Source: a bacterium
GTDB lineage: Bacteria; ARS69
Assembly: GCA_025774805.1 (NCBI GenBank)
Contig: JALGZR010000022.1
Location: 1-64,000, forward strand
Length of the DNA: 64,000 nt
Direction: 5' to 3'
A program made the translations under genes and the position numbers. Every line of letters begins with the position of its first letter. Within the stretch, counting starts at the first letter, position 1. Below the pieces are notes generated by a model. The model ran no database searches, was not told the origin of the DNA, and saw nothing but the letters and a program-made list of their open reading frames with translations. This document shows positions 1 to 64,000 of this stretch, piece by piece.

Positions 1-1202
1 GTCCCCCGAACGTTGATCCGGTCAACCTCCGCCGAGACCCTCTTCACGACCGGAATCCTCCAGTTCTCGGGATCCCGGTTCGTTCGCACGCCGATCACCT
101 CCCGACCGGAGTTGGCGTAGCGGTGCAGAGTGCGCGGGACGGGTGCGAGATAGGCGAGAGCCACGACGACCAGGATCACCCGCAATGACATCGGGCTTCC
201 GTTCTCCGCCTCAATCGATCGACGGCCGCCCAGCGAGTGGCAGAAGCAGACGCCTTCGTGGAGGAGAAAGGGGAGGAGCACGCAGAAGTACTGCGGATAC
301 GTCGGTGTCGGGAGCAGACTGGCGGGAATCAGAAGAACCAGAACGGCCGGGAGCAGATCGGCACGCCAGCGACGAGCCATCGTCCGATGAACGAGAGTCA
401 GAATGAAGAGCGTGATCAGGAGACCGGATTGCGTGAAGGCGAACAGCTCCTCGACGGTGGAGAACTTTTGAACGAGAGTACGGACGATTCCGGATTCCGA
501 TCGCAGGACATGGTAGCCGAGGTTTCCGAAGTAGAAGTGCTCCCAGCCGCTCAGGGCGAAAAAGGCGTTGGGCAGGCAAGCCAGTGCGAAACCGGCCCCG
601 AGCCACGAGAGCGACCTCCACCGGCCCCGACCCGCCCCTCCCTGCAAAAACGCGTGGAGAACGAAGGCCGGAACCGCGGCACCGAGAAAGAGCCGCGCGT
701 TCACGGTCAAGCCCAGAAGAATGCCGCTCAGAAGGCATCGCCACCTCGCGGGAATCACCGGACAGTGGCACCGGACCGTGTAAGCTCCGAAGAGGAGAAA
801 GGTCGACAACGCGTAGGTCTTGACGACCGTGAACCAGCCGAGGGCCCATTCCGATCCCGAGTACAGCAGGACCGCCACGAGCGCCCATCCCCGACTTCGA
901 GTCGTGCTGCGCACCGAATGGAACAGCATCAGCCCGATCCCGATGGCGAAGAGTGCCGACAGAAGGCGCCCCGAGTACCAGTTCACGCCCGTCAACGCCA
1001 TCCACGCCGCATAGGCGTACGCCGAGAGCGGCATCTGGGTGAACAAGAAGTCCTGATAGGGGACGCGACCCTCGAGCACGAGCTTGGCCGCGAGCAGGTA
1101 GTAGCCCTCGTCACCGTCGATGAGCCGAGAGAGAGCCATCGGCACGAAAACCACGGCCTGAAGCAGAACAGGACCTCCGGCCCAGACATACCGATGCATC
1201 AT
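1..1202 (-). CDS. GT-C type membrane glycosyltransferase, C-terminus cut by window edge
   Basis: An open frame runs on the minus strand from two consecutive ATG codons (1202 and 1199) to the left edge without a stop, giving about 400 residues. After a first hydrophobic helix it carries DGDEGYYLLA, the acidic periplasmic motif typical of GT39/ArnT-like GT-C enzymes, then NWYSGRLLSALFAIG and at least seven further hydrophobic segments. Such proteins sit in the inner membrane and transfer sugars from polyprenyl-phosphate donors. The donor and acceptor cannot be told here. Overlapping frames on both strands lack the hydrophobic periodicity and look like shadows. The gene diverges from the pgs operon. 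The family call is by motif and topology only. Confidence 0.75.
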   Translation of the reverse strand, partial: MMHRYVWAGGPVLLQAVVFVPMALSRLIDGDEGYYLLAAKLVLEGRVPYQDFLFTQMPLSAYAYAAWMALTGVNWYSGRLLSALFAIGIGLMLFHSVRSTTRSRGWALVAVLLYSGSEWALGWFTVVKTYALSTFLLFGAYTVRCHCPVIPARWRCLLSGILLGLTVNARLFLGAAVPAFVLHAFLQGGAGRGRWRSLSWLGAGFALACLPNAFFALSGWEHFYFGNLGYHVLRSESGIVRTLVQKFSTVEELFAFTQSGLLITLFILTLVHRTMARRWRADLLPAVLVLLIPASLLPTPTYPQYFCVLLPFLLHEGVCFCHSLGGRRSIEAENGSPMSLRVILVVVALAYLAPVPRTLHRYANSGREVIGVRTNRDPENWRIPVVKRVSAEVDRINVRG

Positions 1203-1641
1203 TCGTCTCTCACTCCGTCCCCAACGCCGCGCCTCGTTCAGGGTGGACCGGTACTGGAAGTCCCGGTGAGCGTCAACATCCAAAAACCCGACGCGCGCCG
1301 GCCGCGGGTGCTTCCCGGGGAGACTTCCGCGGGTTCTCGGAATCCGGTGTCCCCACGCGGCCGCCCGGACCCGCTGCGCAGTCGGAGTCCCGTGCGCTGC
1401 ACGTCCTCCCGTCGGGGGCAGCCACCTTGCCCCCGGAGCGAGGCCCGGGCCACGACTCCCGTGGCGGGCGGGGAGGTGCGACGGAGGTCGCGGGAATCCT
1501 GTGGAAACCCGCGGTCCACTGTGAGAAGCTCGGTGATCTCTGCCGGGGCCCGGGTTTCCGCGCGGGTCCCGGCGGAGTGACGCCTTGATCCTCCGATCGT
1601 TTCTCGCGCCGGAGAGATCGAAGCCTCGGCGGGAGCCGTCC
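1203..1641. other. Divergent intergenic region with one strong hairpin
   Basis: This is about 440 bases between two divergent genes. It is very GC-rich and I found no convincing -35/-10 pair. A hairpin lies at 1413-1435 (stem CGGGGGCA/TGCCCCCG, 8 bp, 7-base loop). It has no T-run, so it is more likely a leader structure or a small RNA element than an intrinsic terminator. Frames that cross this region run through neighbouring genes out of phase and are not believed. Confidence 0.4.
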
Positions 1642-2823
1642 GTGATCGTCCCCCTGGTGAGTCTGCTCCTACTGCTCGCTCTCCTTTTGGCCTATGGCCT
1701 CCTCGAGTACGCGCTCCACCTGCGCGCCCTCCGGCGCATCCCCATCCGCATCCACGTGAACGGATCGCGCGGCAAGTCATCGGTGGCGCGCCTGATCGCC
1801 GCCGGCCTTCGGGCGGACGGAATTCCCACCGCGGCCAAGACCACGGGCAGTGCCGCCCGCTTCATCTTCCCCGACGGGAGCGAGGTCCCCGTGCGACGGT
1901 GGGGCCCCGCGAACATCAAGGAGCAGATGGGAGTGGTGCGTCGAGCGGCCCGGCTGGGCTCTCGGGCGCTGGTGGTCGAGTGCATGGCCATCCGGCCCGA
2001 GCTGGGCCGCGTCTCCGAACGCCAGCTCATCCGCTCCACGGTGGGCGTCATCACGAACGTCCGCCCCGACCACTTGGATGTCATGGGGCCGACGCTGTTC
2101 CATGTCGCGGAGGCCTTGAGCCAGACGATCCCGCAGGGCGGCGCGCTCTTCGTCTCGGGGGAAGGATGGGGCGAGTGGTTCCGAGATCCGGCCCGAAGCC
2201 GAGAGACCTCGTGCCGAGTGGTGGATGTGAGGAACGTGACCGGGGAGGATCTGAAGGGTTTCCGGTACTTGGAGCACCGGGAAAACGTGGCTCTTGCCCT
2301 GGCGGTGTGCGGTCACTTGGGAGTGGAGCGGGACCGGGCGCTGGAGGCGATGCGTGCGGCCCCGCCCGATCCGGGAGCGCTGCGCCGATTCACGATCCGG
2401 TTCTTCGAGAAGGAGTTGGAGTTCGTGAACGCGTTCGCGGCCAATGACCCGCACTCCACGCTCGCCATCTGGGAACGGCTCGGGCTCCGCAGCTCCCCGG
2501 ATCGTCCGGTCCTGGTGCTCCTGCACCTTCGGAGGGATCGGGCTCGGCGGGGGAAGCAGTTCGCCCGTCTCGTGGCCGGTCCCGTGGACGCCGACCACGT
2601 GATTCTGGTGGGCGAGTCCACCGACCTCGTAGCCAAGCAGGTGCTCGGATTCGGCTTGCCGCCACAGAAGCTCTCGGACCTCGGCGCTGTCGAACCGGAG
2701 GAGGTCTTCGAGAAGGCCTTCGAGCTCACCCCGGCGCGCTCGGTGGTGGTCGGAATCGGGAATCTCGTGGGACGTGGAGAGCGGATGGTAAGCTACTTCG
2801 AAAACCGAAGGGTCGTTCCGTGA
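1642..2823 (+). CDS. pgsB: Poly-gamma-glutamate synthase PgsB/CapB, ATP-dependent amide ligase
   Basis: PgsB is a Mur-ligase-like enzyme that activates the glutamate carboxylate with ATP during poly-gamma-glutamate synthesis at the inner membrane. The frame has an N-terminal membrane helix, the P-loop NGSRGKSS at about residues 40-47, then KTTGSAARF, the block NVRPDHLDVMGPT, and FAANDPHSTLAIW, all matching Bacillus PgsB in order. I chose GTG 1642 because GGGAG lies six bases upstream and the resulting 393 residues equal the usual family length; an in-frame TTG at 1585 would add 19 residues with no RBS. Its stop overlaps the GTG of pgsC, as expected for coupled translation. Confidence 0.93.
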   Translation: MIVPLVSLLLLLALLLAYGLLEYALHLRALRRIPIRIHVNGSRGKSSVARLIAAGLRADGIPTAAKTTGSAARFIFPDGSEVPVRRWGPANIKEQMGVVRRAARLGSRALVVECMAIRPELGRVSERQLIRSTVGVITNVRPDHLDVMGPTLFHVAEALSQTIPQGGALFVSGEGWGEWFRDPARSRETSCRVVDVRNVTGEDLKGFRYLEHRENVALALAVCGHLGVERDRALEAMRAAPPDPGALRRFTIRFFEKELEFVNAFAANDPHSTLAIWERLGLRSSPDRPVLVLLHLRRDRARRGKQFARLVAGPVDADHVILVGESTDLVAKQVLGFGLPPQKLSDLGAVEPEEVFEKAFELTPARSVVVGIGNLVGRGERMVSYFENRRVVP

Positions 2824-3284
2824 TCATCGTGGAAGCCATCGGGCTGGGCCTCGTGGTCAGCCTTGTCTTTTCCGAGGCCATCGGGCTGGCTGCCGGGGGC
2901 ATGGTGGTCCCCGGCTACATCGCTCTCTACCTCGACCAACCGTCCCGGGTCGCGGGCACGGTGCTTGCCTCTCTGGCCACGTACGTCACTCTCCGATTCC
3001 TTTCCAACTTCCTGATTCTCTACGGTCGACGCTGCTTGGCGCTCTCCGTGATCCTCGGGTTCGTCTTCGGAGTCTTGACTCGATACCTTTTGGCGGAGAT
3101 GCCGGTACCCGAGCTGGCACAGCTCGTGGCCGTCGGGTATATCGTTCCCGGTCTGCTGGCCTACTGGATGGAGCGGCAGGGCGTGTTGGTCACTCTTTGT
3201 GTCCTGCTCATGGCCGCGGTGCCGGTTCGACTGGGGCTCGTCATCCTGCACGGAGGGAGGCTGCTTCCGGATGTTGCCGGGTAA
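2820..3284 (+). CDS. pgsC: Poly-gamma-glutamate synthase subunit PgsC/CapC
   Basis: PgsC is the small integral membrane partner of PgsB. The 154-residue protein is almost all hydrophobic helices and keeps family signatures: LVFSEAIGLAAGGMVVPGYI near the N-terminus, FLILYGRRCLA in the middle and VGYIVPGLLA later, in the same order as Bacillus PgsC (about 149 residues). The GTG start overlaps the pgsB TGA (GTGA). The 3' end overlaps the next gene by 14 bases, so the three genes are almost certainly cotranscribed and translationally coupled. Confidence 0.92.
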   Translation: MIIVEAIGLGLVVSLVFSEAIGLAAGGMVVPGYIALYLDQPSRVAGTVLASLATYVTLRFLSNFLILYGRRCLALSVILGFVFGVLTRYLLAEMPVPELAQLVAVGYIVPGLLAYWMERQGVLVTLCVLLMAAVPVRLGLVILHGGRLLPDVAG

Positions 3285-4362
3285 CTCGCTGCGCGTCTAT
3301 CTGGTGGGACTGGCCGTCATGGCGCTTCTTGCCCTGGCGGTGGCCGAGAGAATGCGGCACCCGGTGAAGGCGCCGCATCACGACGACAAGCTGCGCGCGG
3401 CCCGGCTGACGTCTCTGGCCTTCAAGGCCCTCCGAGAGGAACGGATGGGATCGGGGATGATCGTGGACACGGTGAATGACCCGAACCAGACGGGTCTCGT
3501 CGGAGAGGAGTTCACGCTCGTCACGACCGACCGGGGGGTGCTGCTCGCCAAACTCACGTCTCTCAATCCGAACTTCGCGGCCGTCATCGTGGACTATCTT
3601 CGGCGGGCGGGTTTCGGGCGAGGGGACCTTGCCGCAGTGGGCATGACGGGCAGTCTTCCGGCGCTCAACGTGGCGGTGTTGGCGGCCGTCGAGACCCTGG
3701 GGGGCACAGCGGTGTCCGTCACGTCGGTGGGCGCCTCGATGTGGGGGGCCAACGATCCCAACTTCACGTGGCTCGACATGGAGCGCGTTCTGGTGGACAA
3801 GGGGATCCTCCAGGCCCGGTCGGTGGCCGCTTCGCTGGGTGGGGGAGAGGATCGCGGTCGTGGCATCAGCCCCGAGGGACGACGGTTGATTCGCGACGCG
3901 GCCCGCCGGAACGGGGTGCCCCTCATCGAGGAGCCGACCCTGGAGGAGAACATCCGGCGCCGCATGGAGATCTTCGACGAGAAGCGCGGGCGCCGGCGGT
4001 ATGACGTGTACGTCAACGTGGGGGGCGGTCTGGCCAGCCTGGGTGCGACCGAGAACGGGAGACTGGTCGCCCCGGGGCTGAACATCGGCCTGGGCCTCCA
4101 CAACTTCCCCCGCAAGGGAGCCATGATCTTGATGGGGGAGCGAGGCGTACCCATCATTCACCTGCTCGACATCTTGCGGCTCGCCGATGAGAATGGACTC
4201 CCGGTCGCCCCGGTGCCGCTTCCCGAGATCGGCCAGGGACAGGTCTTCACTCGGGAGGAATACCACGTACCGGGGGTCGCTCTGGTACTGGTCCTCTACG
4301 TGGGACTCACGATTCTCTTCTTGCACCTTGGGCTCAGGGAGTCCACCCGGGGGGGGTCTTGA
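3271..4362 (+). CDS. Poly-gamma-glutamate system protein (PgsW-like)
   Basis: This 363-residue protein begins inside pgsC at ATG 3271 with a single N-terminal membrane helix (VYLVGLAVMALLALAVA) and a large extracytoplasmic domain. It has LNPNFAAVIVDYLRRAG, GMTGSLPALNVAVLAA, and GANDPNFTWLDME, and ends in a hydrophobic segment. In my recollection this architecture matches the family annotated as poly-gamma-glutamate system protein, found next to pgsBC in bacteria whose operon lacks a capA gene. The biochemical role is not established; export or polymer handling in the envelope is inference. The last codons run through eight G residues (4349-4356) that form the next gene's ribosome binding site. 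Confidence 0.8.
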   Translation: MLPGNSLRVYLVGLAVMALLALAVAERMRHPVKAPHHDDKLRAARLTSLAFKALREERMGSGMIVDTVNDPNQTGLVGEEFTLVTTDRGVLLAKLTSLNPNFAAVIVDYLRRAGFGRGDLAAVGMTGSLPALNVAVLAAVETLGGTAVSVTSVGASMWGANDPNFTWLDMERVLVDKGILQARSVAASLGGGEDRGRGISPEGRRLIRDAARRNGVPLIEEPTLEENIRRRMEIFDEKRGRRRYDVYVNVGGGLASLGATENGRLVAPGLNIGLGLHNFPRKGAMILMGERGVPIIHLLDILRLADENGLPVAPVPLPEIGQGQVFTREEYHVPGVALVLVLYVGLTILFLHLGLRESTRGGS

Positions 4363-4364
4363 TC

Positions 4365-5309
4365 ATGAGAATGCCGGGCGCGCGTCTCCGGCCGGCGTTG
4401 TTTCTGCTGTGGCTCGGGCTCGGAGCGTTCCCGCGGGAAGCGCCCGCCGCCCGCTCGTCGCAGTCGATCCGGCCGGACCAGTTCCGCGAGGCTCTCAGCC
4501 TGACGGTGGAGGGGAACGAACGCACCTACTGGTCTCTCGATCGCGAACGACCTCTCGGGTTCGACGTGCGCGGGCCGGGACAGGTCAAGCTCATCACCCG
4601 GCTCGCCCTGAGCGACTCGGCCTCGAAGGGGTCCTATGAGATCATTGTCCGGCAGGGCGAGAACGAGATCGCCCGCCGGGATTTCCGGGTACTCCCCGCA
4701 ACCGACGTCCGGGGCGGCGACGCCGCGGCATGGGGGCGCCATCGGAACATCACCTTCCGAGTCCCTCCGGGGTCACACCGATACCGTGTCCTCCTCACCG
4801 GAGAGGGGGGCGGCAGCGTGGCGGTCCGTCCCCGCTTCCTCCCCCCACGCCCGCCCCGCCGTCGGGTGAGCATCACCCCCGAAACGTACGAGCGAGTGCT
4901 CACCCTCGTTCGCGACGAGAAGGAAATCACTTACTACCGCCTCACTCCCGGTTCTCCGTTGAAGGTCACGATCGTCGGTCCCACGGAGCTTCAGGTGAAC
5001 ACGCGACTCGAGTTCGATCAGACCATGAAGGGTGACACGCATTGCTACGCCGTGGAGGTCTGCGAGAAGGGCGTCACCTTGGGCCAGGCCACCTACGAGG
5101 TCACCCGCTCCCAGGTGGCGGTCTACCGAAACCGATCCACCGTCGTTCCCGGTGTCGCGAAGAGCTTCCGGGTCGCTCTCGACGAGGGGCCCCACGAGCT
5201 GAAGATCTGGTTCAAGAACACGGTGGCCCGGGGAGTGGCCGTCAAGCTGTACCTTCCGGCCGAGGACGTGATCCGCAAGGCGACGAGGAAGGCGCCGACA
5301 GGAACGTAA
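4365..5309 (+). CDS. Secreted protein with two related beta domains, fourth gene of the pgs operon
   Basis: Function unknown. About 314 residues with an N-terminal signal peptide (RPALFLLWLGLGAF, cleavage near the first Ala-rich stretch). The mature part is an internal duplication. Domain 1 (about 40-150) and domain 2 (about 170-305) share the pattern E..TY(W/Y).L....PL.....GP......TRL, about 125 residues apart. I chose ATG 4365 because the G-run at 4349-4356 is correctly spaced; a TTG at 4359 is too close to it. The start lies beside the stop of the preceding gene, so it belongs to the operon. A periplasmic or surface role in polyglutamate assembly or attachment is a guess from context. Confidence 0.75.
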   Translation: MRMPGARLRPALFLLWLGLGAFPREAPAARSSQSIRPDQFREALSLTVEGNERTYWSLDRERPLGFDVRGPGQVKLITRLALSDSASKGSYEIIVRQGENEIARRDFRVLPATDVRGGDAAAWGRHRNITFRVPPGSHRYRVLLTGEGGGSVAVRPRFLPPRPPRRRVSITPETYERVLTLVRDEKEITYYRLTPGSPLKVTIVGPTELQVNTRLEFDQTMKGDTHCYAVEVCEKGVTLGQATYEVTRSQVAVYRNRSTVVPGVAKSFRVALDEGPHELKIWFKNTVARGVAVKLYLPAEDVIRKATRKAPTGT

Positions 5310-5322
5310 CCGGTCGCCGCCC

Positions 5323-5503
5323 CAGCCTGCACTTCTCACCAGCTTCTTGGGCGGCCGCGGCAAAGCCGCGCCTGACCTCGTCGTCGGCGCGCTTCCGCGC
5401 TGCGACGGGGCTAAGGCCCCGTCTCGGGCATAAGCCCGCCGTCTCCTCGACAGACACGCCTATCCGCAGCCTCGCGACGAGCCTGGCGGGAAACGCGGGC
5501 TGA
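5323..5503. repeat. Palindromic interspersed repeat with internal hairpin array
   Basis: This element lies between two convergent genes. Its left end, CAGCCTGCACTTCTCACC (5323-5340), and right end, GGCGGGAAACGCGGGCTGA (5485-5503), are inverted and match the ends of repeats at 46032 and 53092. Inside are four consecutive tight hairpins: CGCGGC/GCCGCG (5356-5370), GCGCG/CGCGC (5387-5400), GACGGGGC/GCCCCGTC (5404-5423, perfect 8-bp stem, 4-base loop) and CGGGC/GCCCG (5425-5438). The array may also end transcription of both neighbours. Confidence 0.6.
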
Positions 5504-5530
5504 GTTGCCATCGAAGGGATCCGCCGCCGG

Positions 5531-8500
5531 CTACCGGAGCAACGTGATCCGACGAACCTGCGTGAACCCGTCCGTCGTCAGACGGGCGAAGTAGACTCCC
5601 GAAGCGACCCGGTTTCCGGAGACGTTGCGTCCCTCCCACACCACGTGGTGCCGGCCCGCATCGACCCGGCCCTCCACCAGGGTCATCACCAGCCGACCGG
5701 CGACGTCGTAGACCCGCAGATCCACCCGCCCGGGGCGGGCCAGCTGATACGTGATCCGTGTCTCCGCGCGGAACGGATTGGGACGGGTCAGCTCGAGGCG
5801 GTTCTCGTACACGATCGCCCCCGGCACCGACTCCACGCCGGTGAAGACGGCGTACGTGCCGGAGATGAGGAAGTCGTCGACCGCCGCCTCGACGAGGGAG
5901 GCCGCCCCCTCGTCAGAGGCCACGAAGCGGAATCGAACCTGGTCGGTCAGATCGATGTGATCGTCCAGGAGGAAGCTCCGTTGCACCCAGGCCTCCATCG
6001 TGCTCTCGGTCGTGTTCTCCAGGGCGACCCAGTCCGTCCCGTTCGCCGTCACCTCGACGACCCAGGTGTCCTGACCCGGGTTGTTTCCCCGGTTGTTGGA
6101 GTACCAAACCCAGTAGCTCACCGTGACGGCCATGTAGTTGTGCAGGTCATAGACAGGAGAGAACAGCGTGGTCTTGCCGTCGTCGACGTCCGCCGTTCCC
6201 GCGGGCTCCCCGGCCCCGGCATTCCCGGTCACGAAGCAGATCTGCGACGGGTCGGGAGTGTGATCGTACTCGGGCTGGATCTGGTAGCCCGAGTACGTCG
6301 TGCCCACCGGCTCCGCCCGGATCCAGATTCCGGTCGTCGCGTCGTCGTCTCCCGCCCCCACGGTCCAGCCGCTCGCGCTCTCGAACGCATCATCGATCAC
6401 CGTATCCGTCGGCGCGACGGCGAAGGAGTGAGTCACGGCGGGCGCACCCGGCGGATCGGTCGACTCCAGGCCGATCCCGTCCTGCGCATAGACGTAGTAC
6501 CGCACCAGCGTCGTGTACGGCTGTCCCGGGATCTCGGCCAGATAGTCGTTCCCTCCCTGCGACTGCAGCGTCAGCGAAGTGAACGGGCTGCCCCCCGCAC
6601 TGTAGTACAGCACCTTCTCGGCCAGTCCGGAGTACTCCACGATGCTCACCGGGATCGGATACGGCCCGGTGGTGTCGTCCGTCCAGGGGTGGGTCGTCGT
6701 CGTGATCGCCGGCGGGGCGATGTCCGTGAGGTGGAAGTCGAGCACCGTGGTCTCACTCTCCTGGATGGTCACGCCGCCAACGGTATCCGGTTCGAAGCTC
6801 ACATGACTCGCCGTCACGGTGTAGGTCCCCGGCGGGATCAGGCCCCCGTACGCGCCGCTCGCGCCCGAGTAGAAGACCTTGCCGGTCCCGAGAACCTCGA
6901 CTCGCGCCTCCTCGATCGGCGAATCGCCATTCGTCGAGTTGAGCACGTCGCCCGCGAGCGTTCCGGAGGGGCCCTCCCTCACCGGGATGAACTTGACCGC
7001 GCGTCCGGCCGCGAGAGTCGCGGCCCCGGGCGCGTAGTCGTTGAAGTACGTGTAGAGCACCCCGTCGAGCTGATCCGGGCTCTCGATCCCGACCGTGGCG
7101 TACCCGTTCGTGGGGTCGTAGTTGGTCACCGTTTGGTACTGGTAGACGATGATGCCGTCGCCGGTGTCCGTCGTGTGGTAGGCCGGATCGTACAGGATGA
7201 TCTCGAACGTCTCGGTCGCGCCGTTGTAGTCGTTCAACATGCGGCTCCACTCGACGATCCACCGGTGGTTCGCGCTGTCGTACTTCTCCCACACCTTCGA
7301 GCCTCCGGACTGGTAGAGATTGTCCCAGAAGGCCGCGAGCATCCCGTTCGGTCCCCCCGCCCCCGGGATCGTCCAGTTCCGGTAGGAGATGAGCGGGGTC
7401 GATCCCATCGCGATCCAGCCGTTCGAGCAGACCGTGACCTGCGAGTAAGTCTCTCCGTAGTAGTCGAAGGAGAAGGGGAGATCCACGACCTTCGACTTGT
7501 CCTGATACGTTCCGTAATCGCCGAGCACCACTTCCGTACCGTCTCCGAGGTAGGCGGGATCGAGCTCGACCCAGTCGTACGTCGGCGCCTCGGGGTAGGC
7601 GGTGTCGGTGTTGTCGTACGCCAGGTAGCCGTACGTGTCCGGGCCGGTCGGGTCGTTCGTCCCCCGGTTTCCGACGGGAAGAGAGACCTCCACGGTATCG
7701 GTCATGCCGCCGGAGAAGGAGGTGACCAGGGAGAAGTCCGCGAGGTATCCCTCGTAGGTGCCGGGGTCCACGCTGACCGTGAATCGATCGCCCGTGTTCT
7801 GGCCGCTGCCGCCGGCCCCGATCGTTCCGAAGCTCCCTATGGAATCCGTGACCGTGACGCGGGCGCTCAGCGAGGTGAGCGTCCCCGTCACCCCGTCGGC
7901 AACCATGAATCCGAAGTTCTGCAGCAAGACGCTCACGTCCGCGGTCTCGCCCGGGTCGAGACGCCCGTTGCCGCCGTCGTGCACCGTGTGCCCGGAGGCG
8001 ATCAGCTCGGCGGAGGTCACGTCGAGCCCGATCAGGGACTTGTGCTGCTCGAGCCCCACCCTGACATCCAGGTCGAATGTGAGAACGTGTCCGTGAGGAC
8101 AGCTGCCGCCGACGCGGAAACCGAAATCGTCGGTGCTCCAGGCCGTGCCCCCGGCCGGGATGGTCCCGAAGACCTCGTTGCCATCCAGGATCGTGATGTA
8201 GGGATCGGTGCTGGACAGTGAGGCCGTGACGTTCGTCGCGGTCTCCGTGCCGAAGTTCTCCACCTGAACGGGGAGCTCGATCGTCTCGCCCGGATTCACC
8301 ACTCCGTCGCCGTTCCCGATGCTCTCGCCGCTGGAGTCGTCGTCGATCGCGGAGGCCGAATACCCGACGTATACGTTCACGGACGCCACCGGAATAGTTG
8401 CGAGATAGGGATGCCGGTCGTGCTTGGTCACCGTCAGCAGCATGTCCCCGGCCGTGGCCGTGGTGACCGGCAGCTCCACCTCGCCGAGGGAGTCGGTGAA

Positions 8501-10357
8501 GCCGACGACGTGAGTCTCCCCGCCCTTCGACAGGCAGACCTGGACGCCCTCGATCGGGGACGGCCCGTCGGAGACCGTCACGGTGACCGAGTTCGTCCCG
8601 AGGGCGAGGCTCGAGGGGTGACTCACGTCGAGCGCCTCGGGGTATCCCGTCCAGATCGGCACCGCCGGATCGCCCATCAGGTTGGCCCAGTGGCTCCAGA
8701 TCTGCACGGTCGACGGTTCGTTGTCGTAGTAGTTGAGGTACATCTCCAGGCATCCGCGGGTGAGCGCCGCGCCCATCGTGGATTGTCCCTCCTGGGCGAG
8801 GCCGCGGAAGATCCCGTAGTAGAGGCAGTTGTTGTATCGGGTGTGGGTCCCTATCGTCGCCAGTCCGATGGATCCGATTCCCCCCCTCGGTATTCCGGAG
8901 CCCGAGTTCCAGGCCCTCAGAAAGCCCTCGCTGCGCGAGGTGCCGGATGCGAAGGAGCCCGTGTCACAGGTGAGAATCACGGCGAACGGCATCTTCCACC
9001 CGTTCGTGAGGGTGTAGGTGTAGGCGTTGCTCCAGTCGCTCATCCCCAGCCAGCCGCGGTAGCCGAAGACCGTGTCGCCTCGGTTGAGCGCCGTCTGCAT
9101 CCGGCTCACCCAGGGGCCCGAGAAGATCGTGTCGGCCTCGGCGAACCCGACGTCCTGCAGGCGGAGCGCCAACCACCGGCCGGCATCCACGACGCTGTAC
9201 CCGGAGGGTGAAGGATCGCCGACGATGCACGACCGCGTGAACCAGGTCGGATCGGCCACGTAGGGAGTGCTCTCGTAGCCGATGACCTTGTCGACGATGT
9301 GGTCGAGCGTCGTCGGACTGTCGATGGAGAGCCTCCCGATGTGCACATCGGGCAGGGCGTCGCCGCCCGCGAGCTGGGAGTACGGATAGTCCCCCTCCCC
9401 GCTGTACCCGCTCATGGACTCGTACCACGTGGGAATCGAGTAGGTGCCCGAGGCGTCCCCGACCAGAACCACGTGCTCCAGCGAGATTCCCGGGTCGTTG
9501 TACACCCCCTGGATGTAGCTCTTGATCTGACCGCTCGATGTCCCGGTCTCGCTCGTGGTGGCCAACATTGTCGGCAGGCCCCGGCGCTCCCGCCAGTCGA
9601 GCAGAGGCTGAAGCGTCGTGACAATGGAGGAGTTGTTCTGGCAAATCACGAGGTACGTGCCGGGGGTCACGCTCTGCGCGCGCCGGGGTCCCGGGTAATT
9701 GAGTATCAGCTCCCGGTAGAGTCGGTCGAAGCTCGGGGGGATCGAGGGTTGGGGGGTCGGCATCTCGCTCGACGATCCGCCGGCGACGAACTCGATCTCC
9801 ACGCTCATCCGTCGCGCAACGTTCAGTGTCCGTCGGGAAGGGTCGTAGCGAACGGGCCGGAACGTGAGATTCACCACCCGGAAGTCCCGGAAGATCGCGG
9901 GCTCTCCCACGCGGACGGAGAGGGAGCCGCTGCCGCCCTCGAGAGCATAGGCGCGCCGGTCGAGCGCGAAACCGCTCTCGTCGCCCGCCTGCATCGGCAC
10001 CAGGTGGATCCCCGCTCGCTCCTCCTCCTCGAGAACCGTCGTCCGGACCCGGACCTCCGCCCCGTCCGGAACGGCCACCAGTCGACCGTAGATCGGGACG
10101 GCCGGAGCGCCCACGGCGCCTTCGAACCCCCCACCCGGAATGGAGACCAGGTGGAACTCCTCGCCTTCGGCGGCGAGATCTTCGGTGACCAGCTCGGGTA
10201 GCTCGAAGTGGAGTCGGACACTCCGATCATCGGACGAGACGACCTCGACACGAGGTTCGGCCCCCTCCGCGGGCTGGACCGAGACGGGCGGGAGCCCGTG
10301 AGACGAGGAGACCATGGAGAAGATGCTGACGAGGCCTGCGAGAACGAGGAGATGCAT
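5531..10357 (-). CDS. Secreted gingipain-like (peptidase C25) multidomain protein with FlgD-like sorting domain
   Basis: 1608 residues. Order: signal peptide (1-21), C25-type propeptide (about 30-200), C25 caspase-like domain (about 215-570), an Ig-like tail, two DDDSSGES/GRLDPGET-type beta domains, a YGYLAYDN/NGWIAMG beta domain, a carboxypeptidase-regulatory-like repeat, a MAM/jelly-roll-like domain, then the FlgD-like Ig domain ending RRITLLR. Gingipains are surface cysteine proteases. Here the Cys is kept (C464, LTCDTGS) but the His position reads Y433-R-G-W436. The protein may be non-proteolytic or use another residue. The start has GGAGG just upstream. Its nearest relative in the window is the broken gene at 22134-26946. 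Confidence 0.88.
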   Translation of the reverse strand: MHLLVLAGLVSIFSMVSSSHGLPPVSVQPAEGAEPRVEVVSSDDRSVRLHFELPELVTEDLAAEGEEFHLVSIPGGGFEGAVGAPAVPIYGRLVAVPDGAEVRVRTTVLEEEERAGIHLVPMQAGDESGFALDRRAYALEGGSGSLSVRVGEPAIFRDFRVVNLTFRPVRYDPSRRTLNVARRMSVEIEFVAGGSSSEMPTPQPSIPPSFDRLYRELILNYPGPRRAQSVTPGTYLVICQNNSSIVTTLQPLLDWRERRGLPTMLATTSETGTSSGQIKSYIQGVYNDPGISLEHVVLVGDASGTYSIPTWYESMSGYSGEGDYPYSQLAGGDALPDVHIGRLSIDSPTTLDHIVDKVIGYESTPYVADPTWFTRSCIVGDPSPSGYSVVDAGRWLALRLQDVGFAEADTIFSGPWVSRMQTALNRGDTVFGYRGWLGMSDWSNAYTYTLTNGWKMPFAVILTCDTGSFASGTSRSEGFLRAWNSGSGIPRGGIGSIGLATIGTHTRYNNCLYYGIFRGLAQEGQSTMGAALTRGCLEMYLNYYDNEPSTVQIWSHWANLMGDPAVPIWTGYPEALDVSHPSSLALGTNSVTVTVSDGPSPIEGVQVCLSKGGETHVVGFTDSLGEVELPVTTATAGDMLLTVTKHDRHPYLATIPVASVNVYVGYSASAIDDDSSGESIGNGDGVVNPGETIELPVQVENFGTETATNVTASLSSTDPYITILDGNEVFGTIPAGGTAWSTDDFGFRVGGSCPHGHVLTFDLDVRVGLEQHKSLIGLDVTSAELIASGHTVHDGGNGRLDPGETADVSVLLQNFGFMVADGVTGTLTSLSARVTVTDSIGSFGTIGAGGSGQNTGDRFTVSVDPGTYEGYLADFSLVTSFSGGMTDTVEVSLPVGNRGTNDPTGPDTYGYLAYDNTDTAYPEAPTYDWVELDPAYLGDGTEVVLGDYGTYQDKSKVVDLPFSFDYYGETYSQVTVCSNGWIAMGSTPLISYRNWTIPGAGGPNGMLAAFWDNLYQSGGSKVWEKYDSANHRWIVEWSRMLNDYNGATETFEIILYDPAYHTTDTGDGIIVYQYQTVTNYDPTNGYATVGIESPDQLDGVLYTYFNDYAPGAATLAAGRAVKFIPVREGPSGTLAGDVLNSTNGDSPIEEARVEVLGTGKVFYSGASGAYGGLIPPGTYTVTASHVSFEPDTVGGVTIQESETTVLDFHLTDIAPPAITTTTHPWTDDTTGPYPIPVSIVEYSGLAEKVLYYSAGGSPFTSLTLQSQGGNDYLAEIPGQPYTTLVRYYVYAQDGIGLESTDPPGAPAVTHSFAVAPTDTVIDDAFESASGWTVGAGDDDATTGIWIRAEPVGTTYSGYQIQPEYDHTPDPSQICFVTGNAGAGEPAGTADVDDGKTTLFSPVYDLHNYMAVTVSYWVWYSNNRGNNPGQDTWVVEVTANGTDWVALENTTESTMEAWVQRSFLLDDHIDLTDQVRFRFVASDEGAASLVEAAVDDFLISGTYAVFTGVESVPGAIVYENRLELTRPNPFRAETRITYQLARPGRVDLRVYDVAGRLVMTLVEGRVDAGRHHVVWEGRNVSGNRVASGVYFARLTTDGFTQVRRITLLR

Positions 10358-10969
10358 GACTCCCTCCGCTGGGTGGTTTCCGGACCCGCAGGGCCATCCA
10401 CGTGCTCCCTGCGTCCCACTTTCTGTGCCATGCGATCACATGGCCATGCTATCACATACTTGCGTGTGCTCGCGAAGTCGGGGGAGATCTGGGGCGGCCA
10501 CGCGGGTCGACCGGCTCGCCGTGAAACGGTGCCTCGTGCGACGGTTCCGGCCGGAGCTCTCCCGCGCCTCATCCGGTCCGCCCCATCACGAAAACGCGGG
10601 CCGGCGCGGGGGCGCACGGCCAACTTCCTAATTGATTGATATAGATGAAGTTACGGGTGTGGCGCGGCAGGGATGCGGCGCCGTGAAGCCGAGCGGGAGC
10701 CCGGCTTCCTTCTGCAAGGGTGCGGCGCACGAAAGGGTGCGCTAAAATAGACAAATACCGGGCCAAATACTGACCGTTTTTGGTCCCGATCAGGTCGCCG
10801 CGAGAGGGAAGACCGATTGGAGAAGAGGCGATTCGGGCCGTTCCGGGTGCTTCCCTCTCCTCTTGCGGATCGTCCAGGCTGATGCGGTACGCATCGTCGC
10901 CTCGGGGTCGGGGGGGGTCGACCGACGCTCCACCGGCCCCGGGGGCGAATCATCCGGAGGGCAACACCA
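10358..10969. promoter_or_regulatory. Divergent control region with tandem 16-bp repeat and AT-rich island
   Basis: About 610 bases between two divergent secreted-protein genes. Two head-to-tail 16-base units, GCCATGCGATCACATG (10427-10442) and GCCATGCTATCACATA (10443-10458), match at 14 of 16 positions. They lie 70-100 bases upstream of the minus-strand gene; on that strand the second unit reads TGATAGCAT, a possible extended -10. An AT-rich island at 10622-10652 is bounded by AACTTC/GAAGTT. CTAAAATAGA at 10742-10751 is a possible -10 for the plus-strand gene but I see no good -35. A GAAGCCG/CGGCTTC hairpin lies near 10684-10707. Confidence 0.45.
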
Positions 10970-12625
10970 ATGAGACGCGCGAGCGGTCTTTCCGTGACCG
11001 TCCTGGCCACCGTCGTCCTGGCAGCCACGTCGGCCCGAGCCACGACCATCAACGTCCCGGGGGACTACGGCACCATCCAGGAGGGCGTGGACGCCGCGCA
11101 GGCCGGCGACACGGTCTTCGTCGGGGTGGGCACCTTTGATGATCTCCACTACCCACCGGCCGACACGACGCAGTGCGTCGTCTACATGAAGTCGGGAATC
11201 ACGCTGCGCGGATCGGGTCAGGGGCAGACGGTCATCGACGCGCTGCACGGCGGACGTGGAATCCACTGCTTCGGCGTCTCGAATGCCCGCATCGAGGACA
11301 TGACGATCACCAATGCCTTCGCCGATACCTACGGCGCCGGCATCTACTGTGAGCAGAGCTCCTCACCAACGATTACGAGCTGCGAGGTTACCGAGTGCTA
11401 CGACGGTGGGATCATCACAAACTTCAACTCCAGCCCCGACATCAGCTACTGCGAGATGACGGACAACGTGGGAAAGCTGGGGGCGGGAATCGCGATGGAG
11501 GATTTTTCCTCCCCGACCGTCACCCACTGCACGATCAGCGGCAACTCGGCGCCCGTGGCGGGAGGCGTGTACGTCAAGACCGGATGCGCTCCCGTCTTCG
11601 AGCACTGCGTGATCGACACCAATTCGCTGAACACGGTCAACGGTAAGGGCGGGGCGATCGTGGTCGACGCCGCCCAGATCACCCTGCGCAACTGCACGGT
11701 CAACCAGAACGTGTCCACCGGCGCCGGGGGCGGAATCTACGTGGAGAACGAGTCCTTCGCCGTCATCGAGTCCACCACCGTCCAGAACAACACGAGCGGC
11801 GGGGAGCTCGGGCCGGGAGGGGGGATCTACTGCCAGCTCTCCGACATGGATCTCGACTACTGCACGATCACCGGCAACACCGCCGCCGGCGACAACACCG
11901 ACGGCGGCGGCGTCTACATCTTCTTCACGACGACGACCACTTTCACGAACTGCACGATCGCGAACAACAGCGTCAACGGCCCGGACAGCCTGGGGGGCGG
12001 AATCAGTCTGGCCCTCGCCTCGCCGGTGATCGAGAAGTCGATCATCGCGTTCAACGGCCCCGGGAAGGGGCTCCGCTGCGATCCGGGCAGCTCGCCGATC
12101 GTGTCCTGCTCGGACATCTACGGCAACGCGGGCGGCGACCTGATCTGCGGCACCGATGTGACCGGCAATTTCTCGCAGGACCCCCTCTTCTGCAACATGT
12201 CGGCGGACCACTTCACCCTCGCCCCCGGCTCCCCCTGCCTCCCCGGCAACCATCCGTCCGGGGCCCCCTGCGGCCTGATCGGTGCGCACGGCGGAGCCAG
12301 CTGCCCCACGGGCGTGCCCGAGACCGGGGTCGAGGAGCCCGCCCTCTTCGTCACGCCGCCCTATGCTTCGCCCAACCCGTTCCGGGCGAACGGCGTGATC
12401 CGATTCGGCATCGGACGTCCCGGAAACGTGTCCCTGACCATCTACGACGTTCGAGGGCGCAGGGTCCGGCTCCTCGTCGATGATCGGCTTCTGGGGGTCG
12501 GAGATCACGAGATCGTCTGGGACGCCCGAGACGATGCGGGACGCGATGTCGCGAGCGGCGTCTACTTCTGCAAGCTGGGCGGGAGTAGGTTGCATCAGAT
12601 CGGTCGACTCGTTCTCCGCCGATGA
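10970..12625 (+). CDS. Secreted right-handed beta-helix protein with FlgD-like sorting domain
   Basis: 551 residues. A signal peptide (about 1-24) is followed by TINVPGDYGTIQEGVDAAQAG and FVGVGTF, the classic entry strand of pectate-lyase-like/DUF1565 beta helices. Then come many short repeats with the spacing N..(G)GGI(Y), each ending in a C(T/E)I.(G/N)N turn, over about residues 60-390. Cysteine-rich turns (SYCEM, THCTI, EHCVI, DYCTI) suggest stacked ladders. The C-terminal 85 residues are the FlgD-like Ig domain ending RLVLRR. These folds bind or cleave polysaccharide, but no catalytic residues can be assigned. It diverges from the C25 gene at 5531. Confidence 0.85.
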   Translation: MRRASGLSVTVLATVVLAATSARATTINVPGDYGTIQEGVDAAQAGDTVFVGVGTFDDLHYPPADTTQCVVYMKSGITLRGSGQGQTVIDALHGGRGIHCFGVSNARIEDMTITNAFADTYGAGIYCEQSSSPTITSCEVTECYDGGIITNFNSSPDISYCEMTDNVGKLGAGIAMEDFSSPTVTHCTISGNSAPVAGGVYVKTGCAPVFEHCVIDTNSLNTVNGKGGAIVVDAAQITLRNCTVNQNVSTGAGGGIYVENESFAVIESTTVQNNTSGGELGPGGGIYCQLSDMDLDYCTITGNTAAGDNTDGGGVYIFFTTTTTFTNCTIANNSVNGPDSLGGGISLALASPVIEKSIIAFNGPGKGLRCDPGSSPIVSCSDIYGNAGGDLICGTDVTGNFSQDPLFCNMSADHFTLAPGSPCLPGNHPSGAPCGLIGAHGGASCPTGVPETGVEEPALFVTPPYASPNPFRANGVIRFGIGRPGNVSLTIYDVRGRRVRLLVDDRLLGVGDHEIVWDARDDAGRDVASGVYFCKLGGSRLHQIGRLVLRR

Positions 12626-12652
12626 GGATTCAAGAGTAGAAGACGATCGAGC

Positions 12653-12681
12653 CGTCGGATGACTCCCCCGGGAGCCCGACG
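12653..12681 (+). terminator. Possible attenuator or terminator hairpin between two secreted-protein genes
   Basis: The inverted repeat CGTCGG/CCGACG encloses a second pairing CTCCC/GGGAG. It sits 28 bases after one stop and 28 bases before the next start. No T-tract follows, so it may slow or process rather than end transcription. Confidence 0.4.
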
Positions 12682-12708
12682 CCGGATGGCACCTTTGGGA
12701 GGGAACCC

Positions 12709-15700
12709 ATGAGGATCTTCGTTCGGGCTCTCTGGATGGCTCTGATGACGTCTGCCCTCGCGCAGGCGAACGTATCGGCCGCCGAAGAACCCCCGTTTCG
12801 ACCGGAGTCGATCACGGGGACCGTCCGCCACTCGCCAGGTGCGGCACACGTGACCCTGCGCGACGGGACCGATGCGCCGTTTGCGCGCCCGGTCCTCCGT
12901 CTCGTGGCCCTGCCGCCCGGAGCGCGCGAGCCGAGGCTGGAGCTCCCGCACGGGATGCCGGCGCCGGTGGAGGTCACCGTCGGCGATTTGATGATTCTCC
13001 GCGGCGTGCCGGTGGCGCCGGTTCGGATCTCGCCCGCGTCTTCCCGCCTTAGGTCGGAGAAGGTTCCCCGGGCGATCGAGCTCGACGTCCGCTACCGCGA
13101 GGGTCTCGCGAGCCGGGCCTCGACCGCGGCCGCGAATCACGGCCGCGGGTTCTTCGCCCCGTATGAGAGCTTTCTTCTGCGCGACAGCGGGGACACCTCC
13201 GGCGGCTCGGACGAGGGCGCCTTCCTGATCGTCACCGCGCCGGAGTTCGTCTCCGGGTTGGGACCGCTGGTGGCGTGGAAGCGGGAGATGGGGTTCGAGG
13301 TCCGGGTCGTCACGACGGACGAGGCCGGAACCACGAACGAAGACATCCGCGACCACGTGGAGAACATCTACCAGAGCGCGCCCTCACCCCCCCAGTATCT
13401 CCTCCTCGTGGGCGACGTGGAGCAGATCCCGGGCTACGACTACCACCAGAGCGTCTCGGATCTTCCTTACAGCCTCTTGGACGGAGACGACTTTCTTCCC
13501 GATCTGGAGCTCGGCCGCCTCTCCGTCCAGACCGTGCATGACCTCGAAACGGTCGTCGCCAAGATCCTGTGCTACGAGCAGGATCCGAACCGCGCGGGGG
13601 ACGACGCGTGGTTCTCCCGCGCCCTGATGGTCGGCGGAAACGTGGGCTCGGCCACCCCGGTGCCGGTCTCGCGCTGGTGTCGGGAGCAGATCCTCGATCC
13701 CGCGGTCGGGTACACGGAGGTGGATACGACGTACGGTCCGACGATTCCGCCGGTGGGGTACTGGACGATGCTCCCCATCATCAGCGAGGGTCTTTCCCTC
13801 ATCAGCTATCGCGGCTGGGCCTACGGATGGCAAGGTTGGGAGGAGCCCCGGTTCACGGTCGACCACGTCCCGGCGCTCACCAACGGCTGGATGCTGCCGG
13901 CCGTGTTCAGCTTCGTCTGTCTGAACGGGGACTTCACCGAACCGGAATGCTTCGGAGAGGCTTGGATCCGGGCCGGCACCGCCACCGAGCCGAAGGGCGG
14001 GGTGGCGTTTCTCGGCAACAGCGAGAACTGGTCGCACACGCGGTACAACGACGCCGCGGCCATCGGAGCCTTCGACGGGATTCGCGCGAACGGCATTCGG
14101 CGTCTCGGTCAGATCCTGAACGCGTCCCGGGCCAAGATCTTCGAGCAGTTCCCCGACATGGTCTACTACGATCCGTTCACGGACGAGTCGGTGGAGTTCT
14201 ACTATTACATCTACTCTCTTCTCGGCGATCCCTCGATGGAGCTCCGGACCGCCGCGCCGACCCCGATCCAGGTCGTTCACGCCGACTCCATCGCCCAGGG
14301 GAGCACTCTCCTGGAGGTCACCGTCCTCGCGGAAGATGGAGTGACCCCCGTGAGCGACGCACGCGTGGGCGTCTGCCAGGGGGAGACCGTCCTCGGCAGC
14401 ACCCGGACCGACTCCTCCGGTTTGGCCGGCATCCTCGCGAGCTTCGAGGACACCGTCGACCCCGTGAAGATCACGGTGACGGGAACGAACCTCGCTCCCT
14501 ACCGGGACAGTCTCGTGGTCTACGCGGGGGATCCCTTCCTCGCTCTCGAGGGCTTCACCGTCGACGACGACAGCTCGGGCGCGAGCCTCGGGAACGACGA
14601 CGGCCTCGCCAACCCCGGTGAGACCCTGGAGCTCACCGTGACCGTCCGGAACCGGGGCGCCAGCGGGGTGACCGGCGTGTCCGGGTCCCTCGAGGCGCTC
14701 GGGGGCGCCGCGGTCCAGGTGGGGGGAGTGGCGTTCCCCGACATCTCGGCCGGGGCCACGGCCGCGTCCAGCGCTCCCTTCGTCGTCGCGATCGATGAGG
14801 ATGCCGAGGACGAGCTCGTCGCCCGATTCCGTCTGCAGATCTCCGCGGGCGGCGACACCTCGGGAGCCGGCTTCGATCTGCCGGTCCGCGCCCCCGACTT
14901 TCGCTACGAGTCCCACTCCATCGGTGGGGACGGCGTGCTCGATCCCGGCGACAGCGCGACGCTCACTCTGACCGTGCTCAACGAGGGCTCGATCCCCGCC
15001 ACGACGAGCCAGGCGGTCCTGCGGAGCGCGACCCCGACCCTCGCCACGGTCGTCGACTCGAGTGCCACCTTCGGTCCGGTCGCCGCGGGGCTGACGGTGA
15101 CCCAGGCCGCACCCTTCACCGTCGCGGTGTCGGAGTCCGCCGGGGTCGGCCAGGCGGCCGTGTGGACTCTCACGTTTACGACGGAGGAAGGCTACCGCAG
15201 TGAGACCGGCTTCTCGATCGTGCTGGGCACGGTGGACCATCGGGCTCCTCTCGGCCCCGACGCCTATGGCTATTACGCCTACGACAACTCCGACAGCGAC
15301 TACCCCGACGCGGTGCCGGTCTACGAGTGGGTCACGACTTCCCCCACCTACGGCGGGTCGGGCACCCCACTCGGACTCGATGACAACACGACGATCGTGA
15401 TCGGGCTCCCGTTCCCGTTCACGTTCTACGGACAATCTTACGACAGCCTGCTCGTCTCCGACAACGGATGGGCCTCGTTCGAGATCGCTCCGTACTTCGA
15501 CTTCTACAACTGGAGGATGCCGAATTCGTACGGGGTCGGCGCACAGCTCGCGCCGTTCTGGGACAACCTCGACCCGAACAAGGAGTACCAGGGGCAACCG
15601 GTCGGAGACGGCGTCTACTCGTTCCACGACGCCGCGAACCACAGGCTCATCGTGGAGTGGAGCCGCCTCGGAAACAAGCGCTCCCAGCACGAGGAGGAGG

Positions 15701-16542
15701 CTCGGCCCGACTACGACGACCTTCAGACCTTCCAGCTCATCCTCCACGATCCCGTCCACCATCCGACTCCGACAGGGGACGGAATCGTGCGGTTCCAATA
15801 CAAACAGATCGTCAACAATGACAACGAGAGGATGTACTCCACGGTCGGCATCGAGGACGAGACCGAGAGCGTCGGTCTCGAGTACACGTATGCGAATCTG
15901 TATCCGCCGGCCGCCGCTCCTCTGTCGGCGGGGCTCGCGATCGACTTCACCACCCGGGTCCCGCGCTACGACCCGTTCCGCCTCGTCCGGTTCACCGCCT
16001 CTCGGGCCGAATCGGGAGTGCAACTGGCGTGGGAGCCGTGCGACGACCGGCCGCGAAACGGCTACCGCGTGTACCGTGCCACCCCGAGCGGCGTCCATCG
16101 TCTCGTCGAGGGAGGGTCGCTGGGCCCGGAGGCCCGGAGCTTCCTGGACGGGGAGGCCGATCCGGGCGCGGCCCACTCCTACAAGATCGGATCTCTCGAC
16201 CCGGTCGGCAGCGAGGCCCTGTTCGGACCCTTCGCCTACACCGCCGACGGGAGCTCCATGCCCGCGCTCTCACTGGGGATCGAGGGCCCGAACCCGACGA
16301 CCTCCGGCCCGGTCCGGCTGCGGTACTCGATTCCCACCCGAGGTGAGGCGTGGCTCCGCATCTACTCGGTCACGGGCCGGCTCGTCCGCACGCTCGTGGG
16401 GACGGAGGTCGAGGCGGGGGTCTGGACCGTCGGCTGGGACGGTCGGGACGACGGGGGTCGCGAGGTCGCGAGCGGCGTTTACTTCGGTCGGCTCGAGGCG
16501 GGATCGGAGAGCCGCCGGACCAAGATCACCCTGATCCGATGA
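12709..16542 (+). CDS. Secreted gingipain-like (peptidase C25) protein with FlgD-like sorting domain
   Basis: 1277 residues, preceded by GGGAGGGA. A signal peptide (1-24) leads into a shortened pro-region and a C25 domain (about 165-520) with LLVGDVEQIPGYDY and DFLPDLELGRLSV. The presumed nucleophile is C404 in FVCLNGDF, very like gingipain R. The usual YxGHG His motif reads Y367-R-G-W370. Downstream lie two DDDSSGAS/GVLDPGDS beta domains, a YGYYAYDN/NGWASFE domain, a fibronectin-like segment (LAWEPCDDRPRNGYRVYR) and the FlgD-like domain ending KITLIR. It is followed 23 bases later by an outer-membrane protein gene, so the two may be cotranscribed. Confidence 0.87.
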   Translation: MRIFVRALWMALMTSALAQANVSAAEEPPFRPESITGTVRHSPGAAHVTLRDGTDAPFARPVLRLVALPPGAREPRLELPHGMPAPVEVTVGDLMILRGVPVAPVRISPASSRLRSEKVPRAIELDVRYREGLASRASTAAANHGRGFFAPYESFLLRDSGDTSGGSDEGAFLIVTAPEFVSGLGPLVAWKREMGFEVRVVTTDEAGTTNEDIRDHVENIYQSAPSPPQYLLLVGDVEQIPGYDYHQSVSDLPYSLLDGDDFLPDLELGRLSVQTVHDLETVVAKILCYEQDPNRAGDDAWFSRALMVGGNVGSATPVPVSRWCREQILDPAVGYTEVDTTYGPTIPPVGYWTMLPIISEGLSLISYRGWAYGWQGWEEPRFTVDHVPALTNGWMLPAVFSFVCLNGDFTEPECFGEAWIRAGTATEPKGGVAFLGNSENWSHTRYNDAAAIGAFDGIRANGIRRLGQILNASRAKIFEQFPDMVYYDPFTDESVEFYYYIYSLLGDPSMELRTAAPTPIQVVHADSIAQGSTLLEVTVLAEDGVTPVSDARVGVCQGETVLGSTRTDSSGLAGILASFEDTVDPVKITVTGTNLAPYRDSLVVYAGDPFLALEGFTVDDDSSGASLGNDDGLANPGETLELTVTVRNRGASGVTGVSGSLEALGGAAVQVGGVAFPDISAGATAASSAPFVVAIDEDAEDELVARFRLQISAGGDTSGAGFDLPVRAPDFRYESHSIGGDGVLDPGDSATLTLTVLNEGSIPATTSQAVLRSATPTLATVVDSSATFGPVAAGLTVTQAAPFTVAVSESAGVGQAAVWTLTFTTEEGYRSETGFSIVLGTVDHRAPLGPDAYGYYAYDNSDSDYPDAVPVYEWVTTSPTYGGSGTPLGLDDNTTIVIGLPFPFTFYGQSYDSLLVSDNGWASFEIAPYFDFYNWRMPNSYGVGAQLAPFWDNLDPNKEYQGQPVGDGVYSFHDAANHRLIVEWSRLGNKRSQHEEEARPDYDDLQTFQLILHDPVHHPTPTGDGIVRFQYKQIVNNDNERMYSTVGIEDETESVGLEYTYANLYPPAAAPLSAGLAIDFTTRVPRYDPFRLVRFTASRAESGVQLAWEPCDDRPRNGYRVYRATPSGVHRLVEGGSLGPEARSFLDGEADPGAAHSYKIGSLDPVGSEALFGPFAYTADGSSMPALSLGIEGPNPTTSGPVRLRYSIPTRGEAWLRIYSVTGRLVRTLVGTEVEAGVWTVGWDGRDDGGREVASGVYFGRLEAGSESRRTKITLIR

Positions 16543-16565
16543 AGCCCGAGGGAAGAGAGAGACTC

Positions 16566-17681
16566 ATGACCCCCCGCGCGAGGTCGATCGGGATCCTGGC
16601 CCTGGCTCTCCTGGTCGCCGCCGCCCCGGCGGGGGCCAAGGGGAAGAAGAAGCCGGCGCCTCCCGTCCGGTTCTCCGGGAAGGTCGCCCTCCGGGTCGTC
16701 TACGACGACAACATCATTCACTACTCGGACGAGGATCTCCGCGAGTTCGAGACGACTCCGGTTCCCGGGAAGTACTCGATCACGAGGGCCGGGGACTGGA
16801 TCGTCCGGCCTCGGCTCGAGCTGACCGCGAAGAGCAAGGAGCTCACGGGCCGGACGATGGAGCTTCGCGTTCGCCTCTCGAGTTGGCAGTACGTCGAGAA
16901 CATCATCAAGAACAACGAGTCCTTCTCAGTGCGACTGAAACACCCGGGACTCGGAAAGGGCAACTTCCAACTCAATTTCTATCACGCGCCGGAATCCTAC
17001 CTGAGGAATTTCCGGGACCGCCCTCCGGTCGTTCCCCCGTCGACCTCCTCGGAGTACACCGACTTCTCCTACACCTCGACCTCCCTCTCGCTCGCCCACT
17101 GGCGCCGCCTCTCCGAGAAGCTGGAGGGGAAGCTGGAGGTGAAGAGGGCATGGCGCTACTACAACCAGGCGTTCATGGAGAACGACAACAAGGAATGGAG
17201 GGTCGGAGGATACCTGACCTATCGGCTCGTGAAGCCGTTGAAGGTGACGGGGGAGTACTTCTACAGCGACGTGGAGGCCCGCGCCGCGGACACCGAGGGT
17301 GAGACGCGGGAGTTGTCCGACGACGGAGACGCCTCCTACGAGCGCGACTCCTACAAGCTGTCCCTCGGCTTTTACCTGGGGAATAACCTCGTGAGGCTCA
17401 GCCGGCTGACGCTCAGCGGCCAGTACCAGGCGTACTACTTCACGAGCCGAAGGCCCCCGGACGAAGACCGGTATCACGTGGGACGAAAGGACGAGATGAC
17501 GCGCTACGAGGTCAGCGGGTCCACCCGGGCCCTCGTGAGTTCGGCCAGTTTGGAGGGCGGTTACCGGTATACGGAGCGCGATTCGTCCGCACCCTGGGAG
17601 ACCGGTGAAGGCGAGAGCATCGACGAGGACAAGGACTACACCGACCACCGAGTCTGGCTCGGAGTGGAGTACGCGTTCTAG
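16566..17681 (+). CDS. Predicted outer-membrane beta-barrel protein
   Basis: 371 residues with a signal peptide (GILALALLVAAAPAGA). The mature protein is made of alternating amphipathic stretches such as GKVALRVVYDDNIIHYS, KLEGKLEVKRAWRYYNQ and RLTLSGQYQAYYF, and ends WLGVEYAF. The terminal Phe is the classical C-terminal signature read by the BAM machinery. AGGGA lies upstream of ATG 16566; a longer in-frame extension overlaps the preceding gene and is not believed. A role as a partner for display of the preceding C25 protein is only a suggestion from its position. The TAG stop is part of a CTAG that starts a palindromic repeat. Confidence 0.75.
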   Translation: MTPRARSIGILALALLVAAAPAGAKGKKKPAPPVRFSGKVALRVVYDDNIIHYSDEDLREFETTPVPGKYSITRAGDWIVRPRLELTAKSKELTGRTMELRVRLSSWQYVENIIKNNESFSVRLKHPGLGKGNFQLNFYHAPESYLRNFRDRPPVVPPSTSSEYTDFSYTSTSLSLAHWRRLSEKLEGKLEVKRAWRYYNQAFMENDNKEWRVGGYLTYRLVKPLKVTGEYFYSDVEARAADTEGETRELSDDGDASYERDSYKLSLGFYLGNNLVRLSRLTLSGQYQAYYFTSRRPPDEDRYHVGRKDEMTRYEVSGSTRALVSSASLEGGYRYTERDSSAPWETGEGESIDEDKDYTDHRVWLGVEYAF

Positions 17682-17730
17682 CCTGCATTCGTCACTGACC
17701 TCGCGAGGGGCGTGGCGAGACGTGCGGGCC
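17678..17730. repeat. Palindromic interspersed repeat, degenerate copy
   Basis: CTAGCCTGCATTCGTCAC starts on the stop codon of the preceding gene. GGCGAGACGTGCGGGCC at 17714-17730 is its degenerate inverted partner. The ends match the better preserved copies at 46032 and 53092. Confidence 0.5.
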
Positions 17731-17774
17731 GGGCCGTACCCGGCGAGAAGCACGCAGGGTGAGAAGGAGCACCG

Positions 17775-20219
17775 ATGAAGACGACTCTCGGAAGACGCGC
17801 CGGAGAGGGGATCCGGACCGGAATCGGTTCGTGGCTGGCCGCGGTTCTCCTGGCGGGATGCGGGGCCCAGGATCTGTACGCACCCCCGAGCTCCCCCTTC
17901 GCGGTCGTGGGCCAGCTCTCCCTGCCCAGCGAGGCCCAGGACGTGGGGGTTCTCGGAGACTACGCCTTCGTCGCCGCGGGGCAGGCGGGCCTGCTGATCA
18001 TCGACATCTCCGACCCTGTCAATCCCACGCTGGTTCGCATCCTCGACACGGTGAAGTACGCCGAATCGGTTCGCGTGGCGAGCACGCGCAGTCCCGGAGG
18101 CGCGGTCGACATCGCGTTCGTCGTCGAGGGTACCGAGGGTGTCACGACATACGACATCACCGATCCGCTCGCCGCGTACTCCTTCCAGCAGGGGACGACG
18201 GCGGTGGACGGCAACGGCCTCTTCATCGAACTGCCGGACGAGCCGAACGATCCCTACGTGGTCTATCTCGCGGAGAGCTGGAAGGGTCTCCGGATCTTCG
18301 AGTCGGACCCCACGCTTCCCGGTCTGCTCCGCTACAACGGCGTCTTCTCGTCGACCCGCGGCTACGCGAAGGCGGTGACCGTCGAGGACGGGTTCGCCTA
18401 CGTGGCCGACGACGAGATGGGACTCGCCGTCCTCGACGTCCGGGACCGAACTCTCGGTGCCGTCCGAGTCGTTTCCTCTTGTGACACGAGAGGGAACGCG
18501 CGGGGCGTGGACATCGACGGGAACCACGTCTACGTGGCGGACGGTGAGGACGGACTGGTAGTCCTCGAGATTCGAGAGGAAGGGGATCCGACCGTGCCCG
18601 TGCCCTACGAGGTGGGACATCTCGACTTGCACGGTCGGTGCCGGGCAATCGTCGTTCGCGACGGAACGGCATTCATCGCCGCTCAGGACGGTGGCGTGCA
18701 CTTCGTCGACGTCAGCGTCCCCACCGCGCCCGTGGCCATCGGAAACGTGATCACGAGCTACGCCACGGGCATCGCGCTGTCGAACTCGGGGCTCGTCGTG
18801 GTGAGCGACACCGAGGATGGCGTCCTCGTTCTCGACAGCGGGGTGCCGTTCAGCGACGAGATCGCACCCTCCGCGGTCACGGACCTCACGGCCGTCGGGA
18901 TCAACTCGACCACCGTTCGGCTCGAGTGGCACGCTCCCGGCGACGATCGTTTGAGCGGCACCGCTTCCCAGTACGACATCCGATACGCGCTCTCCTCGAT
19001 CACATCCGGGACCGATTGGGAGGCCGCCGCTCAGGTCTCGGATGAGCCCCCTCCGGCGCCGCGGGGGAGCGTGGAGACCTTCGACGTGGCGAATCTCAGC
19101 CCCGGCGCCACGTACTACTTCGCGCTCAAGACCGCGGACGCCACGCCCAACTGGTCTGCGCTCTCCAACGTGGCCTCCGCGACGACTCCGCTGGGTAATG
19201 TCCCGCCCACCCTGAGCGGCGGGCAGGTCACTCCCCCCGGGGGGACGACCGACTCGGTCTTCGTCTACGAGGTGACCTACGCCGACGGGGACGGGGATCC
19301 ACCGACGGTGGCACGGGTCTTCGTCGACGATGTCGGCCACGACATGACCCTGCACGGAGGAGACTACGGAAGTGGGGCGCTCTTCCGCTACCAGACGACC
19401 CATTCGGTCCTGGGCGGTCACGAGTACTACTTCGTCTTCGAGGACGGTCTGACCGGTCCGGTCACGAGCGCGACCGTGGTCGGCCCGTGGGTGGGGGAGG
19501 TCTACTATCTCATGGGCAGCCCGGCCGATGAGCCGGGGCGCGACACGGACGAGACGCAGCACCCGGTGGTTCTCACCCGCGACTTCTGGATCTCCGACCA
19601 CGAAGTGACCCAGAGTGAGTACACCGCCCTCATGGGGACGAACCCCTCGAGGTTCCTCGGCCCCGATCTTCCCGTAGAGAGGGTGACCTGGTTCGAAGCC
19701 GTCGAGTACTGCAACGCCCGGTCCCTGGACGAGGGGCTGACCGCGGCCTACACCGTGGATGGGACCACCGTCACCTGGAATCAGGGAGCGGACGGCTACC
19801 GGCTGCCGACCGAGGCGGAGTGGGAGACGGCCTGTCGCGGAGGCACGATCACGGCCTTCGCGGGCGGGCCTCTCACCGAGGAGGCCTGCGGGGTGGATCC
19901 GGTCCTGGACGCCCTGGGCTGGTACTGCGGGAACGCCGGCACCACGACCCACGGGGTCAGGACAAAGCAGGCGAACGCCCGGGGTCTTCACGACCTGCAC
20001 GGCAACGTCTGGGAGTGGTGCTGGGACTGGTATGTCGCGGATCTCGGGACGGGCGTTGCGGTCGATCCCACCGGTCCGGGCGGCGGATCCCAGCGCGTCA
20101 TCCGGGGCGGTTCCTGGTACTACTTCGCCCGGGACTGCCGGTCGGCGTCACGGAGTCCCTACTGGCCGGGCTCGGGGGACGACATCGTCGGCTTCCGGGT
20201 CGCTCGGCGGATTCCCTGA
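17775..20219 (+). CDS. Lipoprotein with LVIVD repeats, fibronectin III and SUMF1/FGE-like domain
   Basis: 814 residues. The lipobox LLAGC puts the lipidated Cys at residue 29. Residues about 40-360 hold LVIVD beta-propeller-type repeats (GLLIIDISDPVNP, DGLVVLEIREEG, GGVHFVDVSVPTAP). A fibronectin III domain follows (APSAVTDLTAVG, GATYYFALKTAD; about 365-470), then a linker, then a C-terminal SUMF1-type domain (about 580-814) with YYLMGSPADEPG, HEVTQSEY, YRLPTEAEWE, GNVWEWCWDW and VIRGGSW. Known formylglycine-generating enzymes use a Cys pair near the end; here the segment reads WYYFARDCRSASR with one Cys, so an enzymatic role is doubtful. Probably a surface or outer-membrane lipoprotein. Confidence 0.85.
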   Translation: MKTTLGRRAGEGIRTGIGSWLAAVLLAGCGAQDLYAPPSSPFAVVGQLSLPSEAQDVGVLGDYAFVAAGQAGLLIIDISDPVNPTLVRILDTVKYAESVRVASTRSPGGAVDIAFVVEGTEGVTTYDITDPLAAYSFQQGTTAVDGNGLFIELPDEPNDPYVVYLAESWKGLRIFESDPTLPGLLRYNGVFSSTRGYAKAVTVEDGFAYVADDEMGLAVLDVRDRTLGAVRVVSSCDTRGNARGVDIDGNHVYVADGEDGLVVLEIREEGDPTVPVPYEVGHLDLHGRCRAIVVRDGTAFIAAQDGGVHFVDVSVPTAPVAIGNVITSYATGIALSNSGLVVVSDTEDGVLVLDSGVPFSDEIAPSAVTDLTAVGINSTTVRLEWHAPGDDRLSGTASQYDIRYALSSITSGTDWEAAAQVSDEPPPAPRGSVETFDVANLSPGATYYFALKTADATPNWSALSNVASATTPLGNVPPTLSGGQVTPPGGTTDSVFVYEVTYADGDGDPPTVARVFVDDVGHDMTLHGGDYGSGALFRYQTTHSVLGGHEYYFVFEDGLTGPVTSATVVGPWVGEVYYLMGSPADEPGRDTDETQHPVVLTRDFWISDHEVTQSEYTALMGTNPSRFLGPDLPVERVTWFEAVEYCNARSLDEGLTAAYTVDGTTVTWNQGADGYRLPTEAEWETACRGGTITAFAGGPLTEEACGVDPVLDALGWYCGNAGTTTHGVRTKQANARGLHDLHGNVWEWCWDWYVADLGTGVAVDPTGPGGGSQRVIRGGSWYYFARDCRSASRSPYWPGSGDDIVGFRVARRIP

Positions 20220-20238
20220 CCCGCTCTGCGAGGGCCAT

Positions 20239-21339
20239 TTGAGCACGGGGCAGCGATTCCACTTCATCGACGAGTTTCGAGGGCTCGTCGGCGCCATGAT
20301 GGTCCTGGGGCACAGCTCGTACTACTTCAACTCGATCTGGAGGCATTTCGACCCGCTCGATCCGCTCTTCGCGAGCTGGGACCAGTTCGCCCTCCGGTAC
20401 ATGGGCTATCTCTGCGCTCCCGGCTTTCTCATGATGAACGGCGCCATGGTCTGGTACTCCTACACCCGTCGCCGGGCGGCCGGGCACTCGAGCGGGGCGG
20501 CCAAGTGGCACCTGATCCAGCGTGGGCTCTTCCTCGTTCTCGTCCAGGTGCTCTGGGTCAACTCCTCCTGGGGAGGGTTCCGCGTCTTCCGACCGGGACA
20601 CCTGGGGATCATCGGGTGCATCGGGATCTCCATGTGTCTCCTGGCCCTTCTGGTGAACACTCGGTGGCACGTCCGGCTGATCCTGGCCCTGGCGCTCTTC
20701 GCCGTTCACCCGCTGCTTCTGCGGATCCCTTACGACGCCGACAACGTCTGGTCCACGGCACTCATGCAGACGTTCATCGACTCGGGGGACTTCAACAAGT
20801 ACCCGGTGATTCCCTGGTTCGGCATCGCCCTCATGGGATCGATGATGGCCGTGGGCTGGCTCCGCGCCTGGAAGACCACGCGGCAGCGCGTGGTCCTGAG
20901 TCTGTGGATCGCCGCACTGGCGTTGCTGATCGCCACGGCGGTCCGGATGGGGCGCGGGTACGGGAATCTCTTCCCGTTCACGGAGCTCGGCCACTACTCC
21001 TTCTTCCTCGATCAGAAGTACCCGCCCAGCATCCATCACGCTCTCTGGTTCTTCGGGTGCGTGGTGGGGGGGGTGGCGGCGTTCCAGTGGATTGGACACA
21101 CCCTGCCGAAGCTACTCGCCCCGCTCCGGATGATCGGCCGGGTTCCCCTCTTCTACTACTGCGTGCACATCGCCCTTCTCGGGATCTTCTCCAAGCGGCT
21201 CGGCATCTATTACCGGGAGGGGGAGGTGACCGCCTCTCTCGTCGGCTGGGTCGTCATGATGGCCGTCATGCTTCCGCTCACCGCCTGGTTCGGCGGCGTG
21301 AAGCGCAGAAGCAGGAACTACTTCATTCGGCTGATTTGA
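20239..21339 (+). CDS. Multi-pass membrane acyltransferase, HGSNAT/DUF1624-like
   Basis: 366 residues from TTG 20239, with AGGG at 20231-20234; no better start lies after the previous stop. It begins RFHFIDEFRGLVGAMMVLGH, like the D.xRG motif and following His of heparan-alpha-glucosaminide N-acetyltransferase-type proteins, and has about ten hydrophobic helices. The C-terminal part GRVPLFYYCVHIALLG is also typical. Such enzymes move acetyl groups across the membrane onto sugars; the substrate here is unknown. It lies 19 bases after the lipoprotein gene and probably shares its transcript. An acyltransferase-3/OpgC-like assignment is the main alternative. Confidence 0.68.
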   Translation: MSTGQRFHFIDEFRGLVGAMMVLGHSSYYFNSIWRHFDPLDPLFASWDQFALRYMGYLCAPGFLMMNGAMVWYSYTRRRAAGHSSGAAKWHLIQRGLFLVLVQVLWVNSSWGGFRVFRPGHLGIIGCIGISMCLLALLVNTRWHVRLILALALFAVHPLLLRIPYDADNVWSTALMQTFIDSGDFNKYPVIPWFGIALMGSMMAVGWLRAWKTTRQRVVLSLWIAALALLIATAVRMGRGYGNLFPFTELGHYSFFLDQKYPPSIHHALWFFGCVVGGVAAFQWIGHTLPKLLAPLRMIGRVPLFYYCVHIALLGIFSKRLGIYYREGEVTASLVGWVVMMAVMLPLTAWFGGVKRRSRNYFIRLI

Positions 21340-21386
21340 CCTGGCCGGCCGCGGCTTCGTCACGTCGTTTCCGCAACGCCGTCCGA

Positions 21387-21902
21387 TCAGGAGGCGGTCT
21401 CCGCCGCCGCCCGGAGCCGGAAGCGCTTTTCGGCGATCAGCTCGCGAAAGAGATAGACCTGGAGTGCGTAGTCTCCCGGGTCGCGCCGGTCGGGTGGGAT
21501 CGAGATGGTGCTCTTCAGCGTGGCGGAGCTGTCGCTGGGGGTGTAGTCGATCCGCTTCGTGTAGAACTCCCGATCATTCGGCCCGAGCCAGACGAGATGG
21601 AACATCAAGTCCCGCTCGCCCAGGGCGAAGGGATTCTCCAGATCGATGAGGGCCCGGACCTTTGCCTTCTCGCCGAGAGTGAACACCCTCCCCACGCCGA
21701 AGCGTTTGCCGGTCTTGCTGCCCACCTTGCGACAGAGAGTGATCGTCGCGGTGACACCGTCTGCCTGCTTGGGAGCGTAGACCAGGGTGGAGTCCGCGTC
21801 GGCGACCGGTGTCTCGACGCGGCTTGAGCAGCCCGGTACGAAGAGCGAGGCGAGTCCCCCGAGGAGGACGGCCGGAATCGCTCGTCTCACAGCCCAGGTC
21901 AA
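21387..21902 (-). CDS. Small lipoprotein of unknown function
   Basis: 171 residues from TTG 21902, chosen because AAGGG lies five bases upstream and it begins a good signal (AVRRAIPAVLLGGLASLF) with a lipobox-like VPGC at Cys 25. The mature part is one beta-rich domain with the segments VGRVFTLGEKAKVRALIDLENPF, FHLVWLGPNDREFY and DPGDYALQVYLFRELIAEKRF. It resembles small Ig-like periplasmic domains, but I do not recognise the family. It faces the acyltransferase gene tail to tail, 47 bases apart. Confidence 0.65.
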   Translation of the reverse strand: MTWAVRRAIPAVLLGGLASLFVPGCSSRVETPVADADSTLVYAPKQADGVTATITLCRKVGSKTGKRFGVGRVFTLGEKAKVRALIDLENPFALGERDLMFHLVWLGPNDREFYTKRIDYTPSDSSATLKSTISIPPDRRDPGDYALQVYLFRELIAEKRFRLRAAAETAS

Positions 21903-22002
21903 GAGAACCCTTTCTGGATGACCCTCGTGAATGCCCCTTCTGGGTGGGCCCGTCCGGAGGAAGTCGTCCGACCGGAGCCGTCGTCGCTCCGCATCCCGAT
22001 GC

Positions 22003-22037
22003 CGTTCCGGGTGCGCGGTTTCAGCGCACCCGGAACG
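22003..22037 (-). terminator. Perfect 14-bp hairpin between two minus-strand genes
   Basis: CGTTCCGGGTGCGC pairs perfectly with GCGCACCCGGAACG around a 7-base loop. It lies about 100 bases after the end of the large C25 gene and 100 bases before the small lipoprotein gene, both on the minus strand. There is no U-tract. It may be a terminator, an RNA processing site or a leader structure. Confidence 0.5.
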
Positions 22038-22133
22038 CACTCCTGCCGGATCCTAAAGGACAAGTCCGGTTCGAGTCCACTCCGGGAGAGGATGTTCCCG
22101 GACGGAGAGGATGTGTGCTCCCCTGGCCTGCAT

Positions 22134-25100
22134 TCATCGTAGCAGCAGCAGACGTCGGACTCGCGTCGCCTCCGGCGTTCGAAGCTGGGCGAAGTACACG
22201 CCCGAGGCCACGGCCCGGCCGTCCGCGTTCCGTCCATCCCACCGTGCCTCGTGCAGACCCGCCTCTACCCGACCGTCGACGAGGGTCCTCACCAGCCGTC
22301 CCCGGACGTCGTAGACTCTCAGCCCCACCGGGACCGACCGCACGAGTGCGAAGGTCATCCGCGTCCCCTCCGTGAACGGATTCGGACGGCAGGGATCGAG
22401 CCGGTCCTCGCGCACGACGATTGCCGGGGGCTCCGGGTCCACCCCCGTGTAGGTGTCGATAACGCCGGTGACGATGAAGTCGTCGAGAGCCGCCTCGACC
22501 AGAGACGCATAGGGCTCGTCCCTTGCCACGAACCGAAGCTGAACCTGGTTCGTGAGCTCGATGTAGTCGTCCAGCACGAAGCTCCTCTGGACCCAGGTCT
22601 CTCCCGTGCTCACTTCCGTTTCCTCGAGTTCAATCCAGTTTTGGCCGTTCTCGGTGACCTTCACGGTCCACGGGTCCGACGCCGGGTTTTCCCCCCGATT
22701 GTTCGAGTACCAGACCCAATAGCTCACGGAGGCCGTGCGAAGGCCGCTGAGGTCCAGCACCGGTGAGAACACGGTCGTCTTTCCGCCGTCGACGTCACTC
22801 GAGTCGGGGTCGGTGCCCTCGTTCCCGGTCACGAAGCAGATCTCCCCGGGATCCGGGCTGTGATCGAATTCGGGCTGGATCTGGTAACCCTGGTAGACCG
22901 TGCCCACCGGCTCCTCCCGGACCCAGATCCCGCGGATCGCGTCGTCTCCGGCCGCCCCGACCGTCCAGCCCTGGTCCGTCTCGAAGTCGTCCTCGAAGAT
23001 CGTGACCCGGGGCGCGACGGCGAACGCATGGGTCGAGTCGGGCGCGCCCGGGGGGTCCACCGACTCGAAGCCTGCATCGTCCCGGACGTACACGTAGTAC
23101 TTCACGACGGTTCCGTGCGGTTGCCCCGGGATCTCGGCAAGGTACTCGTTCCCGACCTGTCGCTGGAGCGTGAGCGGAGTGAAGGCACCTCCTCCGGTTC
23201 GATAGTAAAGGGTGCTCTCCGCCAGGCTCGAACCGTCGGAGATCGTCACCGCGATCGGATAGGGCCCCACGGTGTCGTCGGTCCAACCGTGGGGGGACGT
23301 CGTGATCACGGGGGGCGCGACGTCGGTGAGGTCGAAATCCACCGACGTCGTCGAATCTTCTTCGATGGTCACGGCGAAGGCCGAGTCGGGAAGGAGGCCC
23401 GGAAGGGCGGCCACGACGGTGTAGGTCCCCGGCGAGGTCCGACCACTGTACACGCCGCCCGCACCGGTGGCGAAGGTCCGGCCGGCCCCGATGACCTCGA
23501 TGTGAGCCCCGATGACCGGCGAGCCCCCGGTCGAGGCGTTGGTCACCTCGCCCGTGAGAGTTCCCAGAGGGCCGTCGATCGTCGGGACGAACCGGATCGC
23601 GCGACCCGCGGTGAGCGGAGCGGCCCCCACCGGGTACTCGTTCCAGTACGTGTACAGCAGTCCATCCGATTGATCCGGGCTCTCGATCCCCGCGGTGGCG
23701 TAGCCGTTCGTGGGATCAGCATTGGTCACCGTCTCGTACTGGTAGACGATGATGCCGTCCCCCGCTTCCGTCGGGTGATATGCGGGGTCGTAGAGAACGG
23801 CCTCGAACGTCTCGGTATAGTAAGCGCTGCTGTTGATCATGCGGCTCCACTCGACGATCCATCGATGGTTCGCCTCATCGTACTTCTGAAAGACGTTCGA
23901 CCACTCGTCTTGACGGAGATCATCCCAGAAGACCGCGAGGATCCCGTTCGGGCCGCCGGCACCGGGAATCGTCCAGTTCCGGAAGGCAACGAGGGGAGTC
24001 GAGCCCATCGCGATCCAGCCGTTCGTACAGATCGTCACCTGGGAAAACGACTGTCCGTAGTACGTGAACGCGAACGGAAGGTCCACGACGACCGACTCAT
24101 CCGCGTACTTCTTGTCGTCATCGAACGGAATCAGCTCTCCGTCGCCGCCGTATACCGGATCGAGCTCGATCCAGCTGTAGATCGGCGCCTCCGAGTACGT
24201 CGTATCCGTGTCGTCATAGGCGATATAGCCGTGCCCATCGGGGCCGATGGGGTCGACCTCCGAACGCTCACCCACCGTGAGCGAAGCGTGAGCGGTGTCG
24301 CGAGCACCGTCCGAGAACGAGGCGATCAAGAGGAAGTGAGCGGGGTATCCCTCGTAGGCGCTCGAGTCGGCGCTGATCGTGAACGGGTCGCCCGTGTTTT
24401 CGCCGTCACCATCCACGCCGATGGTTCCGAAGGTTCCGAGCGAGTCGCGGACCGTGACGAAGCTGCTCAGAGAGACGAGGATCCCCGTCAAGGCGGTAGC
24501 GGCGGCCCCGCCCCCGTTGTGGAGGGCGACGCTCAGATCCGCCGTCTCGCCCGGGTCGAGGCGGGAATCGGCTCCGTCGTGGACCGTGGTCCCGGTCGCG
24601 ACCAGCTCGGCCGAGGTCACGACGAGCTCGATCCGGGAATGCCACGCCTCTTGCCCGGCGGAGATGTCCAGTCCGAACGCGAGAACGTGGCTGTGCGGAC
24701 AGTCGCCCGCGACCGTGAAGTCGAAGTCGTCCGAGCTCCAGGCTGTGGCTCCACCGGCGAGGGTCCCGAAGGACTCCTGGGCGTCCCCGATCGTGACGTA
24801 GGGATCCATACTGCTGAGAGTCGCCTCGACGTCGGTGGCGGATTGAACGCCGAAGTTCCTCAGCTCGACCGGAAGCTCCACGGTCTCGCCGGGGTTGATC
24901 GCGCCGTCGTCGTTGCCGGAGCTCTCGCCGCTCGAGTCGTCGTCGATCAGTGCCGCGGCAAACCCGACGTACAGGCTCTCGGCCCCGACCGGAACGGTCG
25001 CGAGATAGGGCATGTAGTCGTGCTTGGTCACCGTGACGAGCAGTTCCCCCGGGGTCGTCGCGGCGATCGGCAGCTCGACCGTGCCGAGGTCGTCCGTGGT

Positions 25101-26946
25101 GCCGACGACATAGGTCTCCTCTCCCTTCCACAGGCAGATCTGTGCGCCCTCGAGCGGACCCCCCCCCGCCGTGACCGTCGTCGTCACCGCGTTCGCGCCC
25201 ACGGGGAGGCTCGACGGGTGCACCACGTCGAGCGACTCGGGATAGGTGGTCCAGACGTCGAGGGCCGGATCCCCCATCAGGTTGGCCCAATGGCACCAGC
25301 TCTGGACGACGAAGGGTTGGGAGCTGTTGTAGTTGAGATACATCTCCAGGCAGCCTCGGGTCAGCGCCGCCCCCATTCGATGCTGACGCTCCTGGGTGAA
25401 TCCGCGGAAGATCCCGAAGTAGAGACAGTTGTTGTAGCGCGTGTGGGTCCCACCCGTCGCGAGTCCGATCGCCCCGATGCCACCTCTCGGGTGCCCGCAG
25501 GAAGGCCTCGGACGGCGCGGTTCCCGACGCGAACGAGCCCGTCTCGCACGTGAGAATCACGCAGAACGGCATCTTCCAGCCGTTGGTCATGGAGTACGTT
25601 CTCGCGTTCGACCAGCCACTCATTCCGTAGATACCGCGATAGCCGAAGACCGTATCTCCTCGGTTGAGGGCGGTGGTCATTTGGCTCACCCAGGGGCTGG
25701 CGAAGATCGTGTCCGCTTCGGTGTGACCGATCTCAGCCAGACGCAGGGCCACCCACCGCCCGGCGTCGATACAGCTCGTGCCGGAGGGATCCGGATCGCC
25801 GACGATGCACGACCTCGTGAACCAGCCGGGATCGGACATCTCCGGGGTGAGTTCATAACCCAGGATCTTGGCGACGACGCGCTCGAGCGTCAGCGTATTC
25901 GTGACGGAGAGACGGCCGAGGTGCACGTCGGGGAGGACGTCGTCGCCCGCAAGCTGCTTATACGGAAGATCCCCCTCGCCATAGTGGCCGCTGACGGTTT
26001 CGATCCACGTCGGAACGGAATAGGGCCCCGTGGCGTCACCGACGAGCACTACGTACTCCAGCGAGACCGTGGGGTCGTCGTACACCGCCTGGATGTAGTC
26101 CTTGATCTCGCTGTTCGTGGCCCCGGTCTCGGCGAGCGTGGCCAAACGCGACGGCGAGCCTTGGCGCGTTCGCCACTCCAACAGGGGAAGGAGGAGGTCG
26201 ACGATCGTGGAGTCGTCCGGGCAGATGACGAGATACGTACCGGGCGCGATGGTCCCCGCGCGCCGGGGAGGCGAATAGCCGATCACCAGATCCCGGTAGA
26301 GACGATCGAAGCTGGGGGGAATCGTCGGGGCGGGGGTCTCCCCGGTTGGCGGCTCCCGACCGTCCACGAAATCGACATTCACGCGCATCCGTCGGGCGAC
26401 GGTCAAAACCTCCCGCTCGGCGTCGTACCGGAACGGGCGGAGGGTGAGGTCTGCCACCCGCAGATCCCGAAGAGTCGCCGGCTCGCCCACCTGGGCGAAG
26501 CCGAGCGGACCGGAACGGTCGCGAGCGCGGACGGCGAGGTCGCCGGCGACGGGGCGGCGGGCCTCGAAATCGTCGGGGGCGGTCACCAGGCGGCAGCCGG
26601 TCACGCTCGCCTCCTCGAGCGGAACGGCCTCGACCTCGACGGACGCTCCCTCGGGAACGGCCAGCAATCGGCGGTAGACCGGGAGGACGGGCTCGCCCGG
26701 CTCTCCGACGAAGGCACCTCCCGGAATGGAGACCCGCTGGAGCTCGGTCCCACCGACCGAAACCGACTCCGTCACCCATTCGTCCAGCTCGAATTCCAGA
26801 AGGAGACCGCCATCGTCCGATTCGACGACCTGGATCCGGGGAGGGGGGACCGGAGCGGGCTCGGTCGAAATCGGCCCGTATCCCTGGCCTGACGTGGGTG
26901 CCAGAAGGCTGCCGAGGACACTGAGGATCAGAGCACGGCGCGTCAT
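22134..26946 (-). pseudogene. Frameshifted gingipain-like C25 protein, close paralogue of the 5531-10357 gene
   Basis: The N-terminal piece (26946 to about 25492) carries the signal peptide, C25 propeptide and most of the C25 domain (Y436-R-G-I439 at the His position, C467 in LTCETGS) and then leaves frame after SEAFLRA, near residue 485. The other frame resumes at once with RGGIGAIGLATGGTHTRYNN and continues through the same domains as the paralogue to RRLLLLR. Against the paralogue, 21 bases encoding WNSGSGI are replaced by one base. Adding 20 bases back gives 1610 residues, against 1608 in the paralogue. All other codons are intact, so this is a recent lesion or an assembly error. The start has AGGGGG upstream. 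Confidence 0.85.
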
Positions 26947-27030
26947 GACCTACCCCCTTTGGATGCTTCTTCGTGAGCTGGGCCCTCTCGGGAGGACGCA
27001 CGACCCCGAAACCTGACCCCGATTTCCTCT

Positions 27031-27059
27031 ATTTTAGAAACGGATTCGCCGAGAGTAAA
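27031..27059 (-). promoter_or_regulatory. Candidate sigma-70 type promoter for the C25 gene ending at 22134
   Basis: On the minus strand TTTACT (27059-27054) and TAAAAT (27036-27031) are separated by exactly 17 bases, about 85 bases upstream of the ATG at 26946. It is the best -35/-10 pair I found in the window. The 26947-27275 gap also holds GGCATGCTATCATGCG (27153-27168), which shares CATGCTATCA with the tandem repeat at 10427-10458. Confidence 0.5.
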
Positions 27060-27275
27060 GATCGCGGTGAGTAAAGGCGTTCGGAAGAGGCCGGCGAGGG
27101 AATCGGCGGACGAAGGGATCGGGATCGGCCGGCGGGGGGATCCGCCGCGGATGGCATGCTATCATGCGAGCGCCAGCGCTTTTCGCCGAGATTTTCTGAC
27201 GGATCGAGGCTAGCATCGAGACGGACTGACTTCCCGCGAACTCCGGATCCCGTCGCCCGGATCGGCGCTAACCGT

Positions 27276-28713
27276 ATGGTTCCCTCGAGGCCTCCCTCCG
27301 CCAAGCCCCGCGAGCGAACCGCTCTCCCGTTCTTCTTCCTTCTCGTCGCGTGTCTCCTCTGGGTCTCGCTCGCCGCGTCCTACAAGGACCTGGGTTCTGA
27401 CTATCCGCTCTACCTGGAGCTGGGGGAATACATCGTCCGGAACGGCGTTCCGGAGACCGCCGTATTCACGTACGCGGACGCGGCCGAGCGCCCCTACGTC
27501 GCCCACGAATGGCTTCTCTCCGTCCTGTTGTTCGCGATGGAGGAGCGGACGGGCAGGGCGGGACTTCACGTGGTGCGCCACGTCCTCGTCCTCTCCCTGT
27601 TCACGATGATTGCCATCCTCTCCCAGCGGGTGAGCCGGAATTGGACCGTGTCGGTCATCATTGCGACACTGACCATGACGATCATCTTCCCCCGCGTTCC
27701 CCTCCGGGCAGAGCTCTTCGGTCACCTCTTCCTCCTGGGAGTCCTGACTCTGTTCGTTCAGTACCGGAGCTCCTCGAAGCTCCGCCATCTTGCCGGATCT
27801 CTGCCCCTGGTCACGCTCTGGGCGAACATGCACGGGTCGTTTCTCCTGTTCTTCGTGGTCGGAGGCGCATTTGCCGCGGAGTCCGCCGCGAGCGACGTGA
27901 GACGGGCCCTCCGTCAAAAGGAATCGAACCCACTCGGGGGAGTGGTCCGTTCCGCCGCCCCCTACGGGTTGACGGCTCTGGCCGGGCTCCTCTGTGTGCT
28001 GTTGAATCCTTACGGTACGAAGCTCCTCACTCGGCGCGTTGGTTCTGCTGAGCGTCGCGGCGGGAATTCGATCGTGGAGGAGGATCTCCCTGGCCTCCTG
28101 GGCACTCCTTCTGTTGTTCGGGTACATGGCGTTCACCGCGATCCGCCATATGAGCCTCTTCGCCATCGGGTGCTCCTGGTTTTTGGCCGAAGCGGTTCAG
28201 GGTCGTGTCCTCCGGGACACCGCCCGAAAGAGGTTGGCCGTCGTCACGACGTTGATCCTGGTCGGTGCGATCGGCGGGTGTGCCGCCCTGAGCGGAATCC
28301 CCGTCGCGAACTACCGTACTGAGCGAATCGTGATGAGTCGCGGGGCGGTCCAGTACATCGAGGCAAACGGGATTCGAGGGAGGGTCATCAACAGCTACAA
28401 CTTGGGCAACGAACTCCTCTACCGATTCTATCCCGAGATCCGGGTCTCTCTGGACGGGCGAGCGGATGTGTTCGGGGAGGCGATCTTCAGGAGGAATGAG
28501 AGCGCGACGATGGGACGGATTCCGCCGCTCGTCGAGGCGATCGGAGTCCTCGATCCCGACTACATCATCCTGCAGAGGGGGCCGGCGGTGAGCCTCGTCA
28601 CGGGGGGCTTCACGATGCAGCACGAGTGGGATCTCGTCTTTCTCGATTTCTCCGTCGGGATCTTCGCCAAGCGCGGAGAGATACCGCCCGAACGGAGGAG
28701 CATCCGCCTTTAG
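27276..28713 (+). pseudogene. Multi-pass membrane protein, interrupted by a deletion and frameshift
   Basis: The first frame (from ATG 27276) has a transmembrane N-terminus, DYPLYLELGEYIVRNGVPET, PYVAHEWLLSVLLF and several helices up to LLNPYGTKLL near 28028. The second frame, in phase with 28039-28713, continues with helices (LLLLFGYMAFTAIRHMSLFAI) and ends with NSYNLGNELLYRFYPEIRVS, LDGRADVF and DPDYIILQRG. Both halves fit one known type of GT-C-like membrane protein that carries a C-terminal 'DGRAD' domain. The usual loop and helix after NPYG seem to be missing, so I infer an out-of-frame internal deletion. The start is uncertain; ATG 27156 would add 40 residues with no clear RBS. Confidence 0.7.
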
Positions 28714-28879
28714 GGCCGACCCGGGCACTCACCCGGCCCGGCGGCGGCTGCGGCGGTGGAAAGTCGCTCCGAGGTGTGACTATTCTCGACGGACGGCTGT
28801 CCGTACCCATGATTTCGAGCCGGGATGGGCCGGTGCCGCCCCCCCCCGCGTGCTCCGAAATCGATCCGTTGCGAGTTCG
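28714..28879. other. Short intergenic region with inverted repeat
   Basis: It contains a perfect ACGGAC/GTCCGT hairpin at 28789-28804 and a run of nine C residues just before 28850. No clear promoter was found. Confidence 0.3.
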
Positions 28880-30892
28880 ATGACCGCCATTCGTCCGGTG
28901 CGGCGAGCCGCACTCCTGACCGTACTGACTCTGGCGTCCTGCGCGCGAGGACCTTCACCCGGCGATCTCGCCGGCTGGAACGTTCTCCTCATCACCATCG
29001 ACACGCTTCGGGCCGATCATCTCGGGTTCAACGGTTACCGTGGCACCGAGACGCCGAATCTCGACCTCCTTGCGGAGGAGGGAGTCGTCTTCGTCGACGC
29101 GTTCGCGTCCGCCCCGCTGACGCTCCCCTCGCACACCACCCTCTTGACCGGGCTCTATCCGCCGAATCACGGCGTGCTCGACAACGGCCTCTACTCGCTG
29201 CCGTCGGAGGTCCCCACGCTGGCGAAGATACTGGGCGAAGCGGGCTACCGGACCGCCGCCGTCGTCGGATCGTACGTGCTCCACGGGCGATTCGGTCTGA
29301 GCCCGGGTTTCGACATGTACGACGATCGATTCCGACAGCCGCGCGTCTCTGCGCACCAGCAGAGAGAACGCCCCGCCGAAGAGGTCACGGAAAAGGCCTT
29401 GGGCTGGCTGGCCGAGCGGGACGAGGACCGGCCCTTCTTCCTGTGGGTCCATTACTTCGATCCTCACCTGCCGTACGAGCCCCCCGGCCGGTTCGAAACG
29501 CGATACAAGCTGCGACCCTATGACGGGGAGATCGCGTATACGGACGCATCGCTCGGCCCGATCTTCGAGGCGCTGCGCTCCTCGGGCGAGTGGGATCGTA
29601 CGCTCGTCGTGTTCTGCGCCGACCACGGGGAGGCCCTCGACGAGGGGGAATCGACCCACGGCATTCTCCTCCACCCCGTCACGACGCGCATTCCGATGAT
29701 CTTGCGCGCGCCGGGCGTCCTGCCCGCGGGAACTCGCGTGGGCGGAACCGTCTCCGCCGTCGACGTGGCTCCGACGGTTCTGGACCTGCTCGGTATTGAG
29801 CCGCCCGAGGAGCTCGACGGAGTGAGCCTTCTCGAGGTCGTTCTCGAGGGAAGGGCGGAGAATCGCTTCGCCTACTCGGAGACGCGCTACCCGGCCGACA
29901 TCTACGGATGGTCGATGCTTGCCGGACTCCGAACGGACGACTGGACGTGGATCCGGGCGCCGCGACCCGAGCTCTACGACCGGAAGGCGGATCCCCTCGA
30001 GGAGACGAGCCTGCACGAATCGGAGGCCGAGGTTGCCGCCGAGCTCGACGCGAAGCTGGAGCTCGTTCTCTCCGGCGCCCGCAACGTATCGGCCGCGGAG
30101 CAGCTCAGCAGCGAGGAGGTCGAGGCCCTTCAGGCCCTCGGGTACGTGTTCGGGAAGACGCGCCCGCAGTACACCGGCAAGAATCCCAGGGACATGATCG
30201 GCGTCCTGGAGCAAATCCAGTTCGTGCGCGGCGATTTCAACTCGGGCAAGCTGCGGAAGGCCCTCGAGGGAGCGGAGCGGGTCCTGGAACAGGACGAGGG
30301 GAATCCCGCTGCGCGCTCGCTCCGAGCCCGATCACTCGTGGGGCTCGGGAGGCACGATGAAGGACTGGAGGAGCTGCGTCAGCTCTACGAAATGGAGGTG
30401 CTTCGCGATCCGACCGGACCGAAGCCGGGTCCCGTCTACGCGCAGGCTCTCGCCCAGGCCGGTCGCACGGGGGAGGCGGAGAAGATCCTCCGCGAGCTGA
30501 TGGCCGCCGAGCCGGACATCGAGGATCACCCTTTCAACCTCGGGGTCCTCTTCACGGACCAGAAACGTCACGAACAGGCGCTCGAGCTCTACGAGTTGGC
30601 CTACGAGGCGAATCCGGACGCGATTCACATCATCTCGAACCTGGCGTTGACGCTCTCCCATCTCGCGCGTTCCGATGAGGACGAGGAGCGCTCGCTACGC
30701 CTGATCGACGACGCGATCCGGCTCGCGGGCACGAACGACCGGCCGAGATTCATGCGAATCGAGATTCTCGAGAATCTCGGGTATCCCGACCGAGGTCTCG
30801 AGGAGGCGAAGGCGCTCCTGAACCGCGGAGGGCTCCAGGGCGTGACCCGGTCGGAGCTTGCCGACGCCGTTGCGAGACTCGAGGAGTCCTGA
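28880..30892 (+). CDS. Sulfatase-fold (alkaline phosphatase superfamily) lipoprotein with TPR tail
   Basis: 670 residues from ATG 28880, which gives a signal with lipobox LASC (Cys 21). The sulfatase-fold domain (about 30-400) has NVLLITIDTLRADHLG (metal-binding Asp residues), TPNLDLLAEEGV, APLTLPSHTTLLTGLYP, FFLWVHYFDPHLPYEPP and CADHGEALDEG. At the nucleophile position sulfatases have Cys/Ser in C/S-x-P-S-R; here it reads T-L-P-S-H, so formylglycine cannot form and a phosphotransferase, phosphatase or non-sulfatase activity is likelier. The C-terminal 250 residues are tetratricopeptide-like helices (RSLRARSLVGLGRHDEGLEE, HPFNLGVLFTDQKRHEQALE). An upstream start at 28850 would add ten residues. 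Confidence 0.8.
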   Translation: MTAIRPVRRAALLTVLTLASCARGPSPGDLAGWNVLLITIDTLRADHLGFNGYRGTETPNLDLLAEEGVVFVDAFASAPLTLPSHTTLLTGLYPPNHGVLDNGLYSLPSEVPTLAKILGEAGYRTAAVVGSYVLHGRFGLSPGFDMYDDRFRQPRVSAHQQRERPAEEVTEKALGWLAERDEDRPFFLWVHYFDPHLPYEPPGRFETRYKLRPYDGEIAYTDASLGPIFEALRSSGEWDRTLVVFCADHGEALDEGESTHGILLHPVTTRIPMILRAPGVLPAGTRVGGTVSAVDVAPTVLDLLGIEPPEELDGVSLLEVVLEGRAENRFAYSETRYPADIYGWSMLAGLRTDDWTWIRAPRPELYDRKADPLEETSLHESEAEVAAELDAKLELVLSGARNVSAAEQLSSEEVEALQALGYVFGKTRPQYTGKNPRDMIGVLEQIQFVRGDFNSGKLRKALEGAERVLEQDEGNPAARSLRARSLVGLGRHDEGLEELRQLYEMEVLRDPTGPKPGPVYAQALAQAGRTGEAEKILRELMAAEPDIEDHPFNLGVLFTDQKRHEQALELYELAYEANPDAIHIISNLALTLSHLARSDEDEERSLRLIDDAIRLAGTNDRPRFMRIEILENLGYPDRGLEEAKALLNRGGLQGVTRSELADAVARLEES

Positions 30893-30974
30893 CGTCGGGC
30901 GGAGGTATTGCCTTCGCCCACACCGATCTCGCTCCACGTAAGGATGTGTCCCACGACGGGCAGCGCTGTCCCGG

Positions 30975-33900
30975 TCAGCGGAGCAACAGCAGCTTCCTTG
31001 TCTCGACCCGCCCGCCCGCTTCGGCTCGCGTGAAGTAGACTCCGCTCGCGACGGTACGGCCGCGTACGTCGGTCCCGTTCCAGGAGAACGGGTGCGGGAC
31101 GCCGCCGACGAGGCGTCCTTTGAAGAGGCTCGCCACCCGTCGACCCCGAATATCGTAGACGTCGAGACGGACGGGCACCGGTCCGCTGCTCCGCGGAAGC
31201 GTGAGCTCGACCGTCGTCCCGGTGCGAAACGGATTGGGGAAGCTGCGCAGCATCGGCCGGGAACCGGCGACGATCACGGGACCGGGCGCCGACGTCGGGT
31301 TCCCGGCGTACGAGGTCTCCTGATATCTCACGGTCACCGTTATGGCCGCGGGGTCGACGCTGCGAATCTGCACGAAACGGTAGTTGTTGGGAGAGGGTAC
31401 GGCGATCGGTCCCTTTGCCGGCACCCACGGCTCCCACTCGACGAACGCGAGCTCGTCGAACCAGGCGTGGCCGGTCCCCGACGCGGGCGGGCCGTTCTCA
31501 CAGCGAACCTCGAAGTAGGTGCCGCTGCCCGGCGTCTCCAGGTTCTGCCACACTCCGATCCAGTCCTGCGTCCCGGTGACGCGCGATCCGACGTCCGTGC
31601 TGCTGAGCGGAGTCGAGCTGTAGCGTCCGGAGTAGAAGCGCGCCATGAGGACCGCGTCGGCTGCGTTGTCGGCTCTCACGTGGCCCCGAGCCGTGTGGCG
31701 CTTTCCGGGGTCGCAGGGGAGGTGCTTCTCGAGGTCGGTGCCGACGCGCTCGGGATCCCCCGCGTCGCGTCGAAGCGCGAGCGATCGCACTCCGGCCCAG
31801 GACACGGTGTCGTCGAGCCACTCGTCCTCGGTGTTGTCGTCCCAGAACGTCGCCCCCTCGTCCTCGAAGCCCCCGTGCCAGAGGATCTCGCGTCCCCAGC
31901 GGACCTCCCAATCGACGACTCCCGGACCGCTCACCGACAGGATCCGCGAGAGATTGCCCACGCCCGCGAGCTCGACGGGAGGGGAAATGCGATAGCCGCT
32001 CTCGATCACGAGCGGCGCCGTCGTCGCGACGGCGCTGAGGGAGGAGTCGGCCGTCTCCCGGCCGAGATGGATGCGGGCCGAGCCGTTCACGGGGTCCACC
32101 GCCACGAGCGCATCCATCGGGCGGGAGTAATCCGCCATGCGATCCATGATCTCCCGGCCCAACGTGCCCGACGCCGGCTGCGGCACGTAGTCATCGATCC
32201 AGGCCGGAACGAACGTGTAGCCGACGATGCCCGTCTTCACCACCTCGAGCGTCAGGACGAGGGTGGGCATCGTCTCCGGGTAGTAGAGGTCGAAGACGAA
32301 GTTTCCCAGACTGTGAGCGATCAACTTGCCTTGGTGGACTTCGAATCCCTGCAGGACATGCGGGTGATGGTTGATGAGCACGTCGGCGCCGAGGTCCAAC
32401 GCCATCCGCCGCAACTCCCGGTCGCCCGGCGTGGGCTCGATCGGGAAACGGAAGTCGGGATCGTCGGCCTCGATCTCGACCGCTTCCACCGGGGCCGGAC
32501 GATTCGGATCCTGATCCGGCGGTTGAGTCTCGTACTCGTCCCCACTGTGCGTCTGGAGAACGACGATGTCCGCCAGGTTCCCGGTTTCGGCGAGGACGCC
32601 TTCGAGGTTCGGCGGGAGGAAATAGGCGAAGCCCGGTTTGACGTAGCCGGCGTCCAGGAAGGGCTGGTAATTCCACTGCCGCCCGGTCCGGTTGCACTGG
32701 CCGAGAAACGCCATCCGTATCCCTTGCTCGGTCCAGAAGGTCGGCTGGAGAGCGAAGTACGAATTGGTGCCCGCTCCCGAGTGACGGATCTCCAGAGAGT
32801 CCAGAAGCGACTGGGTCTGGAGCATGCCGGGCTCACCGTAGTCGATGATGTGGTTGTTTCCGAGCGAGACGAGGTCGACGCCGGCATAGTGAACGCCCGC
32901 GATGTTCTCGGGACGGGCCCGGAAGACGACGCTCTTCGTGGGATGGGGGCTGCCGCGATCGGTGAACGGGCACTCCAGATTGCAGACGTTCACGTCCGCC
33001 GCCTCTCCGAAGATGGAGAGCGTGGGCTCGAAGATGGACTCGACGCCGTACGTGTCGATGATGCCGCCCGGAACCTCGTACGACCGTGCCGTCATGACGT
33101 CGCCGACGAAGTTCACGGTGGCCGGCGGATCACCCGGACCCGGCTCCACCGTGACCTGACACGTGTCGTGTCCCGCCAACCCGTCGGGATCCCACGCCGT
33201 GAACCCGACGGTGTAGGTGTGGTCGGCCTCGACCAGGAACTCGTGGCCGGGGTTCTGCTCGGCGCTCGTGGCCCCGTCGCCGAAATCCCAGTGGAACTCG
33301 TGGGTGTTCGAATCGGGATCGAAGACGTACCCGTAGAACTGGATCGTGGCCCGAAAAAGGTTCGCCGCGACACGCTGCGTGCTCTCCACCGTGTACTCGA
33401 TGGTGACGGCGGGGGGAACGGGGAGATCGTCGGTCACGTCGATGATCTCGTCGAAGACGGTGGCGCCGGTACTGCCTCCCCCGTCATCGTCGTTGACGTA
33501 GATCAGATGGGTCACGGTCGGGAGGTAGCCGTAGGTCGTGTGCCAGTCCCGGCCCAGCGGCAGGAGGTAGGCGAACCACACCTCGCGGGGGAAGGCCCCC
33601 TGGTACACGGTCCACCACTTCTCCGTCTGAGGAAGCTGACTGCCCGCGAACGTGTAGAGGAGCTCGTTGACCCCGTCGCTCACTCCGAAGGCCTGCATCT
33701 CCCCGAGATCTTCGATGTAGGCCGCCACCTGCCAGACCGTGCCGTGATCGAGCGTGACCGGCGCCACGCTCTGCAACTTCCAGGAGTTGCCGTGGATGCG
33801 CAGCGCGTACGAGGTTCCGCCGTAGGTGTTGGCCGAGGTCACTTCCCAGGCCGTGGGGTCGTGGTCTTGGTTGGGGTATCCGACCAGGTCGACCGTCCCC

Positions 33901-33998
33901 GTCTCGAAGTCCTCGATCACGGTGCCCCGGGCCGAGAGCGGGGAGACGGGGAAGAGGACGAGGGCAGTAGCGAACGTAGCGGCGCTCAGTCGACTCAT
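30975..33998 (-). CDS. Secreted CapA-domain (PGA-cap) protein with PKD and FlgD-like sorting domains
   Basis: 1007 residues from ATG 33998 (GGGAG upstream). Order: signal peptide (1-24), a beta-sandwich (about 26-180), a PKD domain (about 195-288, FHWDFGDG), a CapA/PgsA metallophosphatase-like domain (about 293-610), a carbohydrate-binding-like beta domain (HGGFEDEGATFWDDN onward), and the FlgD-like domain ending RKLLLLR. CapA motifs are complete: FVGDVMTARSYE, NVCNLECPF, SLGNNHIIDYGEPG, NHHPHVLQGFE and GKLIAHSLGNFVFDLYYP. CapA proteins act in gamma-polyglutamate export, anchoring or cleavage and are usually membrane-bound; this one is built for secretion. It could act on the polymer made by the pgs operon (inference). 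Confidence 0.87.
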   Translation of the reverse strand: MSRLSAATFATALVLFPVSPLSARGTVIEDFETGTVDLVGYPNQDHDPTAWEVTSANTYGGTSYALRIHGNSWKLQSVAPVTLDHGTVWQVAAYIEDLGEMQAFGVSDGVNELLYTFAGSQLPQTEKWWTVYQGAFPREVWFAYLLPLGRDWHTTYGYLPTVTHLIYVNDDDGGGSTGATVFDEIIDVTDDLPVPPAVTIEYTVESTQRVAANLFRATIQFYGYVFDPDSNTHEFHWDFGDGATSAEQNPGHEFLVEADHTYTVGFTAWDPDGLAGHDTCQVTVEPGPGDPPATVNFVGDVMTARSYEVPGGIIDTYGVESIFEPTLSIFGEAADVNVCNLECPFTDRGSPHPTKSVVFRARPENIAGVHYAGVDLVSLGNNHIIDYGEPGMLQTQSLLDSLEIRHSGAGTNSYFALQPTFWTEQGIRMAFLGQCNRTGRQWNYQPFLDAGYVKPGFAYFLPPNLEGVLAETGNLADIVVLQTHSGDEYETQPPDQDPNRPAPVEAVEIEADDPDFRFPIEPTPGDRELRRMALDLGADVLINHHPHVLQGFEVHQGKLIAHSLGNFVFDLYYPETMPTLVLTLEVVKTGIVGYTFVPAWIDDYVPQPASGTLGREIMDRMADYSRPMDALVAVDPVNGSARIHLGRETADSSLSAVATTAPLVIESGYRISPPVELAGVGNLSRILSVSGPGVVDWEVRWGREILWHGGFEDEGATFWDDNTEDEWLDDTVSWAGVRSLALRRDAGDPERVGTDLEKHLPCDPGKRHTARGHVRADNAADAVLMARFYSGRYSSTPLSSTDVGSRVTGTQDWIGVWQNLETPGSGTYFEVRCENGPPASGTGHAWFDELAFVEWEPWVPAKGPIAVPSPNNYRFVQIRSVDPAAITVTVRYQETSYAGNPTSAPGPVIVAGSRPMLRSFPNPFRTGTTVELTLPRSSGPVPVRLDVYDIRGRRVASLFKGRLVGGVPHPFSWNGTDVRGRTVASGVYFTRAEAGGRVETRKLLLLR

Positions 33999-34108
33999 GC
34001 GGAACTCCCGGGTGGGCTCTCCCGAGGGACGCTCTCCGGAGACCGCGGCGGTGAACGGGAAGGCTCTCCGCGATGATGGCACAGCCGGGAGGCCATCGGA
34101 ACGCGTTT

Positions 34109-36100
34109 CTACCGCCGCACCCTGTGCACGAAGGCCGCCAGGAAAAGCGCGTACGCCGCCACTCCGACAAGGGTCACGACCCAGTCCGGGCCCATCCAGT
34201 CGTGCCCGAATCCGGCCGGCTTCTCTCCGGTTCGGAACGCCAGCGCGGCGATGAGGACGCCGAGCAGCCCTTCGCCGCCGACGAATCCGCTGCCGAGCAG
34301 CACCCCGCGCTCGCGCCGATCGACCCTTCTCTCCGTCGACGCCGCGGACCGCTCCAGCCACCAGCGAACGGCGCCGCCCACGAAGACCGGCATCATGGTC
34401 GACACCGGCAAGTAGACGCCGACCGCGAACGGAAGCGACGGGATCCTCGATAGCTCGCAAACCAGCGCGATTCCCACGCCGATTCCGACCAGTGCCCACG
34501 GGAGCTGCCGGTCGAGCACGCCTTCGATCACGAGCTTCATCAGCGTCGCCTGCGGCGCGGGCAGGTCGGCGGACCCGAAGCCGTACGTCTTCGCCAGCAG
34601 AAGCACCGACAGGCACACGAACGTCGCCGAGGTGAGAACGCCGATCAGCTCGCCCGTCTGCTGCCGACGCGGCGTCGCGCCGAGCAGGAATCCGGTCTTC
34701 AGATCCTGTGAGGTGTCCCCCGAGATGGAGGCCGCGATGGCGACCACGCACCCGACGGTGAGGGCGGTGGCCTTGCCGACGGCGTCGGTCCAGCCCATGA
34801 CGAGAAAGATTCCCGATGTGCCGAGAAGCGCGGCGATCGTCATGCCGCTCGTGGGATTCGACGTGACGCCGACGAGCCCCACGATGCGCGACGCCACCGT
34901 CACGAAGAAGAATGCGAACACGACGACGCAGGTCGCGGCGACGAGGCGCAGTCCGAAGCCGCCAAGCGTCCCGAAGACCGCCGGCACACCGGCCAGCACG
35001 AGCGCCACGAGCACCACCCCGATTCCGACGATGCGCAGAGGCAGGTCGCGGGACGTTCTCGGCAGGGAGACGGCGGCCGCCGGTCCGCCCGTCCGCGCTC
35101 CCATCGCTTCCGCTCCGACCCGCGCCCGGAGGTGCGCCGCACCGACCCGGAAGCTCTCGACCATCACCGGGATGCTCCGCAGCAGGGTGATGATTCCGGC
35201 GGTCGCCACGGCCCCCGCGCCGATGTAGCGCACGTAGCGAGTCCAGAGACGTCCGGGCGGCATGTCGCGAACGAGGTCGACGGTCTCGGGGAACAGCGGC
35301 ACGGCGCGGGCTTCACCCCAGGCGGCGATTGCGGGAATGAGTACGAGCCACGAGAGCAGCCCGCCGCCCACCATCACCAGAGCCACGCGCGGCCCCAGAA
35401 TGTACCCGACTCCGGACAGCGCCGCCGAGATGTCGCAACCGAGCTGTCCCTTCTTGAGTCCCGGGATGGCGACCGTGATCGTATCGGGGAGGACGCGCAT
35501 CCAGGTCGTGAGGGTCTTCAAGAGCGCCCCGCCCGCGAGCCCGATGAAGACGCCGCGCGCCTTGCCACCCCCGATCTCGCTGGCCACGAGCACCTCGGCG
35601 CACGCCGTGCCCTCGGGGTAGGGAAGGTTCCCGTGCTCTCGCTCGATGAGAAGGCGCCGCAGCGGGACCATGAACAGGACGCCGAGGAACCCGCCGCACA
35701 TTGCGAGCAGCGTCATCTGCAACAGGCCGGGCGCCATGCCCCACAGGAACAGGGCCGGCAGCGTGAAGATCACGCCGCTCGCCACGGAGCTCGAGGCCGA
35801 CCCGATGGTCTGCGAGGTGTTGGCCTCGAGGATCGTGCCGCGTCCGCCCAGTCCGGCCACGACCCGGAACGCCGCGACCGTCATGACCGCCACCGGGATC
35901 GACGTCGAGATCGTGAGCCCGGCTTGTAGCCCCAGGTAGGCGTTCGCGGCTCCGAACACCACGCCGAACACGATCCCGAACGCGGCGGCCTTCAGCGTGA
36001 ACTCGGCCGGCGCGTCCGTCGGGGGGACCCACGATCGATACGTCTCCCCCGCCTTCAGCGGGACGTAGGCACGGCGACTCAGGCCGAGCTTCGCGGGCAC
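34109..36100 (-). CDS. OPT family oligopeptide transporter
   Basis: 663 residues, about 15 hydrophobic helices, inner membrane. It opens with EFTLKAAAFGIVFGVVFGAANAYLGLQAGLTISTSIPVAV, the standard OPT first helices, followed by EANTSQTIGSASSSVASGV, PYPEGTACAEVL and the second-half block GDTSQDLKTGFLLGATPRRQQ, all typical of bacterial OPT members that import peptides or metal chelates. GTG start with GAGGGGGA upstream. It lies 15 bases after the gene at 36116 and 110 bases before the CapA-domain gene, so the three may form one transcript. Confidence 0.9.
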   Translation of the reverse strand: MPAKLGLSRRAYVPLKAGETYRSWVPPTDAPAEFTLKAAAFGIVFGVVFGAANAYLGLQAGLTISTSIPVAVMTVAAFRVVAGLGGRGTILEANTSQTIGSASSSVASGVIFTLPALFLWGMAPGLLQMTLLAMCGGFLGVLFMVPLRRLLIEREHGNLPYPEGTACAEVLVASEIGGGKARGVFIGLAGGALLKTLTTWMRVLPDTITVAIPGLKKGQLGCDISAALSGVGYILGPRVALVMVGGGLLSWLVLIPAIAAWGEARAVPLFPETVDLVRDMPPGRLWTRYVRYIGAGAVATAGIITLLRSIPVMVESFRVGAAHLRARVGAEAMGARTGGPAAAVSLPRTSRDLPLRIVGIGVVLVALVLAGVPAVFGTLGGFGLRLVAATCVVVFAFFFVTVASRIVGLVGVTSNPTSGMTIAALLGTSGIFLVMGWTDAVGKATALTVGCVVAIAASISGDTSQDLKTGFLLGATPRRQQTGELIGVLTSATFVCLSVLLLAKTYGFGSADLPAPQATLMKLVIEGVLDRQLPWALVGIGVGIALVCELSRIPSLPFAVGVYLPVSTMMPVFVGGAVRWWLERSAASTERRVDRRERGVLLGSGFVGGEGLLGVLIAALAFRTGEKPAGFGHDWMGPDWVVTLVGVAAYALFLAAFVHRVRR

Positions 36101-36115
36101 GCGATCCCCCTCACG

Positions 36116-36871
36116 CTACTCCGTCGTGACCGACACGTTGTCCACGTAGAAGGTGCCGGCTCCGTCGTTCCACGACGCGAAGCTGAGGTGCGTGAGCTCT
36201 TTCGGCGATTTCCCCTTGTGCTTGAAGCAGTCCAGCGGGACCCAGTCGGTTGCACCCGCGACCTGGACCTCGTAGATGCAGTCCTCAGGGTGGACCCGCA
36301 CGATGATCGTGAGCCAGGTCTCGCGGGGGAGGCCGGTCGCGGCCACGGTTCGGTCGCCCCAGCCCGACTTCCCCTCGCGCGCGAAGAGATTCAGCTTGCC
36401 CTCCTCGTCGGCGTTTTCGAAGCCGAGGAAGACGAAGCGCTCGGATGCGGTCGAGTTCGGCCCGCCCTTCTTGTCCTTGATCCCGCCGAGGAAGAAGAAG
36501 GCCGAGCGATTGTCGTCCGGAAAAATCTCGCGGATGAAGATGTCGTAGCGAACGACGAACCCCTCCGTCAGGTCCTCGGGGAATCGTTGGCTGAGGTAGG
36601 TGTTGAGGTCGACATCACCCTTGATCATCGCCTTGCGCGTGTCGTTGCCGCCGATCGATCGCGTGCTGAGCTTCAGCAGACCTCGGCCGTCGCCGTCGCG
36701 CCGGCTCTCGTACCAGTCCTGACCCTTCGCGTCGCGGCGAAGCTCCGCGCCTTTCCGGCACGATTCGAAGTCCCCGTCCACGATCAGATCGGCGGCGGCG
36801 GACCCCGGGCCGGCAACCGACGTTACGAGGCAGAGCGCAAGTGAGCAGCACAGCGATCGCGAGGGGAGCAT
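36116..36871 (-). CDS. Secreted lectin-like beta-sandwich protein
   Basis: 251 residues starting at ATG 36871 with GGAGG five bases upstream. Signal peptide about 1-27. The mature protein has DLIVDGDFESC at the front, a polar middle with FVVRYDIFIREIFPDDNRSAFFFLGG and ETWLTIIVRVHPEDCIYEVQV, and closes with GAGTFYVDNVSVTTE. This strand pattern is that of concanavalin/LamG-like carbohydrate-binding jellyrolls, where the final VDNVSV strand is characteristic. No catalytic residues are apparent. It lies directly upstream of the OPT transporter. Confidence 0.65.
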   Translation of the reverse strand: MLPSRSLCCSLALCLVTSVAGPGSAAADLIVDGDFESCRKGAELRRDAKGQDWYESRRDGDGRGLLKLSTRSIGGNDTRKAMIKGDVDLNTYLSQRFPEDLTEGFVVRYDIFIREIFPDDNRSAFFFLGGIKDKKGGPNSTASERFVFLGFENADEEGKLNLFAREGKSGWGDRTVAATGLPRETWLTIIVRVHPEDCIYEVQVAGATDWVPLDCFKHKGKSPKELTHLSFASWNDGAGTFYVDNVSVTTE

Positions 36872-37034
36872 GGAAACCTCCGGGGTAGACCGGTGAACGG
36901 TACGGGAGAGCAGGAGCCGGATTCTAGCAGAAGCCGAGAATCACGCCGCCGGTTTCTGCCACCCGTACCGACCGACTCGATCTACAATCCTGCCGAAGAT
37001 CACGCCGACCCCGCCCTGACGGAAGGAGACGTCC

Positions 37035-38354
37035 GTGGAGCCACGATCGATCGCCCGGGTCTTCCTGATTGCCGGCCTTCTGGGGCCGCCGTTCTCGCCT
37101 GCACTCGCAGACGACACGCCCGACTTCGGGGCCCTCGCCTCCCGGTTCGAGCACGATACGCTCGAGCTGCTTCGGTACCTGCACGAGCGCCCCGAGCTCT
37201 CCGGCCGGGAGCACGAGACCCGGCGCCATCTGACGCGAACGCTCACCGCCATCCCCGGCGTGAAGCTCGTCGAGGGAGACTGGGGAACCGGGGTCGTCGC
37301 ATGGCTCGAGGGAGGCCGCCCGGGGGCCGCCGTGGCCTGGCGGACCGACCTGGACGGTCTGCCGATCACGGAGACCACGGGGCTTCCGTACGCGAGCACC
37401 GCCCGGGACACGCTGTCCAACGGCCGCTCCACGGGGGTCATGCACGCCTGTGGTCACGACATGCACATGGCCGTGGCCGTGGGGATGATGCGGCTCCTCT
37501 CCGAGGTTCGAGAGGAGCTCCCCGGCCGCGTCCTGTTCATCGGGCAACCCGCCGAGGAGGTCGGCGCGGGAGCGGAGCAGCTGTTGCAGGCGGGTCTCTT
37601 CGAAGGCGACCGACGGCCCCGCTGCGCGCTCGCGATCCACGTGCACCCCACGATTCCCTTCGGCCAGGTGGGATCCTGTCCGGGTCCGTCCACGGCGAAC
37701 GTGGACGGTTTCCTTCTGCGTGTGGTCGGGGAGGGGGGACACGGAGCCCGCCCGCACCGGACCATCGATCCGGTGACCCTGGCCGCCCGAATCGTGCTCG
37801 CGCTCCAGTCCATCGTCACCCGGGAGATCGACGTGAACCGGCACTGCGTCATCTCGGTGGGCCGGATCGAGGGAGGCACGAAGAGCAACGTGATCCCCGA
37901 CGAGGTGCTCATCGAGGCCACCGTGCGCAGCCATGACGAGGAGACCCGGCAGGCGCTGAAACAGAAGATCGAGCGTACCGTGTCGGGACTCGCCGCCGCC
38001 GCGGGAGCGCCCGATCCCGGGCTGGAGTACTACTTCGGCACGCCGGCGGGCCACAACGATCCCCGGCTCGTGGCCGAGTGCCGCGAGGTCTTCCGTCGCG
38101 TCCTGGGAGAGGACAACGAGATCCTCTACGACTCCCCCATGGGCGGAGAGGACTTCTCGCGCTACGGGAAGGAGGTGCCCGCGTTCCAATTCCGGCTGGG
38201 GGTCGGACGGCCCGATCGTGAGATGAGTCTCCATCGGGGCGACTTCGATCCGGACCCACGGGCCGTGCGCCTGGGGATGCATCTTGCCGCCGAGCTGGTC
38301 TGGGACCAGCTCCAACGCGCGGCGGCGGAGGGGGGTGACGATCTCACGCGCTGA
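37035..38354 (+). CDS. Secreted M20 family amidohydrolase/peptidase
   Basis: 439 residues from GTG 37035 preceded by GGAAGGAG. A signal peptide (1-26) precedes an M20D-type catalytic chain: RTDLDGLPI (105-111), MHACGHDMHM with C139 and H141, GQPAEEVGAGAEQLL with E174/E175, the dimerisation block GGHGARPHRTIDPV, and the closing GGEDFSRY. The Cys-Gly-His-Asp arrangement is that of the aminoacylase/hippurate hydrolase branch, which binds two metals and cleaves N-acyl amino acids or related amides. Export to the periplasm fits a peptide- or amide-scavenging role. It is convergent with the M14 peptidase gene. Confidence 0.87.
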   Translation: MEPRSIARVFLIAGLLGPPFSPALADDTPDFGALASRFEHDTLELLRYLHERPELSGREHETRRHLTRTLTAIPGVKLVEGDWGTGVVAWLEGGRPGAAVAWRTDLDGLPITETTGLPYASTARDTLSNGRSTGVMHACGHDMHMAVAVGMMRLLSEVREELPGRVLFIGQPAEEVGAGAEQLLQAGLFEGDRRPRCALAIHVHPTIPFGQVGSCPGPSTANVDGFLLRVVGEGGHGARPHRTIDPVTLAARIVLALQSIVTREIDVNRHCVISVGRIEGGTKSNVIPDEVLIEATVRSHDEETRQALKQKIERTVSGLAAAAGAPDPGLEYYFGTPAGHNDPRLVAECREVFRRVLGEDNEILYDSPMGGEDFSRYGKEVPAFQFRLGVGRPDREMSLHRGDFDPDPRAVRLGMHLAAELVWDQLQRAAAEGGDDLTR

Positions 38355-38396
38355 CGGTCCCGTCTCCGACGTCTGCCGGCCGCAGTGCGGCGTTAC

Positions 38397-41396
38397 TCAG
38401 TACGGAGGCTCCGCGGCGGCGCCCATCCCCGGTCCGAGGATCGCGGCGTTCAGAAGCAATCGGCGCGTCCCGAGGAAGTAGCTTCGGAAGACAGGGTTGC
38501 CCGCGAAGAGAATCACCTGGCCCCGCCCCTTCGCCTCCCGCGTCGCATACGCGGTGTGGGCCCAACGTCCGGCGGCTTCCGGCCAGAGAAGCCCCGAGAC
38601 GTGCAGCTCGTCGTAGCCGGCGAAGCGACCGACCGTCTCCACGGGATCGCTCGCCAGGTAGGCGTAGGACGTGTGCACCGTCGCCGCCACCCGCTCGGGG
38701 AGACCGAACGCGAGCCAGCGGCGCGGGTCGAGATCCACGCGGAGAATCGCACCCCGCGGCCGGAAGCGGCGGAGGCGCTCGTCGATGCTCAGGAGCGTCT
38801 CGGCATCCGGCTTCTCCGGCGTCGTCGCCGCCTCGCCCTCGGCGTCGTCGGCGTCGGACGTCGGTCGGGTGTTCTCGGCCCGGCTTCGCTCCCCGACGTC
38901 GGCCGCGAAGGCCCTCGCCCCCGGACCGATCACGGGGTCGCCGGGGCCGGGCACCCCGAACGCCTCCGGCAGTTCGGGAGGAGATCCCTCGTCGATCTCG
39001 TCGTCCAGCCCCATCGCCTCGCTCAGGTACAGCCGCCGGCCGACCGCGTAGGGTATGCCCCGCTCCGGTGCGGGGTGCTTCTCGGTCACCTGACGGCGCA
39101 GCAGCACCCGGGAGAAGGCGCTCGAGGAATCGGCGAGAAACGCGGCCCCGGTGGACATGCCGACGAGCGTGCCGCCGTCCTCGACCCACTCACGGATCGA
39201 TTCCACTCCGTCGTGACCGAGCGCGCGCCGGTAGGGGCTCCGACCTCCCCAGGCCGGAGGGAGGATGAGCACGTTGTACCGGCGCAGGTCGGTGGAGGCC
39301 ACGCGGGCGACGTCGAGCGAGCTGACCCGCAGGCCGAGCTCGCGGTCGAACAGGTGCCACACCGAGCCGTACTGGCTCGTGCTGAGGGGGGTCCCCGCGA
39401 GAATGGCGATTCGCGGGGGCACGAGCGTTCGGAACTTGTCCCCGCCGAGATCGGGACCCGCTTCGCTGCGCGCCGATGCGACCGTGCGGAAACGCGTGCC
39501 CGTCTCCTCGGCCACGCGGCGTACGACGTCCGCGAGCGAGTCCGCATTAGCCTCCCGGCGCAGGAGGATCGTGCCGGGCGGGTAGTCGACGCCGCCGGCC
39601 CGGAACTCCTCCTCCGCCACGCGCACCGAGAAGCCCGAGTCCATCAGCCGCGCCGCCGCGGCGAGGACCTTTTCCTGACCGGCGTGGGCCACGATCGCGT
39701 AGGCGGGCCAGTCGCCCTCAAGTCCGGGGGGCGAGCCTCCGGACGGGAACGGACCCTCGGAAACGATCGACGTGATCCAATCGGCCGGCGGCGGACCCAC
39801 TCGCTCCCAGCCAGCGCTCGGGATACGTCCCGTCCAGTACGTCTCCACGCCGTACGCGACCGGCAGCGACCAGGCCGTCACTTCGTAGAGGCGTGTCTCG
39901 TTGCGGGTCTCCAGCTGCTCGCGCTCGCTCGAGAGGAAGCTGTCGGACATCTGCGTGTGGAACTCCGCCGTCGCGCGGATCAGGGGTTCCAACGGCTGGT
40001 CGAGCCGGACGAGCAGCGTCCCCGGCGGGAGCTCGATCGATTTCTCCTCGCCCCAGACATCGTGCAGGTCGCTCGCCGAGAACGCCTCCGCGGCGCGGTG
40101 CACCTCGACGCCCTGGTTTTCGAGAACCGCGGCGAGCCGGTGGATCCGGTCGACGTTCGGCGAGGGGGCGAAGAGGAGCGCGCGCAGGTCCCCGCGCCTT
40201 CCGCGCTCCACCGCCTCCCGGCGACCCCGGTGGTAGTCGAGGAGGATCGCGCGGCGTTCGTGCGCCAGCGTCGTCAGGTTCGCGAGTGAGCTCACGATTT
40301 GGTGGTGCACGGCCGTTCGAAAGTCCACCTCCATGCCGTCCGGCCGCTTCACGACCCGCCCGCTCGTGCTCGACTGCTCGTACAGGATTCCGATCGCGCC
40401 CTGGAAGGCCACCCAGCTCGAGCCGTACCCGGGGAACCACTCCTCGTTCCACTCTCTCGTGTAGTAGCTCCAACCGTGACGATCGAACGCGGCCGCGTGG
40501 TCGGCGGAGAAGCGGTCGAGCCACTTCCAGAACCAGCCGTGCATGTGAGGATTGAAGGGTGCTCGAGGGGGGGGAAAGAGATAGGTGGAGGCTGTGCCCA
40601 TCTCGTGCGAGTCCACGACGAGCTGCGGCTTCCACTCGCGCAGGGCGGCGATCCGGGCCCGGCTCTCGGGATGGACCTGGGGGAACCAGTCGCGATTGAG
40701 GTCGGCGAGGTAGTGATTGCCGCGACCCCACGGCCAGAAGGCCGTGTGATGGAGACTGGCGGGATCCGGGTTCTCCACCACGCCGTTCAGGAACTCGAGC
40801 TGGGAGAGGTAGCGCTCGCGCCCGTCGGGATTCTGGAGCGGGTCGACGATCACGATCACGCTGTCCAGGATGGCGGTCACCGCGGCGTCCCGGCCCGCCG
40901 CGAGCTCGTAGGCGAGCTGGATCGCGGCGTCGGTGGAGGAGAGCTCGTCCCCGTGGATCGAGTAGGCCATCCAGCCGACGGCGGGAAGGGTCGCGGCCCC
41001 GGTCTCCGGATCCGGAGTGAGTCGCGGGTCCGCGTAGCGGTCCCGCTCGGCGCGGATCTCGTCGATTCGCGCGATCCGCTCGGGGAGGGCGATCACCGCA
41101 TAGACGAGCCGGCGTCCCTCGTGCGTGCTTCCGTACTCACGAAGCTCCACCCGATCCGAGGCCTCGGCCAGGACCTCGAGGTAGCGGGTCACCTCGGCGT
41201 GACGGATCGGGCGATCTCCCACGGCGTGCCCGAGGAAGGCTTCGGGTGTCGGGATGGTCGCATCGAGGTCGGCATCCGGGCGGAACTCGAAGGCGGCGGC
41301 GCCGGGCGGGATGAGGAGAGCCCACGGCAGACAGGCAATCGCCACGGCGAGCGGGCGGAGAACGGTGCGAAACACCTGAGGACGGCGTCGGATCAT
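38397..41396 (-). CDS. Secreted M14 family zinc carboxypeptidase, large form
   Basis: 999 residues from ATG 41396 with GGAGGG upstream. The signal peptide is followed by the M14 domain (about 65-350) with the zinc ligands H148 and E151 in SIHGDE and H264 in SHEMG, the substrate motif NPDGRE (189-194), NLNRDW and the catalytic Glu340 in ILYEQS. The remaining 650 residues include a region with NVLILPPAWGG and GGTLVGMSTGAAFLADSSSA that looks like a class-I glutamine-amidotransferase fold, as in other large bacterial M14 proteins. An acidic low-complexity linker lies near residue 860. It removes C-terminal residues from peptides outside the cytoplasm. Confidence 0.88.
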   Translation of the reverse strand: MIRRRPQVFRTVLRPLAVAIACLPWALLIPPGAAAFEFRPDADLDATIPTPEAFLGHAVGDRPIRHAEVTRYLEVLAEASDRVELREYGSTHEGRRLVYAVIALPERIARIDEIRAERDRYADPRLTPDPETGAATLPAVGWMAYSIHGDELSSTDAAIQLAYELAAGRDAAVTAILDSVIVIVDPLQNPDGRERYLSQLEFLNGVVENPDPASLHHTAFWPWGRGNHYLADLNRDWFPQVHPESRARIAALREWKPQLVVDSHEMGTASTYLFPPPRAPFNPHMHGWFWKWLDRFSADHAAAFDRHGWSYYTREWNEEWFPGYGSSWVAFQGAIGILYEQSSTSGRVVKRPDGMEVDFRTAVHHQIVSSLANLTTLAHERRAILLDYHRGRREAVERGRRGDLRALLFAPSPNVDRIHRLAAVLENQGVEVHRAAEAFSASDLHDVWGEEKSIELPPGTLLVRLDQPLEPLIRATAEFHTQMSDSFLSSEREQLETRNETRLYEVTAWSLPVAYGVETYWTGRIPSAGWERVGPPPADWITSIVSEGPFPSGGSPPGLEGDWPAYAIVAHAGQEKVLAAAARLMDSGFSVRVAEEEFRAGGVDYPPGTILLRREANADSLADVVRRVAEETGTRFRTVASARSEAGPDLGGDKFRTLVPPRIAILAGTPLSTSQYGSVWHLFDRELGLRVSSLDVARVASTDLRRYNVLILPPAWGGRSPYRRALGHDGVESIREWVEDGGTLVGMSTGAAFLADSSSAFSRVLLRRQVTEKHPAPERGIPYAVGRRLYLSEAMGLDDEIDEGSPPELPEAFGVPGPGDPVIGPGARAFAADVGERSRAENTRPTSDADDAEGEAATTPEKPDAETLLSIDERLRRFRPRGAILRVDLDPRRWLAFGLPERVAATVHTSYAYLASDPVETVGRFAGYDELHVSGLLWPEAAGRWAHTAYATREAKGRGQVILFAGNPVFRSYFLGTRRLLLNAAILGPGMGAAAEPPY

Positions 41397-41619
41397 GGGA
41401 CCCTCCGGTTGAGGCGTGTGCCGACCGCCTCGCGTCGATTGTGGGTACTGAACCGCACCGGGATCTCCGGAGGCTTCCTTGTCTGACGGCGGCCGCATCG
41501 ACCGGAGTCTCTTGGTTCCGACAGGAGTCCTCTTCGCGTTCTGCCGGCGGGACCACCCCCTCCCGCCGTCGAGAGGAAAGGCACTCCCAGTGTGAGTCCG
41601 GCGCGAGCCTCCCGCCGAC
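41397..41619. other. Gap between the M14 and iorB genes, little content
   Basis: It should hold the M14 promoter (minus strand), but I see no good -35/-10 pair. The only structure is the hairpin at its right end. Confidence 0.3.
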
Positions 41620-41622
41620 TCA
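41593..41622 (-). terminator. Hairpin overlapping the iorB stop codon
   Basis: TGAGTC/GACTCA with inner GGCG/CGCC pairing forms a compact stem that ends on the iorB stop. It may mark the end of the iorAB transcript. No T-run is present. Confidence 0.4.
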
Positions 41623-42219
41623 CCCGCAAACCTGCGCCGCCAGCCGTCGTCCGGTCTCGAACGCCTTCAGGTTGAGGTCGAGGATCTTGGCGGGAAGGCG
41701 TTGCTCCAAAGCGGTCTTCCACGACTCGTCGCTCAGGGGGAGACGGGTCGAGACGGCCCCGAGAAGGACGACGTTGGCGCAGCGCTTCTCTCCCAGCTCC
41801 ACCGCGGCCCCGACGGCTCCGACCGCGAGGACGTCGTAGCCCTTTCCCTGGAGGAAGGCGGGCACCCCCTCGGGATAGGTGGTCTCGGCGGCACCCGGAA
41901 GCTGGACCGGTCGGATCGCGCGGTCGTCCATCACGACCGCGCCACCCGGCCGTACGTAGTGCGCGTAACGCAACGCCTCCAGTCGCTCGCCGGCGTACAG
42001 CACGTCGGCCTCTCCGCACCGGATGAGTGGCGACGCCACGCGGGGCCCGAAGCGGACGTGGCTCGCCACGCTCCCGCCGCGCTGGGCCACGCCGTGCACC
42101 TCGGACTGCTTCACCATCAACCCCTCGGTCATCGCGGCCAGGGCGAGCGTCTCGCTGACCAGGAGCACGCCCTGTCCCCCGACTCCGGCCATGAGGACGT
42201 TCGTCGTCTTCGAGCTCAC
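41620..42219 (-). CDS. iorB: Indolepyruvate ferredoxin oxidoreductase subunit beta
   Basis: 199 residues from GTG 42219, whose GTGA overlaps the iorA stop. It carries the 2-oxoacid oxidoreductase gamma/beta signature MAGVGGQGVLLVSETLA followed by VKQSEVHGVAQRGGSVASHVR, the core of IorB. With IorA it oxidises indolepyruvate and other aryl pyruvates, from aromatic amino acid breakdown, to aryl-acyl-CoA while reducing ferredoxin in the cytoplasm. Length matches the family (about 190-200). The extended open frame upstream lies inside iorA and is discarded. Confidence 0.93.
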   Translation of the reverse strand: MSSKTTNVLMAGVGGQGVLLVSETLALAAMTEGLMVKQSEVHGVAQRGGSVASHVRFGPRVASPLIRCGEADVLYAGERLEALRYAHYVRPGGAVVMDDRAIRPVQLPGAAETTYPEGVPAFLQGKGYDVLAVGAVGAAVELGEKRCANVVLLGAVSTRLPLSDESWKTALEQRLPAKILDLNLKAFETGRRLAAQVCG

Positions 42220-44036
42220 GTCGACCGTCCCTTCGCTTCCGCCCTCCCCGCGTTCCGCACCGCGAGGGCCCCCTCCGGCGACTCCCCGAAGAGCGCCCCC
42301 GGCCCGCACATGGTGGCGCACACCTCGCAGCCGACGCACTGGAGCTCGTCGATGATCGGACCCTTCGCGTCGTCCCACTCGATGGCGGGACAGCCGAACT
42401 CGTAGCAGACCTTGCACAGGTTGCAGTCCTCGGCGTTGAATCCGATCGGCTCGCGGCGCTTCTCCCGCTCCTCCCGGATCATCAGGCAGGACCGGCGCGT
42501 GATCACGACCGAGGGGCCGGGATGCCGGACGGCCTCCCGCAGCGTCTTGCGGAGCTTCTGGATGTCGTAGGGATCGATCACGCGGATGAACTCGACGCCG
42601 ATCGACTCCAGGAGCTTGACGAGATCGACCTGGGGCGCGGACGCGCCCCGGATGTCCCGACCGGTGGAGGGGTTCTCCTGCTGCCCGGTCATCGCCGTCG
42701 TCGAGTTGTCGCAGATGACGAGCGTGGCGCGGCTCTTCTTGTAGACCATGTCGATCAGGCCGGGTATCCCGCCGTGCAGGAACGTGCCGTCCCCGATGAT
42801 GCCGACGGGGAAGGCGCCTCCTCCGTTTTCCCCGTCTCCCTCGCCGATGGCGAAGCCGACCGCGTTTCCGACGCTCGCTCCCATGCAGAAGGAAGTCTGC
42901 ATCGAGGAATAGGGGGGAAGGCCGCCGAGCGTGTAGCAGCCGATGTCACCCATGGCCACGACGTTGGACTTCATCATCTTCTGCAGGGCGTAGAAGACGC
43001 CCCGGTGCGGACACCCCAGGCAGAAGATCGGGGGGCGAGGGGGAATGGGAATCTCCGACGCGTAGCTCTCGGGAACGGAGGCCGACTGGAGCGCCTCCGC
43101 CAGGATCTCCGGATTCAGCTCCCCCATCTTGGGAATCCTGTCCTTGCCCGTGAGGTTCGTGATGCCGTGGACCCGGAGCTGCTCCTCCAAGAACGGCTCA
43201 CCCTCCTCGACGACGAGGACGTTTTCGAACCGCTCGCAGAAGGCGCGCGCCTTCTCGACGGGAAACGGAAACGACATCCCCAGCCGGAGGAACGTCGCCT
43301 CGGGCAGGATCTCCCGGGCGTACTGGTAGCCGACGCCGCTCGCGATCACTCCGACCTTCGGATCCCCCTCCTCCACGCGGTTGAACTCGAAGGCCTCGCT
43401 GGCCTCCCGGAGCCGCTCGAGGCGCTCCTCGACGAGGGGGCGGCGGCCGCGCGCGAAGGGGGGGACGAGAAAACGGGGGATGTCGGTCTGATAGATCTTC
43501 TTGGAGACCGAGACCGGTACGCCCAGCTCGACGACCCCCTTCGTGTGCGAGATCCGCGTCGTCGTGCGCAGCAGGACGGGAGTCTCATAGCGTTCGGAGA
43601 GCTCGAAGGCGATCGCGACGAAGTCCTTCGCCTCCTGCGGATCGGCGGGCTCGAGCAGCGGGACCTTTCCGAACTTCGCGAAGTAGCGGTTGTCCTGCTC
43701 GTTCTGGGACGAGTGCATTCCGGGGTCGTCCGCCGAGACGACGACGAACCCCCCGATGCAGCCGGAGTACGGGAAGACCATGAACGAGTCGGCCGCGACG
43801 TTGAGCCCGACGTGCTTCATCGTGATGAGAGCCCGCCGGCCGGCCAGGGAGACCCCCATCCCGACGTCGAACGCGACCTTTTCGTTCGTCGACCACTCGG
43901 CCTCGATGTCGGAATAGGTGGAGAGGGTCTCGAGGATCTCGGTGCTGGGCGTCCCCGGATAGCCGGTGGCGTAATGGACGCCGGCCTCCCAGGCCCCGCG
44001 GGCGATCGCCTCGTTTCCGGACATCAGTCGCTTCAC
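42216..44036 (-). CDS. iorA: Indolepyruvate ferredoxin oxidoreductase subunit alpha
   Basis: 606 residues from GTG 44036 (GGAGAG upstream). It contains the pyrimidine domain GNEAIARGAWEAGVHYATGYPGTPSTEI, the thiamine-diphosphate domain with GDIGCYTLGG and GDGTFLHGGIPGLIDMVY, and two C-terminal 4Fe-4S clusters, CNLCKVCYEFGCPAI and CVGCEVCATMCGPGA. This is the full IorA layout at the usual length. The enzyme couples aromatic amino acid catabolism to reduced ferredoxin, typical of anaerobic or microaerobic peptide users. It is coupled by overlap to iorB downstream. Confidence 0.95.
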   Translation of the reverse strand: MKRLMSGNEAIARGAWEAGVHYATGYPGTPSTEILETLSTYSDIEAEWSTNEKVAFDVGMGVSLAGRRALITMKHVGLNVAADSFMVFPYSGCIGGFVVVSADDPGMHSSQNEQDNRYFAKFGKVPLLEPADPQEAKDFVAIAFELSERYETPVLLRTTTRISHTKGVVELGVPVSVSKKIYQTDIPRFLVPPFARGRRPLVEERLERLREASEAFEFNRVEEGDPKVGVIASGVGYQYAREILPEATFLRLGMSFPFPVEKARAFCERFENVLVVEEGEPFLEEQLRVHGITNLTGKDRIPKMGELNPEILAEALQSASVPESYASEIPIPPRPPIFCLGCPHRGVFYALQKMMKSNVVAMGDIGCYTLGGLPPYSSMQTSFCMGASVGNAVGFAIGEGDGENGGGAFPVGIIGDGTFLHGGIPGLIDMVYKKSRATLVICDNSTTAMTGQQENPSTGRDIRGASAPQVDLVKLLESIGVEFIRVIDPYDIQKLRKTLREAVRHPGPSVVITRRSCLMIREEREKRREPIGFNAEDCNLCKVCYEFGCPAIEWDDAKGPIIDELQCVGCEVCATMCGPGALFGESPEGALAVRNAGRAEAKGRST

Positions 44037-44454
44037 GAGTGCTCTCCGGAAGGGGAAGTGGGGCCGCGGTCACTCGATCTGCAGCCGTGCCTGCGGCCGG
44101 GTTTCGTCGGTGGACCAAGATATCGGAAGACGCCGGGTCCGAGGAGAAAAACGTCCCGCCCGATCGGCAAGGCGCCGTTCAAGGGGCCGGAAATCAAGGG
44201 TTTGTGCGATCGATCCCCGGTCTCGGCGAGGATCGGCCAAGGATTTGCGAACGCCTCGGACCGCGGGGCCCCGGCGCCGGCCTCCCGCGCCTCGGTCCGG
44301 GAGCCGCGAAGGCCCGCTACACGTTGCCGCCACCCCGGGATGGCTGGCACACTAGGGGAGACCGTGGAAGGGGGCCTCCTCTTTCCACCGGCCGATCCGC
44401 GGCCGGCGGAGAGCGAAGGCTCCGGTTCGCCCGCTCTCGAAGGAGTCCAGGATC
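44037..44454. other. Divergent intergenic region, no clear feature
   Basis: About 418 bases between iorA (-) and a small secreted protein (+). It must hold promoters for both, but I see no convincing pair of boxes. TGGCAC near 44345 lacks the partner GC element of a sigma-54 promoter. Short frames here are shadows. Confidence 0.4.
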
Positions 44455-44961
44455 ATGCGTCGAGTGCTCGTTTCGCAGCCCGCCCTCGCCCTAATCTTCA
44501 CGACGACGCTTCTCGTACCGTCCCAGGCCGGGGCCTTCGACGTGTGGGTCATCGACACGCCGTTCTGCACCACCGAGGTCGGCGTCCGGCACGTCGTCAC
44601 GGAAATCTACGGAACCCTTCCCTCGACTCCCGGCACCGGGGAGGTCAAGGTGGAGCAGCACGTGCTCTCGGACGGCGAGGTGATTCCCCTCCCCGCGTTC
44701 GACAGCGACGGAAGAGTCGCGCTCGATGGTGAGCTCTTCTGGACCGTGGCCCTCGAAGCCGCGATCTGCGACTATCAGCCTCCGTCCTCCGCGATCGAGG
44801 TACGGTTCGTCGGTCGAACGCTTCAGGGCGAATGGTCGAGCTGCCACAACCCGGGACCGACGGATCTCCGATTCCGGGTCACGGTGGTCGCGGTGCGGGG
44901 ACCCGATCCGACCGCAGTCGAATCCGAGACCTTCGGACGGGCCAAGTCCCGGTTCCGATAG
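44455..44961 (+). CDS. Small secreted protein, unknown function
   Basis: 168 residues with a clear signal peptide (ALALIFTTTLLVPSQAGA). The mature part starts FDVWVIDTPFCTTEVG and is probably a single beta-sandwich with three Cys (PFC, AAIC, SSC). GAAGGAG precedes the ATG. I do not recognise the family. The next gene starts nine bases after its stop, so it is probably cotranscribed with the TGS GTPase, although a functional link is not evident. Confidence 0.6.
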   Translation: MRRVLVSQPALALIFTTTLLVPSQAGAFDVWVIDTPFCTTEVGVRHVVTEIYGTLPSTPGTGEVKVEQHVLSDGEVIPLPAFDSDGRVALDGELFWTVALEAAICDYQPPSSAIEVRFVGRTLQGEWSSCHNPGPTDLRFRVTVVAVRGPDPTAVESETFGRAKSRFR

Positions 44962-44970
44962 AACGGAGCC

Positions 44971-46035
44971 ATGCCCACCAACGTCACGCCCGAGTACCGC
45001 CAGGCGGAGGCGGAGTACAAGAAAGCCCGGGAGCCGCAGGAACGTCTGCGCTGTCTGCGGGAAATGCTGCGCACCATTCCCAAGCACAAGGGAACGGAGC
45101 ACCTCCAGGCCGACATCAAGACCCGGATCAAGCAGCTCTCCGAAGACCTGGCCGGTCCGAAGAAGGGGGGCGCGCGCACCGGGCCCCCGCAGGTGATCCG
45201 GGCGGAGGGTGCGGCCCAGGTGAGCCTGATCGGTCCCCCGAACGCGGGCAAGTCGAGCCTCCTCGCCCGACTGACGGGCGCCCACACGGAGATCGGCCCG
45301 TATCCGTTCACCACGCGGTTTCCGATTCCCGGAATGCTCCCCTTCGAGGACATCCACTTCCAGCTCGTCGACCTGCCGCCTGTCTCCGCCGACTACATGG
45401 AGGGCTGGTACGTGAACGCGCTCCAGCCGAGTGACGCCGCGCTGCTCGTCGTCGACCTGAGCGACCCCGAGTGCCTGGACGACATCCCCGCCATACGGAA
45501 GCGGCTCGACGAGAGGCGCGTCACGCTCGCGGAGCGATGGCCCCACCCGCCGACGGGAGCGGGGCCGGGCGGGAACGGGGATGGCGACGGGGAGCCGCCG
45601 CCCGATCCCGCGGACCCCGAAGACGTCGACCCCTTTCGCATCTACCTGCCCACCCTGCTCGTCGCCAACAAGAGCGACCTCGATCCCGATCCCGAAGAGG
45701 TGCAAGTCCTCGAGGAGCTGCTCGGCGTCCGCTACCCCGCGATCGCCGTCTCGGCGAAGACCGGGCAGGGCCTGGACGCGCTCGGCCCTCTGCTGTTCCA
45801 CGGACTGGGTGTCGTCCGCGTCTACACCAAGATCCCCGGAAAGCCCCCGGACACCGCCCGCCCCTACACGGTCCGCCTCGGGGAGACCGTGCTCGACGTC
45901 GCCCGCCTCGTGCACCGGGACCTCGCCCAATCGCTGAAGTTCGCGCGGGTGTGGGGGAGCGGTCAGTTCGACGGCCAGCAGGTGGGGACCGACCATCCCG
46001 TCGCCGACGGGGACGTCGTCGAACTCCACACCTAG
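44971..46035 (+). CDS. Obg/DRG-like GTPase with TGS domain
   Basis: 354 residues. A charged helical N-terminus (1-75) precedes the G domain: G1 GPPNAGKSS (88-96), switch TTR (114-116), G3 VDLPPV (133-138) in place of the usual DxxG, G4 NKSD (233-236) and G5 SAK (261-263). A C-terminal TGS domain (about 283-353) has YTKIPGKPPD and VADGDVVELHT. This arrangement resembles archaeal/eukaryotic DRG GTPases, which act at the ribosome. A Pro/Gly/Asp-rich insert (about 192-218) is unusual. The TAG stop lies in a CTAG that begins a palindromic repeat. Confidence 0.85.
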   Translation: MPTNVTPEYRQAEAEYKKAREPQERLRCLREMLRTIPKHKGTEHLQADIKTRIKQLSEDLAGPKKGGARTGPPQVIRAEGAAQVSLIGPPNAGKSSLLARLTGAHTEIGPYPFTTRFPIPGMLPFEDIHFQLVDLPPVSADYMEGWYVNALQPSDAALLVVDLSDPECLDDIPAIRKRLDERRVTLAERWPHPPTGAGPGGNGDGDGEPPPDPADPEDVDPFRIYLPTLLVANKSDLDPDPEEVQVLEELLGVRYPAIAVSAKTGQGLDALGPLLFHGLGVVRVYTKIPGKPPDTARPYTVRLGETVLDVARLVHRDLAQSLKFARVWGSGQFDGQQVGTDHPVADGDVVELHT

Positions 46036-46094
46036 CCTGCATTGCTCACCGGGCTCGCCGCTGCCGCAGCAGAGGCTGGTGAGATATGCAGGCC
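46032..46094. repeat. Palindromic interspersed repeat, well preserved copy
   Basis: The left end CTAGCCTGCATTGCTCACC (46032-46050) and the right end GGTGAGATATGCAGGCC (46078-46094) are inverted copies. The core GCTGCCGCAGCAGAGGCT, read on the other strand, matches the core of the copy at 53092-53161. It starts on the stop codon of the GTPase gene and could also act as a terminator. Confidence 0.7.
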
Positions 46095-46272
46095 CCCGCG
46101 GGTCGGCGGCGGCTCCGGGAGGCCCCGGGGCGACGCACCGTCTCGAGGCCCCCCTTCCCGGGTTCTTCGCTTGATCCCTCCGGATCCGGCCCGTACATTC
46201 ATTCGTCCCTCGAAGCCATTGGTGCAGGAAAACCTGACCAGCCACCCGTCCAGAGAGAAGGAGAATCGGGGA

Positions 46273-47412
46273 ATGAGCACGGTGTCCGACAAGAAAGCGG
46301 ATCTCGCGGGCCCGGGAATCGGGAGCTACGAGGAGATCGAGAAGATCCTCCCGACGGATTACGAGCCGCTCCTGAATTCCAGGATGACGCAGCTCGCCAT
46401 CACCGCGGCGAAGGAGTACATCGAGGCGAACCTGAGCAAGGAGCTCAATCTGATCCGCGTCCAGGTTCCGCTCATCGTCGACGTCAAGAGCGGCGTCAAC
46501 GACTACCTTGACCGTGACGGCTCGCGTGCCCCCATCCAGTTCCACATCTCCAACGACCACGGCAAGAACCCGATCGACGCCCAGGTCGTCCAGGCCGCCA
46601 CGAAGTGGAAGCGGGTCGCGCTCAAGCAGTTCGGCATGGAAGTCGGGGAGGGCCTCTACACCGACATGCACGCCGTGAGGAAGGACTACTTCCTCGATCA
46701 CGACCACAGCGCCTTCGTCGACCAGTGGGACTGGGAGAAGGTGATCTCGAACGACCAGCGGAACCTGGTCTACCTCACGGACGTGGTGAAGCGGATCTGG
46801 AAAGTGCTCAAGGGCGCCGAGATGCACGTGCTGGAGAGCTTTCCCAAGCTGAGGACGGACAAGTACCCGGAGCTGCCCGAGGAGCTGACGTTCCTGCACG
46901 CCGAGGACATCCTCGATCGCTTTCCCGACCTGCCGCGCAAGCAGCGCGAGACCGCGATCCTCCAGGAGTATCCCGCGATTTTCATTTACGGCATCGGCTG
47001 GACTCTCGAGGACGGCTACCCGCACGAGATGCGGGCCGCCGACTACGACGACTGGGTGTCGGAGACGACCTCGGCGGACGGACGGCCGATGCACGGTCTG
47101 AACGGCGACATCCTCGTCTGGAACTCGGTGACGAGGCGTCGGCACGAGCTGACCTCGATGGGGATCCGGGTGAACGCGGAGACCCTGCGCAAGCAGCTCG
47201 AGATCACGAATCAGCTCGACTTTCTCGAGCTGCCCTACCACCAGGGGATCATCAACGGGGATCTCCCGCTCAGCATCGGGGGGGGCATCGGGCAGTCGCG
47301 CACCTACATGCTCCTGCTCCGCAAGGCGCACCTGGGTGAGGTGAGCGTCACCGTGTGGCCGCAGATCCTCAAGGACATGTGCGCGAAGCGGAAGATCCAC
47401 GTGCTCGAGTAG
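46273..47412 (+). CDS. asnA: Aspartate--ammonia ligase (asparagine synthetase A)
   Basis: 379 residues from ATG 46273. AsnA makes asparagine from aspartate, ammonia and ATP in the cytoplasm and shares the class II aminoacyl-tRNA synthetase fold. Family blocks are all present: LNLIRVQVPLIVDVKSGVND, PIQFHISNDHGKNPIDAQVVQ, KWKRVALKQFGM, GLYTDMHAVRKDY and the C-terminal DLPLSIGGGIGQSR motif 3. An acidic N-terminal extension is normal for the non-enterobacterial branch. In-frame sequence upstream of 46273 overlaps the palindromic repeat and is not believed. It is convergent with the arsR-like gene. Confidence 0.94.
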   Translation: MSTVSDKKADLAGPGIGSYEEIEKILPTDYEPLLNSRMTQLAITAAKEYIEANLSKELNLIRVQVPLIVDVKSGVNDYLDRDGSRAPIQFHISNDHGKNPIDAQVVQAATKWKRVALKQFGMEVGEGLYTDMHAVRKDYFLDHDHSAFVDQWDWEKVISNDQRNLVYLTDVVKRIWKVLKGAEMHVLESFPKLRTDKYPELPEELTFLHAEDILDRFPDLPRKQRETAILQEYPAIFIYGIGWTLEDGYPHEMRAADYDDWVSETTSADGRPMHGLNGDILVWNSVTRRRHELTSMGIRVNAETLRKQLEITNQLDFLELPYHQGIINGDLPLSIGGGIGQSRTYMLLLRKAHLGEVSVTVWPQILKDMCAKRKIHVLE

Positions 47413-47476
47413 CGGCGGGCGAAGCACGTCGAGTGAGACCGCCTCGGGAGAGCCGAGCGCGGAATGGAGAGACGGG

Positions 47477-47507
47477 AACGGGGTCGGCGCGAGGCGTCGG
47501 CCCCGTT
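47477..47507. terminator. Bidirectional terminator hairpin between asnA and the arsR-like gene
   Basis: AACGGGGTCG pairs with CGGCCCCGTT (10 bp, one G-T wobble) with an 11-base loop. It lies between two convergent genes, begins with AA and ends with TT. It overlaps the stop codon of the minus-strand gene. Confidence 0.6.
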
Positions 47508-47838
47508 ACTCGGAGGGCTCGTCCTCGAAAAACTCCGCCAGATTCCGGAGCGTGTCCGGTTCCACCCAGCACTGGATCGTGCGACCCTTCCGCTGCATCC
47601 GGATGAGATCCGCCCGGGCGAGCTCCTTGAGATGGTGCGAGATGGTCGACGCCGCGAGACCGAGATCGCGGCCCACCTCTCCCACGCACCGGGAGGTCTC
47701 CTCGGGACCGCAGCAGGGTCCCGATTCCGAACGGCAGCAGTCGGCGAGCCGGAGAAAGAGCCGGAGCCGCTGGGGATTCGAGAGAGCCTTGAACGTCGCG
47801 GCGAACCGGTCCACATCGACATTGAGATAGTTCGACAT
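47506..47838 (-). CDS. ArsR/SmtB family metal(loid)-responsive repressor
   Basis: 110 residues from ATG 47838. A winged helix-turn-helix (VGRDLGLAASTISHHLKELARADLI, about 52-76) follows a conserved FKALSNPQRLRLFLRLA start. A cysteine cluster at C34, C35, C42, C43 and C51 lies just where ArsR-type sensors hold their metal ligands, so it probably responds to arsenite or a thiophilic metal (inference). No efflux or reductase gene lies beside it, so its target is unclear; the nearest divergent gene is an S41 protease. The longer open frame upstream is discarded because it lacks an RBS and conservation. Confidence 0.85.
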   Translation of the reverse strand: MSNYLNVDVDRFAATFKALSNPQRLRLFLRLADCCRSESGPCCGPEETSRCVGEVGRDLGLAASTISHHLKELARADLIRMQRKGRTIQCWVEPDTLRNLAEFFEDEPSE

Positions 47839-47850
47839 TAATCGAAATGT
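47835..47850. promoter_or_regulatory. Possible operator at the arsR-like start codon
   Basis: ACATT-6 bases-AATGT is an inverted repeat that includes the ATG of the repressor gene. It is AT-rich against a GC-rich background. This looks like an autoregulatory site, but there is no second copy to compare. Confidence 0.35.
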
Positions 47851-48040
47851 ATTCACGGGTGGCGGGGAGGTCAAGGGCGCCCGATATGCGGTGGCGCGTG
47901 CGGGGCCCTTCGCCCCGAAAGGGGCGCGGAACGCCCCGGAGAATCCCCCGGAGGCCCCTCGCGGGAAGGCACGTTTCTTGATTCCCTGACCGAACGCGGC
48001 CGGCGCCCGGACGCCGGCTGAACTCGAAGGAGGAGGCCGT

Positions 48041-49519
48041 ATGCGTACCGTGACGATCGCGATCCTCTCCCTGGCGCTCTCGATGACCGGCTTGCGTTCC
48101 GGGGCCGGGGCGGAGTCGCCCGACGGGGCCGGTGAGCGAGAGGCCGCCGAGGCCGCCCGTCCGCCGGAGGACCCGGACGAGATCCTGACCCCGGAGACGA
48201 AGTCCGAGGTCGTCCACAATCTCATCCAGGTCATGGAGGATCTCTACGTCCTTCCCGAGACCACGCGCCGCGTGCGGGAGGACCTGCGCTCCCGGCTCGC
48301 TCGAGGGGAGTTCGACCGCCCGGAGAGCGGTCCGCAGTTCTCGGCGGAGTTGACCCGCATCCTCCAGGAGCTCAGCCGGGACCTCCATCTCCGGGTGAGC
48401 TTCGGTTCGGAGGAGGGCGCCGGCCTTCCCGGCTGCCGGCCACGGCGGATCGTGCGGACCGGACCGGAGGAGGGCGCCGGCCTTCCCGGCTGCCGGCCAC
48501 GGCGGATCGTGCGGACCGTGCCCGAGATCCGCCAGCCGGGAACGGGAGCGGTTCCGGCCGGTCTCGAGGAGGTGAAGGGGTTCACGAAGGCGGAGATGCT
48601 GTCCGGAAACGTCGGCTACGTGGAGGTCCGGCTGTTCCCGGGAAGGGAGTGGGCCGAGGACGAGGCGGTGCGGGCGATGAACGCGGTCGCCGGAGCGGAT
48701 GCGCTCATCTTCGATCTCAGGGCCTGCATGGGCGGCGTCCCCGACATGGTCCATCTCATCATCAGCTATCTCTACGGGCCCGAGCCGATGCACCTTCTGA
48801 CGTACTACCACGCCCACACCGATCCGGACTCCGCCTACACGCTCGCGGAGATCCCGGGCGAGCGGATGCCCGACGTCGACGTGTACGTCCTGACGAGCTC
48901 TCTTACCGGATCGGGTGGAGAGGAGTTCGCCTACGACCTCAAGCACCACGGACGCGCGACGCTCGTCGGAGAGACGACCGCGGGAGCGGGTCACGGGGGT
49001 TCCGTTCACGCGATCGGCGCCGACTTCCACGCGTTCATCCCGGACTTCCGGCCCGTCCACCCGGCAACGGGAACCGGGTGGGAGGGGGTCGGGGTCGTGC
49101 CCCACGTTCGGGTGCCCGCACGATTGGCCCTTGCCCACGCGCACCGCGACGCGCTGAGGAAACGGGTCGCATCCCTCACCGATCCGCGGGAGCTGGAGGT
49201 CCTTCAGCGAGAGATCGAGCGGCTCGACGGGGAGCTGTCCCGCGATTCAGGAGCGGGCCACGTCGACGTCGACGCGCTTCGAGAGTACGCGGGGAAATAC
49301 GAGATCCGCACGATCACCGTGAGCGAGGAAGGTCTCTTCCTCCAGCGCGTAGGAGGGCCGAAGCTTCGCCTCGTCCCCGAAGAGGAGCCCGATCGGTTCT
49401 TCGTGGAGCTCGTGCCGGCCGGAAAGGTGCGATTCGTCCGCGACGAAACCGGAGTGATCGTCGAGATGAACGTGCTCAACCTGGAGGGCGATTGGGAGAC
49501 GAGCCGGAGGGAGAGGTAA
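48041..49519 (+). CDS. Secreted S41 family (tail-specific, IRBP-like) serine protease
   Basis: 492 residues with a signal peptide (1-24). An N-terminal helical domain (ETKSEVVHNLIQVMEDLYV) leads to the S41 core: GYVEVRLFPGREW, DALIFDLRACMGG, VYVLTSSLTGSGGEEFAYDL with the presumed catalytic Ser291, and HHGRATLVGETTAGAGHGG. This is the IRBP-like branch, where a PDZ domain is absent and the C-terminal tail (about 430-492) is a small beta domain. Residues about 124-160 contain a perfect in-frame tandem duplication unlike other S41 proteins. The gene diverges from the arsR-like gene and is tail-to-tail with the hydrolase, one base apart. Confidence 0.85.
   Translation: MRTVTIAILSLALSMTGLRSGAGAESPDGAGEREAAEAARPPEDPDEILTPETKSEVVHNLIQVMEDLYVLPETTRRVREDLRSRLARGEFDRPESGPQFSAELTRILQELSRDLHLRVSFGSEEGAGLPGCRPRRIVRTGPEEGAGLPGCRPRRIVRTVPEIRQPGTGAVPAGLEEVKGFTKAEMLSGNVGYVEVRLFPGREWAEDEAVRAMNAVAGADALIFDLRACMGGVPDMVHLIISYLYGPEPMHLLTYYHAHTDPDSAYTLAEIPGERMPDVDVYVLTSSLTGSGGEEFAYDLKHHGRATLVGETTAGAGHGGSVHAIGADFHAFIPDFRPVHPATGTGWEGVGVVPHVRVPARLALAHAHRDALRKRVASLTDPRELEVLQREIERLDGELSRDSGAGHVDVDALREYAGKYEIRTITVSEEGLFLQRVGGPKLRLVPEEEPDRFFVELVPAGKVRFVRDETGVIVEMNVLNLEGDWETSRRER
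48408..48518 (+). repeat. 54-bp direct repeat inside the S41 protease gene
   Basis: Bases 48408-48461 and 48465-48518 are identical, with a period of 57 bases. Each copy encodes EEGAGLPGCRPRRIVRT, so the duplication adds 19 residues in frame. Confidence 0.85.
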
Positions 49520-49520
49520 T

Positions 49521-51755
49521 TTACTCCCGCCGCAGCAGCTTCCCGCTCACCGATCGATCCGGGGTCCGAACCCGGTAGAAATAGACGCCGGACGCGACGG
49601 GCATGCCGTCGCCATCCGTCGCGTCCCACGGTACGGAATGGAGACCGGGGCCGAAGACCCGCCCCCCCAGGAGCGTGCGCACCCGGCGGCCCCGCACGTC
49701 GTGAATGTCGATCGCGACCGAAGACGCATTTCCGGTACGGAAGCGGAGCTCGGTCCCGTCGCGGAAGGGATTGGGAGCGACGGGAAGGAGCTCCAGGCCC
49801 GCCGGGGATGAGGGAAGCGCCGAGGCCACCGAGGTCGCTCCCCTCGAGAGCTCCACGAGAAACCAGGCCACGCTCTGCGGCGTGATCGTGACGTGCGGCT
49901 GATTCTCCGCCGGGAAGTACACGACGTCGAAGGGGGTCCGGGCGGGGAGGTCGGGATCGCCGGCGATGTCGTGGAAGGGATCGGTGACGTCGAGAGACAG
50001 CGCGCTGATCGTCGGGATGAAGCAGTGATCGTCGTGCAGCGCGACGATGTCCCCGAAAGGAGCCTCCGTCGAGTCCATCTGGGCCATGGATCCGCGGAAT
50101 CCCCCCGGGGCGCCGTCGTACGGCAACGTCCCCGACACCGAGACCAGGATCTCGTCGGGGGGGAGCAAGAGGAAGTCGAGGAGTCCGTGGAAGATGAGCC
50201 GGTCGTCGCCGTCGGGGACGGCCCAGATGTTCCCGATCACGTCGACGAGCAGGCTCTGGTACTCGTACGAGACGATCTGGTCCCCCGGCGCGAATCCCTG
50301 ATCGTCCCGGTCACCGCTGCCGTTCGCGATGGCCACCTTCCTCGGGACCACCGGATACTGCCCCAGCGCGGCCAGGTCGGAGAGGAACACGGTTCGAAGC
50401 GAATCGCTCTCCCCCGTGGCTGCGGGGGGAGAGGTGTGATGATACAGGAGCATCTGCCGGGCGCCGGGCGTGTCGAGACGGCTGAGAAGGAACTCCGCCT
50501 CCGTCGAGGTCTCCGAGAAGAAGTCCAACCAGTACTGCAGCCCCAACGGAATGTTCGCTCCGGTTTCCGGGGAGTCGAAGGCGAGCAGCGTGCGGACGTT
50601 GGCGGGCAGACCTTGCGACTCCATGGTGGCCAGCGCGTACCGGGAGACGAGCCCCCCCATGCTGGCCCCGACGACGGCGAGGTTCGCGGAAGGGCCGATG
50701 GCGGCGTTGACCTGCTGGATCAGCTCGACGAGCACGTAGGCGTTCCGCTGGAGGTAGTCCGTCGCCTCGGTGAAATTCAGAACCACCGCGTCGAATCCGC
50801 GAGCGCGCAGGATCTCGAGAAGTCCCTCCTGGTTGAGGAGCTCGTACAGCTCTTCCCAGTTCATGGAATTCTCGAGATCGAAGCCCTCGACGACGACGAT
50901 CGGATTCGTGAGTGAAGCGTGCCCGTCCGCGAGGTAGACGTACGCCTCTCCGGTTCCGTGTTGCCCTTCGTACGGAATGGTGGCGGTGATGCTCACGGTG
51001 TCGTCGGGGGAGGGGACCCGCAAGGACCTCACGTGAAAGGAGAAGTTCCCGTGGTCCGTCGACCCGTCCGCCCGCCGGGCGCGCACCCGGATCTCCTTGA
51101 GGCCGGGGCGATCCCAACGCACCTCGCACCGTTCCCCGAACCGAACGGTGCGAAACCCCCGACCGTCCGCGAAGTCGATGTCGAGACTCGGCAGGGGCTC
51201 CGGGTCGTTCGTGACGGCGCACCGGGGGTCGAGGATGAAGACGACCCGGTCGCCGCGGTAGGTGTCGTCCTTCAACGCCGTCACGGCGAAGGCCCGGGAT
51301 CGGACCAGGGCATCCCCTTCCGTCACGACCAGCCGCCGTCCCCGGAGAGCCAGGGTCCCGTCCTCGAGGGCTTCGGGGCGGATTCGATCGTACGTGACGC
51401 TCAGGACGGCGAGAGGAACGACTCCCTCCCGGAACGCCTCGCTCCCGAGAGCGCGGATCGCTTTCGGGTCGGGCCAGGTCGGCGGCTCGAGAGACGCGTG
51501 ACCCAGCTCGTGCACCATCTGCCGCCACCGGGGGGGCGTGACCGGTGGGGATCCGGGGTGTCCGTCGTGGTCTTCGAGCGCGGAGAGGGAGAGGACGCGG
51601 TCGTAGAGGATCCCCGTGGGGACCATCTCCTGATCGAGCTCGGCGAGGAGCTCCGCCAGGTGTCCGTGGATGGCCCCGGGGGCGGCCGATCCGGAGGACG
51701 AGAGGAAAAAGACCGCGCCGAGCAGCGCGGCCAGGGAGGTCCGGTCGATTCTCAT
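49521..51755 (-). CDS. Secreted alpha/beta hydrolase (lipase-like) with FlgD-like sorting domain
   Basis: 744 residues from ATG 51755. A signal peptide (1-23) and a beta-rich N-terminal half (WDRPGLKEIRVRARRADGS) precede the hydrolase: PIVVVEGFDLENSMNWEEL, FDAVVLNFTEATDYLQRNA, and the nucleophile elbow VVGASMGGLVSRYAL with Ser365. This is close to PGAP1/lipase-type esterases with a lid-like insert. The last 85 residues are the FlgD-like Ig domain with VASGVYFYRV, ending GKLLRRE. It is probably a surface or released esterase; the substrate is unknown. It diverges from the radical-SAM gene at 51934. Confidence 0.82.
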   Translation of the reverse strand: MRIDRTSLAALLGAVFFLSSSGSAAPGAIHGHLAELLAELDQEMVPTGILYDRVLSLSALEDHDGHPGSPPVTPPRWRQMVHELGHASLEPPTWPDPKAIRALGSEAFREGVVPLAVLSVTYDRIRPEALEDGTLALRGRRLVVTEGDALVRSRAFAVTALKDDTYRGDRVVFILDPRCAVTNDPEPLPSLDIDFADGRGFRTVRFGERCEVRWDRPGLKEIRVRARRADGSTDHGNFSFHVRSLRVPSPDDTVSITATIPYEGQHGTGEAYVYLADGHASLTNPIVVVEGFDLENSMNWEELYELLNQEGLLEILRARGFDAVVLNFTEATDYLQRNAYVLVELIQQVNAAIGPSANLAVVGASMGGLVSRYALATMESQGLPANVRTLLAFDSPETGANIPLGLQYWLDFFSETSTEAEFLLSRLDTPGARQMLLYHHTSPPAATGESDSLRTVFLSDLAALGQYPVVPRKVAIANGSGDRDDQGFAPGDQIVSYEYQSLLVDVIGNIWAVPDGDDRLIFHGLLDFLLLPPDEILVSVSGTLPYDGAPGGFRGSMAQMDSTEAPFGDIVALHDDHCFIPTISALSLDVTDPFHDIAGDPDLPARTPFDVVYFPAENQPHVTITPQSVAWFLVELSRGATSVASALPSSPAGLELLPVAPNPFRDGTELRFRTGNASSVAIDIHDVRGRRVRTLLGGRVFGPGLHSVPWDATDGDGMPVASGVYFYRVRTPDRSVSGKLLRRE

Positions 51756-51933
51756 GGCGCCTTCCGTCGAGAGGGTCCGGCCCGTCGCATCGTCGCGGTG
51801 TCGGGCCGGATCGCGGATCCGGGCGAGGGGCAAGGGGCGATTGTGATCGAAGGGTGCCGCCGACTCAAGAGGCGCGAGTGGCGGCCTCCGTCCATGGATT
51901 GCTCCGGGACGCGGACCGCCGTACCATCTCGCC

Positions 51934-52914
51934 ATGACCTCGCCCCGGGATCCCCTGTCCTTCGTGCTGACGGAGTTCGAGCCCGCCTACCGTGACCTCC
52001 TCCGGAAGGGTGGGATCGACGAGAGGGTCGAGTCCGCCCTCGCCGAGCTCGCCGAGTGCCGCGCGTGTCCCCGCGACTGCGGAGTCAACCGGCTGGAGGA
52101 CCGGGCACGCGCCTGCAAGACCGGACGTCACGCTCTCGTCACGAGCGCCTTTCCGCACTTCGGCGAGGAGGACTGCCTGCGGGGATGGCGGGGCTCGGGA
52201 ACGATCTTCTTCGGGATGTGCAATCTCCGTTGCGTGTTCTGCCAGAACGCGGACATCTCACAGCAGAGAAGTGGTCGCGAGTGCACCGGTCGAGAGATCG
52301 CGAAGCTCATGCTCGACCTGCAGCGGACGGGATGTCACAACATCAACTTCGTCACTCCGGAGCACGTCGTGCCTCAGGTCATCGAGGCCATCGCCGAGGC
52401 CGTGCGGCGCGGGCTTCGTGTCCCGATCGTCTACAACACGAGCGCCTACGACTCGCTCCGCTCGCTCCGTCTGCTCGACGGCCTGGTCGACATCTACATG
52501 CCCGACTTCAAGTTCTGGAAGTCGGAGACCGCCCACCGCCTGGCGTTGGCCCGTGACTACCCCGAGCGCGCGCAGGAGGCGATCCGGGAGATGCACCGGC
52601 AGGTCGAGGACTTGAAGTTCGGGCCGGACGGCGTCGCGAAACGGGGACTGCTCGTGCGCCACCTCGTCATGCCGGGACAGGGCGCCGAGTCGGCGGCCAT
52701 CCTCGAATGGCTCGCCCGGGAAATCTCCCCCGACACGTTCGTGAACATCATGGACCAGTACCGTCCCGCGAACGCGGTCGGGCGTCCCGCGAGAGACGGG
52801 GTCGTCCGGTATGCGGAGATCGATCGCCCGGTGCGCTCCGACGAGCTGGAGAACGCCTATCGCGCCGCCCGCCGGGCGGGGCTCTGGCGATTCGACGGGC
52901 TCGACGCCGCCTAG
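51934..52914 (+). CDS. Radical SAM protein of the PflA-like (COG1313) type
   Basis: 326 residues from ATG 51934. It carries the radical SAM cluster motif C96-x3-C100-x2-C103 in GMCNLRCVFCQNADIS and an extra N-terminal Cys set (C42, C45, C49, C61) for a possible second cluster. After the barrel come CHNINFVTPEHVVPQVIEAI, DIYMPDFKFW and NIMDQYRPANAV, all standard for COG1313 proteins, which are annotated as putative pyruvate-formate-lyase activating enzymes. No glycyl radical enzyme is nearby, so its target is unknown. The TAG stop belongs to the CTAG that begins the compound repeat at 52911. Confidence 0.88.
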   Translation: MTSPRDPLSFVLTEFEPAYRDLLRKGGIDERVESALAELAECRACPRDCGVNRLEDRARACKTGRHALVTSAFPHFGEEDCLRGWRGSGTIFFGMCNLRCVFCQNADISQQRSGRECTGREIAKLMLDLQRTGCHNINFVTPEHVVPQVIEAIAEAVRRGLRVPIVYNTSAYDSLRSLRLLDGLVDIYMPDFKFWKSETAHRLALARDYPERAQEAIREMHRQVEDLKFGPDGVAKRGLLVRHLVMPGQGAESAAILEWLAREISPDTFVNIMDQYRPANAVGRPARDGVVRYAEIDRPVRSDELENAYRAARRAGLWRFDGLDAA

Positions 52915-53095
52915 CCCGGACTATTCATGAACGACCTGCTGCGATCGCGGATCCGCACCACCGGACGGGCGTCCTCGCGCCTCGCACCCTGCGACGTATC
53001 GTTCAGATACGACTCGGGTTCGAGCCCCTGCGGGTGCCCGTCCGGTGGGCGTCTCCACGATCTCGCGACGGCCCTTCATGAACAGTCCGGCCTAG
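52911..53095. repeat. Long palindromic element with CTAG ends
   Basis: The terminal repeats CTAGCCCGGACTATTCATGAA (52911-52931) and TTCATGAACAGTCCGGCCTAG (53075-53095) are inverted, 19 of 21 matching. Inside are the inverted arms CCACCGGACGGGC/GCCCGTCCGGTGG (13 bp, perfect) and a central hairpin CGTATC/GATACG. It holds no credible ORF. The left CTAG contains the stop of the radical-SAM gene. Confidence 0.7.
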
Positions 53096-53161
53096 CCTGC
53101 CCATCTCACCAGCCTCTGCTGCGGCAGAGTCCCGCTGCGCCCGGTGAGAAATGCGGTCTAG
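53092..53161. repeat. Palindromic interspersed repeat sharing CTAG with the preceding element
   Basis: CTAGCCTGCCCATCTCACC (53092-53110) and GGTGAGAAATGCGGTCTAG (53143-53161) are inverted ends. The core AGCCTCTGCTGCGGCAG is identical to the reverse complement of the core at 46032-46094. The right CTAG contains the TAG stop (53160-53158) of the minus-strand gene that follows. Confidence 0.7.
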
Positions 53162-54624
53162 GACGCGCGCCGCAGGCCCGCCGCGCTCCCGGCCACCAGG
53201 GCTCCGATCACCGCCCCGAGCCCGATCGAAGCGGCGACCGGCACCCCGGACAGAGGGAAGAGGATCCACCAGACGTCGGGGAGCCCCCGGGTCTCGTCGG
53301 GGGATCCGGTGAGGATCGAGCGGTAGGGATCCACGTCCGGGTCGCGCCGGAAGTGGGCGTACCGGGCGGGGAGCTGACGGAAGACGCGAAGAGCGTGATC
53401 CGATTGGATGAGGAGCTGGGATGTCCTCGGGTTGAAATGGTACCGCCCGACCCTCTCCACGACACCCCGCTTCCGAAGCTGCTCGTTGTACCAGAGGTAA
53501 TACGTCTCGTAGCTCATCGTGGCGCCCACCAGTTGAACGAACACGGAGATCGAGATGAGGGGGATGAACAGCCTCTTGGGTCGAGGGAAGCTCTCGAGGC
53601 GGGGCAGCAGCCCCAGCGCGAGGACGGGAACCAGAGGGAGGAGATGGCGCGGCCCCCACGTCCAGTCTCCGTTCCACACCGTGGTGAAGCTGAGAAAGGC
53701 GACGTACGTCCCCGCGATCCAGAGGATCGATCCCGTGAGGGCGGGCCTCTCGCGACGCAGCTCCCGGAATCCTCCGAGGGCGAGGAGCAGGACGGGACTG
53801 AACCAGAAGAAGCCGCGCCCCGGGCTCACCAGTAGGCCCACGATCCCCTCCCACTGCAGGGCGAAGTAGCGGAATCGGGTGAACGAGTAGCCGGTGGCGA
53901 AGAGGGAGCCCCAGCGATACCCGTTGTAGGAGAACGCGAGCGCGACGCCCGGGATCGCACCGGCGAGGAAGGCGGCGATCGCCCGGCCCCGCTCCGCCGG
54001 TTCTCTGTGGGAGAGGAGCCAGCCCAGACCGGGCGCCATCAGCACCGCGGAGGGCCGGAGGAGAAGGGCGAATCCGAACGCGAGACCGGCGAGCGCCGCC
54101 CCGCGAGCCGAGCTTCTCATCAAACCGTAGACACCAACGACGAGGGCGAGCATCTCCAGGGGTGCCTCGAACGTGAGCTTGCTCTGCGGCCACGCGAGAG
54201 TGCAGAGCCCGAAGAGCAGTCCGAGGCGAACCCCGGCCCGACCCGAGTAGCCGAGGAGGGAAGCGATCATCACGAGCAGAGCCCCGGTCGCCGCGGTCGC
54301 GAGGGGATTGATCAGGGTGACGAGGCGGGAGTCGAGCTCCCCGCCGAACCGGACGAACGGGATCATCAGCAACGACTGGCCGAGCCCGTAGACCGAGTAG
54401 TGTTTTCCGTCCCGTCCCTCGAACGATCCGACGACCCCGAAGGGAGTGCGCATGTGCATTCGGGGCACGTCGGGAGATCCGCGCTCCACGAGACCGCGGG
54501 CGACCTCGAGCCGAACGGCGGTGTCGATCGTCTCGATCCGAAACGAGCTCGTCGCCAGATACGCTCCCAGAAGGATCGCGAACACGGCGACCGACCGCCC
54601 GGGAATCGTCCGATCGCGCGACAT
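53158..54624 (-). CDS. GT-C type multi-pass membrane protein
   Basis: 488 residues from ATG 54624, overlapping the previous gene's stop (ATGA). About eleven hydrophobic helices. The first loop contains IETIDTAVRLEVARGLVERG followed by HYSVYGLGQSLLMIPF, a pattern of bacterial GT39/ArnT-like proteins with a periplasmic acidic residue. Later segments include GRGFFWFSPVLLLALGG and DWTWGPRHLLPLVPVLALGLL. Probably a polyprenyl-phosphate sugar transferase or related membrane enzyme; donor and acceptor are unknown. It is the last gene of a four-gene cluster. Confidence 0.72.
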   Translation of the reverse strand: MSRDRTIPGRSVAVFAILLGAYLATSSFRIETIDTAVRLEVARGLVERGSPDVPRMHMRTPFGVVGSFEGRDGKHYSVYGLGQSLLMIPFVRFGGELDSRLVTLINPLATAATGALLVMIASLLGYSGRAGVRLGLLFGLCTLAWPQSKLTFEAPLEMLALVVGVYGLMRSSARGAALAGLAFGFALLLRPSAVLMAPGLGWLLSHREPAERGRAIAAFLAGAIPGVALAFSYNGYRWGSLFATGYSFTRFRYFALQWEGIVGLLVSPGRGFFWFSPVLLLALGGFRELRRERPALTGSILWIAGTYVAFLSFTTVWNGDWTWGPRHLLPLVPVLALGLLPRLESFPRPKRLFIPLISISVFVQLVGATMSYETYYLWYNEQLRKRGVVERVGRYHFNPRTSQLLIQSDHALRVFRQLPARYAHFRRDPDVDPYRSILTGSPDETRGLPDVWWILFPLSGVPVAASIGLGAVIGALVAGSAAGLRRAS

Positions 54625-56252
54625 CAGAGACCTCCCCCCCCGGCGGAGTCGACGGAGCGGAACACTTCCCTCTCGGCGACGTCCTTGCGGACCGCGATCA
54701 CGCATCGTCGCCCCCCGCGCCCGGGAAGGGAGAGATCGAGAAGTCGATAGTGGCGTTGCAGCTTCGACCGGTCCCCGTCGGCGACGTACAGCGCCATGCG
54801 GCGCCTCTCTCCCCGTGCCCGCACCTGGGGGCTCCCCAGGATGTAGTGCGGGCGCCGAGCCAGGAGCTCCCCGCTCTCCAAGAGGAGGGAGTGTCCGGGG
54901 CGGCGGTAGGGAGCGGGCTCGTACCGGGTCAGCTCCGGGGCCATCAGGCCGAGCTGGTCGATCGTGGTGAGCTTGGAAAAGTAGGGAACGCACCCCGCCG
55001 CGCTCGTGGCGAGAGTGTCGGTGGGAGCGGCGAGCGCCCGGAGACGGCGTCCCACCCGGCTCCAGTCCTCGACGTAGCGGCGCAGGAGACCGACCGAATC
55101 GAGTCCGCGGCGCGTCCACTCACGCGTGGAGTCGTAGGACGTGGCCCCATTCAGTCCGACGTACGCGGCGAGTCCCAGCACGACGGCGGGTCGGACCCAT
55201 CGAGAACGCCCGGTCTCGCGCACGGCCCCCGTGTGCTCCGACAGCGCCTCTCCGGCGGCGAGAAGGCCGAAGGGAAGAATCGGGACGACGAAGCGATACA
55301 GGTCCATGAAGTCGCCCCCGACGGCGGCGACGTAGGCGAGATAGGGAAGCGTGACCGTCGCGGCGAGCCGGAGGAACGGAGACCGAGTTCCGTCCCCGGA
55401 CCGCCGGAGGAGCGCGAACAGCACGACTCCGGTCGGCAGGTACAGGTGCAGACGGAGAACGGAGAAGGCCACGTAACCCAAACCGATCGGGAGCATCCCC
55501 AGCCCGGGTGTCTTGGCGAGAAACGTGTTCGGAACCGGTCGGCCGAAGTAGAGGAGTCGCCAGACGACGAGAACCGCCAAGGGGACGACCCAGAGCGCGG
55601 CCCAGCCGAGCCAGCGACGGGCGGCGAGACGTCCTCGGAGGACTTCCCGACCGAGAAAGACACCGGAGAGCCCCGCGATCAACGCTCCCTCCGGACGGGT
55701 CAGACAGGAGAGCCCGAGGAGCGCCCCGCTCGCCGTCCGAAGTCGCACCGGAAAGCGTTCCGCCTCCCCCGACTCCACCAGCGTGAGAAGCGCGAGGGAC
55801 ACGAAGGCCGTGAACAGCGACGTCTCCAGCCCGCCCGTGGCCCACGCCGCCCAGCCGGCGTTCCCCGCGATCATCAAGCCGCCGGGCAGGAAGCTCCGGC
55901 TCCGCCGTCTCCGGCGCTCGAGCATCATCCCGAGGGTGGCGATTGCGACCGCGGCCCCCAATCCCGCCGTCCAACGTTCGGGGGGCAAACCCATCCGGAT
56001 GCCCGCGGCGCAGAGCAAGACCCAGAGCGGGCTCGTGAAGCCCTCGACCCGCTCGCCCGCGTTGAAGACCATCCCCTTCCCGTTCGCGAGGTTCTCCGCG
56101 TACCGGTAGGCGATGAACGCGTCGTCACACAGGAAGGAGAGGTAGAGAACGTGGGCCGCCGCGGCCACGAGGACCAGGAGGACGAGCCAGGGCGAGCGAT
56201 CGGGGGACGGCGTCAAGGCGATCTCCCGAGATCCTTTCGAGGGCGGGGGCAC
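54624..56252 (-). CDS. GT-C type multi-pass membrane protein (ArnT-like)
   Basis: 542 residues if read from GTG 56252 (GGAG upstream); TTG 56216 with GGGAG is equally possible and removes 12 residues. The N-terminal helix is followed by FLCDDAFIAYRYAENLANGKG and VEGFTSPLWVLL, a classic GT-C first loop with the catalytic Asp pair, then GGLETSLFTAF, LTRPEGAL and VPNTFLAKTPG. The C-terminal 150 residues are soluble (VPYFSKLTTIDQLGLMAPEL). The sequence matches a widespread family of bacterial cell-envelope glycosyltransferases. ATGA overlap couples it to the downstream GT-C gene. Confidence 0.78.
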   Translation of the reverse strand: MPPPSKGSREIALTPSPDRSPWLVLLVLVAAAAHVLYLSFLCDDAFIAYRYAENLANGKGMVFNAGERVEGFTSPLWVLLCAAGIRMGLPPERWTAGLGAAVAIATLGMMLERRRRRSRSFLPGGLMIAGNAGWAAWATGGLETSLFTAFVSLALLTLVESGEAERFPVRLRTASGALLGLSCLTRPEGALIAGLSGVFLGREVLRGRLAARRWLGWAALWVVPLAVLVVWRLLYFGRPVPNTFLAKTPGLGMLPIGLGYVAFSVLRLHLYLPTGVVLFALLRRSGDGTRSPFLRLAATVTLPYLAYVAAVGGDFMDLYRFVVPILPFGLLAAGEALSEHTGAVRETGRSRWVRPAVVLGLAAYVGLNGATSYDSTREWTRRGLDSVGLLRRYVEDWSRVGRRLRALAAPTDTLATSAAGCVPYFSKLTTIDQLGLMAPELTRYEPAPYRRPGHSLLLESGELLARRPHYILGSPQVRARGERRRMALYVADGDRSKLQRHYRLLDLSLPGRGGRRCVIAVRKDVAEREVFRSVDSAGGGGL

Positions 56253-56314
56253 CGGAGCGCTCCTCAGAATAGCCGACACCGCCCACGCTGTCCGCTTCCG
56301 GCATCTAGCCTGGG

Positions 56315-56911
56315 TCACTGCATGTACGGAAAGCTCTTGATGTACTCCTCCCGGAACTTCTCCCAGAGGATCTCGGGAACGAGGTCCCGAAACGCGTCGT
56401 TCATGCGGGAGAACGAGGTATCGCGGGAGACCGCCTCCGGGGACGGGATCGTCAACCACGTCGTGTCGGGGGCCACGACCCCGAGTCGATAGGCCTCCAC
56501 GAGGGAGACCGTCGATCCTCGCCGCGACCACCAGGGAGAGACCCCTGCGGGAGGAGCGGGTGCGGCCGGCGGAGCGAGCTTCACGGGGGGGAGCTCGGTC
56601 GGAACCGGGGCTTCCCGCGGGGCCCTCGGAGCCTCGACCCGCGGAGGTCTCTTCGGCGGTTCCGGCGCCCACGGGATCGTCGGCTCGACCACCGGGACCT
56701 CGACCTCCGGCGCGAGCGTCTCCGGCCGCGGCATCAACGTCACGGGGATGCTCGGACCGGAGGGAAAGCACCTCGCGATCCATCTCGACTCGACGAAGAT
56801 CAAGAGCCCGATGGCGACGACGTGAAGGGCGATCGAGGCGGCCGCGATCCGTACGAAACGGAGGGGGACCGGACGGGGGAGGGGGTGGGTCTCGGTGGCG
56901 GTCGATGCCAT
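56315..56911 (-). CDS. Membrane-anchored proline-rich protein
   Basis: 198 residues. One N-terminal helix (FVRIAAASIALHVVAIGLLIFV) is followed by a periplasmic Pro/Glu-rich stretch (EVEVPVVEPTIPWAPEPPKR...). The layout resembles TonB-type energy transducers, but I see no TonB C-terminal domain; the last 60 residues (TSFSRMNDAFRDLVPEILWEKF) look helical instead. So a TonB-like spacer protein of unknown job is the safest call. It starts on the stop of the GNAT gene (TGATG). CTAGCCTG lies ten bases beyond its stop. Confidence 0.6.
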   Translation of the reverse strand: MASTATETHPLPRPVPLRFVRIAAASIALHVVAIGLLIFVESRWIARCFPSGPSIPVTLMPRPETLAPEVEVPVVEPTIPWAPEPPKRPPRVEAPRAPREAPVPTELPPVKLAPPAAPAPPAGVSPWWSRRGSTVSLVEAYRLGVVAPDTTWLTIPSPEAVSRDTSFSRMNDAFRDLVPEILWEKFREEYIKSFPYMQ

Positions 56912-57354
56912 CAGTCCAGTCGCCGGAGGAACGCGCGGGCCGTGACGCAGTCGGTGTGGGTGAACTCGCCCGACACCCGCGCCGCGGCCGGAACGTCCTC
57001 GCGGGGGACCTCGCGAAACCCCAGATGCGCGAAGAAGTCGGCGGCGGTCAGGGTGAGGAGGGAGAGGGTCTCCAGACCGCGCTCCCGCGCCCAGGCGACA
57101 CGATTCTCGACGAGCCTCCGTCCGAGACCGGAGCCGCGCTCGTCGACTGCGACGGCGACCGATCGGAGGACACCGTGCCCGCCGTGCGACTCCACTCCGG
57201 CGCAGCCCACCACCCGATCGCCGCGGACCGCGACCACCCAAGCCTCACCGAAGCTCTCGTCGACCCCTTCGAGCAGGAGTCGCTCGGAGACGATCAGATC
57301 CTGAACCGCGCTCCGATCCGACGTGCGCGCGGGGCGCAGACGGGTGACGTTCAT
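56911..57354 (-). CDS. GNAT family N-acetyltransferase
   Basis: 147 residues from ATG 57354. Motif A is seen as LRSVAVAVDERGSGLGRRLVENRVAWARERG, the acetyl-CoA pyrophosphate loop, and the C-terminal LTLTAADFFAHLGFREVPRED is the motif B of the small ArsN2-like GNATs. It would acetylate a small amine in the cytoplasm. It is the first gene of a four-gene minus-strand cluster; its relation to the membrane proteins behind it is unclear. Confidence 0.85.
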   Translation of the reverse strand: MNVTRLRPARTSDRSAVQDLIVSERLLLEGVDESFGEAWVVAVRGDRVVGCAGVESHGGHGVLRSVAVAVDERGSGLGRRLVENRVAWARERGLETLSLLTLTAADFFAHLGFREVPREDVPAAARVSGEFTHTDCVTARAFLRRLD

Positions 57355-57590
57355 CGTCAATCGCCTCCCGGAGGGAACGGGGCAGGACGGTCTCGCCCGT
57401 TCATTCAAGGCCCTCGATCGTCCCGGGTCAATCCCGACTCTGCCGGCACCGGCTCCGCACCGGTGGGGGTGGTGGGGAGCGGCGGCCGACGGTACGGTGG
57501 GGCGACCGGTACCGGAGCGCTCAGTGAGCGCACCAAGGCGTCCGATGGGGCGGTAGGAGCGCGCGGGGCGCTCCGAGAGGATCGCGGGAC
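57355..57590. promoter_or_regulatory. Divergent gap with palindrome upstream of glpD
   Basis: GCGCTCA-G-TGAGCGC at 57517-57531 is a perfect palindrome 60 bases upstream of the glpD start. It is a possible operator for glpD. No clear -10 box was found. Confidence 0.35.
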
Positions 57591-59147
57591 GTGAACCGAG
57601 ACGAGATGAGGAGTCGTGCGCTTCTCGCGGAGGACGCGTGGGAGGTGCTCGTCGTGGGTGGGGGTGCGACCGGTCTCGGAGTCGCCGTCGACGCCGCGTC
57701 CCGCGGGTATCGGACGCTTCTCCTCGAGGCCCGCGACTTCGCTCACGGGACCTCGAGTCGCAGCACGAAGCTGATTCACGGAGGGGTCCGGTATCTTCAA
57801 CAGGGCAACGTGATGCTCGTCCTCGAGGCGCTCAAGGAACGGGCGCTGCTTCGCCGGAACGCCTCCCATCTCGTGCGGGATCTGCCGTTCGTCGTTCCGA
57901 GCTACGACTGGTGGGAGGGTCCGTTCTACGGCATCGGTCTCAAGATCTATGATCTGTTGGGGGGCAAGCACGGGTTCGGTCGCTCGCGGATCCTGACGCG
58001 AGAGGAGACGGTCGAGCGCATTCCCACGCTGGAGACGGAAGGACTGCGGGGCGGGGTCATCTACCGGGATGGTCAGTTCGACGACGCCCGCCTGGCCATC
58101 GACCTCGCGAAGACGGCGGCCCTCCAGGGCGCCGTTCTCCTCAACTACTTCCCGGTCCGGGATCTCCTCCATGAGCGCGGCCTCGTGCGAGGCGTCGTGG
58201 CGGAAGACGGCGAGACCGCCGAGCGGTTCGAGGTCCGGGCCCGAGTCGTCGTCAACGCGACCGGCCCGTTCGCGGACACGATTCGGCGGCGCGACGATCC
58301 CGGAGCCCCCCCGATCGTTCGGCCGAGTCAAGGCGTCCACCTCGTGCTCGACGAGTCCTTTCTTCCGGAGGGACACGCCATCCTCCTGCCGAGCACCGAT
58401 GATGGACGCGTTCTCTTCCTCATTCCCTGGAATCATAGAACCCTCGTGGGGACCACCGAGACCCCCGTGAAGGGGCCGAGCGAGGAGCCCCGTCCATTTC
58501 CGGAGGAGGTCGAGTTCCTCCTGGCCCACGCCAACCGCTACCTCCGTCGGGAGGCGGCGGCCGACGACGTCCGAAGCGCGTTCGCCGGGCTGCGTCCTCT
58601 CGTGGATACCCGCGGGGTTGCCACCGGATCCCTCTCACGTGACCACTCGGTTCACATCGCCCGGTCGGGTCTCGTGACGGTCGTCGGCGGCAAGTGGACG
58701 ACCTACCGGCGGATGGCCGAGGACGCCGTAGATGCGGCGATCGCGGTGGGGGAGTTGGCGCCCGTCCCCTGCGGGACGAGCGACCTGGCGGTGCACGGCC
58801 AGGACGAGGACGCCGACCGCTTCGGAGAGCTGGCCGTCTACGGGGCGTCGGCACCGCGGCTCGCGGCGATGATCGAAGAGGACGCGCGGCTCGCGGAGCC
58901 CATTCACCCCGATCTGCCCGTACCGCTCGTGAGGATAGTGTGGGCGGTCCGACAGGAGATGGCTCGCAGCGTCGAGGACTGCCTCTCCCGCCGGACCCGG
59001 GCCCTTCTCCTCGATGCGGCCGCCAGCGTCGAGGCGGCCCCCCGGGTCGCGTCGACTCTCGCGCGTGAGTTCGGTCGCAACGCCGCTTGGGAGCGCGGAC
59101 AGGTGGAGGCCTTCCGGAGGTTGGCGGAGAGATACCGGGTGCGGTGA
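57591..59147 (+). CDS. glpD: Glycerol-3-phosphate dehydrogenase (FAD-dependent)
   Basis: 518 residues from GTG 57591 (ATG 57606 also possible). FAD-binding GGGATGLG at 23-30 is followed by GTSSRSTKLIHGGVRYLQ, the flavin/substrate signature of GlpD. Later come VVNATGPFADTIRR and PWNHRTLVGTTETP, and the C-terminal helical domain (VVGGKWTTYRRMAEDAVDAA). The enzyme oxidises sn-glycerol-3-phosphate to dihydroxyacetone phosphate and passes electrons to quinone at the inner membrane. Length is normal. No glpF or glpK is adjacent. Confidence 0.93.
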   Translation: MNRDEMRSRALLAEDAWEVLVVGGGATGLGVAVDAASRGYRTLLLEARDFAHGTSSRSTKLIHGGVRYLQQGNVMLVLEALKERALLRRNASHLVRDLPFVVPSYDWWEGPFYGIGLKIYDLLGGKHGFGRSRILTREETVERIPTLETEGLRGGVIYRDGQFDDARLAIDLAKTAALQGAVLLNYFPVRDLLHERGLVRGVVAEDGETAERFEVRARVVVNATGPFADTIRRRDDPGAPPIVRPSQGVHLVLDESFLPEGHAILLPSTDDGRVLFLIPWNHRTLVGTTETPVKGPSEEPRPFPEEVEFLLAHANRYLRREAAADDVRSAFAGLRPLVDTRGVATGSLSRDHSVHIARSGLVTVVGGKWTTYRRMAEDAVDAAIAVGELAPVPCGTSDLAVHGQDEDADRFGELAVYGASAPRLAAMIEEDARLAEPIHPDLPVPLVRIVWAVRQEMARSVEDCLSRRTRALLLDAAASVEAAPRVASTLAREFGRNAAWERGQVEAFRRLAERYRVR

Positions 59148-59252
59148 GGCGGCCCCCCCGGCGATCCGGATCGGAGCTCCGGTCCTTCCCCCGCCGGTGT
59201 GATACCATCCAAGAGTCTCGCCACTCGATCTCCGCCGCCAGGAGGCATCCTC

Positions 59253-61022
59253 ATGCGAGCATACCGACGGTACGCGGTCGCCGCGTCCGTTCTCGTATCG
59301 GCTCTGCTGGTCTTCTCCGGGCTCGGGAGCGCGACCGAGCTCTTGCCGCGCCGGCCGTTCGATCCCGAGCCGCTCGTGATCTCGGACCGGTTCGATCACC
59401 AACTCGTCGTCAAGTTCCGCGATGGAGTGCAGGCACGCGCCCGGGAGGACGGGGCGGTGGAGTCCCTCACGGGCCGGGACCTCGCCGAGGTTCACACGGT
59501 GGCCCACGAGCTCGGGCTGTCCTTTTCTCCTTTGATCGATCTGTCCGAAGAGAAGCTCCGCGGGCTCGAAGACCGCGCGGCGGCGCGCTCCGGACGGGAG
59601 CAACCCGATCTCGCGGGCATGCTCGTCGCCGCGGGGCCCTCGAGCGATTCCGCGCGCCTCCTGGCGGCGGGAGAGGCCCTGCAGGCGCTTCCGGAGGTGG
59701 AGTGGGTCAGTCTGGAGGCGGTCGGGGTCCCGCCTCCCTTCGACATTCCTCCCACGACCCCCGACGTATCCGACGAGCAGGGGTACCTGCTCGGGAATCC
59801 GGGGGCTAATCCGGAGTTCGTCTGGCCTCGGGGGACGAAGGGACAGGGCGTTCGGCTCTCCGACTGCGAGTACGGCTGGAATCCCGACCACGAGGACCTC
59901 AACGAGATCGACCTGCATCTCGAGCCGGGCCAGGTCATCCATCCCGATGTGTACACGAACGGCTGGCACGAGCACGGGACCGCGGTGATCGGCGAGACCT
60001 CCTCCATGCACAACGAGTACGGCTGCCTCGGCATGGCGCCCGACGCGCCCGTCTTCACGTACCCCGAGTGGACCTTGGGTGGCGGCTTCCGGCGGACGGC
60101 GTGCATCACGAACGCGATCGCGAACTCGAGCGTGGGGGACGTGGTGCTCCTCGAGATGCAGGCCTTGGGGGCCGGCGGCGGCTTCGGTCCGGCCGAGCTC
60201 GACCTGTCGGTCTGGACCGCCGTCCAGACGGGGTCCGCCGCGGGCGTGATCGTGGTGGGAGCGGCGGGCAACGGAAACCAGGACCTCGACAGCGCGCCCT
60301 ACGAGCCCTACATGAACCGCGGCGACAGCGGCGCCATCATCGTCGGCGCCGGGTCGTCCAACATCTGGCACATGAAGCTGTCGTTCAGCACGTACGGATC
60401 CCGGGTCAACGTCCACGGGTGGGGAGAGAACGTCTTCACGTTGGGATACGGAGACATTGCCTACGGTGGCTCCGACCCCAATCAGTACTACACCGATACC
60501 TTCGGCGGGACGAGCTCCGCCTCACCGATGGTGGCGTCCGCCTGCGTGCTGATCCAGTCGTTCCAGCTTCTGGTCGACGGGACCCCTCTGAGCCCGGCCA
60601 CGATGCGACAGCTCCTCATCGACACCGGTTGGCCTCAGGGAGGCGGCGGGGGACACATCGGCCCCATGGTGAACATCAAGAAGGCGCTCAAGACTCAGTA
60701 CCCCGGCCTCTCCGCGCCCCTGCCCGAGTCCCGGGCGGACGGTGCCATGATCTCTCATCACAGCTACCCGAATCCGTTCGTCCGGAACGCCTCGATTCGT
60801 TTCGACCTCGGTCGGGAGGAGAGCCTGGAGCTCACGATCCACGATCTGGCGGGACGACGGGTGCGCCGGCTTCTCGACGGGGAGATCTTTCCAGCGGGCA
60901 CCCACTCCGTCCTCTGGGACGGGCGGGATCGATCCGGAGCGCGCGTCCCGGCCGGGGTCTACTTCTACCGTCTCGAGTCGGATCGGTTCCGGGTCTCGGA
61001 TCGGATGATCCGGATGAGGTGA
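59253..61022 (+). CDS. Secreted subtilisin-like (S8) protease with FlgD-like sorting domain
   Basis: 589 residues from ATG 59253 with GGAGG seven bases upstream. Signal peptide about 1-26, then a pro-region (DHQLVVKFRDGVQARARED) of about 130 residues. The S8 triad is complete: Asp204 in RLSDCEYGW, His241 in HEHGTAV and Ser421 in GGTSSASPMV. The catalytic domain is followed by the FlgD-like domain with GARVPAGVYFYRLES, ending RMIRMR. Unlike the C25 proteins in this window, this enzyme should be an active protease, probably surface-displayed or released. A TGTGATACCAT stretch near 59200 could hold its -10. Confidence 0.9.
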   Translation: MRAYRRYAVAASVLVSALLVFSGLGSATELLPRRPFDPEPLVISDRFDHQLVVKFRDGVQARAREDGAVESLTGRDLAEVHTVAHELGLSFSPLIDLSEEKLRGLEDRAAARSGREQPDLAGMLVAAGPSSDSARLLAAGEALQALPEVEWVSLEAVGVPPPFDIPPTTPDVSDEQGYLLGNPGANPEFVWPRGTKGQGVRLSDCEYGWNPDHEDLNEIDLHLEPGQVIHPDVYTNGWHEHGTAVIGETSSMHNEYGCLGMAPDAPVFTYPEWTLGGGFRRTACITNAIANSSVGDVVLLEMQALGAGGGFGPAELDLSVWTAVQTGSAAGVIVVGAAGNGNQDLDSAPYEPYMNRGDSGAIIVGAGSSNIWHMKLSFSTYGSRVNVHGWGENVFTLGYGDIAYGGSDPNQYYTDTFGGTSSASPMVASACVLIQSFQLLVDGTPLSPATMRQLLIDTGWPQGGGGGHIGPMVNIKKALKTQYPGLSAPLPESRADGAMISHHSYPNPFVRNASIRFDLGREESLELTIHDLAGRRVRRLLDGEIFPAGTHSVLWDGRDRSGARVPAGVYFYRLESDRFRVSDRMIRMR

Positions 61023-61051
61023 GGGAGATCCACTTGCGCTAGTCTGCCCGG

Positions 61052-62437
61052 ATGGCTCCCGACGAGACGTCCGCGGCATCGCCGAGACGCGCCGATTTCA
61101 CGGAAGGCCCCATCCTGGAGTCCATCCTCCGGATGGGGCTTCCGTCGATGTTCGGCTTCCTCGTCCAGCACATCTACACGCTCGTCGACATGTACTGGGT
61201 GTCGAACCTCCCCGACGCCGAGGCGAGTGTCGCCGCCGTCACGTTCGTCGGCAACATCCTGTGGGTGCTGTTCTCCTTCAACCAGCTCGTGGGTCCCGGG
61301 TCGGTGGCGATCATCTCGCGACGGTACGGCGAGAAGCGCTACGAGCTCGTCGCGAAGGCCATCCGGGAGGCGGTGCTGCTCAAACTGATCTTCGGGGCGG
61401 TCTTCGGAGTCGCCGGTTTCTTCGCGATCGAGAGCGCGCTCCGGCTCATCGGGGCGCAGGGAGAGGCCCTGACCCTGGGAGTCGCGTACGGCCGCGTGTA
61501 CTCCCTCGGTCTTCCCATCATGTTCGCGACGTACACGATCTTCACCGCGATGCGGGGGGTGGCGAACCCCAACATGGCCTTCCTCCTGATGCTCGTGTCG
61601 AACGTCCTCAACATGATCCTCGATCCTCTGCTTCTCTTCGGCTACCTGGGCTTCCCGGCGATGGGCATCACGGGGGCCGCGGTGGCCTCCGTGATCAGTT
61701 TCACCTTCACCTTCGGCGTCGGAATCGGTCTCTTCCTCACGGGACGCACTCACGTACGACTGGACACGCGCGTGAAGGACGCCGTCTCCCTCGGTTCCAT
61801 GGGAAAGATGGTCCGGATCGGAGTGCCGGCCTGGTTCGGTGATCTCTCGTTCTCCGGGGCCCGGATGGTGGTCATGATCTTCGTCGCGGCGCACGGAACC
61901 TCGGTCGTCGCGGCCTACGGCATCGGGAACCAGATCGTCACGTTCGGAATCATGATCGTCGTGGGCATCGGTCTGGGACTCTCGTCCCTCATCGGACACA
62001 ACGTCGGGGCGGGGAAGATCGCCCGGGCGAAGAAGACCGGAGACGCGGCCACGTGGCTAGGCACCGCGATTCTGACCGCTCTGGGGATCGTCGTCTTCGC
62101 AGGGGCGGAGCCGATCTTGCGCGTCTTCTTCGACTCCCCCGACACCGTGGCGCAGGGGCTCCCCATGCTGCGGATCTTCGCGCTCGGCCTCCCGTTTCTC
62201 GGAGCCTTTATCGTGATGATCGAGATCCACCTCGGCGTCGGACTCAACACTCCGCCGATGATCTGCAACCTGATCCATTCGTGGCTTCTCCAGGTGCTTC
62301 CGATCTGGTGGATCTCGGGTGTCGCGGGGTATCCGGTGATCGCCATCTGGTGGACGATGACCGTCGGGGAGGTCCTCAACTGCGCGGGGTTCTGGGTCTA
62401 CTACCGGCGCGGTCGGTGGCTTCGGCACCGGGTGTGA
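61052..62437 (+). CDS. MATE family efflux transporter
   Basis: 461 residues, about twelve hydrophobic helices, inner membrane. It opens ILESILRMGLPSMFGFLVQHIYTLVDMYWVS and contains FNQLVGPGSVAIISRRYGEKRYE, then the second-half repeat with NQIVTFGIMIVVGIGLGLSSLIGHNVGAGK. This is the duplicated six-helix MATE layout. It exports drugs or metabolites against Na+ or H+. It follows the subtilisin gene by 29 bases but has no strong RBS, so coupling is uncertain. Confidence 0.9.
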   Translation: MAPDETSAASPRRADFTEGPILESILRMGLPSMFGFLVQHIYTLVDMYWVSNLPDAEASVAAVTFVGNILWVLFSFNQLVGPGSVAIISRRYGEKRYELVAKAIREAVLLKLIFGAVFGVAGFFAIESALRLIGAQGEALTLGVAYGRVYSLGLPIMFATYTIFTAMRGVANPNMAFLLMLVSNVLNMILDPLLLFGYLGFPAMGITGAAVASVISFTFTFGVGIGLFLTGRTHVRLDTRVKDAVSLGSMGKMVRIGVPAWFGDLSFSGARMVVMIFVAAHGTSVVAAYGIGNQIVTFGIMIVVGIGLGLSSLIGHNVGAGKIARAKKTGDAATWLGTAILTALGIVVFAGAEPILRVFFDSPDTVAQGLPMLRIFALGLPFLGAFIVMIEIHLGVGLNTPPMICNLIHSWLLQVLPIWWISGVAGYPVIAIWWTMTVGEVLNCAGFWVYYRRGRWLRHRV

Positions 62438-62444
62438 TCGGCGC

Positions 62445-62467
62445 CCGCGGCGGTCTCTCCGCCGCGG
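62445..62467 (+). terminator. Perfect 9-bp GC hairpin after the MATE gene
   Basis: CCGCGGCGG-TCTCT-CCGCCGCGG lies eight bases after the stop. No T-run follows, but position and strength suggest a terminator. Confidence 0.5.
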
Positions 62468-62530
62468 AGCGGAGACGACCCCACGACGGAGCGGGACGCG
62501 GCCAGCCGCGGCCGCCGCGGAGGCGGGTCG

Positions 62531-62547
62531 GGTGAGGGATGCAGGCT
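62531..62547. repeat. Half copy of the palindromic interspersed repeat
   Basis: GGTGAGGGATGCAGGCT matches the right end of the copies at 46032 and 53092. I see no matching left end before it. Confidence 0.4.
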
Positions 62548-62651
62548 GGACCTGCCGCACCCCCTCGGGTATCTTGCTCGCTCCCGTGGTCGGTGACTTC
62601 GCTCTCGTCTCCGACGCTCTCCTCCGGTCGTACCAACCCGCGAGGTACGGA

Positions 62652-64000
62652 ATGCAGTCTCCTATCGGCACCGTCCCGCGGCTGCGCGCCCTTCCGTCCG
62701 ACGAGATCCGGCAGATCCTCTGGCGTTACGACGACCGGCCCGAGCTCCAGAAGGTCGTCCGGGGGGCGCGAGCCGTGGCCCGAGGCCCCGTCGCCCGATT
62801 GGTGGCGGAGGGGGTCCGCAACTCCCACGAGTGGGACGAACGCAAGGCGAGCCTTCTTCCGGCCTTCGACGTGGCGGGCATCACGGCCCTCACCCTCGAC
62901 CCGGCGTACGGTGGGTCTCTCTCCGGTCCGAAGAACCTGGCTCTGGCCCTGGTCGCGTTCGAGCTCGCATGGGTCGACGGGGGGGCGGCGACGTGCAGCC
63001 TCGCGGGTCATCTCGCCCTGGCTCCTCTTCGCGAGCGGGGCACCGAAGAGCAGAAACGGATCTACATGACCCGCTCCGCTCCCCCTCCCTCGGGCAGCGG
63101 GGGCGAGCCCTGGCGGGGGGCCCTCTGTCTGACCGAGCCGCTTCCGCACGTGGGAGTGGACAAGGGAGTGCTCGCGGGGAAGGTCCGCATCGTACGGTGG
63201 GAGGGCGGGGACAAGCCGGTCCTCGAGGTCGAGAAGCGGGGACGCTTCATCACGAACATGGGCTTCGCGCGCTTCGTGATCGCCGCCGTCGACAGCGGCG
63301 ACGAACGCATCCGGGGGAGCTGCATGGTCGTCCTCGAGGAGGGGGACGAGGGGATCTTCGATCGCGGTACCCCGACGAGGAAGCTCGTGCACCAGCTCTC
63401 CTCGACGACCGATCCGGTGTTCCGCCTTCGAGTCCCGGCGAGCCGGATCGTCGGAGGTTACGACGTCGAGAGCGGCGTCCTCGTCCCCCGCTACGGTCAC
63501 GGAGAGGTGGTCGAGGCCGTGTTCCGGCGAACCCGGGTCACCGTCGGCCTGATGGGATCGGCCAAGCTCCTCTCCGCGGTGGAGCCGATCATTCGGTACC
63601 ACCGGGATCGCTACCGAGGTGGAGAGGCCGGCGGGCCGGGGACCCCACGCCACGACCTCGGTCTCCAGCAGAAGGAAGACGCTCTGCACCGTCTCGTGGA
63701 CGTCTGGGCGACGGGAGAGGCGAGCGCCTCTCTCGGCTTCGCCGCGGCGCGCCACTTCGACGCGTCCGACCCGCTCGAGCGACGGGTGAACGAGATTCTC
63801 GAGCGGAGAGGGGTTCGAGGAACTCGCGCCCGCGCCCGGGAGCTGCGCAAGTGCCGGGATTCGGCGATCGAGCTCGCCCGCATGTCCGGGATGCCGGCGG
63901 AAGCTCGCGACGAGAGACGCATCGAGGAGCTGAAGTCCGATCCGATCGTCGAGTTCCTCGTGCAGGAGTCGATCGCCGATGTCCTTTGCCCCGCCTGCAA
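62652..64000 (+). CDS. Acyl-CoA dehydrogenase family protein, C-terminus cut by window edge
   Basis: An open frame from ATG 62652 (GAGG six bases upstream) continues to the right edge: 449 residues with no stop. The N-terminal helical domain contains FDVAGITALTLDPAYGGSLSGP and LALALVAFELAWVDGGAATC. A beta middle domain follows with LCLTEPLPHVGVDKG and GRFITNMGFARFVIAAVD, then a second helical domain (TRVTVGLMGSAKLLSA). These are the acyl-CoA dehydrogenase parts in the right order, although it is divergent and has unusual inserts. FAD-dependent oxidation of an acyl-CoA is the default guess. An in-frame GTG upstream would extend it without an RBS. Confidence 0.75.
   Translation, partial: MQSPIGTVPRLRALPSDEIRQILWRYDDRPELQKVVRGARAVARGPVARLVAEGVRNSHEWDERKASLLPAFDVAGITALTLDPAYGGSLSGPKNLALALVAFELAWVDGGAATCSLAGHLALAPLRERGTEEQKRIYMTRSAPPPSGSGGEPWRGALCLTEPLPHVGVDKGVLAGKVRIVRWEGGDKPVLEVEKRGRFITNMGFARFVIAAVDSGDERIRGSCMVVLEEGDEGIFDRGTPTRKLVHQLSSTTDPVFRLRVPASRIVGGYDVESGVLVPRYGHGEVVEAVFRRTRVTVGLMGSAKLLSAVEPIIRYHRDRYRGGEAGGPGTPRHDLGLQQKEDALHRLVDVWATGEASASLGFAAARHFDASDPLERRVNEILERRGVRGTRARARELRKCRDSAIELARMSGMPAEARDERRIEELKSDPIVEFLVQESIADVLCPAC

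Follow-up and report, generated by a model that had tools for sequence, protein, structure and literature searches.

CTAG-associated repeats with IS1380-type ends and a conserved hairpin core in a bacterial genome of the ARS69 lineage

Repeats and neighboring genes at the locus

The window, that is, the whole stretch of DNA analyzed here, comprises 64,000 nucleotides of contig JALGZR010000022.1 (assembly GCA_025774805.1). It contains a set of short repeats with terminal inverted repeats (TIRs) of three families, most of them next to a CTAG tetranucleotide. The relevant features are as follows:

5326-5499, minus strand: full-length element, 174 bp, TIR family 1, degenerate
17678-17681, no strand: CTAG and TAG stop of ORF 16350-17681 (+)
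17682-17728, no strand: degenerate, internally deleted element, 47 bp, TIR family 1
27147-27209, minus strand: right-hand remnant, TIR family 3 (CCTCGATCCGTCAGAA), followed by CTAG at 27210-27213
46032-46035, no strand: CTAG (putative target site) and TAG stop of ORF 44971-46035 (+), a TGS-domain GTPase
46036-46092, plus strand: internally deleted element, 57 bp, TIR family 1 (CCTGCATTGCTCACCGG / CCTGCATATCTCACCAG)
52911-52914, no strand: CTAG and TAG stop of the radical-SAM ORF 51934-52914 (+)
52915-53091, minus strand: full-length element, 177 bp, TIR family 2 (CCCGGACTATTCATGAA), with the same hairpin core
53092-53095, no strand: CTAG common to two tandem elements
53096-53157, minus strand: internally deleted element, 62 bp, TIR family 1
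53158-53161, no strand: CTAG and TAG stop of ORF 53158-55119 (-)
62529-62545, minus strand: lone right end, TIR family 1, followed by CTGG

The original prediction, made from the letters of the window, had placed palindromic copies at 46032-46094 and 53092-53161, and both were recovered as described, with the element proper beginning after the CTAG. They lie in opposite orientations, and the first of them (fold z -4.6) has lost its right-hand CTAG, where CCCC is now found. The degenerate copies proposed at 5323-5503, 17678-17730 and 62531-62547 are also present, although their boundaries had to be redrawn; the copy at 5326-5499 matches the consensus at 85% and is flanked by CCAG and CTGA. Two further candidate sites (22124 and 56305) failed even when up to four mismatches were allowed and probably represent chance resemblance. 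Eight matches to the left-end pattern were counted in the window, where 1.75 would be expected; none of the shuffled sequences reached eight.

A full-length element at 52915-53091 (fold z -10.2) had been missed. Model R1 of the hairpin core (see below) matches it at 52932-53074 with 40.7 bits and an E-value of 1.1e-6. On one side it abuts the stop CTAG of ORF 51934-52914 (+), on the other a CTAG that it has in common with the copy at 53096, and the resulting tandem pair (52915-53091 and 53096-53157) is bordered by convergent genes whose stops are the two outer CTAGs. As had been observed earlier, three ORFs, 44971-46035 (+), 16350-17681 (+) and 53158-55119 (-), take their TAG stop from a terminal CTAG, and the statement that no mobilizing enzyme is encoded within the window holds as well. 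The TGS-domain match in ORF 44971-46035 (+) spans to the final profile position, and therefore the stop at 46035 is the natural C-terminus of this protein. Intact copies of TIR family 3, 187 bp in length, were observed elsewhere (L212:4322-4508 and L225:4462-4648; L and G numbers denote loci and genomes), and elements of this family (CCTCGATCCGTCAGAA) have CTAG on both sides.

Copy number and the CTAG target

A high-copy family had been predicted, and a genome-wide search supported this: the 18-base end motif GCCTGCATNTCTCACCNG had 490 matches in the 5.1-Mb genome (at most two mismatches), whereas the reversed control had none. TIR family 2 had 65 end matches genome-wide (reversed control, 2). 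We sampled 864 kb (forty 20-kb stretches and the window) and found 64 paired elements, mainly of ~174 bp and 45-90 bp; the corresponding density estimate of ~380 copies is biased upward because the sampled contigs were picked for holding at least one end. The long form has 174 bp with a TIR of 17 bp (CCTGCATTTCTCACCAG), and neither it nor the short copies of 47-90 bp contain a transposase gene. Of the long form, short copies retain the TIRs and a single arm; the 47-62-bp copies that were first noticed in the window are among them and are internally deleted forms of the 174-bp element. The six elements inside called genes give no evidence of gene disruption, since they fall in over-extended 5' parts of the ORFs. 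It was also observed that each end carries an outward GGTGAGANATG and that ORFs of the flanking DNA often open from that ATG (for example, L187:7614-7688 and L190:19564-19737), which could come either from faulty annotation or from a start site that moves with the elements.

The flanks of the elements are far from random. CTAG was present on both sides of 23 of the 64 sampled elements and on at least one side of 45, which tightly ties this tetranucleotide to the element ends, as had been anticipated. In a Deltaproteobacteria MAG, 20 sampled copies were 99.6% identical; 19 of them were flanked by CTAG at either end, while the DNA beyond was unrelated from copy to copy. At three loci (L118, L148 and L177) TTAG was found on both sides, and tandem elements have one CTAG in common (C8, C80 and window positions 53092-53095). 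These arrangements point to a 4-bp target duplication; a 2-bp TA duplication was also considered, which the TTAG/TTAG loci and the CTAG-sharing tandems fit less well. Several elements (L188:10823-10996 and L185:1994-2167) precisely fill the space between two convergent ORFs, each of which ends in CTAG, a layout that duplication of a single shared CTAG would produce. CTAG itself is depleted in the 864-kb sample (235 observed versus 671 expected from trinucleotides), and 82 of these 235 sites lie at element ends.

IS1380 transposons with the same ends

Annotated plasmid-borne elements of the IS1380 family (NF033539 / PF13701) in Pseudomonas, Stutzerimonas, Bradyrhizobium and Rhizobium carry the TIR CCCGCATTTCTCACA or near variants of it, with CTAG on both sides at L178, L179 and L183 and TTAG on both sides at L177. 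When the repeat-bearing genomes were profile-searched with the IS1380 transposase family PF13701, IS1380 genes were found to end in the same motif beside CTAG or TTAG (L165, L166, L170 and L175). Shuffled sequence totalling 1.6 Mb contained no instance of the pattern CTAG-N6-TTTCTCAC. For TIR family 2 (CCCGGATGATTCATGA), an intact IS1380 element of 1682 bp flanked by CTAG on both sides was identified (L204), whose transposase has 459 aa (NF033539, E = 6.6e-123) and whose genome also holds 16 hairpin cores. Thus, on the basis of the TIRs and of the CTAG or TTAG duplications, both main end types of the window (families 1 and 2) belong to IS1380-family transposons, and orphan repeat families in many MAGs are thereby tied to IS1380 transposases.

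The repeats differ from these transposons in that they lack a transposase gene and have a conserved hairpin body that is absent from the IS ends examined. The conserved core and subterminal motifs were not found in any autonomous IS1380 element, and comparison by eye of the body with the noncoding ends of the examined IS1380 elements revealed no resemblance; internal deletion of a parent IS, from which the bodies of some MITEs but not of others stem, was therefore not recognized as the source of this body. An IS1380 partner was identified only at L165 and L204 in a search of five genomes of the same phylum, the Eisenbacteria group and 395 genomes of the phylum of the Deltaproteobacteria MAG. 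Two core-bearing genomes, G103 and G140, have intact IS1380 genes. In the genome studied here (a MAG, 96% complete, 284 contigs), the only IS1380 transposase sequence detected was one C-terminal relic, a frame of 131 aa; the enzyme may have been lost, or may lie within the unassembled part. A 182-bp consensus yielded only short, low-scoring matches in plasmids and phages, the family 1 end pattern was absent from viral contigs, and the literature searched for the TIR strings or for IS1380 together with MITEs, mostly outside subscription journals, contained no description of such elements.

Two readings of the repeats should be discussed at this point. That elements are picked or retained for supplying stop codons or terminators could be suggested by the many elements that abut TAG stops (15 of the 45 CTAG-flanked elements, 33%). 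However, free CTAGs are stops at the same fraction (45 of 152, 30%; Fisher p = 0.71; both fractions are approximate, the gene calls coming from a simple codon model), which makes such selection very improbable. The coincidence arises because the CTAG target is scarce and often a TAG stop; it is a property of the target and no special mechanism is needed, so that the rarity of the target site accounts for repeats that provide stop codons, a puzzle often met in annotation. Orientation of the elements relative to neighboring genes was random as well (19 versus 17), which argues against a simple role in the 3' end of the upstream gene. The original prediction had favored REP/BIME elements mobilized by a RAYT (Y1 HUH) transposase encoded elsewhere in the genome. 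Its recognition of a high-copy, mobile, palindromic family stands, and REP/BIME repeats indeed resemble the present elements in being numerous, intergenic and palindromic with a conserved end tetranucleotide. By definition, however, a REP is a 20-40-bp palindrome that bears an unpaired tag, GTAG or CGTC, on one of its ends (PMC3733652), an arrangement that was not found in our elements: they measure 174 bp or are deletions thereof, CTAG is part of the target and occurs at both ends, and they have the long, 17-bp TIRs and the 4-bp duplication in common with the DDE elements of IS1380. In addition, PF01797 (Y1_Tnp) had no match in the genome, whereas 10 of 14 control genomes were positive. Both the REP/BIME identity and the mobilization by RAYT are hence extremely improbable.

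The hairpin core and its occurrence among bacteria

Elements of different phyla fold over their whole length into a single hairpin, and the positions of its internal loops agree among them. The full 174-bp unit is rod-like; its core, of ~143 nt, has asymmetric internal loops that are conserved and the apex GGAGGCGTAC...GTACGTCGAG. A covariance model (R1) built from nine elements of other phyla without their TIRs recovered the family 1 elements of this genome and scored higher on the second family, which has another TIR; the core is detectable only once the TIRs are taken out of the search. In an alignment of 17 elements, 54 of 59 pairs had changed on both sides and 87.2% of cells could pair, compared with 66.0% after shuffling, which leaves relatedness in, and 33-43% when slid, the structure having been derived from the same alignment. 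Even so, slid controls this low and an effect this large are difficult to account for in any other way. The strand with TTCGTNGCGAG on its 5' side folded better in 16 of the 17 elements (mean -103 versus -84 kcal/mol). On this sense strand G.U outnumbered A.C (89 versus 25), whereas the antisense strand, predicted afresh, gave 56 versus 64; in the copies of this genome, whose cells are not independent, the ratio was 77 to 43. It is likely that the core is selected as a folded single strand. None of the Rfam 15 families matched at gathering score; the matches that appeared at relaxed E-values were microRNA-type hairpins, far under their cut-offs, and were rejected.

The end pattern (one mismatch) was missing from 94 of 98 comparison genomes, and exact copies were found in assemblies of Deltaproteobacteria, Gammaproteobacteria, Acidobacteria, Verrucomicrobia, Nitrospira and Eisenbacteria; a TIR-bearing element was also present in Acanthopleuribacter pedis (L147). 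A refined core model (R2) had matches at E <= 1e-3 in 46 of 386 diverse genomes (~12%), an approximate figure that includes this genome and the model-input genomes, counts G691, apparently the same assembly as G103, and contains some matches to the inner model part only. Many matches had E-values of 1e-10 to 1e-40, with several copies per genome. The number of cores was at least 150 in the Deltaproteobacteria MAG, 64, 14 and 21 in three Acidobacteria-type genomes, 28 in Eisenbacteria and 19 in Nitrospira, and some genomes hold the hairpin in hundreds of copies. Many of the R2 matches bear IS1380-type ends, whereas others have quite different terminal repeats, such as GGGTCTGTCGCGAAAT, GGTCACCTCTGGAAA and TAGAAGCGGTTTCATAAG; some of these repeats may be IS5-family ends.

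On the basis of these results, we consider that the repeats are non-autonomous IS1380-type MITEs, moved in trans into CTAG, with a conserved hairpin core (probability about 0.88). From the shared ends and target we infer that an IS1380-family DDE transposase, supplied in trans, would recognize the TIR CCYGCATTTCTCACC(AG), excise or copy the element and join it into CTAG with duplication of those 4 bp. Because CTAG would be left on both sides, a stop would survive insertion beside it, and convergent genes sharing one CTAG would both keep theirs. Copies of 47-90 bp are deletion forms of the 174-bp unit. Most likely, the core would be retained since the folded single strand (RNA or ssDNA) acts for the element, for example by protecting or buffering transcripts of the insertion site. 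If the core does work in this way, it would explain the success of some bacterial MITEs and offer a testable handle on the role of MITE bodies.

Long palindromes are common in MITEs, and the elements might simply be ordinary internal-deletion MITEs of one IS1380 element, their hairpin being a functionless by-product conserved by descent or recent horizontal spread. The TIRs and the duplication are indeed those of IS1380, and near-identical bursts do occur, as in the Deltaproteobacteria MAG. Nevertheless, this appears less likely than not in view of arms that diverge yet stay paired, the conserved asymmetric loops, the presence of the core with unrelated TIRs, and the better folding of the sense strand together with the loss of the G.U excess on the antisense strand. 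Alternatively, the conserved unit could be a structured RNA (a regulatory or transcript-buffering hairpin) that different transposons have repeatedly taken up between their TIRs. Strand-specific folding, the wide occurrence of the core among the 386 genomes, the annotation of a probably related Geobacter family as predicted short RNAs and the position of one copy among tRNA genes (L240) agree with such capture, whereas the lack of orientation bias relative to neighboring genes in this genome and of any Rfam match does not; we would put it at a little short of an even chance. Similarly, it is a tentative suggestion, with odds slightly against it, that the ~143-nt core is an undescribed and widespread strand-specific RNA or ssDNA module riding between the TIRs of several unrelated transposon families. 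If so, the core would be no by-product of one transposon but a structured passenger, from which whichever MITE carries it would gain in success.

Returning to the preferred reading of IS1380-type MITEs with a conserved core, several known systems can be compared. The bacterial hairpin MITEs ERIC, NEMIS/Correia, RUP and Nezha (PMC3733652) are likewise non-coding, high-copy, intergenic elements of 70-300 bp with TIRs and a robust structure if transcribed; however, the present elements have IS1380-type ends and a CTAG target, and their core with asymmetric loops is common to several phyla and TIR types. The 2009 Geobacter genome paper describes 24 'predicted short RNA elements' with the central palindrome GRCGTAGCGCTGCTACGCC (PMC2700814). 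These short RNAs of Geobacter metallireducens are also multicopy and intergenic, and their palindrome is like the apex GGCGTAGC...GCTACGYC of the core, whereas they are reported from Geobacter and Desulfotalea only, and the text available mentions no TIRs, mobility or structural model (PMC2700814). Judging by this apex motif, the Gmet_R family is probably a relative of the core, and part of the core superfamily has thus probably been seen before. The eukaryotic piggyBac transposons, distant relatives of IS1380 (a relationship used in PMC10140906), share a palindromic 4-bp target (TTAA) and were compared for target use only.

Some variants of the elements were also observed. In Gammaproteobacteria, a 240-bp subtype (L105, L113, L118 and L137) consists of the hairpin in its first ~140 nt and ~100 nt more before the right TIR. 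At L240:1501-1642 (G053), a core lies among tRNA genes at 1316-1388, 1821-1902 and 1948-2020. Several loci (L293, L295, L296 and similar) match only the inner part of R2 (~120 nt, GATGCAAGGCG...GCAACGCAGCAGAT) with no recognizable TIRs, and are perhaps a free-standing relative of the core. Finally, copies in G039 (L239-L267) have the terminal stems CCCGCATTATTCATGAG, CCCGCATGCTTCATGAT, CCCTGATTATTCGTTGG and CCCGCATTTCTCACGAG on nearly the same core, each pair being complementary, and may reflect exchange or conversion of ends between copies.
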